DNA from: a virus
Length of the DNA stretch: 29,884 nt
IMG/VR virus record: IMGVR_UViG_3300030390_001110
Coordinates: 1 to 29,884 of that record
Direction: 5' to 3' (one strand)
Program-made: the position numbers and the translations under genes
The notes under the pieces: model-generated
Databases searched by the model: none
Told to the model about the DNA's origin: nothing
The model's input: the letters and a program-made list of their open reading frames with translations, nothing else
Part shown: positions 1 to 29,884 of the stretch, one piece after another
How the letters are laid out: every line of letters begins with the position of its first letter
How positions within the stretch are numbered: position 1 is the stretch's first letter

Positions 1-28
1 TATAATATCTTGCCTATATTTTTTACAA

Positions 29-820
29 TTATCTATGTAACTCATTCTGTTTATGCCTTTCCGTCTTTGTGAATACTGTCACGTTGGGTATTGGTTGTCT
101 TATCATACATTTTGCAACTCTTATTAATAAATGATTCCATAGCATATGATAAGAACATTTACATGTCTCATTCCATACTTTTTCAATTGCTGTTTCCCAT
201 TTAAGATTTTTTATATTTCTATGGGCTACTTTATTTAAATAAAAATGAGTATCTTGAATTGTCCAATTATATTGTCCGATCCACCCATTACCATCTGTAA
301 GGACTACTGGTAAGTCATCTTTAGTTTCTAGATAATCTATCCATTGATTAAACATGAGTTTTACCACTTCGTTTCTGTCGCCACTAAAATAAGTGGTTTC
401 TTTAATCCAATGTTGAGACCAATCTATTTTTAAATCCCATCTCCATCTGATAAACACATCATAATCATTTGTTTCTGGCATTTGTAAACATTTTAATCCA
501 CTGATATGCTGTCCTATTTTTGCTCTTGTAAGTTCTATATCTTCTAATGGTCCTTCGCACTCATTCTCATCATCCCAATATGAAAATTGCCTCTGTTGTG
601 GATTTACATTAACCCAATCTTCTACTATCTTAAGCTGATCTTCTATAAGTAATCTTTTAAATTTAAAAACATCTTCAACTGGTTTTTCGCAATGTGCCCA
701 CGTATGTCCAAATACATCAACAGTATGTCCATTTTCCATTAAGTGTGTTATGATTGTATTAGGCCCAAAAAATTTATTATACTCTCTGGTTTCTCCTGCT
801 ATACAAAGTGCTATTCTCAT
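29..820 (-). CDS. Glycosyltransferase-like phage protein
   Basis: This 263-residue protein opens with a beta-strand plus MRIALCIAGETRE and soon after has VDVFGHTW. That layout recalls glycosyltransferase-like proteins that start with a 'sGq.R' loop followed by 'DVFiHTW'. The middle contains DYDVFIRWRWDLKIDW, which resembles the acidic part of a nucleotide-sugar site, but no textbook DxD motif can be assigned. No signal peptide or membrane segment is visible, so it should be cytoplasmic. The start at 820 is supported by AGGAAA seven bases upstream and a late promoter (846-853) giving a leader of about 20 nt. The gene product could decorate a surface glycan or a phage component. The coding call is firm; the function is tentative. 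Confidence 0.5.
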   Translation of the reverse strand: MRIALCIAGETREYNKFFGPNTIITHLMENGHTVDVFGHTWAHCEKPVEDVFKFKRLLIEDQLKIVEDWVNVNPQQRQFSYWDDENECEGPLEDIELTRAKIGQHISGLKCLQMPETNDYDVFIRWRWDLKIDWSQHWIKETTYFSGDRNEVVKLMFNQWIDYLETKDDLPVVLTDGNGWIGQYNWTIQDTHFYLNKVAHRNIKNLKWETAIEKVWNETCKCSYHMLWNHLLIRVAKCMIRQPIPNVTVFTKTERHKQNELHR

Positions 821-845
821 TTTATTTCCTAGTTAACTACATATA

Positions 846-853
846 TATTTATA
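846..853 (-). promoter_or_regulatory. T4-type late promoter
   Basis: A perfect TATAAATA octamer on the minus strand. With T4 late-promoter geometry (octamer at -13 to -6) transcription would start near 840, giving a short leader with a ribosome site before the gene starting at 820. It lies 5 bp from a second octamer pointing the other way (859-866). Confidence 0.7.
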
Positions 854-858
854 CATTG

Positions 859-866
859 CATAAATA
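859..866 (+). promoter_or_regulatory. T4-type late promoter, leaderless start
   Basis: CATAAATA on the plus strand is followed by GTAAT and then the ATG at 872. By T4 geometry the +1 base is the A of that ATG, so the mRNA would be leaderless. No Shine-Dalgarno sequence is visible upstream. Confidence 0.65.
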
Positions 867-871
867 GTAAT

Positions 872-1189
872 ATGGATACCGCTATAGTAGAACAAAACAT
901 TACAACATACCTAACACCTGCATTAGCATTGCTTATATCAGGTGTAATTGCCCTATGGTTTAAAGAACTAGTAGGGGATTTAGTAGCAAGTATACGTTGG
1001 AAAATGAAACCTGGATTTGAGCCAGGTGATGTAGTATACTTAGATGGAGAACGTGCTACTATTATCAGCATAGGCTTGACAGAATCTACATTTGAAATTG
1101 ATAACGGTAGAGGAAAAGTTTGGCGTTATATTAAAAATACAAGAATACAAACTCATAGACTAGAACAAATTATTTCTGAGAAGAAATAA
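872..1189 (+). CDS. Miniature MscS-type mechanosensitive channel protein
   Basis: A 105-residue protein with a single hydrophobic helix at about residues 14-32, an amphipathic stretch (FKELVGDLVASIRWKM) and then GFEPGDVVYLDGERATIISI, ending with YIKNTRI. This order matches the pore helix TM3 and the small beta-domain of MscS, in which '.PF.vGD.v...g..G.v..I' is followed by 'iPNs.i'. The outer helices TM1-TM2 and the cytoplasmic cage of full-length MscS (about 286 residues in E. coli) are missing. It should sit in the inner membrane and may oligomerise through the pore helix. It is one of the few plus-strand genes, has its own late promoter, and overlaps the convergent ligase-like gene by 20 bp. 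A role in turgor control or lysis timing is inference. Confidence 0.72.
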   Translation: MDTAIVEQNITTYLTPALALLISGVIALWFKELVGDLVASIRWKMKPGFEPGDVVYLDGERATIISIGLTESTFEIDNGRGKVWRYIKNTRIQTHRLEQIISEKK

Positions 1190-1190
1190 T
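1169..1190. terminator. Hairpin spanning two convergent stop codons
   Basis: Perfect 9-bp inverted repeat (ATTATTTCT / AGAAATAAT) with a 4-base loop. It lies across the 20-bp overlap of the plus-strand gene ending at 1189 and the minus-strand gene ending at 1170. It may end transcription in both directions, although no strong U-tract follows on either strand. Confidence 0.4.
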
Positions 1191-2147
1191 CTCTCCATCA
1201 CTTTCACCATTACTCCATGTATCATCTAAAGATCTAATAACTGCTTTACTGTAGTTCTTTATTGCAGCACTTAGCTGTTCTTGTGATCCTACTAATTCTG
1301 CTTTTAATATATCATAACATGGTTGTGGGTTTTTAGCATATGCTAACATCATCATATGTTCGAGTCCATTATATCTCCAATTGTAACCTATGCGGTCGTC
1401 TTTTCCTGATATAAATCCATCATAGCGTATAACATCCCAAAATATAAATCTTATATCTTCTGCGTCTGCTTCTAATACTTTAGCATTATCTGTTTCTGCT
1501 ATTTTATTGTTATCTGCAATTACGGCATGTCCATCAAAGACAGTTCCTTGTCCTTGTGCTAAATTAATAAATTGTTCGTTCCATATTTCCCAACCTTCTA
1601 TTACAGTTCCATCTTTGTTTCTATATTGAACTGTATTATCTGTGATAATAACATTAACACGTAAACCTTTACTTACTGTTTGTATAGATGCTGGAAATTT
1701 AGTAAAGTCTTTATGTTTTCCTACTTTTGCTGTTCGTAATGGATAGTCGGATATAGAGTTTGGCCAAACTCTATTAATTGTTTCTATTTCTAGTCCAACG
1801 TCTAATGATTGATTGATTATACCTAACAAAATAGGTGCTTCTTCTGAATTGACATGTAAAAATGCCATATTAAATCCAAACTCTGCATCTTTGGGATCTA
1901 GCTTTCCAGCAATAAGTTCTTCGAACATATGCATAAATCTACTCATACCCATTCCAAATTGTTTACCCATGTGCTTAGGAACAAAGTGTTGTAATTTAAA
2001 GTTTATCCAAGGATTATATGAAAACAAAAGAATACGCTTAAAAAGTGTTTCTTTTTCATACTTCTTTACTATCTTATACTTTTGTTCTTGCGAAGTTGTT
2101 TCAGATAGCTGTGAAATTAACTGTGGTATTAGATTGACTTTACTCAT
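1170..2147 (-). CDS. T4 DNA ligase-like protein, truncated, lacking catalytic lysine
   Basis: The 325-residue product aligns by eye with the N-terminal and adenylation domains of T4 gp30 (487 residues). Matches include IPQLISQL..S..QKYKIVKK..LFKRILLFSY at the N-terminus and INRVWPNSISDYPL, which corresponds to the T4 ANKVWPGLIPEQPQ region. Where T4 has motif I KADGAR this protein has VSKGLR (about residues 158-163), so the AMP-accepting lysine is valine and the aspartate is lysine. Motif III is DGHAVI and IIIa is FIFWDVI; motif IV is unrecognisable and the OB-fold is absent. It is therefore unlikely to ligate DNA. The start at 2147 is preferred over the upstream in-frame codon at 2177, because a late octamer ends 5 nt before it. 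A regulatory or DNA-binding role is possible, and a true ligase may lie elsewhere in the genome. Confidence 0.65.
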   Translation of the reverse strand: MSKVNLIPQLISQLSETTSQEQKYKIVKKYEKETLFKRILLFSYNPWINFKLQHFVPKHMGKQFGMGMSRFMHMFEELIAGKLDPKDAEFGFNMAFLHVNSEEAPILLGIINQSLDVGLEIETINRVWPNSISDYPLRTAKVGKHKDFTKFPASIQTVSKGLRVNVIITDNTVQYRNKDGTVIEGWEIWNEQFINLAQGQGTVFDGHAVIADNNKIAETDNAKVLEADAEDIRFIFWDVIRYDGFISGKDDRIGYNWRYNGLEHMMMLAYAKNPQPCYDILKAELVGSQEQLSAAIKNYSKAVIRSLDDTWSNGESDGEIISSQK

Positions 2148-2152
2148 AATAG

Positions 2153-2160
2153 TATTTAGC
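2153..2160 (-). promoter_or_regulatory. Late promoter, leaderless start
   Basis: GCTAAATA followed by CTATT and the ATG at 2147. This is the same 5-nt octamer-to-ATG spacing as at 859, 12150, 15059, 18759 and 19711. The predicted +1 is the start codon. Confidence 0.6.
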
Positions 2161-2177
2161 CAATTAAAACTGCACAT

Positions 2178-2268
2178 AATAAAAAACCGCTTAATACAAC
2201 TTGGGCTCGGTAAATATCGGCTCCAACGAATGCATGTAAGCGGTTTGCAGGAATACTATAAGCATTCC
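2178..2268 (-). terminator. Structured 3' region with large-loop terminator
   Basis: Downstream of the DUF1127 gene the minus strand forms a small hairpin (GGAAT / ATTCC, 2250-2268). A 10-bp stem AAACCGCTTA / TAAGCGGTTT (2237-2246 with 2184-2193) follows, running into a T-rich tail. The 43-nt loop of the long stem holds further short pairings (TTGG / CCAA). It most likely ends the small-protein operon and could yield a stable 3' RNA. Confidence 0.6.
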
Positions 2269-2282
2269 ATGTTTGTAATTAT

Positions 2283-2465
2283 CTAGAATCTAGATCTGCG
2301 TTCAATTTCACCAGGTTTTGAGCTGGCCACTCGTCTGATGTCTCCTCTGCAAATTCCAATATCCTGTAAATCACGGTCAGTCATGTTATGTAACTGATTG
2401 TATGTTTTCATACAAACTGTTTCATTTGTTCTTAGGAAGTTTTTAAATGCTCTAATTAGTTTCAT
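2283..2465 (-). CDS. DUF1127 small protein
   Basis: A 60-residue basic protein with the DUF1127 signature: a YNQLHNMTDRDLQDIGICRG core followed by DIRRVAS. DUF1127 proteins are short, arginine-rich and typical of Alphaproteobacteria. Members characterised in Rhodobacter and Agrobacterium are tied to stress responses and RNA turnover. The start at 2465 overlaps the end of the preceding gene by 14 nt, indicating translational coupling. It is the last gene of the small-protein run from 3013 and is followed by a structured terminator. In a phage it may interfere with host RNA metabolism, which is inference. Confidence 0.85.
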   Translation of the reverse strand: MKLIRAFKNFLRTNETVCMKTYNQLHNMTDRDLQDIGICRGDIRRVASSKPGEIERRSRF

Positions 2466-2658
2466 CTATGTCTCTCCCTGCCATTAAAGCCTTAGCTTCT
2501 TTTGTGTAACCTTGTCTGTGTAGTTCAGCGGCTGCTCTTGCTCTGCCGGCTGTTTCGCCCATTGCAATTGCTCCAACCCAAAATGCAATTAATACATTAC
2601 GAATTGTTACACATACTCCACATGTTAGGTTCCATGTTTTGTGTGTTAATGTATCCAT
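2452..2658 (-). CDS. Small protein with RARAAAELHRQG motif
   Basis: A 68-residue protein with a hydrophobic segment (about residues 10-33, containing VLIAFWVGAIAMG) and then GRARAAAELHRQGYTKEAKA. The second part resembles the C-termini of short alphaproteobacterial proteins often found near DUF1127 genes. The start at 2658 is chosen because GAGG lies nine bases upstream and because its A is shared with the TAA stop of the preceding gene. A start at 2667 is in frame, but the ribosome site would touch it. The function is unknown; one membrane pass is plausible. Confidence 0.6.
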   Translation of the reverse strand: MDTLTHKTWNLTCGVCVTIRNVLIAFWVGAIAMGETAGRARAAAELHRQGYTKEAKALMAGRDIDETN

Positions 2659-2828
2659 TATACCCATCCTCTTAAATTTTTGTTTGTTACAGGTTGCCAA
2701 GGTGCTTGACCACACTGTATTAGTTTTTGACGTCTTTCGAGCTCAACTAGATCTGTTGAACTAGCTAAGTATTTTTCTTCTCTTGATAACGTTGACATTC
2801 TTGCCATTTTTAGTAATTTCTTAATCAT
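2658..2828 (-). CDS. Short DUF3563-like protein
   Basis: A 56-residue reading frame (first residues MIKKLLKMARMSTLSREE). It holds EKYLASSTDLVELERRQKLI, which strongly recalls DUF3563 ('..YLaes.DlvdLErRmr.L'), a family of short alpha- and betaproteobacterial proteins. Its ATG overlaps the TGA of the gene before it (ATGA), and its TAA overlaps the ATG of the next gene. That stop-start chaining supports its being a real member of the small-protein operon. Function unknown. Confidence 0.68.
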   Translation of the reverse strand: MIKKLLKMARMSTLSREEKYLASSTDLVELERRQKLIQCGQAPWQPVTNKNLRGWV

Positions 2829-3013
2829 TTTGCATACGCTCGCACTGTTTGTGGGCCTTTGCCGTTGTTTTCTAGCATATGATAGTAAGCATATTGCCAG
2901 TCATTTGTGTATTCAGTTTTTGCATAGGTAAGCAGTTCAGCCTCATATCTTACACGTGTTTTACGTGTGCCATTGAAGAGTCCTGCCCATGCACCAAAAA
3001 AATTGGTTGCCAT
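2825..3013 (-). CDS. Small protein of unknown function
   Basis: A 62-residue protein starting MATNFFGAWAGLFNG and rich in tyrosine and basic residues in the middle (YEAELLTYAKTEYTNDW). I do not recognise the family. The start at 3013 has a strong ribosome site, AAGGAGAAGCC, directly before ATG. It heads the run of four small genes ending at 2283, and a long structured stretch lies upstream on this strand. The length and setting resemble the tiny alphaproteobacterial stress proteins downstream. Confidence 0.6.
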   Translation of the reverse strand: MATNFFGAWAGLFNGTRKTRVRYEAELLTYAKTEYTNDWQYAYYHMLENNGKGPQTVRAYAK

Positions 3014-3039
3014 TGGCTTCTCCTTAAAAGTTATATATG

Positions 3040-3187
3040 GGATGTTTTTGGGAAAGCATCCGTTGTTGCCAGTCTCTCCTGGCTGCTACCACGACACCTC
3101 ATAATGTGTCGCTTGTAAGGCATGGGTTATGCCCTGGTCTTTCCCAGAGTCAGTTAGCTTGGCACTAACTGCCGCTCTTTTTTTCTG
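3040..3187 (+). ncRNA. Candidate structured small RNA (six hairpins)
   Basis: In the gene-free stretch 3014-3333 six hairpins follow one another: GGATG/CATCC (3040-3061), GCCAG/CTGGC (3068-3083), CGACAC/GTGTCG (3092-3111), GGCAT/ATGCC (3119-3133), CTGG/CCAG (3134-3147) and AGC-GGCA/TGCC-GCT (3156-3176). The last runs straight into C plus seven Ts on the plus strand, like an intrinsic terminator. A TTGCCA...TATATA pair at 3008-3037 could be a weak promoter. Loops include TCTCTC and TCTTTC. The strand is uncertain, because a minus-strand late promoter at 3261 would make the same region a leader of the gene at 3013. Confidence 0.5.
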
Positions 3188-3229
3188 AGCCGAGGTCGCT
3201 CTATACTACGTTGTATATGTAAATAATAA

Positions 3230-3241
3230 CACAACTTTGTG
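3230..3241 (+). repeat. Palindromic 12-mer shared with 11402-11413
   Basis: CACAACTTTGTG, near-palindromic, sits in an ATAATAACACAACTTTGTGT context. The same 12-mer occurs on the minus strand at 11402-11413, also behind a GTAAATA and ATAATAAC sequence. It may be a protein-binding site or a small hairpin; its role is unknown. Confidence 0.4.
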
Positions 3242-3260
3242 TTATTCTTTATTACACTTT

Positions 3261-3268
3261 TATTTATC
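3261..3268 (-). promoter_or_regulatory. Candidate late promoter
   Basis: GATAAATA on the minus strand in the gap behind the GMP reductase gene. If used, transcription would start near 3255 and run through the hairpin chain into the small-protein operon beginning at 3013, a leader of about 240 nt. The rest of 3185-3333 shows only AT-rich sequence and the shared 12-mer. Confidence 0.45.
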
Positions 3269-3333
3269 TGTAATAACCATAAAACACCTACTTATTGTAT
3301 GCAAAGACGCTATGTTGAAAATGCATAGCTAAA

Positions 3334-4497
3334 CTATGTTTTGGTTGTGGTATTCTCATATGTTCGGTTGAACTGATTATGCACTCTTACAAATGTTGCA
3401 CAACGCATAAGGTGTTTTAATCTTTTAGCACCTGCGTATGTGCAAGTTGATCTAATGCCACCTAAAATATTTTGTATTGTATCTGCAACTGCTCCACGAT
3501 ATGGAACTAATACTTCACGACCTTCGCTACTACGATAGTCTTTAAGGCCACCAAAATGTTTTGTATTTGCTGCATCTGAACTCATACCATAAAATGCTAT
3601 AAAGTTCTTTTCTTCAAAATGTGGAACGTATGTTCCTTCAGGTGTTTTATATGCTCCACCTGTTGCTGTATGTTTTGTAATAATTTCGCCACCGCCTTCA
3701 TTGTGTCCTGCTAACATTCCTCCTAGCATTACATAGTCAGCACCGCCGGCAAAAGCCTTAGCAACATCACCAGGGCAAACACAGCCGCCATCAGCAATAA
3801 CATGTCCGCCAAGTCCGTGAGCTGCATCGGCGCATTCCATAACAGCACTAAGTTGCGGATAACCTACACCAGTTTGAATACGAGTGGTGCAAACACTACC
3901 TGGGCCAATTCCAACTTTAACAATATCTGCTCCATTTAGAATTAACTCCTCTGTCATTTCTCCTGTTACTACATTACCTGCTATAATTACTACATTAGGA
4001 TATTCTTTTCTAAACAATCTAACAAAATTACTAAATCGTTCACTGTAACCATTTGCTACATCAATACAAACATACTTCATGCCTTTGCCTGATTGTTCAT
4101 ATACCTGAGCAAACTTTTCAGAATCTTTTGGCATAATACCAATACTCATTGCTACATATTCTTTACGGTCAATACTATCTGTTCCAAAGTATGCAGCTAA
4201 ATGGTTAACACTGTATGTCTTAACTAAACAAGTCATAATCTTTTGCTGTGCTAATTCATCTGCCATTTCAAATGTTCCAACACCATCCATGTTACTTGCC
4301 ATAATAGGCACACCTCTGAAGTGTCTTACTGCATGTGGGCCTGGCGTTGATTCTGTTGTTACAACAGTTGGATCTTTATAGTTACGAAATGTAAATCCAC
4401 GTTCTAACCCAACACTTTTGCGTGAACCTAATGTGCTACGCTTTGGTCTAATTAATACATCACTGTAGTCTAGTTTAGTATCTTCTTCAATTCTCAT
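3334..4497 (-). CDS. guaC: GMP reductase
   Basis: This enzyme reduces GMP to IMP with NADPH, feeding guanine nucleotides back to the purine branch point. The 387-residue product tracks E. coli GuaC (347 residues) nearly end to end: [30 protein letters not shown], the IMPDH/GMPR loop [11 protein letters not shown] with catalytic Cys203, and [19 protein letters not shown]. Length differences come from two insertions, about residues 41-60 and 265-290. It follows and overlaps a small gene by 11 nt and is the last gene of the unit starting at 6027. A weak 5-bp hairpin begins at its stop codon. In a phage it would adjust GTP and IMP pools; IMP dehydrogenase is less likely given the GuaC-type flanks. 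Confidence 0.94.
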
Positions 4498-4735
4498 TTG
4501 TTTGATCCTTTAAAAATTTCTTGTATTCCATCTCTGTTTTAATTTCATCGCCTTGTGTATCATTAGCAATAAGATTAGCCATATATTGTATATCATCAAG
4601 TAATGCTTGACATTCTTTTTTATCATATGTTTGGTCTGCATGTTCTGAATACTGGTTTCGAAGTCTATGTAGCATAATTGCTTTAGTATGCATTGCACTA
4701 ATTTTATCTATTAAACTTTCTATAGTATGTAACAT
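4487..4735 (-). CDS. Small helical protein of unknown function
   Basis: An 82-residue, mostly helical and charged protein ([20 protein letters not shown] at the start, FLKDQTNEN at the end). No motif is recognised. Its ATG shares a base with the TAA stop of the exonuclease gene before it, and its end overlaps the GMP reductase start by 11 nt. It is therefore translated within the cupin-to-guaC operon. Two short coiled-coil-like helices are plausible. Confidence 0.6.
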
Positions 4736-5274
4736 TATCTAACCTCTAGTTGTAGTTTTTGTAATGTTTGCTGAACACACAATGCTTGAACTTTGCAATC
4801 TTCTAATGCATTGTGAGCCGCAAAGTTAATTGCTTTGCGTGGGTCTACTGGCATAATACCAAACAGTGTTCTACTATCACGTATCTTCCAAAACGGCCAA
4901 GGTATGTGATGGTTATATTCTTTAAATAGGCTTTCTAGTATTACAATATCAAATGCAGGTCCTTGACACCAAATAGTATCAACACCAACACACCATTTGT
5001 TTAGTGCTTGTAATATTTCTAACACAGGTGTTCTATTTGCATCACCTAATGCTTCTTCACGAACATCTTCAGCTTGTTTGCCCCACCATTCTAATGTGCT
5101 GTCTAATACTGTGCGACCTTTTTCTAATTGTTCGTCTACTTCAAATCTATAGTAGAAAGGTTGATATGGTTCTGATATAGCATTGGGATTAAACTTAACA
5201 CCACCAATAGTTAATACCGCACAATCAGGAGAAGTGCCTAATGTTTCCAAATCAATCATTGCATGTATTGTCAT
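4735..5274 (-). CDS. DEDDh 3'-5' exonuclease (RNase T / Rv2179c-like)
   Basis: A 179-residue single-domain exonuclease. ExoI is MIDLETLGT (Asp8, Glu10), ExoII includes GPAFDIVILE (Asp109), and ExoIII is AAHNALEDCKVQA (His154, Asp159). That is a complete DEDDh set for two-metal 3'-5' hydrolysis of DNA or RNA. The opening MIDLETLGTSPD and size match the Rv2179c-like group, to which many phage exonucleases belong; T4 DexA is a functional analogue. It overlaps the cytidylyltransferase gene by 4 nt. It may degrade host nucleic acid or process RNA ends; the substrate cannot be told from sequence. Confidence 0.88.
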   Translation of the reverse strand: MTIHAMIDLETLGTSPDCAVLTIGGVKFNPNAISEPYQPFYYRFEVDEQLEKGRTVLDSTLEWWGKQAEDVREEALGDANRTPVLEILQALNKWCVGVDTIWCQGPAFDIVILESLFKEYNHHIPWPFWKIRDSRTLFGIMPVDPRKAINFAAHNALEDCKVQALCVQQTLQKLQLEVR

Positions 5275-5702
5275 TTAGTTTCCTTTTCGCAAACACGTTT
5301 TCTTAAATCGCTTGTGCTAAATCTGTGATCACGCTTATTAAAATGTAATTCAATTCCACGTTTACGACACACATCTTTTCCAGTAAATTCTTTTTCTCTG
5401 TATTCTTCGCCTAAGAATCTTACATCAATTGCAAATAATTCTAATATATCAATTAGATCTTGTTCTGTTTGATATGGGACAATCTCATCAACTAGTTTTA
5501 ATGCATTAAGTTGTGCATAACGTTCTACCATTGTTTGTATTGGTTTGTTTTTAGTATCAGGTCGATCAATAGTTGGATCACTTTGCAATCCTATAATTAA
5601 ATAATCACAATTTGCTTTTGCTTCTCTCAACATGCCTATATGTCCAGCATGGAGTAAATCAAATGTGCTACATGTAAATCCTACTGTTTTATTATTTTCC
5701 AT
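5271..5702 (-). CDS. Cytidylyltransferase-family nucleotidyltransferase
   Basis: A compact nucleotidyltransferase of the TagD / glycerol-3-phosphate cytidylyltransferase type. It has TCSTFDLLHAGHIGML near the N-terminus (HxGH at residues 18-21) and RFSTSDLR near the C-terminus, the RxSTT-like nucleotide-binding motif. Such enzymes transfer CMP or AMP to a phosphorylated alcohol or sugar. The start at 5702 is preferred (143 residues); ATG at 5708 gives two more residues, and frames extending to 5747 would overlap the cupin gene. It is coupled to the cupin gene upstream, with 11 nt of overlap. A role in making an activated polyol or sugar for surface modification is inference. Confidence 0.85.
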   Translation of the reverse strand: MENNKTVGFTCSTFDLLHAGHIGMLREAKANCDYLIIGLQSDPTIDRPDTKNKPIQTMVERYAQLNALKLVDEIVPYQTEQDLIDILELFAIDVRFLGEEYREKEFTGKDVCRKRGIELHFNKRDHRFSTSDLRKRVCEKETK

Positions 5703-6027
5703 GATCATATCTCTGTCCATCAAATACACATACAAAATATGCACCAACAGGTCCTGCTATAACTTTGTGAAATATACCATCTGGTATTAACACTACATCA
5801 CCTTCTACAAAATTAATAGTTTCTTCACCCAACTCCATTTTACCTGAACCTTCTACAAAGAAGTAAATTTCTTCCTGTCCACTATGATTATGTCCATTAG
5901 TTGAACATGTTGGCTTTAATCTTGTAGAGCTTAATATGAGATTGTTAAGACTTTTGTTATCAATAACTGTATAACGTTCGTCTTGTTTGGCTATTTCGCC
6001 TTGTATATCATTTATGTTTACTTTCAT
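5692..6027 (-). CDS. Cupin-domain protein
   Basis: A single cupin-2 barrel of 111 residues. Motif 1 is GHNHSGQEEIYFFVEGSGKM (the G(X)5HXH(X)3-4E(X)6G pattern) and motif 2 is GDVVLIPDGIFHKVIAGP. It probably binds a metal through the His-x-His, Glu and second-motif His. Members range from sugar isomerases to small sensor domains, so the reaction is not known. The start at 6027 has GAGG nine bases upstream and lies about 20 nt from the predicted sigma70 start site; an ATG at 6042 is in frame but poorly placed. It is the first gene of the unit running to guaC and is paired with the cytidylyltransferase. Confidence 0.85.
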   Translation of the reverse strand: MKVNINDIQGEIAKQDERYTVIDNKSLNNLILSSTRLKPTCSTNGHNHSGQEEIYFFVEGSGKMELGEETINFVEGDVVLIPDGIFHKVIAGPVGAYFVCVFDGQRYDHGK

Positions 6028-6053
6028 GTCAGAATACCTCATTCGTTATAATT

Positions 6054-6082
6054 ATTATAACATCAAAATTTTAAATTGTCAA
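6054..6082 (-). promoter_or_regulatory. Consensus sigma70 promoter
   Basis: TTGACA (6077-6082) and TATAAT (6054-6059) on the minus strand with exactly 17 bp between them. It drives the cupin to GMP reductase unit. The start site is expected near 6047. Confidence 0.88.
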
Positions 6083-6089
6083 GTGGATT

Positions 6090-6389
6090 TTATACTGATT
6101 CTTCCATAACTACATCAAGTGGATAGCTATGTTTTCTTGCATCTGTGACTGTTTCTATGCATTTTTGTTCAGCTACTTCATAGCTATATGCACCGGCAAC
6201 TGATCTGCCGTTCTCATGGACTTCTAATGTAATATTATGGGCTTCTTCATTTGTTTTACCAAAAAATGTCGTCAATACTTGTATAACGTATTCTACAGGT
6301 GTTACGTTATCATTTAAAAATATCACAAAATATTTATTTGGTGATTTAAGTTTTGTTCGTTCTGCAACTTGTTCTTGTTCCTGTGACAT
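6090..6389 (-). CDS. clpS: ClpS adaptor of Clp protease
   Basis: ClpS delivers N-degron substrates to the ClpAP protease. The 99-residue protein has the family core: FLNDNVTPVEYVIQVLTTFF, then EVHENGRSVAGAYSYEVAEQK and HSYPLDVVMEES. Residues that hold the substrate's alpha-amino group in E. coli ClpS (Asn34, Asp35, His66) are present as Asn26, Asp27 and His58. The gate residue Met40 is Val32, and Asp36 is Asn28. The N-terminal tail is short and charged, as usual. No ClpA gene is visible here, so it presumably works with host ClpA, or unusually with the phage ClpX. It follows hsp20 and has its own late promoter and leader hairpin. Confidence 0.93.
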   Translation of the reverse strand: MSQEQEQVAERTKLKSPNKYFVIFLNDNVTPVEYVIQVLTTFFGKTNEEAHNITLEVHENGRSVAGAYSYEVAEQKCIETVTDARKHSYPLDVVMEESV

Positions 6390-6416
6390 GATTACCTTTT
6401 ATAATATTTAATTAGA

Positions 6417-6461
6417 GTGTAGGGATAAATTACCCCTACACCGTTAACGTTAGTATTTATT
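6417..6461 (-). promoter_or_regulatory. Late promoter and leader hairpin before clpS
   Basis: AATAAATA (6454-6461, minus strand) overlaps the hsp20 stop codon and predicts a start near 6448. The resulting 59-nt leader contains an 8-bp hairpin GTGTAGGG / CCCTACAC (6417-6424 with 6434-6441) upstream of the clpS ribosome site. The hairpin could instead be an attenuator for hsp20, but no U-run follows it. Confidence 0.6.
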
Positions 6462-6897
6462 TGATTTTAATTGAACGTGCTTTTTTCTCTTCTGGCACGA
6501 TACGCTCTAATTCAATATAAAGCATTCCGTTTTCCATTTGAGCACCGTTTACAACTACATCATCTGCAAGTGTCCAAACTCGTTTGAACTTACGCTGTGC
6601 AATACCTTTGTGTAACCATTCAGTCATTCCGTCTTCAACTGTTGGCTCTACTTCTTCTGGATTGTATGCGATTGTTAGCTTTCCACCTTCTGCTGTGATA
6701 TCTAAATCTTCTTTAGTAACTCCAGCTAATGCAATTTCAATTTGAAATTTGTCACCTTCTTTACGAATGTTATATGGTGGGTAGCCTGTGCTTGCTACGT
6801 TATTTTCTGCATATTGAAACATGTCAGAAATAATTCTGTCAAATCCAACTGCATATGGTGTGATCTTATTTAGATCAAGTGTTGTTAATGTTTTCAT
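6457..6897 (-). CDS. Hsp20 small heat-shock protein
   Basis: A 146-residue IbpA-type chaperone that holds unfolding proteins in the cytoplasm. The alpha-crystallin domain begins at NIRKEGDKFQIEIALAGVTK and ends with GMLYIELERIVPEEKK. The IEL sequence stands at the place of the usual I-x-I oligomer contact, with the basic tail SIKIK after it. The N-terminus (FDRIISDMFQYAE) resembles alphaproteobacterial IbpA. Hsp20 genes are common in marine T4-like phages. The ATG at 6897 is 7 nt from AAGGAG, and that ribosome site lies inside a ROSE-like hairpin, suggesting temperature control. It forms a quality-control block with clpS and clpX. Confidence 0.95.
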   Translation of the reverse strand: MKTLTTLDLNKITPYAVGFDRIISDMFQYAENNVASTGYPPYNIRKEGDKFQIEIALAGVTKEDLDITAEGGKLTIAYNPEEVEPTVEDGMTEWLHKGIAQRKFKRVWTLADDVVVNGAQMENGMLYIELERIVPEEKKARSIKIK

Positions 6898-6949
6898 CTT
6901 TTATCTCCTTTTAAGCAAGATGTTAATTATGAGACCCTTTCGGCGTCTC
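6898..6949 (-). promoter_or_regulatory. ROSE-like RNA thermometer in hsp20 leader
   Basis: The ribosome site of hsp20 is buried in a hairpin (6903-6921) in which AUCUUGCU pairs with AGGAGAU and one G is bulged. This is the hallmark U(U/C)GCU anti-Shine-Dalgarno arrangement of ROSE elements. An upstream hairpin (6931-6949) has a GAGAC/GTCTC stem, a bulged G, two further G-C pairs and a GAAA tetraloop. A third small hairpin lies at 6958-6974. ROSE elements repress small heat-shock genes of rhizobia and related Alphaproteobacteria and melt at high temperature. Confidence 0.68.
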
Positions 6950-6983
6950 GCCTATTCATACACAACATGTGTATAAATTCTTT

Positions 6984-7250
6984 TTAGTATAGCCTTTTCT
7001 TATTTTCTGGATTGTCTTTAGCTATACGCTTTCGATGTCTGGCACGAGCCGCAGCCTCGGCCTTTAATCGCTTTTCTGTATTACTTGTAAAGTATTGTCG
7101 TTCACGTAAGTCCTGCATGATTCCATCATTCATTAGCTTTTTCTTTAGCTTTCGCATGGCTTGTTCTACGTTGTTGTTTCTAACTTCAACATACATACCG
7201 CCACCCTGTCTTGGATCTCTGTCATTACGATTATTATTATATTTTCCCAT
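6984..7250 (-). CDS. rpsU: Ribosomal protein bS21
   Basis: An 88-residue bS21. After a glycine- and asparagine-rich head (17 residues) it reads MYVEVRNNNVEQAMRKLKKK, GIMQDLRERQYF and a basic tail EKRLKAEAAARARHRKRIAK. That matches the alphaproteobacterial S21 pattern. bS21 sits on the 30S platform next to the anti-Shine-Dalgarno end of 16S rRNA. Phage-encoded bS21, notably from phages of marine SAR11-type hosts, is known and is thought to compete with the host copy. It follows the IF-3 gene with a 7-nt gap and may also be transcribed from the late octamer at 7293-7300. Confidence 0.94.
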   Translation of the reverse strand: MGKYNNNRNDRDPRQGGGMYVEVRNNNVEQAMRKLKKKLMNDGIMQDLRERQYFTSNTEKRLKAEAAARARHRKRIAKDNPENKKRLY

Positions 7251-7257
7251 TTATTAC

Positions 7258-7779
7258 CTATTTCACACGTCCAATTACTCTATTGTTTTGAGTATTTATC
7301 GTTTCATACTCAGCTTCTAGCATTTCTGCGAAGTTTTTCAATAGATCTCTTGCCATGTCTTGTCGGCCCCTTTCGCGACCTTTTAAAACAACAGTCACCG
7401 TGACTTTTGCTTTTTGTTCTAAAAACTTTTTAGCACGATTTGCCTTAGTTTGTAAGTCATGCAAATCTATGTTAAGCCCCATTCGTATCTCTTTTTGATC
7501 TACTACGTTTTCACGTTGGCGTTTTTTAGCTTCTTTTTCTTTTTGTTTCTGTTCATACAAAAACTTATTCATTTCCATTATTCTACATAATGGCGGATCG
7601 ACTTTAGGATTTATAAGTATTAAATCTAACTCTTCGTTCCTTGCTTGTTGTAATGCACTATTTAAGGGCATTACTTTTGATTCGCTATCTCTAGCTATTA
7701 CTCTAACATCGGTTGCTCTGATCCTATCATTTGCAATTACTCGATGTGCAGGATTTTTATGAATTCTATGTTGCTTCAT
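7258..7779 (-). CDS. infC: Translation initiation factor IF-3
   Basis: A full-length, two-domain IF-3 (173 residues). The N-domain opens ANDRIRATDVRVI and carries LILINPKVDPPLCRIMEMNKF; the linker FLYEQKQKEKEAKKRQRE follows. The C-domain has KEIRMGLNIDLHDLQTKANR, KFLEQKAKVTVTVVLKGRE and ARDLL. IF-3 binds the 30S subunit, prevents 70S association and proofreads start codons, and it normally disfavours leaderless mRNAs. Host IF-3 usually has tyrosine-glycine before KFLY ('MDYGKFLY'); here it is MEMNKFLY. The start at 7779 has AAAGGG four bases upstream, right after the clpX stop. With bS21 it forms a ribosome-targeting pair. IF-3 is unusual in phage genomes. Confidence 0.95.
   Translation of the reverse strand: MKQHRIHKNPAHRVIANDRIRATDVRVIARDSESKVMPLNSALQQARNEELDLILINPKVDPPLCRIMEMNKFLYEQKQKEKEAKKRQRENVVDQKEIRMGLNIDLHDLQTKANRAKKFLEQKAKVTVTVVLKGRERGRQDMARDLLKNFAEMLEAEYETINTQNNRVIGRVK
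7293..7300 (-). promoter_or_regulatory. Candidate internal late promoter for bS21
   Basis: GATAAATACT inside the 3' end of the IF-3 gene. The predicted start near 7287 would give a 37-nt leader for the bS21 gene at 7250, allowing bS21 to be made late without IF-3. Confidence 0.5.
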
Positions 7780-7780
7780 A

Positions 7781-8980
7781 TTACCCTTTTATCATTAATG
7801 GTGAGTGTCCATTAGTTATTGTCTCATCTGTTATAATAATTTTAGTAACTCCGCTTTCTCTTAATTGTGGTAACTGGTATTGTGTTTCAACAAGTGCCGA
7901 ATCCAGTATTTTTCTTAAACCTCTAGCACCGAGGTCCTGTTCTATTGCAATATTGGCAATATCTTCTAATGCTTTTATATTAAACTCTATTTCTATTTTG
8001 TCAAGTGAAAAAAGCACTTTTATTTGATCTATTATGGAATCTTGTGGTTCTGTAAGGATTTTTACTAATTCTTCCTTGGTTAATTGATGTAAAACGTTAA
8101 CACTAGGTAATCTTCCTACAAATTCTGGTATAAGTCCATATTGCACTAAATCACGTGTTTGTAGGTGTAATTCCCAATTATCTAGTTGTTCTTGCTTATC
8201 ATCATTAAAGCCTATTTTACTTTGTCCAATACGTTGCTTTACAAGTTCTTCTAATCCTATAAATGCACCGCCCACGATAAACAATATATTAGTTGTATCT
8301 ACGTCTACTTTTTCTGGGACTTCACCTGGTTTATTAGGAACTTTTACTGTAACACCTTCCATTAATTTTAATAGACTTTGTTGCACACCTTCGCCACTTA
8401 CATCACGACTTAATGTTACCATATCATTACGCTTTGCTTTTTTATCAATTTCGTCTACATATATGATACCTAATTGTGCTTTTTCAACGTCATAATCAGA
8501 TGCTTGTAATAACTTATCAAGTAACACTTCTGTGTCATCACCAGCATATCCGCTTTCAGTAATAGTAGTTGCATCTGTAACTACAAAAGGAACATCTAAA
8601 AACTTAGCAAGTGTCTGTGCTATTAGTGTTTTTCCTGTTCCTGTAGGGCCTGCAATTAGAACATTATTCTTTTGTAAGTTAACTTGCGTAGTGTTCATAA
8701 TACGCTTGTAATGGTTGTATACAGCTACACTAAGCGTCTTTTTAGCACGATCTTGTCCAATGACATATCTATTTAAGTGTTCATGTAATTGTGCTGGTGT
8801 AGACTGTTTAAGCCTAGTAATAATTGTAGGCTTATTAATCTCTTTAGCTTTTTCTTTAATTAATATATCATGACAAAGATCTACACATCCATCACAGATA
8901 TGTGTCCCATCATTACCTGCTAACAGTTTTTTAGTCTGGTGCTTGTCTTTACCGCAAAAATTACAGTATGGATTATTCAT
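7781..8980 (-). CDS. clpX: ClpX protease ATPase subunit
   Basis: A complete 399-residue ClpX. The N-terminal zinc domain has Cys6, Cys9, Cys29 and Cys32; Walker A is GPTGTGKT (111-118) and Walker B is IIYVDEIDK. The pore-1 loop is GYAG (144-147), and sensor 2 lies in DLGARGLRKIL. The ClpP-docking tripeptide IGF is kept (256-258). The pore-2 region differs: where E. coli has a GGRKHPQQEF loop, this protein reads NKPGEVPEKVDV and has no RKH, the residues that help recognise ssrA tags. It would unfold proteins and feed them to ClpP. The gene overlaps the unknown gene before it by 8 nt and is followed 2 nt later by IF-3. Confidence 0.96.
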   Translation of the reverse strand: MNNPYCNFCGKDKHQTKKLLAGNDGTHICDGCVDLCHDILIKEKAKEINKPTIITRLKQSTPAQLHEHLNRYVIGQDRAKKTLSVAVYNHYKRIMNTTQVNLQKNNVLIAGPTGTGKTLIAQTLAKFLDVPFVVTDATTITESGYAGDDTEVLLDKLLQASDYDVEKAQLGIIYVDEIDKKAKRNDMVTLSRDVSGEGVQQSLLKLMEGVTVKVPNKPGEVPEKVDVDTTNILFIVGGAFIGLEELVKQRIGQSKIGFNDDKQEQLDNWELHLQTRDLVQYGLIPEFVGRLPSVNVLHQLTKEELVKILTEPQDSIIDQIKVLFSLDKIEIEFNIKALEDIANIAIEQDLGARGLRKILDSALVETQYQLPQLRESGVTKIIITDETITNGHSPLMIKG

Positions 8981-9425
8981 CTGGCATGCCTGGGTAACGG
9001 GTATCTATATCTAGAAATTTATTTAATTCATCTAAATTACGAATTATAATATATTTGCTTGTTGCATTAATAAGTTTAAGGGCTTCTCTTCTAACATTTT
9101 TTTCGCTATAAAAAATTACAGTATGATTTTCATCTGTAGTTTTTAATAACGCAGCCATAATATCTTCCCATGCACAAGTATCTAAATCAACCAACATATA
9201 TTCACACGTTCTACTAACATGCCACATCCATGGCATACTATCTGGTTTAGTCTCTTTTTGTTGCACATTGAATACTACGCTTGATCTGATGAACTTCTCA
9301 AATAACAATTTCATGTTATGAATAAGTTTCTCGTTCGTGCTTGTGATTAAAACATTTACTCCATTTTCAGATAGGAATAAATCAGGTGCAGTTACCGTAT
9401 AACTGCTATTGTCGTTTAAAGTCAT
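8973..9425 (-). CDS. Unknown protein, alpha/beta fold, upstream of clpX
   Basis: A 150-residue protein with alternating predicted strands and helices (VNVLITSTNEKLIHNMKLLF, YMLVDLDTCAWEDIMAALL, TVIFYSEKNVRREALKLI, YIIIRNLDELNKFL). This looks like a Rossmann- or response-regulator-like fold, but the phospho-acceptor pattern of CheY is not complete. I do not recognise the family. It overlaps clpX by 8 nt, so the two are made together, and it could be an adaptor for the protease. That idea rests on position only. Confidence 0.55.
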   Translation of the reverse strand: MTLNDNSSYTVTAPDLFLSENGVNVLITSTNEKLIHNMKLLFEKFIRSSVVFNVQQKETKPDSMPWMWHVSRTCEYMLVDLDTCAWEDIMAALLKTTDENHTVIFYSEKNVRREALKLINATSKYIIIRNLDELNKFLDIDTRYPGMPDE

Positions 9426-9428
9426 TTA

Positions 9429-11012
9429 TTATTTCTTGGCGTCCCTAATAATAGTATTAAATACTTCTTGTATTGTATTTTTATCTGCATCTTGTAATGA
9501 TATATCTTCTTCAAACATTTGTTCTAATTTCTTTTTAACAATATCTTTATCATCTGTTGCTTCAACGTTTGAATTATCATATAGTTCGTCTACAATATTA
9601 TTTACCAACGATTGTCTTTCGGTAATTGCACGGTGACGATTATTTTCTTCTATTTGTTCTAAGATACGATTATATGCATAATGCGTGGGTTCGTATATTA
9701 CACCTTTAAATTCTATTGCGTCAGGACTCGGCTGTGGCGGTTTAGGGGTTACTTTTGGGCTTTTTGGTTCCTTAACATCCTTAGTCGGCTTCTTGACATC
9801 TTTCTCCACCAACTTGGGCGTTGGTTCCTTTTCAGTATATGAATCTTTTTCATTGCGAATCCTCTTTTTTCTAGGGTGTTCTTCAACTAGGGATATACCT
9901 GAAATAACTAATACAATTGCAAGTGGATCAAATACTATAACAAGTAATAGTATTACCCATCTAACCGCATCTTCAAGTGAATCTCTGTCTGCTTCATCGC
10001 CATATACTAGTTCTGCAATATATTTTACAGGACCTACATCTGCCTCTAGTTCTCTACCAGTGGCTTCAATTGCATACTTCTGTTCAAACAGTGTATCTAA
10101 ATTTATTTCAAACTCTTTAATTTTAGCTTGTAATTCTTGTATTTGTGGTTCAACATCTGTGTCTGTTGCTGTTCCTAATTGCTCACGTAAACGATTAATA
10201 AGATTGTTTGTCTGTAATATTGTTTTATCTGCTGATTCTCTAAGTTTTACTATATCGTTCTGTGATGCTTCTCTAATTTTTCCAAGTTGAAACAGTGCCA
10301 TCATTCTGCTTCTTTCAATTTTATCACGAAACTCTGAAACTTTATCAGCTGTTTTAGAGCCCATAGTTCCATCTTGTCTTGCACCAACTAATCCTTGTAA
10401 TGCTCTTATGTTTCCATCTTCAACATACTGATTCATTTTTTCTAATGTAGCATCTGCTTGTGCGGCTTGTTGCTCATATGGTGCAATTGCTGTTGCTAAC
10501 GAATCTTGTGTGAATTTAATATCGTCTTTTAATCTATCGTATATAGTTGTTATGCTTGCTTCTGCTATTGCAATTTTATCTTGTATTCCATCATCTGTGC
10601 TAGTGTCTGCTGTAGAAAGTTTTTCAATTTTAGTTTCATAGCGATTAATTTCACCTTCTGCACGTGTAATTTCAACTACAATACGCTCTAGTTGTGCTTC
10701 ACCTTCCAGCATTGATGCATTTTGTTCTACATGTGCTTTTGAAAGAAATCCAAAAATACCCATGCTTGTAATAAACATAAGTAATGCAACTGCAAATACT
10801 AGGTATCCTTTAATAAGCCATTTTCCAGTCTTCCACTTTAAGTGTAACCATATAGCTGATGTGATTTTACCAATTTCTAATGCTGTTCCCATTATAATAA
10901 CAGGAATTGCCGCTGCGGCAAAAATTGCAATTAGTCCTATGATTGAATAATAGGCTGCGATTGCACTAATAACTAGTGCGATAAAGATTGTCCAAAAACC
11001 AAAAATTCTCAT
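9429..11012 (-). CDS. Coiled-coil membrane protein with PG-binding-like segment
   Basis: A 527-residue protein. Residues 4-45 form a hydrophobic hairpin, 68-90 a third membrane helix, about 95-325 long coiled-coil helices, and 351-375 a further membrane helix (WVILLLVIVFDPLAIVLVIS). A Lys/Pro-rich linker (about 395-430) and a charged helical tail follow. Inside the coiled coil, residues 198-228 (NIRALQGLVGARQDGTMGSK followed by TADKVSEF) resemble the peptidoglycan-binding repeat 'v..lQ..Lg...DG.fG..T...v..F'. It should sit in the inner membrane with a large loop in the periplasm. Similar proteins occur in T4-like marine phages without a known role. Envelope remodelling or lysis control is a guess. 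Confidence 0.6.
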   Translation of the reverse strand: MRIFGFWTIFIALVISAIAAYYSIIGLIAIFAAAAIPVIIMGTALEIGKITSAIWLHLKWKTGKWLIKGYLVFAVALLMFITSMGIFGFLSKAHVEQNASMLEGEAQLERIVVEITRAEGEINRYETKIEKLSTADTSTDDGIQDKIAIAEASITTIYDRLKDDIKFTQDSLATAIAPYEQQAAQADATLEKMNQYVEDGNIRALQGLVGARQDGTMGSKTADKVSEFRDKIERSRMMALFQLGKIREASQNDIVKLRESADKTILQTNNLINRLREQLGTATDTDVEPQIQELQAKIKEFEINLDTLFEQKYAIEATGRELEADVGPVKYIAELVYGDEADRDSLEDAVRWVILLLVIVFDPLAIVLVISGISLVEEHPRKKRIRNEKDSYTEKEPTPKLVEKDVKKPTKDVKEPKSPKVTPKPPQPSPDAIEFKGVIYEPTHYAYNRILEQIEENNRHRAITERQSLVNNIVDELYDNSNVEATDDKDIVKKKLEQMFEEDISLQDADKNTIQEVFNTIIRDAKK

Positions 11013-11027
11013 AATAAAATCCTACCC

Positions 11028-11372
11028 TTAAACAAGATACTTAACAGCGTGACCTTCTGCTACTAAAGTTTCGTTTATGTTTACTTTTGTATCATTATTC
11101 ATATTATATATTACACCTAAAACTCTACCATATTTGCCACGTTTATTCAAAATAGTTTCTACAACAAATTCACCATTGAGAAGTTCAGTAAGACGTTGCT
11201 TTGCTGCAAACCCTTTTTCTTTCTCATCAGCATCTTTTGTTCTAGTCTCAGGTGTATTGATTCCATACAATCTAATTCTTTTACGAACTATAGTATCAAA
11301 CCCTAAATCTATTTCTGCATCGATAGTATCGCCATCAACTATTCGAATAAGTTTTGCTTTATATGTATACAT
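11028..11372 (-). CDS. Staphylococcal-type thermonuclease
   Basis: A 114-residue SNase-fold nuclease that cleaves DNA or RNA. It has IRIVDGDTIDAEIDLG, RIRLYGINTPETR and KRGKYGRVLGVI. Catalytic residues matching SNase Arg35, Glu43 and Arg87 are Arg34, Glu42 and Arg83; the Asp40 position is asparagine, which some homologues also show. There is no signal peptide, so it acts in the cytoplasm, perhaps in host DNA breakdown or nucleotide recycling. The ATG at 11372 is weakly served by a ribosome site. Upstream lie a GTAAATA late-like octamer and the palindromic 12-mer also seen at 3230. Confidence 0.94.
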   Translation of the reverse strand: MYTYKAKLIRIVDGDTIDAEIDLGFDTIVRKRIRLYGINTPETRTKDADEKEKGFAAKQRLTELLNGEFVVETILNKRGKYGRVLGVIYNMNNDTKVNINETLVAEGHAVKYLV

Positions 11373-11401
11373 CTGTTATCTTTATTAACCAATCTATGTG
11401 A

Positions 11402-11413
11402 CACAAAGTTGTG
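11402..11413 (-). repeat. Palindromic 12-mer shared with 3230-3241
   Basis: CACAACTTTGTG on the minus strand in the leader of the thermonuclease gene, just downstream of a late-like octamer. It is identical to the element at 3230-3241. Confidence 0.4.
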
Positions 11414-11424
11414 CCGTTATTATA

Positions 11425-11432
11425 TATTTACC
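11425..11432 (-). promoter_or_regulatory. Possible late promoter for thermonuclease
   Basis: GGTAAATA deviates from TATAAATA at the first two positions. The predicted start near 11419 would give a leader of about 47 nt containing the palindromic 12-mer. Confidence 0.4.
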
Positions 11433-11448
11433 TATATTTTGGGGTGAT

Positions 11449-12144
11449 TTAAGTGGTATTTTTACTTTTTTGAGAATCTAGCCATGTTTTAGCAATATGA
11501 CCAGTTGGTGGAGAATCAATAAATGCTCTAACACGTTTGTATACGTTGTCAAAGTTTTCTCTGCGTTCTGGGTCTTCTAACCCACCACTGTTGTCTACAA
11601 CATGAAAGTCCTTTGCGCCAAATACTTGCTGGAATTTCATGAGATTTTCTTGGACTTTACGCCACATATCGTCTACCATTTCTGGTGGAACCATACGCTT
11701 TCTTTGTGTGTTACGTTCTTGTGCAATGTCTAGATTTGTGTTTACAAATAGCATCATTGTTTCGTAACCTAATTCTTTTAACTTTAGTGATTGCTCTTTT
11801 ACTTTTTGAACATCTTTTCCAGTGCCATCAATAATTAAACCAATACGTCCATCTATGTATATATTTTGTCTTTTATCAGTAAGTTGTTTTGCACGATCTC
11901 TAACTTCTTGTCCTTTAACACTTGCAATTTCCTCTGGGTCGCCTATATCAATGCCTTGTTTATCAGCTATATATTCATAAATATCATCACTGTTAACTGG
12001 CTTAAGACCTAGTCCTGAAAGGATTTTACTTGCTACATAACTTTTACCAGAGCCAGGGCCGCCAGCAAGAAATACTGCTTTAAATATGGCTGGATCATTT
12101 GGACCTTCATCTATTAGTCTTTCTAATATGTCATGTATTTTCAT
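11449..12144 (-). CDS. P-loop kinase, zeta-toxin-like
   Basis: A 231-residue P-loop protein. After a short helical head (MKIHDILERLIDEG) comes AVFLAGGPGSGKSYVASKIL (Walker A at residues 28-35). VNSDDIYEYI then resembles the substrate-binding aspartates of zeta-toxin or polynucleotide-kinase folds, and LIIDGTGKDVQKVKE and AQERNTQRKR (lid arginines) follow. Such enzymes phosphorylate small molecules, nucleotide sugars or nucleic-acid ends. No antitoxin partner is seen beside it, so a toxin-antitoxin role is unlikely; related kinases are found in marine T4-like phages. The ATG is 5 nt from a perfect TATAAATA, so the mRNA is probably leaderless. Confidence 0.78.
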   Translation of the reverse strand: MKIHDILERLIDEGPNDPAIFKAVFLAGGPGSGKSYVASKILSGLGLKPVNSDDIYEYIADKQGIDIGDPEEIASVKGQEVRDRAKQLTDKRQNIYIDGRIGLIIDGTGKDVQKVKEQSLKLKELGYETMMLFVNTNLDIAQERNTQRKRMVPPEMVDDMWRKVQENLMKFQQVFGAKDFHVVDNSGGLEDPERRENFDNVYKRVRAFIDSPPTGHIAKTWLDSQKSKNTT

Positions 12145-12149
12145 ATTAG

Positions 12150-12157
12150 TATTTATA
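12150..12157 (-). promoter_or_regulatory. Late promoter, leaderless start
   Basis: Perfect TATAAATA followed by CTAAT and the ATG at 12144. This is the clearest case of the octamer-N5-ATG arrangement. Confidence 0.8.
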
Positions 12158-12179
12158 CTAATCTAAGGTTATCATTATA

Positions 12180-12770
12180 TTATACTTTTCTAACGACTAC
12201 TTTATCGGCTAATCCAAAGTCTACTGCCTCTTGTGCTGACATAAAGTTATCACGTTCCATGGCTGCAGATAGTTCTTCATATGTCTTGCCTACGCTATTA
12301 TGTGTAACATAAATTTCTGTTAGGTTCTTTTTTATTTTAAGAATTTCTTTTACTTGAATTTCCATGTCTGTTGCTTGTCCACCTGCACCACCACTTGGTT
12401 GGTGAATCATTGTGCGTGAATTTGGTAATACAAGACGTTTACCTGGTTCACCTGCTTGTGCAAGGAAACTACCCATGCTACATGCTTGGCCCATTACAAT
12501 TGTGCTTATAGGAGATTTAATAAATTGCATTGTATCATAAATTCCAAGTCCGGCTGTTACTCCACCACCTGGGCTGTTTATATAAAAGTTAATATCTTCA
12601 CTACTATTTTGTGATTCTAAAAACAACATTTGTGCAACAACTAAATTTGCTGTCATGTCGTTTACTTCTCCAGTTAACATTACAATACGATCTTTTAATA
12701 GTCTACTGTAAATATCATAACTGCGTTCTCCTCGTCCGGTCTGCTCGACCACCATTGGTACCAATGCCAT
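12180..12770 (-). CDS. clpP: ClpP protease subunit
   Basis: A complete 196-residue ClpP without a long propeptide. The catalytic serine is Ser98 in [10 protein letters not shown], the histidine is His123 in [10 protein letters not shown], and the aspartate is Asp174 in [19 protein letters not shown]. The handle region and the oxyanion glycines in [17 protein letters not shown] are intact. It should form the 14-mer peptidase that pairs with ClpX, whose IGF docking loop is preserved at 8.2 kb. The start [20 protein letters not shown] matches the mature N-terminus of bacterial ClpP, and GGAG lies eight bases upstream. It ends the sigma70 unit starting at 13995. Confidence 0.97.
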
Positions 12771-12772
12771 TG

Positions 12773-12922
12773 CTACTCTCCTTTTTTTATATAATGATGT
12801 GAATATGCTTTTGGGCGTTCCACTTTAATTTTTTCCATGTGAGATTCAGCTTCAGACTGCGTATCAAATGTTGCAACTATAACTTCATTTTCTACACGTG
12901 GAATATACATAACATTAAACAT
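12773..12922 (-). CDS. Small protein of unknown function
   Basis: A 49-residue protein ([20 protein letters not shown] at its start) with a beta-strand followed by [18 protein letters not shown], resembling a tiny ferredoxin-like half-domain. The start at 12922 has AAGGAAAA upstream and overlaps the end of the preceding gene. A start at 12955 would run deep into that gene and is not favoured. It lies 2 nt before clpP, so an accessory role is possible but unsupported. Confidence 0.55.
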
Positions 12923-12923
12923 T

Positions 12924-13760
12924 TTAATTTTCCTTGTATCTTGCTTGTAAGTCAAAAATTATACTATATCGTTTCCAAGTATTATCGTTTTTATTATGAG
13001 CCATACCGTGCATACTTGGTTGCCAACCGCTACGTTCACTAAATTCACCAAAGAACCAAAGTGTGTTATTATTGGATAATCCATCTACACTTTTACGTTC
13101 ATTTGTTAAATGATTTTCAATATAAAACTCTACTACGTTTTCTCCTAAGTGTAATCCACCTAGTGTTTCGTCACAGTGTATATCACCAAAACGTTCTGTA
13201 TTATGTTTTTTATGATCTATAATATTACCTGCATTTGCAGTCGGGTGTGAATATTCAATAACCATAAGTTTATGCAATCTTTTGGAAACATCTGCATGTT
13301 GATCTTCAAAACATTCATTATAATAATGTTGCAATACAGGAACAAATTCTTTGTGTAAGTTTGTAAAGTATGTTAATTCTGGAAAATCTTCTTTTAGTTT
13401 TTCTGCTGTCCAATCATATATGTAACATTTCCTACGCAACACATAATCATCTACTACGCTTTGTTCGTTATACCAGCTTTCTGGTCCAACCATAGTATCA
13501 ATATCAAATCCAAATACTGGTCCTTCGTGCTTAAATGCAAAACTTTTTTCTGGAACATCTTCATCTTTCCATGTTTCAATTTTATATGGATCAGTTGGAT
13601 CAATATCATTACAATCAATAAACTTTTGTTTATCTAATACTGCAAATAAAGACTTTGCCATATCAAATCTATCTGCAAATATTGTTTCTAGTGCCTGTGA
13701 TTTTTCTAATGCAAGTTCGGCTTTATCTTGCTTATCTAATAATTCTTGCTTACTATACAT
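12924..13760 (-). CDS. 2OG-Fe(II) oxygenase-like protein
   Basis: A 278-residue protein whose C-terminal half resembles phage 2-oxoglutarate/iron oxygenases. It has GDIHCDETLGGLHLGENVVE (a His-x-Asp pair), then TLWFFGEFSERSGWQPSMHG (possible distal His) and RYSIIFDLQARY (possible 2OG-binding Arg). The N-terminal half is helical and charged (MYSKQELLDKQDKAELALEK) and not recognised. Spacing from HxD to distal His is compatible with the double-stranded beta-helix. The substrate is unknown. The gene sits between a small membrane protein (8-nt overlap) and a small gene upstream of clpP, all behind the sigma70 promoter near 14.03-14.05 kb. Confidence 0.58.
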   Translation of the reverse strand: MYSKQELLDKQDKAELALEKSQALETIFADRFDMAKSLFAVLDKQKFIDCNDIDPTDPYKIETWKDEDVPEKSFAFKHEGPVFGFDIDTMVGPESWYNEQSVVDDYVLRRKCYIYDWTAEKLKEDFPELTYFTNLHKEFVPVLQHYYNECFEDQHADVSKRLHKLMVIEYSHPTANAGNIIDHKKHNTERFGDIHCDETLGGLHLGENVVEFYIENHLTNERKSVDGLSNNNTLWFFGEFSERSGWQPSMHGMAHNKNDNTWKRYSIIFDLQARYKEN

Positions 13761-13995
13761 TTTTTGGTTTATCTAGCAATTTTGTGCTGTTGCCATCTTT
13801 GGCATTTATAATTACTTCGCCATCATTTCCATGCTCTAATTCAATAAGATTTTGTTGACTCAACATGGCCAAAGTTACATCGACGCCTTCTAATAGACCT
13901 TGTTTGTGTCCTGCTTTAAAATTATGCCATGCACATAATAAAACAAATAGGCCCATGCCCCAAGTTATTGGATCTTTAATTAGTTCTAATATCAT
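13753..13995 (-). CDS. Small single-pass membrane protein
   Basis: An 80-residue protein with one hydrophobic helix (ITWGMGLFVLLCAWHNF, about residues 9-26), a basic stretch (KAGHKQG) and a soluble C-terminal part containing LIELEHGNDGEVIINAKDG. The topology is probably N-out, C-in. I do not recognise it. It is the first gene behind the sigma70 promoter at 14024-14052 and has AAGGAAA upstream of its ATG. Confidence 0.62.
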   Translation of the reverse strand: MILELIKDPITWGMGLFVLLCAWHNFKAGHKQGLLEGVDVTLAMLSQQNLIELEHGNDGEVIINAKDGNSTKLLDKPKNV

Positions 13996-14023
13996 AGTTA
14001 TTTCCTTATTGTTTATTAGTTAT

Positions 14024-14052
14024 ATAATACACTATTTAATGATTAAAGTCAA
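14024..14052 (-). promoter_or_regulatory. Sigma70 promoter
   Basis: TTGACT (14047-14052) and TATTAT (14024-14029) on the minus strand, spacer 17 bp. The -35 box overlaps the stop codon of the radical-SAM gene. It drives 13995 down to clpP. Confidence 0.75.
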
Positions 14053-15053
14053 TCAAAATAGCGTTCGTTTTTTGGAATGTTATTCTTACCGCATTGTTCA
14101 ATACATATATCACATGCATTACCATTAAAACTATCGTTTAATTTTTGCCACCATGTATCACTCATTATAGTTTCTAAATCGTTATGATATAAACTATTCC
14201 AATATTCAGCTCTATCTTCTTTAATAAAATTTAGTGTTTGATTACGCATAGAATCATATGTCATTGCACCATTAAACATACAACATGGAATAACATAACC
14301 ATGTGCATTTACATATATCTTTTTATATGTAAAACATCTATCTACAATCTTATAAGATGTTCTATCAGGTAAATTAGGAAATCTATTATCACCGTTGGTA
14401 GCATGAACCTTATAATTAATTTTGTTGTTGGCTGCTTTCATAAATTCATTTATACCCATATCATTAACATCCCAATCTTGTTGGAATTTAGAACAGCCAT
14501 ATTCTTCTGATAACGCTTTTGCTTCTTCTACTTGATGTTTATTCCATTCAAATGTAACAAACTTCCATATTGCTCGTCCACCACCATCTATAAATGCTCG
14601 CATATTTCTTATTACTTTATGATAATCTACACCAATACGATATATGCCGTTAGTATCTTCTAGTCCATCTAATGAGAATTTAATCCAACTGTGTTTATTA
14701 AACTTTTTACCTAAGTCATAGAACATTTTTTCAGTTCGTAATCCACCATTTGTATGTAAATTAATTGCAGCGTTTGGTCTATGTTTGTAAATAATATCTA
14801 CTATTTCCATAAACTTTGGATGTGCAATTGGTTCACCTACAAGTCCTACTAGATCAACAAAACAATCATCTGATAAACGATTATTGCTGAATACTTTCTC
14901 AATTACATCTAATTCTAAATTAACGCCTAGTTTTACATATGGGTTATGAAATAGCTCGCCGTCTTGAATTGTATATCTATGGCAAGGGGGACAATAACTA
15001 TTGCATACTGTATTCAGATCAAACTCAACAGTATCTATTTCTTTGTAAAGCAT
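14049..15053 (-). CDS. Radical SAM protein with SPASM-like C-terminus (copy 1)
   Basis: A 334-residue radical S-adenosylmethionine enzyme. The 4Fe-4S motif CNSYCPPC gives Cys17, Cys21 and Cys24 (CxxxCxxC). Typical barrel features follow: DLVGLVGEPIAHPKF (GGEP-like strand), NLHTNGGLR and WIKFSLDGLED. The C-terminal region has IPCCMFNG and CDICIEQCG, cysteines expected to hold an auxiliary cluster, as in SPASM or twitch domains. The peptide or small-molecule substrate is unknown. It is about as long as, and clearly paralogous to, the protein at 17782-18753. Its ATG is 5 nt from a late octamer, and no ribosome site is visible. Confidence 0.88.
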   Translation of the reverse strand: MLYKEIDTVEFDLNTVCNSYCPPCHRYTIQDGELFHNPYVKLGVNLELDVIEKVFSNNRLSDDCFVDLVGLVGEPIAHPKFMEIVDIIYKHRPNAAINLHTNGGLRTEKMFYDLGKKFNKHSWIKFSLDGLEDTNGIYRIGVDYHKVIRNMRAFIDGGGRAIWKFVTFEWNKHQVEEAKALSEEYGCSKFQQDWDVNDMGINEFMKAANNKINYKVHATNGDNRFPNLPDRTSYKIVDRCFTYKKIYVNAHGYVIPCCMFNGAMTYDSMRNQTLNFIKEDRAEYWNSLYHNDLETIMSDTWWQKLNDSFNGNACDICIEQCGKNNIPKNERYFD

Positions 15054-15058
15054 AGCAG

Positions 15059-15066
15059 TATTTAGT
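15059..15066 (-). promoter_or_regulatory. Late promoter, leaderless start
   Basis: ACTAAATA, then CTGCT, then the ATG at 15053 of the radical-SAM gene. Confidence 0.6.
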
Positions 15067-15075
15067 TAATGCCAA

Positions 15076-15585
15076 TTAAGGCATTAACTCGACGCTTGTC
15101 ATTGCTTGTTCCCAGATTTCAGTATGCTTGACTTTGGTCATTGCATGTAACAAAAGAAATACTTCTGATTTGTATACTTTTGCAAAACTAAGATCGTTTT
15201 CAGCAATATCCCAACTGTTGTCAATGATATCTGCACATTTTACAAACTGTGATTCAGTTGAAGCACTTGCACTGTGCATACGGTCAATTGATTTACGCTT
15301 TGCTCTGTTACCATCACTGGGCAAACTAACATCAGTAAGACCTTCAACAATGGCCGCAACTTCTTCACCAAACATCTTAGTGATAACCAAAGGAGTAACA
15401 TCAGTATCTTCTACAGTATCATGCAACCATGCAGCGGCAATCATTTCATCTGTTCCGCCATGTTTTTCTACAATTGCTGCAACTCGTTGTGGGTGAACAA
15501 TATAGTCATCACCTGAGTATTTACGTTTTTGTCCTACTGCGGCATGAGCCGCTGTTGCAAACATCCTTGCACTTGTTATCATCAT
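15076..15585 (-). CDS. SpoT/MESH1-type (p)ppGpp hydrolase
   Basis: A 169-residue HD-domain protein matching the hydrolase half of RelA/SpoT: KRKYSGDDYIVHPQRVAAIV (metal His31), AAWLHDTVEDT (His55, Asp56, with Glu59-Asp60), MFGEEVAAIVEGLTDV and KCADIIDN (Asp119). There is no synthetase, TGS or ACT domain, so it is a small alarmone hydrolase expected to remove pyrophosphate from (p)ppGpp. This could shut off the host stringent response during infection. It follows an acidic small gene with a 2-nt gap in a two-gene sigma70 unit. Other nucleotides are possible substrates, since MESH1 relatives also act on NADPH. Confidence 0.88.
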   Translation of the reverse strand: MMITSARMFATAAHAAVGQKRKYSGDDYIVHPQRVAAIVEKHGGTDEMIAAAWLHDTVEDTDVTPLVITKMFGEEVAAIVEGLTDVSLPSDGNRAKRKSIDRMHSASASTESQFVKCADIIDNSWDIAENDLSFAKVYKSEVFLLLHAMTKVKHTEIWEQAMTSVELMP

Positions 15586-15587
15586 AA

Positions 15588-15881
15588 TTATTGTCCTAAG
15601 TAATCTTTTTTCAACACTTCCAATTGTTCTACTGCATTTGGATATTTTTGTAACAAATCAAGTTCTAACTGTTCTTTGCTTTCAACTGCATTTGCTGATT
15701 CAATTTTATCAGCAATGTCATTGAATGCTTCGTAAAAATCATCATCACTACGATACAAATTGTGAACATCCATATATGCATCTGCATCAACAAAATTCCA
15801 GTTTATTGAACCGTCATCATTTTTGTTCTCATCTAAATCAATTGCTGATCTCATTGTTGATTCTAGTATTGCATTTATCAT
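15588..15881 (-). CDS. Acidic small protein of unknown function
   Basis: A 97-residue, strongly acidic helical protein (LDENKNDDGSINWNF, YRSDDDFYEAFNDIADKIES, LELDLLQKYPNAVEQLEVLK). No family is recognised. It is the first gene behind the sigma70 promoter at 15914-15942 and is paired with the alarmone hydrolase. Its charge would suit a DNA mimic or inhibitor of a host protein, but there is no direct evidence. Confidence 0.6.
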   Translation of the reverse strand: MINAILESTMRSAIDLDENKNDDGSINWNFVDADAYMDVHNLYRSDDDFYEAFNDIADKIESANAVESKEQLELDLLQKYPNAVEQLEVLKKDYLGQ

Positions 15882-15913
15882 AGTGTATTCCTTTTTAGTT
15901 AACTTATACTACT

Positions 15914-15942
15914 AATATACACTAAGATGTCTTGGTTGTCAA
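15914..15942 (-). promoter_or_regulatory. Sigma70 promoter with operator-like spacer
   Basis: TTGACA (15937-15942), 17-bp spacer, TATATT (15914-15919). The spacer holds CAAGACATCTTA, a variant of the CAAGANNTCTTG palindrome found in the promoters at 17739 and 19178. Confidence 0.8.
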
Positions 15943-15954
15943 CCGGAATCGTCA

Positions 15955-15982
15955 ATAAAAAACCCTTGCAAAACAAGGGCTT
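15955..15982 (-). terminator. Rho-independent terminator
   Basis: On the minus strand CCCTTG-TTTTG-CAAGGG is followed by TTTTTTATTG. It lies directly after the gene ending at 15984 and closes the unit that starts at 17706. The next promoter begins 13 bp further on. Confidence 0.88.
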
Positions 15983-15983
15983 G

Positions 15984-16172
15984 TTAATTTTCTGAAAGTA
16001 TTTTTATAAAATATTCTCGTTTAGAATACTTATATATGTGAACCCAGTTATGTCTTGGGTCTGCTGTTCTTAGGAATTCTTCATAGTAATAGTATGAGCA
16101 AAAAACTACTTTTCCACTGCTCATACGTTTGGGCATCCATGTCCATTTTTTATCAGATCTTATGGGGTTCAT
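15984..16172 (-). CDS. Small basic protein of unknown function
   Basis: A 62-residue basic, aromatic-rich protein (KKWTWMPKRMSSGKVVFCSY, then a run of tyrosines, and a KREYFIKILSEN tail). It may be a small beta-barrel or zinc-free nucleic-acid binder; no family is recognised. It overlaps the phosphomannomutase gene by 20 nt and stops just before a strong terminator, which supports it as the last gene of the operon. A start at the internal ATG 16136 is also possible. Confidence 0.55.
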   Translation of the reverse strand: MNPIRSDKKWTWMPKRMSSGKVVFCSYYYYEEFLRTADPRHNWVHIYKYSKREYFIKILSEN

Positions 16173-16881
16173 ACATTTGTGTTAAAATGCGATATGTGTC
16201 TTGCCATTCTTTTACTGCAAATACAGTATGTCCCATACCTATCAATGCTTCTGCAATGTCATGATCATTGCCGCCTTTCATAGTTTTATCACCAAAGAAA
16301 ATTATTTCTTCGTATTCTGTAAAATCTTTGAGTATTTGTGCTTTACCACAGTTTTTTTGTGTTATATCTAAGCCAGTTTCTCCTGCTACAGTTGACATGA
16401 TATTATGTTTATCTCCAAAGTGTGTATTAAACTCTGCTGATATGTTTTCACGTTCTTTATGATATGTATCATATAGAATATAGTCTTTGCGTTGATCTTC
16501 TGTAGCCTTTCTGCCAACAACACTAAAATTTAACATACCAGGACGTTCTTCAAAGTGTAATCCTGCTCGTTGTCCAAATCCACTGTGATTTAATCTATTT
16601 TCTAAATACTTCCAAGGCTCTTCTGGTAAAGTCCATTTATTAGTATATATATTTTCAAAGTTTTCGTATATATCATTGCCACTGCAATTGTATACTCGTT
16701 TAGCACCACTATAGATAATATTACCTACTTGCTCAACTGTTTTATCTTGGTCACTTCCTGTAACTATGTATACATTATTATTTGTGCAAAAGTCATAGAA
16801 AAATCTATTAAATTTTTCGTCCATTCGTTTACGACTTGGTGTTAGCGTTCCATCAACATCAAATAGATATGCAGTCTTCAT
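16153..16881 (-). CDS. Eukaryotic-type phosphomannomutase (HAD family)
   Basis: A 242-residue HAD-IIB protein close to human PMM2 and yeast Sec53 in motif content. It has YLFDVDGTLTPSRKRM (nucleophile Asp8, acid Asp10), VTGSDQDKTVEQVG, RPGMLNFSVVGRKATEDQR and FFGDKTMKGGNDHDI. PMM interconverts mannose-6-phosphate and mannose-1-phosphate, the precursor of GDP-mannose. Most bacteria use the unrelated alpha-D-phosphohexomutase, so this type is uncommon in their phages. The start at 16881 overlaps the SWIM gene stop (ATGA); an in-frame codon at 16896 lies inside that gene. It may supply sugar nucleotides for the glycosyltransferase-like protein at 29-820, or act as a sugar phosphatase. Confidence 0.9.
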   Translation of the reverse strand: MKTAYLFDVDGTLTPSRKRMDEKFNRFFYDFCTNNNVYIVTGSDQDKTVEQVGNIIYSGAKRVYNCSGNDIYENFENIYTNKWTLPEEPWKYLENRLNHSGFGQRAGLHFEERPGMLNFSVVGRKATEDQRKDYILYDTYHKERENISAEFNTHFGDKHNIMSTVAGETGLDITQKNCGKAQILKDFTEYEEIIFFGDKTMKGGNDHDIAEALIGMGHTVFAVKEWQDTYRILTQMYEPHKI

Positions 16882-17138
16882 TGTGCAAACTCCCATCTAT
16901 ATTGTGGATGTTTATCGTCTAATGCTATTTCTACTCTTGTTAGCACTTCTAAACTATGCTTGCACTTGCCACGGAATGTAAAGCCTGGACAATCACAGGT
17001 AAAACCTTTGTCTGTGCAGGTAACATCATATGTGTCTGTGCCTTTTGAATTAGGCTGTTTCCATATCAAGCCTTCAAACACAGAACCTTTTGGTTTAAAC
17101 AACGTTGGTTTAAGATATCGTTGTGTAAATTTAGCCAA
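16878..17138 (-). CDS. SWIM zinc-finger protein
   Basis: An 86-residue protein with a SWIM motif, CxCxnCxH: Cys48, Cys50, Cys59 and His61 in TCDCPGFTFRGKCKH. SWIM domains bind DNA or proteins and occur in recombination-linked factors. No in-frame ATG exists near the beginning. The start is TTG at 17138, supported by AAGGAG seven bases upstream. It overlaps the phosphomannomutase ATG and lies 11 nt after a small gene. Confidence 0.85.
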   Translation of the reverse strand: MAKFTQRYLKPTLFKPKGSVFEGLIWKQPNSKGTDTYDVTCTDKGFTCDCPGFTFRGKCKHSLEVLTRVEIALDDKHPQYRWEFAQ

Positions 17139-17149
17139 TAGTATTCTCC

Positions 17150-17344
17150 TTATTTTACTTCATCTGTCATGTAATCAATTACATCATCTACTGTATCAAA
17201 CCCCATTAATGCCCAATTTTCATCAGCATCTTGGATTTCTTTTACTGCTTGACTTTGAGTAATGAAACCACATCTCAATTTATCAACAGTATCTTCTAAT
17301 TTAGTTTCTGCTTTATCCCACGCCCATTGCATTGTTTTTGACAT
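17150..17344 (-). CDS. Small acidic protein of unknown function
   Basis: A 64-residue helical protein (MSKTMQWAWDKAETKLEDTV at the start, GFDTVDDVIDYMTDEVK at the end). The family is not recognised. The start at 17344 has AAAGGAAAT just upstream and lies 11 nt after the stop of the preceding gene. The longer in-frame start at 17383 would overlap that gene by 28 nt and is less likely. Confidence 0.58.
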   Translation of the reverse strand: MSKTMQWAWDKAETKLEDTVDKLRCGFITQSQAVKEIQDADENWALMGFDTVDDVIDYMTDEVK

Positions 17345-17355
17345 ATATTTCCTTT

Positions 17356-17706
17356 CTATTTTAAATAATGTGGACCAGTCCACGCAACTGAATAATTATC
17401 ATCAAAAATGTTACCTCTTGCACTGTTTAGTGCAGGTGCCTGCCAACCAGCAGCTTTAAGTATATCACCTTTTGTAAATGATTTACCATTTGATGTTACA
17501 AAATCATCATTAGCAATAAAACCCCAAACACCACCATCTCTGATAATCTTTGTATATTTTTTACCAACTTTAACTGTAAAACTATCATCAAACTTATCAA
17601 CAGTTTCTTTGAAGTAACCAGTTAGTTCTTCTTTACCACCTTTGGTAGTCCATCTAATGTAATCTGTTTTAATTGCTTGTAATAGTGTGTTTATTTCGTT
17701 TTGCAT
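17356..17706 (-). CDS. Phage hypothetical protein with GGVWGFI motif
   Basis: A 116-residue alpha/beta protein. The first half is helical (NEINTLLQAIKTDYIRWTTK). The second half holds KYTKIIRDGGVWGFIANDDF and GDILKAAGWQAPALNSARGN. It resembles unnamed proteins common in T4-like marine phages, but no function is known to me. The ATG at 17706 is preceded by AGGAGTTGAAA; a TTG two codons earlier is weaker. It heads the sigma70 unit that runs to the terminator at 15955. Confidence 0.65.
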   Translation of the reverse strand: MQNEINTLLQAIKTDYIRWTTKGGKEELTGYFKETVDKFDDSFTVKVGKKYTKIIRDGGVWGFIANDDFVTSNGKSFTKGDILKAAGWQAPALNSARGNIFDDNYSVAWTGPHYLK

Positions 17707-17738
17707 TTTCAACTCCTGTTTTATTAGCTTATGTATAC

Positions 17739-17767
17739 ATTATAGCAAGAAGTCTTGGTATTGTCAA
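17739..17767 (-). promoter_or_regulatory. Consensus sigma70 promoter with operator in spacer
   Basis: TTGACA (17762-17767) and TATAAT (17739-17744), spacer 17 bp. The spacer contains the palindrome CAAGACTTCTTG (17746-17757), identical to the promoter at 19178-19206 and at the same distance from the -10 box. This suggests shared control by a DNA-binding regulator. Confidence 0.9.
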
Positions 17768-17781
17768 CCTTTTATTTTAAT

Positions 17782-18753
17782 TTATTTTACTGTATCGCAT
17801 GCATGGATACAAACTGTGCATGGCGTAGTATCTAAGTGGCCATATAGCTTGTGCCACCACCTATTATTCATTACATTTTCTAGTGTATTATGCTCTAAAC
17901 TGTTCCAATTTTCATTGGTTTCATTAATATATGGTATCATTTCGTCTTTATATGCTGTATCTGTTAAAGAACCATTAAACATACAACATGGCAATACTTT
18001 ACCTTCGTAATTTACATAAATTGCTTCATCGTCAAAACATCTATTTTTTATATGATTAAATTGGGTAGATTGCATAGCATTATTGTGCCCTATGGGTGCT
18101 ATTGTTTTTGTATGAAAGTTTTCAGCGGCTTTAACCCATTTATCCATCCATAGTGTATTTTCGTCTCTGTTTTTCTCTGTTTTAAATTTTTTTACACCAA
18201 AAGACTTTGCAAGTTGCTCAATACTTTTTAATTGGTGTTTATTCCATGGAAATATTATAGTTCTCCATATTGCATTTCCACCTGCATCACAAAACGCTTT
18301 TGTGTTCTCAACTATTTTATTCCAATTTACTCCTATACGATATCTATTATTTGTATCCTCTAATCCGTCTACTGAAAAGCTAATCCATGACTTTTCATTT
18401 AGTTTATGTGCAAGTTTCTGAAAGAATTCAGTTGAACGTAATCCTCCGTTTGTATGAATGTGTATATATGCATTAGGTTTGTGTTTATATATAATATCAA
18501 CTATATCTAAGAATTCTTGATGTGCAATTGGTTCACCTACTAGTCCTATCATGTCTATTGCAACATTATCAACCAATCTTTGATTTTCCATTACACGTTC
18601 TACAATATCTAAACTTACACTTGTATTAAAAGGTAAAAACGGATTGAGATACATTTCATCATCTACAATAGTATATCTATGACAACCAGGACAATAGGAG
18701 TTACATATAACGTTTAGGTCAAACTGGATAGCACTTATTTGTGGATATATCAT
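17782..18753 (-). CDS. Radical SAM protein with SPASM-like C-terminus (copy 2)
   Basis: A 323-residue paralogue of the 14049-15053 protein. It shares the FDLN.ICNSYCPGCHRYTI opening (Cys17, Cys21, Cys24), IGLVGEPIAHQEF, HIHTNGGLRS, WISFSVDGLEDTN..YRIGV and, at the C-terminus, LPCCMFNGSLTD and CTVCIHACD, which could ligate an auxiliary cluster. The two copies differ most around residues 190-240, the probable substrate side. No precursor-peptide gene with an obvious leader-core layout is adjacent. The ATG sits 5 nt from AATAAATA, so it should be a leaderless late gene like its paralogue. Confidence 0.88.
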   Translation of the reverse strand: MIYPQISAIQFDLNVICNSYCPGCHRYTIVDDEMYLNPFLPFNTSVSLDIVERVMENQRLVDNVAIDMIGLVGEPIAHQEFLDIVDIIYKHKPNAYIHIHTNGGLRSTEFFQKLAHKLNEKSWISFSVDGLEDTNNRYRIGVNWNKIVENTKAFCDAGGNAIWRTIIFPWNKHQLKSIEQLAKSFGVKKFKTEKNRDENTLWMDKWVKAAENFHTKTIAPIGHNNAMQSTQFNHIKNRCFDDEAIYVNYEGKVLPCCMFNGSLTDTAYKDEMIPYINETNENWNSLEHNTLENVMNNRWWHKLYGHLDTTPCTVCIHACDTVK

Positions 18754-18758
18754 ACAAC

Positions 18759-18766
18759 TATTTATT
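18759..18766 (-). promoter_or_regulatory. Late promoter, leaderless start
   Basis: AATAAATA, then GTTGT, then the ATG at 18753. Confidence 0.68.
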
Positions 18767-18779
18767 TTGTTGTAATCTT

Positions 18780-18989
18780 TTATTTACGACTCATTCCACA
18801 AGGTTCTGGTTCTTGGCTATCTAGCACATCTTGTGAAATCATATCATACATACTTGAATAACACCATTCACAAAATGTAACTGGCATTATACCAAAATAT
18901 CCTTGTATGCCACCTGCATCCTCGTCATAAGGACTATCGCATATACTACATGTGTCTTTAGGTTGAAGTTGCGTCTGTAAGTTTGTCAT
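18780..18989 (-). CDS. Small zinc-ribbon-like protein
   Basis: A 69-residue protein with two CxxC knuckles, CSIC (about residues 14-17) and CEWC (about 40-43), separated by an acidic, glycine-rich loop. This is a likely zinc ribbon. The start at 18989 has GGAAAG two bases upstream and lies inside the end of the preceding gene (32-nt overlap). Function unknown; small phage zinc ribbons often bind host proteins or nucleic acid. Confidence 0.6.
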   Translation of the reverse strand: MTNLQTQLQPKDTCSICDSPYDEDAGGIQGYFGIMPVTFCEWCYSSMYDMISQDVLDSQEPEPCGMSRK

Positions 18990-19146
18990 AGCTTTCCAAA
19001 TTTGTTATTTGGGCTTCTGCTGCCCATTCGGCTAATAAATTTACCGATTGTTTAGTTAAATGAGGTGATTGTCTTTTGATTTTTATTTGCCAATCAGCAA
19101 ATAATTTTTCATGTAATCTTGTTTTTTGTCTTTTACCTAGAAACAT
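18958..19146 (-). CDS. Small basic helical protein
   Basis: A 62-residue protein, basic at the N-terminus (MFLGKRQKTRLHEKLFADWQ) and helical throughout. No family is recognised. The start at 19146 has a strong ribosome site (AAAGGAG) six bases upstream and lies 32 nt downstream of a consensus sigma70 promoter. It is therefore probably an early gene, co-expressed with the zinc-ribbon protein it overlaps. Confidence 0.62.
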   Translation of the reverse strand: MFLGKRQKTRLHEKLFADWQIKIKRQSPHLTKQSVNLLAEWAAEAQITNLESYDKLTDATST

Positions 19147-19177
19147 AATTCTCCTTTATTATAATAAACTAGTATGT

Positions 19178-19206
19178 ATTATAACAAGAAGTCTTGGTTT
19201 TGTCAA
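19178..19206 (-). promoter_or_regulatory. Consensus sigma70 promoter with operator in spacer
   Basis: TTGACA (19201-19206) and TATAAT (19178-19183), spacer 17 bp, with CAAGACTTCTTG at 19185-19196. It shares a 19-base block with the 17739 promoter apart from a single base near the -35 box. Confidence 0.9.
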
Positions 19207-19207
19207 C

Positions 19208-19705
19208 CTATTGTTTTTTGGTATCTTTTCCTTTGATTACAAAGGCTTCTGGTTCAACTTTTTGAACCTTTTGATCTACAAATATACCTAATTGGCATAT
19301 ATAGAACCCTGTAAATGATGGTTTCCATGTTCCTGGATAGATTGTTTTTGGCATGAATAGTGCAAATTGTGTTTTTATATTTTGTGCTGGTTCTGGCCTT
19401 ACTGGAACTGGTTTTGCTAAATGGACTGGTGTTAGTGTAATAATATCAGCTGTTTCTTCATTGTATAAATGAACATCAAATCCAGTCATATTACATTTTA
19501 CATATCTATCGTATGTGCCTTGAAACTCTAAAACTGGATCACCATCATAAACTGGTTGTAGTATTGCACCACGTAAGTTTTCTAATGGATGAGCTTGTTG
19601 TAATTTAGCATACGAATAAACCATACAAGACAAGCATGCGATCAATAGCACTAATGCTGTTGTAAGTGCATATGTCACTATCTTGTCTTTTTTATATATG
19701 TCCAT
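19208..19705 (-). CDS. Membrane-anchored protein of unknown function
   Basis: A 165-residue protein with a short basic cytoplasmic head (MDIYKKDK), one membrane helix (about residues 11-33, ALVLLIACLSCMVYSY) and a periplasmic domain of beta-strand character (YVKCNMTGFDVHLYNEETAD, FTGFYICQLGIFVDQKV). Two cysteines in the domain could form a disulfide. No lipobox is convincing. The ATG is 5 nt from a late octamer. I do not recognise it; a spanin-like or exclusion role would be a guess. Confidence 0.6.
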   Translation of the reverse strand: MDIYKKDKIVTYALTTALVLLIACLSCMVYSYAKLQQAHPLENLRGAILQPVYDGDPVLEFQGTYDRYVKCNMTGFDVHLYNEETADIITLTPVHLAKPVPVRPEPAQNIKTQFALFMPKTIYPGTWKPSFTGFYICQLGIFVDQKVQKVEPEAFVIKGKDTKKQ

Positions 19706-19710
19706 AATGC

Positions 19711-19718
19711 TATTTATC
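19711..19718 (-). promoter_or_regulatory. Late promoter, leaderless start
   Basis: GATAAATA, then GCATT, then the ATG at 19705. Confidence 0.65.
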
Positions 19719-19720
19719 TA

Positions 19721-20074
19721 TTATTCAATATTAAGTTGTCCTTCAAAATCTGCTACAAGAGTTTTCATTTCTTCAACTGTAATTCTAAAATTCCAGCTAC
19801 TAAATTGTATAGCAACAAAACTTGCTGGTTTCATTTCTGGTCTTGGTCCAAAGCTACGTTCTTCCCAAAACACTTTTCCCATCCAAGTTTCAATGCCGTT
19901 TACACCGCCATTGTTCCATTGTTCACAGATAATCTGCATATCTGGTATACTTACTCTTTCAGTTATTACTGCTCTGTCTGATACACGAAAGCTAAGTTGA
20001 ACTGAGTTTTCTTTTTCAAAAACGTAGAGTTTAATTGGTTTAGTAAAGGGTAAAAAATTATCTAACTGTGTCAT
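19721..20074 (-). CDS. Phage hypothetical protein
   Basis: A 117-residue alpha/beta protein containing SFRVSDRAVITERVSIPDMQ, CEQWNNGGVNGIETWMGKVF and FVAIQFSSWNFRITVEEMKT. No family is recognised. It overlaps the preceding gene by 17 nt, so it is translated from the same late transcript that starts at 20924. Confidence 0.58.
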   Translation of the reverse strand: MTQLDNFLPFTKPIKLYVFEKENSVQLSFRVSDRAVITERVSIPDMQIICEQWNNGGVNGIETWMGKVFWEERSFGPRPEMKPASFVAIQFSSWNFRITVEEMKTLVADFEGQLNIE

Positions 20075-20810
20075 ATGCGTCCTTTAATTGGTTTACTTTA
20101 TCTACATCATATTCTTGATGTTCATTATAATCTTTGATATATGCGTCTATCCATTCTCGTGATGGTGATTCTATTCCAACGCTTTCCCATAATGTATAAA
20201 TTTCTGGTGCTTGCATCCATTGTGGTTGTTTTATAAATCTATCTGTGTTACGACTTGCTATTACACTGTCATATTTCATACGTTCTACAAACTTTTCTGC
20301 TACTTCTTGCGTTCCTGGCCAAACATGATCATACCCACTATAATTAGCATTCTTATCATCTTCCATTAGATAGTTATACTCTCTGGCTGCCCATGTTTGC
20401 ACTGCCTCACTCCATTGGCTAATAATTGGATTTACTATAATAACATTCTGTGTTCTACTCCATCTCCAAACATCTTCAAAGTTTTGAGCATGTAACAATA
20501 ATGCAATTGAATATTTTTTGCTTATATTAAGTAACCCATTTAATTGCTCTTCTGAAATATTCATTTCATTACGAATATCAAAGTTATACCATTTTTTATC
20601 TTCGTCGTCTAAATTCCAGTAATCATCATGCACTCGTATTTTACCCAATGGACCTGCTTCATGATCTACTTCTTTGCCGTCTAATTCATAACCTGCCCAA
20701 TGTTGTCCTGGACCACTTGTTCCATATAAATCAGGACTATTGTTCAGTAGATATGGTATTTCCATTTGGTTGATACAACTTTGGCTCACTACCAAATATA
20801 ATGTGTGCAT
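20058..20810 (-). CDS. Phage hypothetical protein, sulfotransferase-like size
   Basis: A 250-residue soluble protein (MHTLYLVVSQSCINQMEIPY at the start). It contains EVDHEAGPLGKIRVHDDYWN, SIALLLHAQNFEDVWRWSRT, NVIIVNPIISQWSEAVQTWA and YNYLMEDDKNANYSGYDHVW. The strand pattern around residues 95-130 resembles proteins that modify surface or small-molecule substrates, but no P-loop or catalytic motif can be fixed. The ATG at 20810 has AAGGAAAG upstream. The transcript is predicted to begin with an 88-nt stem-bounded element, so this gene may be specially regulated. Confidence 0.55.
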   Translation of the reverse strand: MHTLYLVVSQSCINQMEIPYLLNNSPDLYGTSGPGQHWAGYELDGKEVDHEAGPLGKIRVHDDYWNLDDEDKKWYNFDIRNEMNISEEQLNGLLNISKKYSIALLLHAQNFEDVWRWSRTQNVIIVNPIISQWSEAVQTWAAREYNYLMEDDKNANYSGYDHVWPGTQEVAEKFVERMKYDSVIASRNTDRFIKQPQWMQAPEIYTLWESVGIESPSREWIDAYIKDYNEHQEYDVDKVNQLKDAYDTVR

Positions 20811-20835
20811 GCTTTTTCTTTCCTTGTTAATTAAT

Positions 20836-20923
20836 TAGGGTAAAACTTTCCGATAGCTATATTCCAGAGGGTGTTGACATGCAAGCAATGAATCTCTACC
20901 CGGGCCAAGTTCGTTTTACCCTA
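20836..20923 (-). promoter_or_regulatory. 88-nt stem-bounded leader element
   Basis: Perfect 11-bp inverted repeat TAGGGTAAAAC / GTTTTACCCTA closing an 88-nt region that is richer in G+C than its surroundings. Inside are GGGT / ACCC and AGAG / CTCT complementarities and CCCGGG. A late octamer at 20930-20937 predicts transcription from 20924, one base before the stem. The RNA would thus begin with this closed structure, about 25 nt before the ATG at 20810. It does not match a riboswitch class that I can recall. Confidence 0.6.
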
Positions 20924-20929
20924 TGTTAA

Positions 20930-20937
20930 TATTTATG
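20930..20937 (-). promoter_or_regulatory. Late promoter before structured leader
   Basis: CATAAATA overlapping the stop codon of the oxygenase gene. The predicted +1 is 20924. Confidence 0.62.
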
Positions 20938-21682
20938 CCTCAATATAAAATTGTATATTGATTCCTGTTTTTAAAGAGTTAAAATTTGGACGTTTACGTG
21001 TTACACAACTTGCATGTAACTGGCATGCATCAAATACTAATGCATTACCTGGTTGAAATGGAAACACTGCTTCTAAATCAAAGTCACATATATTATCCTT
21101 GGCTATGTGTGGAAATATATAATCTGTTTCTGTTAATACTGGTGTATCTATTATTTCAAAGTTTGGATATTCACGTGAAATCTCATACATACTCTTATCT
21201 TGTGAGCTTTGCCCAACACGGTCAAACGTTATGCTTGTGCCAATATAACGTTGTTTAAAAAATGCTGTATAGGCTTCTGCACCTGATGTAATACCTAGTG
21301 GAATTACACAACTTTTATAAGGTATTAAGTTTTCTGCCCAATCAAACTGTGTTTCTGCTTCTGTCATTAAGTCTACATGTGCATCATGTAGTTGTGTAGT
21401 AATATAATAGTTACCTGTGTGATACTGACTAAAGTCATGTTTTAGTATTGATTCAAATTTATCTTGTAACCATGAAAAGTCTTCAAACAGTCGTGTAACA
21501 TTTAATATAGGTTGTATATTGCTACTAGTATCTGTCCAACGCAAATCATCTGCATTTTGAAATTGATACAAAGTTAACTGATGTAACTCGTCAGCTGTAA
21601 ACACATTTTCTTCACACCGTGCAGGTTCAAAGTTTTTTATAATAGTATCTCTATGTGTTTTAATTAGCTCTTGGTAACTCAT
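20933..21682 (-). CDS. 2OG-Fe(II) oxygenase-type protein
   Basis: A 249-residue protein with hallmarks of the double-stranded beta-helix oxygenases. It has TQLHDAHVDLMTE (His-x-Asp), SCVIPLGITSGAEAYTAFF, then PFQPGNALVFDACQLHASCV (distal His) and LKTGINIQFYIEA at the end. The position expected for the 2OG-binding Arg or Lys falls in the R/K-rich TRKRPNFNSLK segment. Substrate unknown; phages use such enzymes for protein, nucleic-acid or small-molecule hydroxylation. It overlaps the ferredoxin reductase stop (ATGA), which suggests that the reductase supports it or neighbouring iron enzymes. Confidence 0.7.
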   Translation of the reverse strand: MSYQELIKTHRDTIIKNFEPARCEENVFTADELHQLTLYQFQNADDLRWTDTSSNIQPILNVTRLFEDFSWLQDKFESILKHDFSQYHTGNYYITTQLHDAHVDLMTEAETQFDWAENLIPYKSCVIPLGITSGAEAYTAFFKQRYIGTSITFDRVGQSSQDKSMYEISREYPNFEIIDTPVLTETDYIFPHIAKDNICDFDLEAVFPFQPGNALVFDACQLHASCVTRKRPNFNSLKTGINIQFYIEA

Positions 21683-22464
21683 TGTTCTACAAATGCTCTC
21701 TCTACTACATAAGTTCCAGGTGTTTTATTATTACCTTCTTCAAACCCTTTGCCTTCTAACCATTTTACTAGCTCATTATTCATTGGAATACTTCCACATA
21801 TCATAACTCTATCTTGTTCTGGGTCTAGTTCTGGTAAGTCTAGTTTTTCTTGCACTTTACCTTCATACATTGCATCAGTTACACGACCTTTATTTTCATA
21901 AAGTTGTCTTGTTACTGTTGGATAAAATTTAAACTTGCCTTCAGTTACGTGTTGGTATATTTCATCTTCGTTTAGGTTTCTAAACATTGCATCAAATGGA
22001 AGTTCTGCAACTGTTCTTGCACCCCATACTAATATTACATTTTCATAATATTCATATGTGTCTACTCCACGTGCTATAGATAAAAACGGTGCAACACCTG
22101 TTCCTGTTGCTAGTAAATATAGATTACGTCCAGGTTTTACATTTGTATTAACTAATGTGCCTACTGCTTTGTCATTAACTAATATCTTATCACCAGGAAC
22201 TACGTGTTGTAGTTTACTAGTTAATGGTCCTTCTTGGACTTTGATACTATAAAATTCTATTGTTTCTTGATGGTTGGGACTTGCTACGCTGTATGCTCGC
22301 ATTATTGGTTTATTTCTTTGTAGTTTTTCAGACCAATTATTTAATCCAATCATTACAAATTCGCCATCTCTGAATCTTAATCCAGGATCACGTGCTACTG
22401 TGAAGTGGAAGAGGTCGTCAGTATAGTGTTGAACCTTTAAAACTTCAAGTTCTAAAATTGCCAT
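21679..22464 (-). CDS. fpr: Ferredoxin--NADP+ reductase
   Basis: A 261-residue bacterial-type flavodoxin/ferredoxin reductase. The FAD site is MRAYSVASPNHQETIEFYSI and the isoalloxazine/NADPH region is LLATGTGVAPFLSI. EQDRVMICGSIPMNNELVKW follows, and the tail YVVERAFVEQ is typical of proteobacterial Fpr. It moves electrons from NADPH to ferredoxin or flavodoxin, which radical-SAM enzymes in this window would need. The start at 22464 (MAILELEV) has CGGAG six bases upstream; frames reaching 22608 would cross the promoters. It has both sigma70 and late promoters in the divergent control region. Confidence 0.95.
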   Translation of the reverse strand: MAILELEVLKVQHYTDDLFHFTVARDPGLRFRDGEFVMIGLNNWSEKLQRNKPIMRAYSVASPNHQETIEFYSIKVQEGPLTSKLQHVVPGDKILVNDKAVGTLVNTNVKPGRNLYLLATGTGVAPFLSIARGVDTYEYYENVILVWGARTVAELPFDAMFRNLNEDEIYQHVTEGKFKFYPTVTRQLYENKGRVTDAMYEGKVQEKLDLPELDPEQDRVMICGSIPMNNELVKWLEGKGFEEGNNKTPGTYVVERAFVEQ

Positions 22465-22476
22465 TGTTTCTCCGTG

Positions 22477-22545
22477 TATAAATATGATTACTACTTTATT
22501 TATTATAAGTAGATCTTGACAAATTGTCAACCTTATTATATAATA
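22477..22545. promoter_or_regulatory. Divergent promoter hub with shared -35 palindrome
   Basis: Two consensus sigma70 promoters face away from each other. Plus strand: TTGACA 22516-22521, 17 bp, TATAAT 22539-22544. Minus strand: TTGACA 22525-22530, 17 bp, TATAAT 22502-22507. Their -35 boxes form one palindrome, TTGACAAATTGTCAA (22516-22530). Late octamers are also present in each direction: TATAAATA plus at 22477-22484 and AATAAATA minus at 22497-22504. The plus sigma70 start falls at or next to the ATG at 22551, again predicting a leaderless mRNA. Confidence 0.88.
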
Positions 22546-22550
22546 TAAAC

Positions 22551-23087
22551 ATGATATATACAACCAAGTTAACCAGTCCGACTCCACAATTAATAAATTT
22601 TTTAACAAAATGTGATAGTTTAGGATATAAAAATAATAACTCGCTTAAAGCTATGAAGTTTGAGTGGTGTTTGGAAGAGGGTGGCATGTGGTTTGCAACA
22701 CATGACAGTGAAGATGAAATTATTAGTCTTAGTGGAATACATCCATTTAAAGATGGTTGGCGTGTATTATTCCGTGGTGCTCAACTTGAAAGTAGGCCAT
22801 GTGGATTAAACAGATATCATATGCAAAGTTATTGCTTTCATAGTCAGTTACCGTATCAAATTGAATGGGCTAAAGGTCATTCAAAATCTGAAAATCCATT
22901 TTTATATATAACAACAAATACAGATACTGATCAAAGTGGCAGAATGCAAAAAGTTAATAAAACTTTTTTAACACTAGAAAGATATGATATTGTATGTTGT
23001 TTAGGCAAAGAAGAGATATTTAATGTCAACCAGAATGTATGGCTATTAGACATAAAGAACTATGAAGGGGTAAGAAATGGATCTTAA
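22551..23087 (+). CDS. GNAT-like acetyltransferase-fold protein
   Basis: A 178-residue protein whose strand-helix order suggests a GNAT fold. It has MKFEWCLEEGGMWFATHDSE, EIISLSGIHPFKDGWRVLFR, CGLNRYHMQSYCFHSQLPYQ, FLYITTNTDTDQSGRMQKVN and KTFLTLERYDIVCCLGKEEI. The ITTNTD-to-LERYD part recalls the C-terminal half of GNAT enzymes, but the acetyl-CoA loop (R/Q-x-x-G-x-G/A) is not clear. It is the first gene of the plus-strand operon, begins about 7 nt after a perfect -10 box, and overlaps the AMP-binding gene by 11 nt. It may acylate or hydroxamate a pathway intermediate. Confidence 0.5.
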   Translation: MIYTTKLTSPTPQLINFLTKCDSLGYKNNNSLKAMKFEWCLEEGGMWFATHDSEDEIISLSGIHPFKDGWRVLFRGAQLESRPCGLNRYHMQSYCFHSQLPYQIEWAKGHSKSENPFLYITTNTDTDQSGRMQKVNKTFLTLERYDIVCCLGKEEIFNVNQNVWLLDIKNYEGVRNGS

Positions 23088-23778
23088 ACTAACTGATTGG
23101 GTATTCAAAGGCGGTGTAATACTTAGTAGTGGAACTACTGGTAAGCCTAAAAAAATAGATCAAAGTATTAATAAAATAACAGCGGCAAATAAAGTTGCTG
23201 TTAAATGCCAAAATATAACCAGTGATAGTAGAATATACACTGTTTGTAAAACAGAACATGCAGGTGGATTATTAGCCCAAACATTGCCTGGATATACAGT
23301 AGGTGCTCATATTGACATAGAACCTTTTAATGCTTATACATTCAATAGTAAAATTAATGACTATACGCATACACATTTAACACCTGCACATTGTCGTGCA
23401 TTAATGGGAACTAAGAATTTTTGGAAACTAGATTTAAGTAATATTTGGGTTACTGTAGGAAGTGATCCAGTTGGTTGGGATATTATTGAAACCTTTGTAA
23501 AACAAGGTGCTACATTTATGGCTAATTGGGGTATGAGCGAAGTAGGCCCTACTGCTATTAACACTGTATTTCGTAATATGGACGATGTTGCATATTATCA
23601 AGAACATGCAATACCAGATGCAACTATTCTAGGAGATAATTTTTATTGCGAATGGGATATTGTAGATGGCAAGTTTTTTGTAAGTGGTGACATATGTGTT
23701 TATAGTGGTTGGCTTAATACACATGATGATGTTGTAGTAAATTCTCAAGGAACCTTGTATTACAAAGGAAGAAAGTGA
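23077..23778 (+). CDS. Minimal AMP-binding (ANL) adenylation core
   Basis: A 233-residue ANL-superfamily fragment-like enzyme. The phosphate loop A3 is intact (LSSGTTGKPKKI, residues 16-27). A5 is NWGMSEVGP (150-158), A7 is SGDIC (203-207), and the protein ends at GRK, exactly at the A8 hinge. It therefore lacks the usual N-terminal 120-150 residues and the whole mobile C-terminal domain with the A10 lysine. The start at 23077 has AAGGGG six bases upstream. The open frame shows no sign of decay. It may bind ATP and an acid but need a partner to adenylate it. The full-length ANL protein at 26169-27596 is the obvious candidate. Confidence 0.82.
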   Translation: MDLKLTDWVFKGGVILSSGTTGKPKKIDQSINKITAANKVAVKCQNITSDSRIYTVCKTEHAGGLLAQTLPGYTVGAHIDIEPFNAYTFNSKINDYTHTHLTPAHCRALMGTKNFWKLDLSNIWVTVGSDPVGWDIIETFVKQGATFMANWGMSEVGPTAINTVFRNMDDVAYYQEHAIPDATILGDNFYCEWDIVDGKFFVSGDICVYSGWLNTHDDVVVNSQGTLYYKGRK

Positions 23779-23936
23779 TAAACACTTTAGTTATTTTTTG
23801 CCTGTGTATTATGTTAACAGGATGTATTGGTCCTACATTATTTCAAATAGGTGGTTATAAAGTTACAACAGGATCTATTATTACAATGCCAATTAAGAAA
23901 AAAGTTATTGAAGAGATAAAAAAAGAAAATGATTAA
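23775..23936 (+). CDS. Tiny lipoprotein, 53 residues
   Basis: A short gene starting with GTG at 23775, overlapping the TGA stop of the AMP-binding gene (GTGA). The N-terminus INTLVIFCLCIMLTGC is a signal peptide ending in a lipobox, LTGC, with the lipid-bearing Cys17. The mature part is about 37 residues, ending in a basic-acidic helix (PIKKKVIEEIKKEND). Its stop overlaps the next gene's ATG by 8 nt. It should be anchored in the inner or outer membrane. Small phage lipoproteins often block superinfection by masking receptors, but this is only an analogy here. Confidence 0.7.
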   Translation: MINTLVIFCLCIMLTGCIGPTLFQIGGYKVTTGSIITMPIKKKVIEEIKKEND

Positions 23937-24207
23937 AGTATTTTTTATAGCAAAAATGAAATCACCTATGCCAAGTGAGTATGTAACAGTGAGTAAACGA
24001 ATGCGTGAACTTGCTGAAAGTCATTCAGGCTTTGTATCTATTACTAACGAAGAAATTGGTGATGTTGAAATCACTGTTAGCACATGGCGTAGTAAAGAAG
24101 ATGTAATGGACTGGGCTCATAATCCAGAACATATGGAAGCAAAAAGACGATCCAAAGAATGGTATGAATGGATACGTGGAATACACGTAGAGACTATTGA
24201 TGAATAA
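23929..24207 (+). CDS. Antibiotic-biosynthesis-monooxygenase (ABM) domain protein
   Basis: A 92-residue dimeric alpha-beta-barrel-type protein. VFFIAKMK is followed by RMRELAESHSGFVSITNEEI, then VEITVSTWRSKEDVMDWAHN, PEHMEAKRRSKEWYEWIRGI and VETI. This is the pattern of ABM-family cofactor-independent monooxygenases and related small dimers acting on quinones, haem or polyketide-like aromatics. It overlaps the lipoprotein and the next gene (8 nt each). Its place among ANL, acyltransferase-like and redox genes fits a small-molecule pathway. Confidence 0.84.
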   Translation: MIKVFFIAKMKSPMPSEYVTVSKRMRELAESHSGFVSITNEEIGDVEITVSTWRSKEDVMDWAHNPEHMEAKRRSKEWYEWIRGIHVETIDE

Positions 24208-24919
24208 TATTGTATTTGTTAGTTTTGAACAAGGTGGCGGTGGACATAGACTTGCAAGAACCATTGCAACTCTTCCAAATATATATTGGTATAGCCATAT
24301 AGATAATGGAATTAATCCATGGAATATTAATACAAAACATACTACAATAAGACAACGTAAGGTTGCACCCGCACATTTTGATAGAATTGTGCCAGAAGGT
24401 AAACTTCCACCAACATGGGATTATGTAAAAGACTTTTTCCCATTTCCAGAGTATTATTATAGTATCTTTGTTGAAAAGTTTAAGCAGTTAGCACCAGATA
24501 CTGATAAATCGTTTGTGTATTGCACACATAGTAAGCCTAAAGAGCTATTACATTGGTTTCCTAACTGTAAAGTAATTAATTTGATCCATGATATAGATCC
24601 ACTTGCAGAACGTTATATGAAAACTACTGCAAAATTTCCAGGGTGGTTAAGAATGGCAGACATTGTGCCAGAAAATAATCCGCATCTAGTATTTTTAAAA
24701 TGTATGAGTGAGATAAAGAAAGACTTTACTGTAGCAGATATATGGGCTCAAAAAACACATGGAACATTAATGAAAGATGAATATTGGACTGAATATCTAA
24801 TTAGTGTTAAGAACATGCTTTATCATAACATGCAAGATAGAATAAACACTGATAATAAATTAGTGCTAAATGTTAAAGATAAAAATTGGCGAGAAATTAA
24901 GAACTTTTTGGCTTCTTAA
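24200..24919 (+). CDS. Unknown protein, possibly nucleotide- or sulfate-transfer fold
   Basis: A 239-residue protein beginning NNIVFVSFEQGGGGHRLART, a strand followed by a glycine-rich turn and helix that could bind phosphate. Later come DKSFVYCTHSKPKELLHWFP, KVINLIHDIDPLAERYMKTT and EYWTEYLISVKNMLYHNMQD. The order recalls sulfotransferases (strand-loop-helix, then a 'KVI.l.RdP' strand), but the motifs are too weak to assign. The ATG at 24200 lies inside the end of the ABM gene. It is the last gene of the plus-strand operon and overlaps the convergent methyltransferase gene by 23 bp. Confidence 0.5.
   Translation: MNNIVFVSFEQGGGGHRLARTIATLPNIYWYSHIDNGINPWNINTKHTTIRQRKVAPAHFDRIVPEGKLPPTWDYVKDFFPFPEYYYSIFVEKFKQLAPDTDKSFVYCTHSKPKELLHWFPNCKVINLIHDIDPLAERYMKTTAKFPGWLRMADIVPENNPHLVFLKCMSEIKKDFTVADIWAQKTHGTLMKDEYWTEYLISVKNMLYHNMQDRINTDNKLVLNVKDKNWREIKNFLAS
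24897..24919. terminator. Hairpin formed by two convergent stop codons
   Basis: TTAAGAA (24897-24903) and TTCTTAA (24913-24919) form a 7-bp inverted repeat that starts and ends exactly at the two stop codons of the overlapping convergent genes. It mirrors the arrangement at 1169-1190. Confidence 0.38.
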
Positions 24920-25490
24920 AGGTAATCATATTATGATATTGCTTGTTACCTTCTGGTGTAGTTAAACTATGCACTGGTTGTATTGTAATTACTTCAAGAT
25001 GTTTTTGAGAACTCCAACCACCTTCAAAATACCAATCCACATTATGTTTGCCCATACTACAATACAATAGTCCATCATCAGTTAAACTATCAGCTATATT
25101 CTTTGAAGCACTAGCATCAACATGTCCTATTGTTAATATACCTATTGCTGTTATACATTTATATTTTTTAGGTAGTGGTGCTTTAGTTATATCATGTATT
25201 TGTATTGACTTATAATTCTTTGCTATAAATCTATCAAGCATAGGTTGATTTATATCGTATCCATCTATTTTGTAATCATGTGCTTGTAATCCTATTCCAA
25301 CTTGTCCATTACCACATCCAATATCTGCAACTTCTGTTCCTTCTGGAAAGTTATCAGCAATCCATTGTGCTGCTAATGTATGACACTTCCAGCCTAGTCC
25401 ATCTATAACTTGTTCATGATAATTGTTCCAGTTATCATATAACTCACTGTTAGTTTTACCATATACTTCGTCTAACCATTTCTTAGTCAT
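24897..25490 (-). CDS. Class I SAM-dependent methyltransferase
   Basis: A 197-residue Rossmann methyltransferase. Motif I is EVADIGCGNGQVGIGL (residues 53-68), and YKIDGYDINQPMLDRF holds the acidic residue for the SAM ribose. GYDIN is followed by IQIHDITKAPLP and KCITAIGILTIGHVD, resembling small-molecule methyltransferases. The N-terminal cap (LDEVYGKTNSELYDNWNNYH) suits a lidded active site. It overlaps the nitroreductase gene by 8 nt and is last in the minus-strand pathway operon. The small-molecule preference is inferred from its similarity in shape and from context. Confidence 0.87.
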   Translation of the reverse strand: MTKKWLDEVYGKTNSELYDNWNNYHEQVIDGLGWKCHTLAAQWIADNFPEGTEVADIGCGNGQVGIGLQAHDYKIDGYDINQPMLDRFIAKNYKSIQIHDITKAPLPKKYKCITAIGILTIGHVDASASKNIADSLTDDGLLYCSMGKHNVDWYFEGGWSSQKHLEVITIQPVHSLTTPEGNKQYHNMITFKKPKSS

Positions 25491-26172
25491 AGTATTTTAC
25501 TTTCTTTGATATCTGTTGCCTAGTTGTTCTATATTTATTTATAAGGCTATCTTTATCTTCATATCCCATGCTCATTCCACATAATACTATTTTATCTTTG
25601 TATTCTGGTAATTCTTGTCTTACAATATTTCCATATTCACTAAGTGAACCTTGTGGACAAGTTGCTAATCCGTGTTCTGTTGATAGTAACATAATACTTT
25701 GTAAAAACATTCCATAGTCAACATAAGATCCATAGCCTAGTTCTCTATCAATAAAAAATAATAACATAACTGGTGCATCAAAGGCTCTATAGTTTTTAGC
25801 ATATAAGTCGTCTTTTTCTTTTTTCATTTTTCTGGTAATACCTAATTGAGAATATAATGCTAGTCCACATTCTTTTCTGTTGTCTTTATACTCACCAAAC
25901 CAGTTTGTTTCTTTTTCAGACTTTTTGTTTTGTGGATAATATTCATAATCCATAATAGGCTTTACACCAGATCGAAATGCTTGTTCTAGTTTACCACATA
26001 AGTTAGCTTTTGCTTTACCTGTTAAGACTGCTACTTGCCAAGGTTGATGATTATCTCCACTAGGTGATAGCATTGCTTGTTTTAAAATAGCATTAACTAA
26101 TGATACTTCTACCTTTTTATTAGTGTAAGCACGTGTAGATTTACGTGTTGTTAATGAATTGGTAACATTCAT
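25483..26172 (-). CDS. Nitroreductase-family flavoprotein
   Basis: A 229-residue FMN-dependent nitroreductase-fold protein. It has LTTRKSTRAYTNKKV (FMN phosphate arginines), LSPSGDNHQPWQVAVLTGKA, then VDYGMFLQSIMLLSTEHGLA and CPQGSLSEYGNIVRQEL with LCGMSMGYED near the end. The family includes reductases of nitro groups and quinones and dehydrogenases of peptide-derived rings. Its ATG overlaps the stop of the ANL gene (ATGA). Within the dioxygenase-ANL-methyltransferase operon it probably performs an oxidation or reduction on the pathway product. Confidence 0.93.
   Translation of the reverse strand: MNVTNSLTTRKSTRAYTNKKVEVSLVNAILKQAMLSPSGDNHQPWQVAVLTGKAKANLCGKLEQAFRSGVKPIMDYEYYPQNKKSEKETNWFGEYKDNRKECGLALYSQLGITRKMKKEKDDLYAKNYRAFDAPVMLLFFIDRELGYGSYVDYGMFLQSIMLLSTEHGLATCPQGSLSEYGNIVRQELPEYKDKIVLCGMSMGYEDKDSLINKYRTTRQQISKKVKYYD
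25536..25543 (-). promoter_or_regulatory. Candidate internal late promoter for methyltransferase
   Basis: Perfect TATAAATA near the 3' end of the nitroreductase gene. The start near 25530 would give a 40-nt leader to the methyltransferase at 25490. Confidence 0.5.
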
Positions 26173-27596
26173 ACCAGTGAATGGTCCTTTACATGCATAT
26201 GACTTAGTATTTGATCAGCTGGTCCGTTTAAAACAATTCCTGCTAATTTACTTTTTTGTAACTTTTGTGGAGTTCTAGTATCGTCTGTTTGTCCAAAGAA
26301 TAACTTATCAGTAACATGATATATTTCATGTGGTCTTTTTGATGGTTGCATTGCTTTAAAACTAGTTGCTACATCATATGCATTAGCACTGCCCGTATAT
26401 ATTAAGTAATGTAATTCATCTTTACTGCAACTTGCTACATTTTCTACACCTGAGGTTTCTAATGCTTTTGCTTCAATCATTCCTGTATAAATCTTAACGC
26501 CACCTTTCATAAAGATAACATCATCAAATGCTCTACCTTTGTAGAACCATACTCCGTCTTTATCATCAAACTTATCACCGTCTGTTTGCCAATCACGTGT
26601 TCCATACTTATACCACAGCACACCTTCTTTGTCTAGTTTAAGGTCGCCATTGTATATTCTATGTTTGAATCCATAAAAGTTTTCTATTGGATCACCTGGT
26701 CTATATTCTGCACGTGAATGACAGTCTGCTTCTGTTGACGCCATCATATTATGCATACATACAAAGTTAAACTTCTTTTCAATACTACGCACAACAGACT
26801 CTGGTGTATGTCCACCCGAACATTCCCAATACTTAATACCACTCCAATTAAAATCATCTGGACAAGCATCTACAATATTCTTAACTGCAATAGGATATGA
26901 AATGCAACAATTAGGATTTGCTTTGCGTATTTGTTCAGGAACATCATCTCCATAGTTTAGGAAGTGTAATCCACCACCTACATAATACATTCTCAATAAG
27001 TTATATGGATTGTATGTTGCAGTAAATCCATGTGTGCAAAGTATTTTAGGTCTTTCGTCTTGTTCAAACTCTGGTGCAATAGCAAACAAATGCTGAGTTG
27101 ATGCATGTGCTGTGCAACCCAATAGTGTTTCTCCATCTACAATTGCTAGTTCATGATCTTCATAATCCCAAAAGAAAGGATACATTTCAAAAAACTCTTT
27201 AACTGTAGTTCCACTTGTCATACCTCTGTAAATCTCTAACGGATGCAGTATTGTAGGGGTCAAATCGTCGGTTAGCATGGTGATCTCGTTGCTTCGTATA
27301 ATACATACTGCTTTAGATCCTGTAATTAACCCGTCTAATTCCATCTTAGATTGTCTGCCATCTGCCTGTGTTGCACTTCCGCCATTCTTAATACTAGCAA
27401 GTATCCATAAGTAATCATCAATTGTAACTTGATTTTCTGCTACGATAAAAACAACATGTGGTCCTATGCCGCATGCTTTTAGACGCTCAATTTTAGCATC
27501 AAGGTTAGCGTGTAGCTCTCCCCATGTAATTTGCTCTGTTGATGAACTCAAAAATATTTGATCATCACTTAATGGTGGTTGTTTTTGTTTTAACAT
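26169..27596 (-). CDS. Full-length ANL adenylating enzyme with degenerate P-loop
   Basis: A 475-residue acyl-adenylate-forming-type protein. The N-terminal part has ITWGELHANLDAKIERLKAC. A3 is altered: MTSGTTVKEFF (126-136) replaces TSGTTGxPKG. A5-like MMASTEADCHSRAEY (284-298) is followed by A7-like QTDGDKF (337-343), hinge A8 KGRAFDDVIFMKGGVKIY (353-370) and A10-like TRTPQKLQKSKL with a candidate catalytic Lys445. Such enzymes activate a carboxylate as its AMP ester. Losing the glycine, proline and lysine of A3 should hurt ATP binding. It is the central gene of the minus operon, overlapping its neighbours by 4 nt and by 1 nt. A carrier-protein gene was not seen. Confidence 0.86.
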   Translation of the reverse strand: MLKQKQPPLSDDQIFLSSSTEQITWGELHANLDAKIERLKACGIGPHVVFIVAENQVTIDDYLWILASIKNGGSATQADGRQSKMELDGLITGSKAVCIIRSNEITMLTDDLTPTILHPLEIYRGMTSGTTVKEFFEMYPFFWDYEDHELAIVDGETLLGCTAHASTQHLFAIAPEFEQDERPKILCTHGFTATYNPYNLLRMYYVGGGLHFLNYGDDVPEQIRKANPNCCISYPIAVKNIVDACPDDFNWSGIKYWECSGGHTPESVVRSIEKKFNFVCMHNMMASTEADCHSRAEYRPGDPIENFYGFKHRIYNGDLKLDKEGVLWYKYGTRDWQTDGDKFDDKDGVWFYKGRAFDDVIFMKGGVKIYTGMIEAKALETSGVENVASCSKDELHYLIYTGSANAYDVATSFKAMQPSKRPHEIYHVTDKLFFGQTDDTRTPQKLQKSKLAGIVLNGPADQILSHMHVKDHSLV

Positions 27597-28474
27597 TATT
27601 TTACTACTTTTAGTTTTTCTATATCAGGATCATATGATTTATTAGGGCCAAGTATATTAGTATAATCAAATGCTGTTCGCCATATCATTCTATCAATACT
27701 TTTAACCCAACTACGTCTATGTAACGTGAGCAACTGATCACATATTAAAAAGTCGCCTTCTCTGAGAACAAAATCACTTATGTTTCTGCCTCTATACAAA
27801 TCTTTTAAAAACTTCTCTTTTAATTCTTCTATGTCAATTGATTCATTTTTATACCATGCTTTATCAAGAAATGCAGGTTGCCATAACATAATTTCTTTAT
27901 CAGTATATGGATGAATGTTAATTACTTTTTGTCTTTCTTCTGTATGTTTAAAAACTTTATAATTTTTTAGACTAGGATCTCTGCTATGTTCTTCAGGCGT
28001 TCCATATATTCCATGTGAACCTTGGTTTAGTTGTGTTTCAACATTACGCCACCATTCTTTTTCTTCTTCAGACAAATAATTAAATGCAATTTGTGTGTTC
28101 ATTAAACTTAATACTGTATCTGGACATGATCCTACACAATATAGTCCTGTTAGTAGTTCTTTAAATTCACCAAAATGACATACTCCAAAATCGTGATGAT
28201 ATAATAAATCTGATGGACCAAACATGCCATGTGGATCAGTGCCAGTTGGCTGTGATGTAATTAAAGAAAGATCTGGTGTATCTTCTGGATTAAACTGCAT
28301 ATGTCCCATTGATGGGTTTGAATCATTTGTATCACCAATGCGTCTACTTACTTCAACTAATTCTTGTCTAGTAAATTCTTGATCATGAAGTAGTATATAT
28401 CCGTTAGAAGCACATTGATACATTGCTTCTTTTAGTTCGGTATCTGTGTAGTCTTGTAATTTTTTAATCTTCAT
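27596..28474 (-). CDS. TauD-type 2OG dioxygenase (HxD intact)
   Basis: A 292-residue TauD/TfdA (clavaminate-synthase-like) dioxygenase. Iron ligands are His93 and Asp95 in LLYHHDFGVCHFG and His252 in ICDQLLTLHRRSW; Arg266 in RMIWRTAFDY should bind 2-oxoglutarate. It would hydroxylate, desaturate or cyclise a substrate, possibly an amino acid as in VioC and CAS relatives. It is a paralogue of the next gene, sharing MQFNPED..PD.S, CPDTVLS and LSEEEKEWWRNVE. Its stop shares a base with the ANL start. A ribosome site is weak (GAAAGAT). Confidence 0.9.
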   Translation of the reverse strand: MKIKKLQDYTDTELKEAMYQCASNGYILLHDQEFTRQELVEVSRRIGDTNDSNPSMGHMQFNPEDTPDLSLITSQPTGTDPHGMFGPSDLLYHHDFGVCHFGEFKELLTGLYCVGSCPDTVLSLMNTQIAFNYLSEEEKEWWRNVETQLNQGSHGIYGTPEEHSRDPSLKNYKVFKHTEERQKVINIHPYTDKEIMLWQPAFLDKAWYKNESIDIEELKEKFLKDLYRGRNISDFVLREGDFLICDQLLTLHRRSWVKSIDRMIWRTAFDYTNILGPNKSYDPDIEKLKVVK

Positions 28475-28486
28475 GTAAATATCTTT

Positions 28487-29332
28487 CTACTTATCAATAG
28501 TATTTTTGTAGTCTATTGCTACTCTCCATAGTTCTCTATTTTTGTCTAGTATTGGAGAACGTCTATGTAATGTATAAAACTGATCCATAATTAATATATC
28601 TCCGGGTCTAAACACAATGTCTTTAATGTGTTTTGTCCTATTAATAACTGCATCAAACTTTTTCTGCAACGGCTTAATGTCTATTCGTTCTCCATTGTGC
28701 CATGCTTTACTAATCAAAGGTGGTTGCCAATATAAAAATTCTTGTCCGCCAATAGGATGAGTATTAACCACCGGCATTCTGCTATCACCTTCATGTTTTG
28801 GTGCTTGGACATATTTTTCCATTCGAGCTGTTTTTGCCGCGTCTGCCTTGTCTGGTGGGTTCCAATATTGTCCCATTATGCTTCCGCCGTTATTGTTCAA
28901 TTGCACTTCAACTCCACGCCACCATTGTTTTTCTTCTTCGGATAGTTCTAAAAATGCATCTCTGTTGTTACTTACTGACAATACTGTATCAGGACAGTAT
29001 TCTACACAATACAAACAAATTAACCATTCTTTGTGTTCCCATTTTCCATCTACTACATGATGCACTGTTCCATTTGAATGCCATTCTAAATCACAATGAC
29101 CAAGTAACATATCTGGTTTTGGAGATACAATAGAAATATCAGGATGTTCTTCTGGGTTAAACTGCATATAACCTAGCATATCATCATCTGTGCTACCTAT
29201 TCTACCACAATATTCAACTAACTCACTCATAGTAAATTGTTGATCATAATGCAACGTAAATCCTTCTGTTAATATACGTGTTGCTTCGTTAAGCATTTCT
29301 TCATCTGTAAAATCTTTTATCTGTTTTTCCAT
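28487..29332 (-). CDS. TauD-type dioxygenase paralogue with HxN in place of HxD
   Basis: A 281-residue paralogue of the 27596-28474 protein. It has the same fold landmarks (MQFNPEEHPDISIV, CPDTVLSVS, distal His256 in MDQFYTLHRRSP, Arg270 in ELWRVAIDY). However, the metal motif reads LEWHSNGTVHH: His85 is kept and the usual Asp is Asn87, a one-base change (AAT for GAT). It may bind iron poorly, or perform a chemistry other than hydroxylation, as in 2OG halogenases where the carboxylate is lost. The start at 29332 has GGAG eight bases upstream; a TTG two codons earlier is possible. Confidence 0.87.
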   Translation of the reverse strand: MEKQIKDFTDEEMLNEATRILTEGFTLHYDQQFTMSELVEYCGRIGSTDDDMLGYMQFNPEEHPDISIVSPKPDMLLGHCDLEWHSNGTVHHVVDGKWEHKEWLICLYCVEYCPDTVLSVSNNRDAFLELSEEEKQWWRGVEVQLNNNGGSIMGQYWNPPDKADAAKTARMEKYVQAPKHEGDSRMPVVNTHPIGGQEFLYWQPPLISKAWHNGERIDIKPLQKKFDAVINRTKHIKDIVFRPGDILIMDQFYTLHRRSPILDKNRELWRVAIDYKNTIDK

Positions 29333-29334
29333 GC

Positions 29335-29874
29335 TCAATTCTCCTTTTTTCTATCTATCATATCCCACATATCTTGTTCCCAATTTGGTTTATTCCTATT
29401 CCATTTTGTGGTATCATACTTATTTATATTAGGACTGATGTGTTCAAATTCTTTTATATCAAACTTAAAAAACATTTCATTAGTCTTTAGCCAGTTATTA
29501 ATTAGCCTTGTTAAAATAATATGAGATTCTTCTGTCAAATGAGCTACTCTAAAATCGTTGTTTTCCTGGCCAAAGAAACGATTGTGCCATCTCATTATTT
29601 TTTCTTCTAATATAACAATAGTATCTAAGTATGATTGATTTTCAAATACTTCGTTCTTAAGTCCAAACATAAATTTAACATCAGGTCTTATTTGCTTGAT
29701 TCGTTCTATTACTAGACAATAATTTAATTTATTTCTCTGTTGGTAACTAGCGTTAGTAACTAATGAATCAAGTGCAGAAATAGATTTCCACATATCTCGT
29801 AATTCAAATTGACCGTTCATATTTGTTCTTTTATAATTACTGTCTATATAATCTCCTGGGCCAGTATATGTCAT
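29335..29874 (-). CDS. Unknown helical protein at window edge
   Basis: A 179-residue, largely helical protein (DMWKSISALDSLVTNASYQQ, LNYCLVIERIKQIRPDVKFM, YLDTIVILEEKIMRWHNRFF, HIILTRLINNWLKTNEMFFK, WEQDMWDMIDRKKEN). The IRPDVKFMFGLKN strand and regular helices suggest an alpha/beta enzyme or binding protein, but no family is recognised. It ends 2 nt before the ATG of the dioxygenase gene and thus leads the pathway operon. The reading frame is complete; its promoter lies outside the window. Confidence 0.55.
   Translation of the reverse strand: MTYTGPGDYIDSNYKRTNMNGQFELRDMWKSISALDSLVTNASYQQRNKLNYCLVIERIKQIRPDVKFMFGLKNEVFENQSYLDTIVILEEKIMRWHNRFFGQENNDFRVAHLTEESHIILTRLINNWLKTNEMFFKFDIKEFEHISPNINKYDTTKWNRNKPNWEQDMWDMIDRKKEN
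29421..29428 (-). promoter_or_regulatory. Candidate internal late promoter
   Basis: Perfect TATAAATA inside the end of the 29335-29874 gene. The predicted start near 29415 would give the dioxygenase operon a leader of about 83 nt. Confidence 0.48.
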
Positions 29875-29884
29875 TATATTTTTA

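Follow-up and report, generated by a model that had tools for sequence, protein, structure and literature searches.

A structured leader RNA family, unmatched in Rfam 15, at the predicted start of a late operon of marine phages

On the evidence of comparison among relatives, the leader of an operon on the minus strand of IMG/VR virus record IMGVR_UViG_3300030390_001110 (positions 1 to 29,884, the whole stretch analysed, hereafter the window) is a real structured RNA family that is absent from Rfam 15. The element is 88 nt long (20923 to 20836) and is closed by a perfect 11-bp stem, P1, whose arms pair without mismatch and enclose 66 nt (Table 1). A preliminary description of this DNA had reported an 88-nt closed stem-loop one base past a predicted transcription start, followed by a ribosome site and a gene; the stem-loop was confirmed, on the minus strand, with its stem established by compensatory change in relatives, and the layout was borne out in the sequence. 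Comparison shows that the fold is P1-P2a-P2b-P3, that the core hardly varies, on which strand the RNA lies, that each record carrying it has one strong copy, and that this copy always lies just past a TAAATA-type promoter. Our preferred reading of its function, to which we give a probability of roughly 45%, is that the leader is a 5'-terminal clamp with a recognition core, opening the mRNA of one late operon in a group of marine phages that carry replication genes of T4 type.

Table 1. Parts of the leader RNA and neighbouring features in the window.
Feature	Positions	Strand	Remarks
Upstream gene	20933-21682	-	2OG-oxygenase-like by eye only; no Pfam hit
Late-promoter-like octamer CATAAATA	20930-20937	-	overlaps stop codon of upstream gene
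Predicted +1 (A)	20924	-	sixth base past octamer; from T4 geometry and the ATG-at-six signal
P1, 5' arm UAGGGUAAAAC	20913-20923	-	both-sided change in each of the nine P1 pairs modelled
J1/2 (GAACU)	20908-20912	-	variable
P2a, 5' arm (UGGC)	20904-20907	-	100% paired, 18 distinct rows; 1/4 pairs changed on both sides
P2b, 5' arm (CC)	20902-20903	-	97% paired; 0/2 pairs changed on both sides
P3, 5' arm (GGGU)	20898-20901	-	93% paired; 4/4 pairs changed on both sides
P3 insert AGAGATTCATTGCTTGCATGTCAACAC, 27 nt	20871-20897	-	last two bases are part of P3 3' arm
P3, 3' arm (ACCC)	20869-20872	-
P2b, 3' arm (GG)	20864-20865	-
3'-side bulge, conserved A first	20858-20863	-	A in 17/18 rows
P2a, 3' arm (GCUA)	20854-20857	-
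J2/1 (UCGGAAA)	20847-20853	-	GGA in 18/18 rows, unpaired in model
P1, 3' arm GUUUUACCCUA	20836-20846	-
Shine-Dalgarno (AAGGA)	20821-20825	-	predicted unpaired; pairing probability 0.09 over six bases scored
250-aa gene	20058-20810	-	ATG at 20810; structural model weakly sulfotransferase / P-loop kinase-like
Family-2 gene	19721-20074	-	next in operon; downstream of RNA in most loci inspected

The minimum-energy fold of the window leader recovers the 11-bp stem, but the energy by itself was unremarkable and would not prove it, with z-scores against shuffles of -1.04 over 116 nt (33/200 shuffles as good) and -1.49 over 89 nt (16/200). The decisive evidence is comparative and proves the stem: compensatory changes, which the preliminary description had proposed to look for in related leaders, were strongly present, both in aligned pairs (14/19) and when P1 arms were exchanged. 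Pairs were counted in an alignment taken from a covariance-model alignment (20 matches out of 22 sources supplied, giving 18 distinct rows) and, as this alignment was fitted to the structure, its pair counts are inflated; 92.0% of 324 cells were paired, 14 of the 19 pairs showed change on both sides, and cells with both-sided change numbered 70 against 23.5 in shuffles, with 0/500 shuffles as high on any measure. Sliding the partners by 1-3 columns left 30-51% paired. The exchange of P1 arms among 13 clade representatives is independent of that alignment, and here the arms paired with their own partners summed to -178.2 kcal/mol against an exchanged mean of -76.0 (sd 11.5), and none of 20000 permutations was as low as the own-partner sum. 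In a table of 16 leaders the own partner ranked first of 16 in 11, and second to fourth in L070, L074, L077, L081 and L094. One stem pair that is A-U in the window is C-G in L002. Since G-U cells (30) exceeded A-C cells (9), an RNA on the strand of the downstream gene is favoured. Unconstrained single-sequence folds missed the comparative model in six leaders (L001, L002, L062, L066, L077, L106). An additional three-pair helix, beginning at columns 29 and 78, reached a score of 0.77 but was left out of the model, since it falls in the P3 loop, where the alignment is poor. The MAFFT alignments A3-A7, in which P2a was shifted by one or two bases from clade to clade, were set aside for pair counting.

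Among relatives the core UGGCC ... GGA ... GCCA-N-CGGA was nearly invariant. The consensus begins with a TAAATA-type box, followed after about six bases by P1 (any sequence), a variable J1/2, P2a, CC and P3; P2a is formed by UGGC with GCCA, GCUA or GUCA, or else by UGAC with GUCA, and P3 is a hairpin of variable sequence and length, usually followed by AUA or similar. A GG that pairs with the CC comes next, then an A-led bulge of about five bases, the 3' arm of P2a, any base, C or A, GGA, and A or C, and the unit closes with the 3' arm of P1, a Shine-Dalgarno sequence (SD) and ATG. The P3 insert AGAGATTCATTGCTTGCATGTCAACAC is confined to the window clade and to L074/L076, whose copies show no more than one change; other clades carry a short variable hairpin. 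The P1 of L074/L076 differs completely from that of the window clade, and this 27-nt stretch is near-identical between phages whose neighbouring proteins are about 53% identical. A 9-nt complementarity between the insert CUUGCAUGU and a stretch of 16S rRNA, which we take to be conserved and to lie near the 16S 5' end, has an estimated chance expectation of about 0.1 and was dropped.

Three close relatives (L001, L002 and L027/L062) carry the same leader. From P2a to GGA each is identical to the window at 54 of 59 bases, and fourfold sites of the 250-aa gene match in the same relatives at 57-70% (30/53, 37/53, 28/47). Profile searches with the 250-aa protein recovered six, and later 26, viral loci, and a small 83-aa protein used as query recovered 37. 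A first covariance model (R1), built from five sequences and seeded by MAFFT alignment A6, found the unseen L041 and L042 records (E about 1e-5) and then matched 21 of 27 sources, its own training sequences counted, with further unseen members among them. The second (R2), built from these 21 matches, reached 23 of the 27, among them L068/L069, and 7 of 17 further loci, so that each model recovered family members it had been built without. The third (R3) matched 30 of 44 whole records, many of them near-identical contigs, with one strong copy each that always headed the same operon; its next matches had E-values of 0.046 or worse. In nine of the 14 unmatched records the small gene lies behind another gene, with no promoter-RNA unit in the 230 nt read. 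L083/L084 (records G024, G025) were missed by all models and are diverged members by eye only. L064/L065 (records G007, G008) keep the promoter but lack the RNA, which is therefore dispensable. The last of the 14 is a Hymenobacter record.

Searched for as an exact pattern, the window motif matched 23 stretches, of which L003 was the one true relative and the others were at chance level by our estimate of the collection size. All 16 stretches from a looser pattern over the viral collection lay on contigs already carrying the RNA, and the sole pattern match in the genome collection, a Hymenobacter contig, was not confirmed by R3. R3 found nothing in phages P-TIM68, HTVC008M, S-SSM7 and Cr30, in a scan run without a positive control, nor in Phosso, Vibrio 2.275.O and Atu_ph07, where the control record G023 did match.

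The predicted start of the transcript was placed from the sequence upstream of P1. In T4 the late promoter TATAAATA is a TATA box of 8 bp that precedes the start by about one turn of the helix, as summarised in PMC2988020. A TAAATA-type box NNTAAATA was present in 21 of 21 leaders, 16-28 nt ahead of P2a; unlike the T4 promoter, several clades carry CTAAATA- or GTAAATA-type boxes, and some boxes lead directly into an ATG. In the window's genome (G000), 6 of 30 ATAAATA sites were followed by ATG exactly six bases on, compared with 0-3 for 20 letter-permuted motifs. Across 40 relative loci, 93 context-distinct sites included 20 with the same spacing, whereas 20 permuted motifs gave 1-8 of 88-212. 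Three of the 20 sites open only 2, 11 and 24 codons, one of these three being a leader itself, and many of the remainder are orthologues of one another. This spacing suggests leaderless late genes whose A would be the +1, and it would thereby fix the predicted +1 of the leader RNA too. ATAAATA sites with this spacing, marking candidate leaderless late genes, lie in the window at 19711-19718, 18759-18766 and 12150-12157 (minus strand) and at 859-866 (plus strand), with others at L036:12907 and 12185, and the arrangement recurs in relatives.

Given the assumed +1, the first base with a pairing probability of at least 0.5 fell at +1 to +4 in all 21 leaders. In many leaders the +1 itself was predicted unpaired, with the stem beginning at +2 to +4, and in some unconstrained folds the pairing near +1 differed from the modelled P1. 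We infer that this promoter is active and that the transcript begins at the base of P1, which would leave the 5' triphosphate end base-paired or nearly so.

Ahead of the RNA stand oxygenase-like genes and reductase genes, in some loci also a gene for a radical SAM protein, and behind it come a small gene, the 250-aa gene, the family-2 gene and others. The small gene, encoding a helical 83-aa protein, stands between the RNA and the 250-aa gene in most clades; it was not found in L073, nor, by a search run without a positive control, in the window clade (G000-G003), which keeps the RNA. In L095, L098 and L106 the 250-aa gene does not directly follow the small gene. Given such variation in the genes behind it, the RNA goes with the promoter and the operon and not with any single gene. 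The 250-aa product had no Pfam or PHROG match at E 0.001, with weak chance-level matches at E up to 1, and its model had no Foldseek match at E 0.001; among the structural hits listed, the best (Z 7.5, to sulfotransferases and guanylate kinases) lay below the level that the tool rates as trustworthy and are too weak for a function. The 250-aa, small and family-2 proteins had no match in 50,697 phage records. At L053 2333-3600 (record G001), genes that by eye resemble a cysteine desulfurase and scaffold (IscS/IscU) come after a second oxygenase paralogue.

G000 carries genes for a ribonucleotide reductase, a DnaB-like helicase, a UvsX-like protein and a DNA helicase. Its UvsX is closest to those of large phages such as Phosso, Vibrio 2.275.O and Atu_ph07 (64-66% identity), and from this kinship the records probably represent pieces of large-phage genomes. 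A DNA search with 701 nt revealed no similarity to named phages, and one at E up to 10 returned only short matches that do not convince. All on the minus strand, the window also encodes a translation-initiation-factor-like protein (7258-7779; phrog_9787, also in G001, G003 and G006, 3/6 records searched), a ClpX-like ATPase with zinc finger (7781-8980), a ClpP-like / head maturation protease (12180-12770), a GMP reductase / IMP dehydrogenase (3334-4497) whose best named-phage matches include Xanthomonas phage XacN1, and a eukaryotic-type phosphomannomutase-like protein (16153-16896), nearest in cyanophages S-SSM7 and P-TIM68.

At gathering score, Rfam 15 gave no leader match in the window, in 6 relatives or in 15 relatives, where four tRNAs were the only hits, and permissive scans of four leaders returned weak hits far below gathering scores; the inability of the preliminary description to match a known riboswitch was thus upheld. 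A literature search at the level of abstracts returned no description of this leader RNA. In the portions of the literature consulted, riboswitches are described as rare in phages (PMC9004378), and a pelagimyophage scan reports no riboswitches and an unsuccessful late-promoter prediction (PMC7029224). Among comparable systems, manA (RF01745), wcaG (RF01761) and PhotoRC-II (RF01717) are described as structured RNAs in potential 5' UTRs from marine metagenomes and cyanophages, including T4-like marine phages (PMC2864571). The present leader is likewise a structured RNA in a potential 5' UTR of marine phages, but it matched none of the three at gathering score, nor did they appear among the permissive hits on four leaders, and unlike them it occurs at one locus only, beginning at a predicted late-promoter +1. 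The phage glutamine riboswitch (glnA motif) of Melnitz and Mosig is a further regulatory RNA of T4-like marine phages (PMC9004378). No glnA match was found to the window leader or its relatives. The glnA fold, as we understand it, also differs from that of the leader.

The position of the stem would link the leader to mRNA stability. Base pairing at the 5' end is reported to slow RNase E cleavage greatly, and B. subtilis RppH to require at least 2 unpaired 5' nucleotides (both PMC3997798). A stem at the very 5' end is a known brake on 5'-end-dependent decay (PMC3997798), and with the SD open in the window, to varying degrees in other leaders, and no terminator-like site listed at the leader (scan of 19000-23500) a clamp is favoured. 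The 5'-terminal stem would deny the RNA end to the pyrophosphohydrolase and to a 5'-end-sensing ribonuclease, so that the message would last longer with its ribosome site still accessible, and the conserved GGA-rich core may be the target of a protein or small molecule by which the clamp is tightened or loosened. Stabilising 5' stem-loops of the ompA/papA type similarly place a stem within a few bases of the start, here a predicted +1, and leave the SD free, as outlined in PMC3997798. The leader differs from these in its invariant internal core, conserved across phages. We know of no such family core in ompA-type stems. Counting against a clamp, a plain stem would suffice, and stabilisation alone leaves the invariant P2a and J2/1 core unexplained; in addition, the +1 is often predicted unpaired, several single folds miss the model, and L064/L065 do without the RNA. 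The preliminary description had offered a stabiliser, a ligand sensor or a protein-binding site: its placing of the element at the 5' end, its structure and its lack of a known family all stood, the 5' stem and free ribosome site favour the stabiliser and the invariant core indicates recognition, whereas the platform of a classical switch was not found.

Ranked behind the clamp is a protein-binding leader, in which a phage or host RNA-binding protein on the core would repress or activate translation or stability, as autoregulation or a late switch. We consider this unlikely, if the best placed of the alternatives. The core is conserved while the P3 tip and the P1 sequence are free, the small helical protein encoded beside the RNA in most clades could be the binder, and two GGA motifs 13-14 nt apart presumably resemble CsrA-type sites. 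Against this, the model pairs the first GG, the above uncontrolled search did not find the small gene in the RNA-keeping clade G000-G003, and the 250-aa gene is not directly downstream in three loci (L095, L098, L106).

Next comes a metabolite riboswitch, in which the core (UGGCC, the GGA bulge and CGGA) would be an aptamer whose ligand controls the operon. Invariant unpaired letters between variable helices, a single copy heading an operon and the phage riboswitch precedents (PMC9004378, as far as that source was consulted) all fit such a switch, but its downstream genes have no known metabolic function and it matches no Rfam riboswitch. Neither platform of the classical type was found: no terminator-like site is listed at the leader, and the SD, with a pairing probability of 0.01-0.81 in other leaders, is not consistently closed. 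A riboswitch acting through a terminator or an occluded SD is accordingly less likely, and we place riboswitch control in general below the protein-binding leader. More doubtful again is a ligand- or protein-gated form of the 5'-end clamp, in which the +1 would lie within or next to the closing stem of an aptamer, so that binding hides the triphosphate end or exposes it to decay; if true, control would run through 5'-end accessibility and not through a terminator or ribosome-site occlusion.

The remaining explanations are far less probable. A self-cleaving ribozyme trimming the 5' end of the transcript would suit the compact conserved core, but no Rfam ribozyme matched at gathering score and the extreme 5' location leaves little to trim. 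Still harder to credit is a leader-peptide attenuator, with the ATG in the P3 insert opening a sensing uORF of 7 codons: its length and stop are the same across the window clade (ATGTCAACA ... TAG), but the insert is absent from most clades and conserved in letters, not codons. An element acting as DNA instead of RNA (operator, origin or recombination site), equally implausible, would account for an inverted repeat adjoining the promoter, but G-U pairs outnumber A-C three to one, and the P1 sequences share only their pairing, so no sequence-specific DNA site is kept in P1.

These results describe an RNA family with good support that belongs to a single late operon of marine phages and has preserved its shape through changes in most of its letters. 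The leader RNA probably protects or controls its late message, and with a predicted start site and a conserved core it is open to synthesis and testing. If the clamp is true, it would become directly testable by what means lytic phages preserve chosen late messages, and whether that protection is under the control of a signal.

What the first reader, a model, noticed from the sequence alone, without database searches (positions are those of the whole stretch)
22551..29874. Candidate phage-borne small-molecule pathway
Two back-to-back convergent operons hold a GNAT-like protein, two ANL enzymes, an ABM monooxygenase, a nitroreductase, a methyltransferase, two TauD-type dioxygenases and two unknowns, with a ferredoxin reductase across the promoter hub. 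This is the parts list of a biosynthetic cluster, with no structural or replication genes among them. The product could be a signalling molecule, toxin, siderophore-like compound or a hypermodified base precursor.
Basis: inference. Interest (0 to 1): 0.68.

Follow-up and report, generated by a model that had tools for sequence, protein, structure and literature searches.

The report
Phage osmolyte-import and tailoring gene operon
A marine virus of bacteria carries a conserved operon that pairs two parts of an importer resembling the ocean's DMSP (sulfur osmolyte) importers with four enzyme families that could modify what comes in, an unusual metabolic kit that recurs in at least eleven uncultured viral lineages; what it makes or breaks down is still unknown.

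Summary
The genes are there as described, and more than chance holds them together, but they are two viral modules, not one cluster. Module A is one operon running left from beyond the window's right end: importer binding protein DmpX-like, permease DmpW-like, two TauD dioxygenases, a full-length ANL enzyme (ANL2), a nitroreductase, a methyltransferase. In a relative (L007) these seven genes fill the space between two consensus promoters. ANL2 recurs in 11 viral lineages, never in the cellular genomes searched; the binding protein's nearest solved relative is the DMSP-binding RnDmpX, with the aromatic cage kept. Module B is a GNAT, a miniature ANL (no N-terminal part, no C-terminal domain) and a sulfotransferase-like protein, found in most of 57 viral lineages, usually without module A. 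The genes are under purifying selection. Carrier proteins and classic cluster cores were not found, and nothing supports a toxin, siderophore, signal or DNA base. Best reading: import of a DMSP/betaine-like zwitterion and its oxidative/acyl-activating modification inside the infected cell; direction (making or breaking) unproven. No earlier description was found in the papers searched.

The parts
22502..22544 (.). Divergent overlapping pair of perfect sigma-70 promoters (TTGACA-17-TATAAT on both strands, sharing TTGACAAATTGTCAA)
   Evidence: the same overlapping pair stands beside the GNAT gene in relative L104 (9615/9629)
22551..23087 (+). GNAT-fold protein (module B)
   Evidence: profile match to GNAT 3t9y E 1e-4; beside ANL1 within 6 kb in 49 of 57 viral lineages
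23077..23778 (+). ANL1: miniature ANL enzyme core, lacks about 150 N-terminal residues and the C-terminal domain (module B)
   Evidence: PF00501 positions 167-337; AlphaFold pLDDT 95, Foldseek to MenE/FACL13 N-domain TM 0.76-0.78; 53-row alignment
23929..24207 (+). DUF3291/ABM-like small protein; accessory, not found in any fetched viral relative
   Evidence: PF11695 E 1.4e-8
24197..24919 (+). Sulfotransferase-like protein (module B)
   Evidence: AlphaFold pLDDT 94.6; best Foldseek hits sulfotransferases, E 5e-4, prob 0.99-1.0 but TM about 0.4; 43 of 57 lineages
24897..25490 (-). SAM-dependent methyltransferase (module A)
   Evidence: PF13489 E 8e-8; beside ANL2 in 10 of 11 lineages
25483..26172 (-). 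Nitroreductase, nearest solved 3gr3, 7dp0, NfnB (module A)
   Evidence: PF00881 E 1.4e-20; 8 of 11 lineages
26169..27596 (-). ANL2: full-length ANL enzyme with P-loop TSGTT, A5, TDGD, GRxFDDVIFMKGG hinge and C-terminal lysines (module A)
   Evidence: 23 viral loci 56-95% identical; none in genome contigs, Pelagibacterales or INPHARED
27596..28474 (-). TauD1: Fe(II)/2-oxoglutarate dioxygenase with HxD...H...R (module A)
   Evidence: PF02668; motif table
28487..29338 (-). TauD2: TauD-family protein with HxN in place of HxD (module A)
   Evidence: PF02668; motif table; same HSN in cultured Pelagibacter phage Mosig
29335..29874 (-). C-terminal part of an SGNH-like protein that runs past the window through a scaffold gap; followed on the contig by DmpW- and DmpX-type genes at 30180-31049 and 31051-32031
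   Evidence: accessory
21679..22464 (-). Ferredoxin-NADP reductase-type protein, transcribed away from the hub; neighbour with its own partner 2OG-oxygenase-like gene 20933-21682
   Evidence: PF00175 E 2.5e-10; travels with ANL1 in a few lineages only

Best explanation
Module A is a virus-borne import-and-modify pathway. A phage-made periplasmic binding protein (DmpX-like) catches a DMSP- or betaine-like zwitterion and delivers it to a phage-made permease (DmpW-like) powered by the host's own ATPase. In the cytoplasm ANL2 activates a carboxylate as an acyl-adenylate, the TauD enzymes hydroxylate or demethylate, the nitroreductase does a flavin redox step and the methyltransferase methylates. 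I favour tailoring of the imported compound into a product useful during infection over its use as food. Module B (GNAT, mini-ANL, sulfotransferase-like) is a separate, more widespread viral acyl/sulfo-transfer cassette that sits next door in this phage. Shown: gene content, operon structure, recurrence, binding-pocket conservation, purifying selection. Inferred: substrate class, use of the host ATPase, reaction order, direction.
For: Operon: in L007 promoter TTGACA at 6245, then DmpX-DmpW-TauD-TauD-ANL2-NTR-MT with gaps of at most 24 bases, next promoter at 12691. Recurrence: ANL2 with MT in 10 of 11 lineages, NTR and DmpX-DmpW in 8 of 11, in differing orders. OpuAC binding protein in 8 of 12 ANL2 records but 2 of 50 other module-B records, and those two lack two of the four cage Trps. 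Pocket: best solved relative RnDmpX 7yle at 194 bits against 22-28 for other glycine-betaine binders; Trp35, Trp84, Trp152, Trp202, Tyr200 and Glu113 kept (residues from PMC10030565). Sixteen viral binding proteins form one clade, support 100/99, with a long stem. No ABC ATPase in 11 of 12 ANL2 records. dN/dS 0.05-0.18 for module A.
Against: The DMSP-carboxylate ligand Thr64 is Ile in most ANL2-linked viral proteins, so the ligand may not be DMSP. Four ANL2 records (L016/L017, L020, L021) lack the binding protein, and L020 has lost TauD. No enzyme substrate is known; ANL2 has no solved relative by sequence. The pathway order is inference. Most records are fragments.
Confidence: 0.55

Rival explanations
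1. Module A is a nutrient-scavenging auxiliary operon: the imported osmolyte is broken down for carbon, nitrogen, sulfur or methyl groups to feed phage replication.
For: The importer half resembles host DMSP/betaine importers; hosts of this kind import such compounds (PMC10030565); one pelagiphage raises host DMSP demethylation genes (PMC12753301); ANL, TauD and flavoenzymes also occur in catabolism.
Against: None of the known DMSP or betaine breakdown enzymes was recognised in the operon, ANL2 has no cellular relative in the genomes searched, and cellular DmpX loci carry none of ANL2, TauD, NTR or module B, so it is not a borrowed host pathway.
Confidence: 0.27
2. The enzymes modify a macromolecule (virion protein, cell-surface glycan, tRNA or DNA) and the importer genes are an independent neighbour.
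For: A similar island with TauD, nitroreductase, methyltransferase, GNAT, carbamoyltransferase and radical SAM genes lies beside tail-fibre genes in Pelagibacter phage Mosig; a queuosine-precursor transporter lies next to the operon in this phage; modules reshuffle.
Against: No glycosyltransferase or DNA-modification enzyme was recognised in module A; the importer genes stay with ANL2 in 8 of 12 records while the order changes; the queuosine transporter was found in this phage only.
Confidence: 0.13
3. A chance neighbourhood of unrelated phage accessory genes.
For: Phage accessory regions are mosaic; ABM, SGNH-like, YhhQ and ferredoxin reductase genes are not conserved neighbours; modules A and B separate in most viruses.
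Against: Seven-gene operon bounded by two promoters in L007, recurrence in 11 lineages down to 56% identity, purifying selection.
Confidence: 0.05

Closest known systems
DmpXWV, the DMSP ABC importer of marine Roseobacter and SAR11 bacteria (PMC10030565)
   Same: Binding protein and permease; four-Trp cage, Tyr200 and Glu113 equivalents conserved
   Different: Thr64 to Ile in most, Ala153 to Ser; no adjacent ATPase; separate viral clade at 38-44% identity to the nearest cellular proteins; joined to TauD, ANL2, NTR and MT
Metabolic island of the cultured Pelagibacter phage Mosig EXVC030M, genes 72-90 (MT647606)
   Same: Island of oxygenase, TauD (31% identical to TauD2, same HSN motif), methylase, GNAT and nitroreductase genes
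   Different: Of the 20 island proteins tested only its TauD matches a module A or B profile; no ANL, DmpX or sulfotransferase-like match
ANL superfamily: MenE, FACL13, 4-coumarate ligase, feruloyl-CoA synthetase
   Same: ANL1 folds as the central ANL core with P-loop, A5 and A7 motifs; ANL2 has the full motif set
   Different: ANL1 lacks both outer parts including the catalytic lysine domain; ANL2 gives no solved relative at E 0.01
Viral auxiliary transport genes (pstS in cyanophages, tctA domain on SUP05 viral contigs; PMC6359870)
   Same: A virus carries part of a host-type nutrient importer; TctA and TctC-like genes also stand near modules A and B in several relatives
   Different: Here binding protein and permease come in one operon with dedicated enzymes without close cellular relatives

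Membership tests
DmpXWV DMSP importer | OpuAC-type periplasmic binding protein | tested here: met
   PF04069 E 1e-34
DmpXWV DMSP importer | DMSP pocket: Trp35, Thr64, Trp84, Glu113, Trp152, Ala153, Tyr200, Trp202 | tested here: inconclusive
   Six of eight kept; Thr64 is Ile and Ala153 is Ser in this phage; Thr kept in L018 and L041-L045
DmpXWV DMSP importer | ATP-binding subunit beside the other two | tested here: not met
   No ABC_tran match in this record or in 10 of 11 related records; the one match lies about 40 kb from the binding-protein gene
DmpXWV DMSP importer | Submicromolar DMSP binding | not testable with these tools
   needs calorimetry
Biosynthetic gene cluster of antiSMASH type | Core synthase (NRPS, PKS, RiPP precursor or siderophore synthetase) or carrier protein | tested here: not met
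   None among family matches of the module genes; antiSMASH itself was not run
Host-derived auxiliary metabolic gene set | Close cellular relatives of the enzymes | tested here: not met
   ANL2 none; ANL1 only ordinary full-length ANLs; NTR has moderate relatives in 39 of 297 Pelagibacterales genomes
TauD-type Fe(II)/2-oxoglutarate dioxygenase (TauD1) | HxD/E...H iron triad and 2OG arginine | tested here: met
   TauD1 HHD, H, R
TauD-type Fe(II)/2-oxoglutarate dioxygenase (TauD2) | HxD/E...H iron triad | tested here: not met
   HSN in most; HGD in L021, which is 50% identical to TauD2, so the Asn may still serve
ANL enzyme (ANL1) | Complete fold with C-terminal domain and A10 lysine | tested here: not met
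   Ends at the GRK hinge; starts at the P-loop region
PAPS sulfotransferase | Sulfotransferase fold with phosphosulfate-binding loop | tested here: inconclusive
   Top structural hits are sulfotransferases but TM about 0.4; no sequence match
DNA hypermodification pathway | Base-modifying enzymes acting on DNA or nucleotides | not tested
   No such enzyme was recognised; no direct test made

The most novel reading that the evidence does not exclude
Marine large-genome phages have evolved, outside the cellular lineages searched, their own small-molecule pathway that starts from an imported ocean osmolyte and makes a new modified compound during infection, built on ANL enzymes found only in viruses.
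Probability: 0.3. Interest if true: 0.82.

Novelty: new variant of a known kind. Interest (0 to 1): 0.6.

Why it matters
DMSP and betaines are among the most abundant osmolytes of the sea and their import by SAR11 and Roseobacter matters for the sulfur cycle. A virus that brings its own binding protein and permease plus dedicated enzymes would redirect that flux in infected cells. The operon is compact, conserved and made mostly of soluble enzymes, so substrate and product can be tested directly; the cultured Pelagibacter phage Mosig offers a related TauD and a similar island in a laboratory host.

Tried and rejected
Split ANL (GNAT gene as the missing N-terminal half of ANL1): rejected, since the GNAT profile matches a GNAT structure and gene order varies, with GNAT downstream of ANL1 or on the other strand in relatives. 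One cluster of all nine genes: rejected. Host operon borrowed whole: rejected. Close relative in cultured phages: none for ANL2, ANL1 or DmpX; the TauDs matched only Mosig, and NTR only distant ones. TauD2 as a halogenase because of its altered triad: not adopted; Asn is not the Gly/Ala of known halogenases (own knowledge) and a relative has Asp. Literature: no report of viral DmpX/ProX-type operons or of this gene set in the papers searched.
Full report
Setting. The window is bases 1-29884 of a 67,875-base virus record. The rest of that record carries NrdA/NrdB, UvsX-, UvsW- and DnaB-type genes (read from the sequence); its helicase and NrdA are nearest to those of Pseudomonas jumbo phages of the PA5oct/MIJ3 kind at 51-59% identity, one Stenotrophomonas phage NrdA being closer at 64%. 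So this is probably a fragment of a large tailed phage. Related records reach 184 kb with ANL2 and 383 kb with module B only. The host is unknown; the binding protein's cellular relatives are marine Alpha- and Gammaproteobacteria.

Observation. All nine genes are present and their families hold (details under observation check). The hub at 22502-22544 is two perfect sigma-70 promoters facing opposite ways and sharing TTGACAAATTGTCAA; the same pair stands beside the GNAT gene in L104. The GNAT start codon at 22551 falls about where transcription would begin, so its message may be leaderless (inference).

Module A. The left-running operon does not end at the window edge. Beyond a scaffold gap it continues with the rest of an SGNH-like gene, a ProW-type permease (259 bits to ProW, 254 to ChoW, both below NCBI's own cut-offs), an OpuAC binding protein and a queuosine-precursor transporter. 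A scan of viral contigs with ANL2 gave 23 loci at 56-95% identity, which I collapse to 11 lineages including this one. MT stands with ANL2 in 10, NTR in 8, DmpX-DmpW in 8, one or two intact TauD in 9, in changing order. In L007 the seven genes fill the interval between two consensus promoters with gaps of at most 24 bases. Between close relatives dN/dS is 0.05-0.18 for module A genes.

What the importer may carry. The profile of the viral binding proteins finds RnDmpX (7yle) at 194 bits and other betaine binders at 22-28 bits. The published pocket (PMC10030565) is kept at six of eight places, including the four-Trp cage and the Tyr200 whose loss abolishes DMSP binding there; Thr64, which holds the DMSP carboxylate, is Ile in most ANL2-linked viral proteins but Thr in L018 and in L041-L045. 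Cellular relatives, 38-44% identical, have Thr and mostly Gly. Sixteen viral proteins form one clade (100/99) on a long stem; two others (L068, L115), from records without ANL2, stand apart and lack two cage Trps. Hence a sulfonium or quaternary-ammonium zwitterion is the likely ligand; DMSP itself is not shown. No ATPase gene was found in 11 of 12 ANL2 records, so the host's must serve if the importer works (inference). Whether the characterised SAR11 DmpX is among my cellular set was not checked, and the solved RnDmpX sits on a long branch of the tree.

What the enzymes may do. ANL2 has the full motif set and invariant C-terminal lysines but no solved relative at E 0.01. TauD1 has the HxD...H triad; TauD2 has HxN, also in the cultured phage Mosig, while the L021 relative has HxD, so Asn may be tolerated. 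NTR resembles 3gr3, 7dp0 and NfnB and has moderate relatives in 39 of 297 Pelagibacterales genomes. No carrier protein was recognised, so ANL2 would hand its acyl group to CoA or directly to an amine (inference).

Module B. ANL1 is a 233-residue ANL core: it begins near the P-loop and ends at the GR hinge; the predicted structure (pLDDT 95) matches MenE and the FACL13 N-domain. It occurs in 57 lineages, with GNAT in 49 and the sulfotransferase-like gene in 43 within 6 kb (a few of the contigs are short, so these are lower bounds). In 398 Pseudomonadota genomes the only strong matches were ordinary full-length ANLs. The sulfotransferase assignment rests on fold hits with TM about 0.4 and stays tentative. 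Between this phage and L104 ANL1 has dN/dS 0.34 at 54% identity, the sulfotransferase-like gene 0.12.

One cluster or two? ANL1 is in 8 of 12 ANL2 records; in the 184-kb record it lies about 96 kb from ANL2 with its own GNAT and sulfotransferase-like neighbours. ANL2 is in none of 50 other ANL1 records bar one weak 29-bit match. OpuAC is in 8 of 12 against 2 of 50 (Fisher 6e-6, records not fully independent). So the modules are separate and merely adjacent here. ABM, SGNH-like and YhhQ genes are private to this phage or nearly so, and the ferredoxin reductase with its oxygenase-like neighbour is shared by a few lineages only.

Origin. ANL2 was not found in genomes of 84,980 bacterial and archaeal species (pattern-based, so distant members could be missed), in 297 Pelagibacterales genomes (no positive control rang) or in 50,697 phage records. 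Cellular DmpX loci lack the other module genes apart from generic methyltransferases. The set looks viral, not a recent host loan.

Verdict. The best-supported account is import plus modification of an osmolyte-like zwitterion; making versus breaking is open. Kind: a viral auxiliary metabolic operon, in a form I did not find described.

Noticed in passing
L003:3045-3653 (contig 32045-32653): Queuosine-precursor (7-deazaguanine) transporter of the YhhQ/VUT family directly upstream of the importer genes; not present in any fetched relative's neighbourhood.
   Followed up: partly
L228 (Pelagibacter phage Mosig, record 54701-69165): A cultured pelagiphage carries an island of about 20 metabolic genes beside its tail fibres (TauD, nitroreductase, desaturase, aminotransferase, carbamoyltransferase, MoaA-type radical SAM); its genome announcement does not discuss it.
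   Followed up: partly
window 28487-29338 and relatives: TauD-family proteins with conserved Asn in place of the iron-binding Asp (HxN), several in viruses, in this phage paired with a canonical HxD paralogue.
   Followed up: partly
L020 and L026, about 11408-11536: A 43-residue C-terminal TauD remnant where the sister L021 has an intact gene: apparent recent TauD loss.
   Followed up: no
L049-L128: Module B often has a DUF6356 small membrane protein, a second sulfotransferase-like gene, a methyltransferase, TctA/TctC-like genes and radical SAM genes near it.
   Followed up: partly
window 14049-15053 and 17782-18753: Two related proteins that look like radical SAM enzymes; homologues occur with module A in L008-L011, between ANL2 and NTR.
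   Followed up: no
L003:15851-16615: A second nitroreductase-like gene in the same phage (read from the sequence).
   Followed up: no
window 22544-22551: The -10 box ends 6 bases before the GNAT ATG, suggesting a leaderless message; the L104 pair has a similar spacing.
   Followed up: partly
window 29875-29884 onward: Scaffold gap (run of N) at or just past the window end, inside the SGNH-like gene, so that gene's exact sequence is unsure.
   Followed up: no
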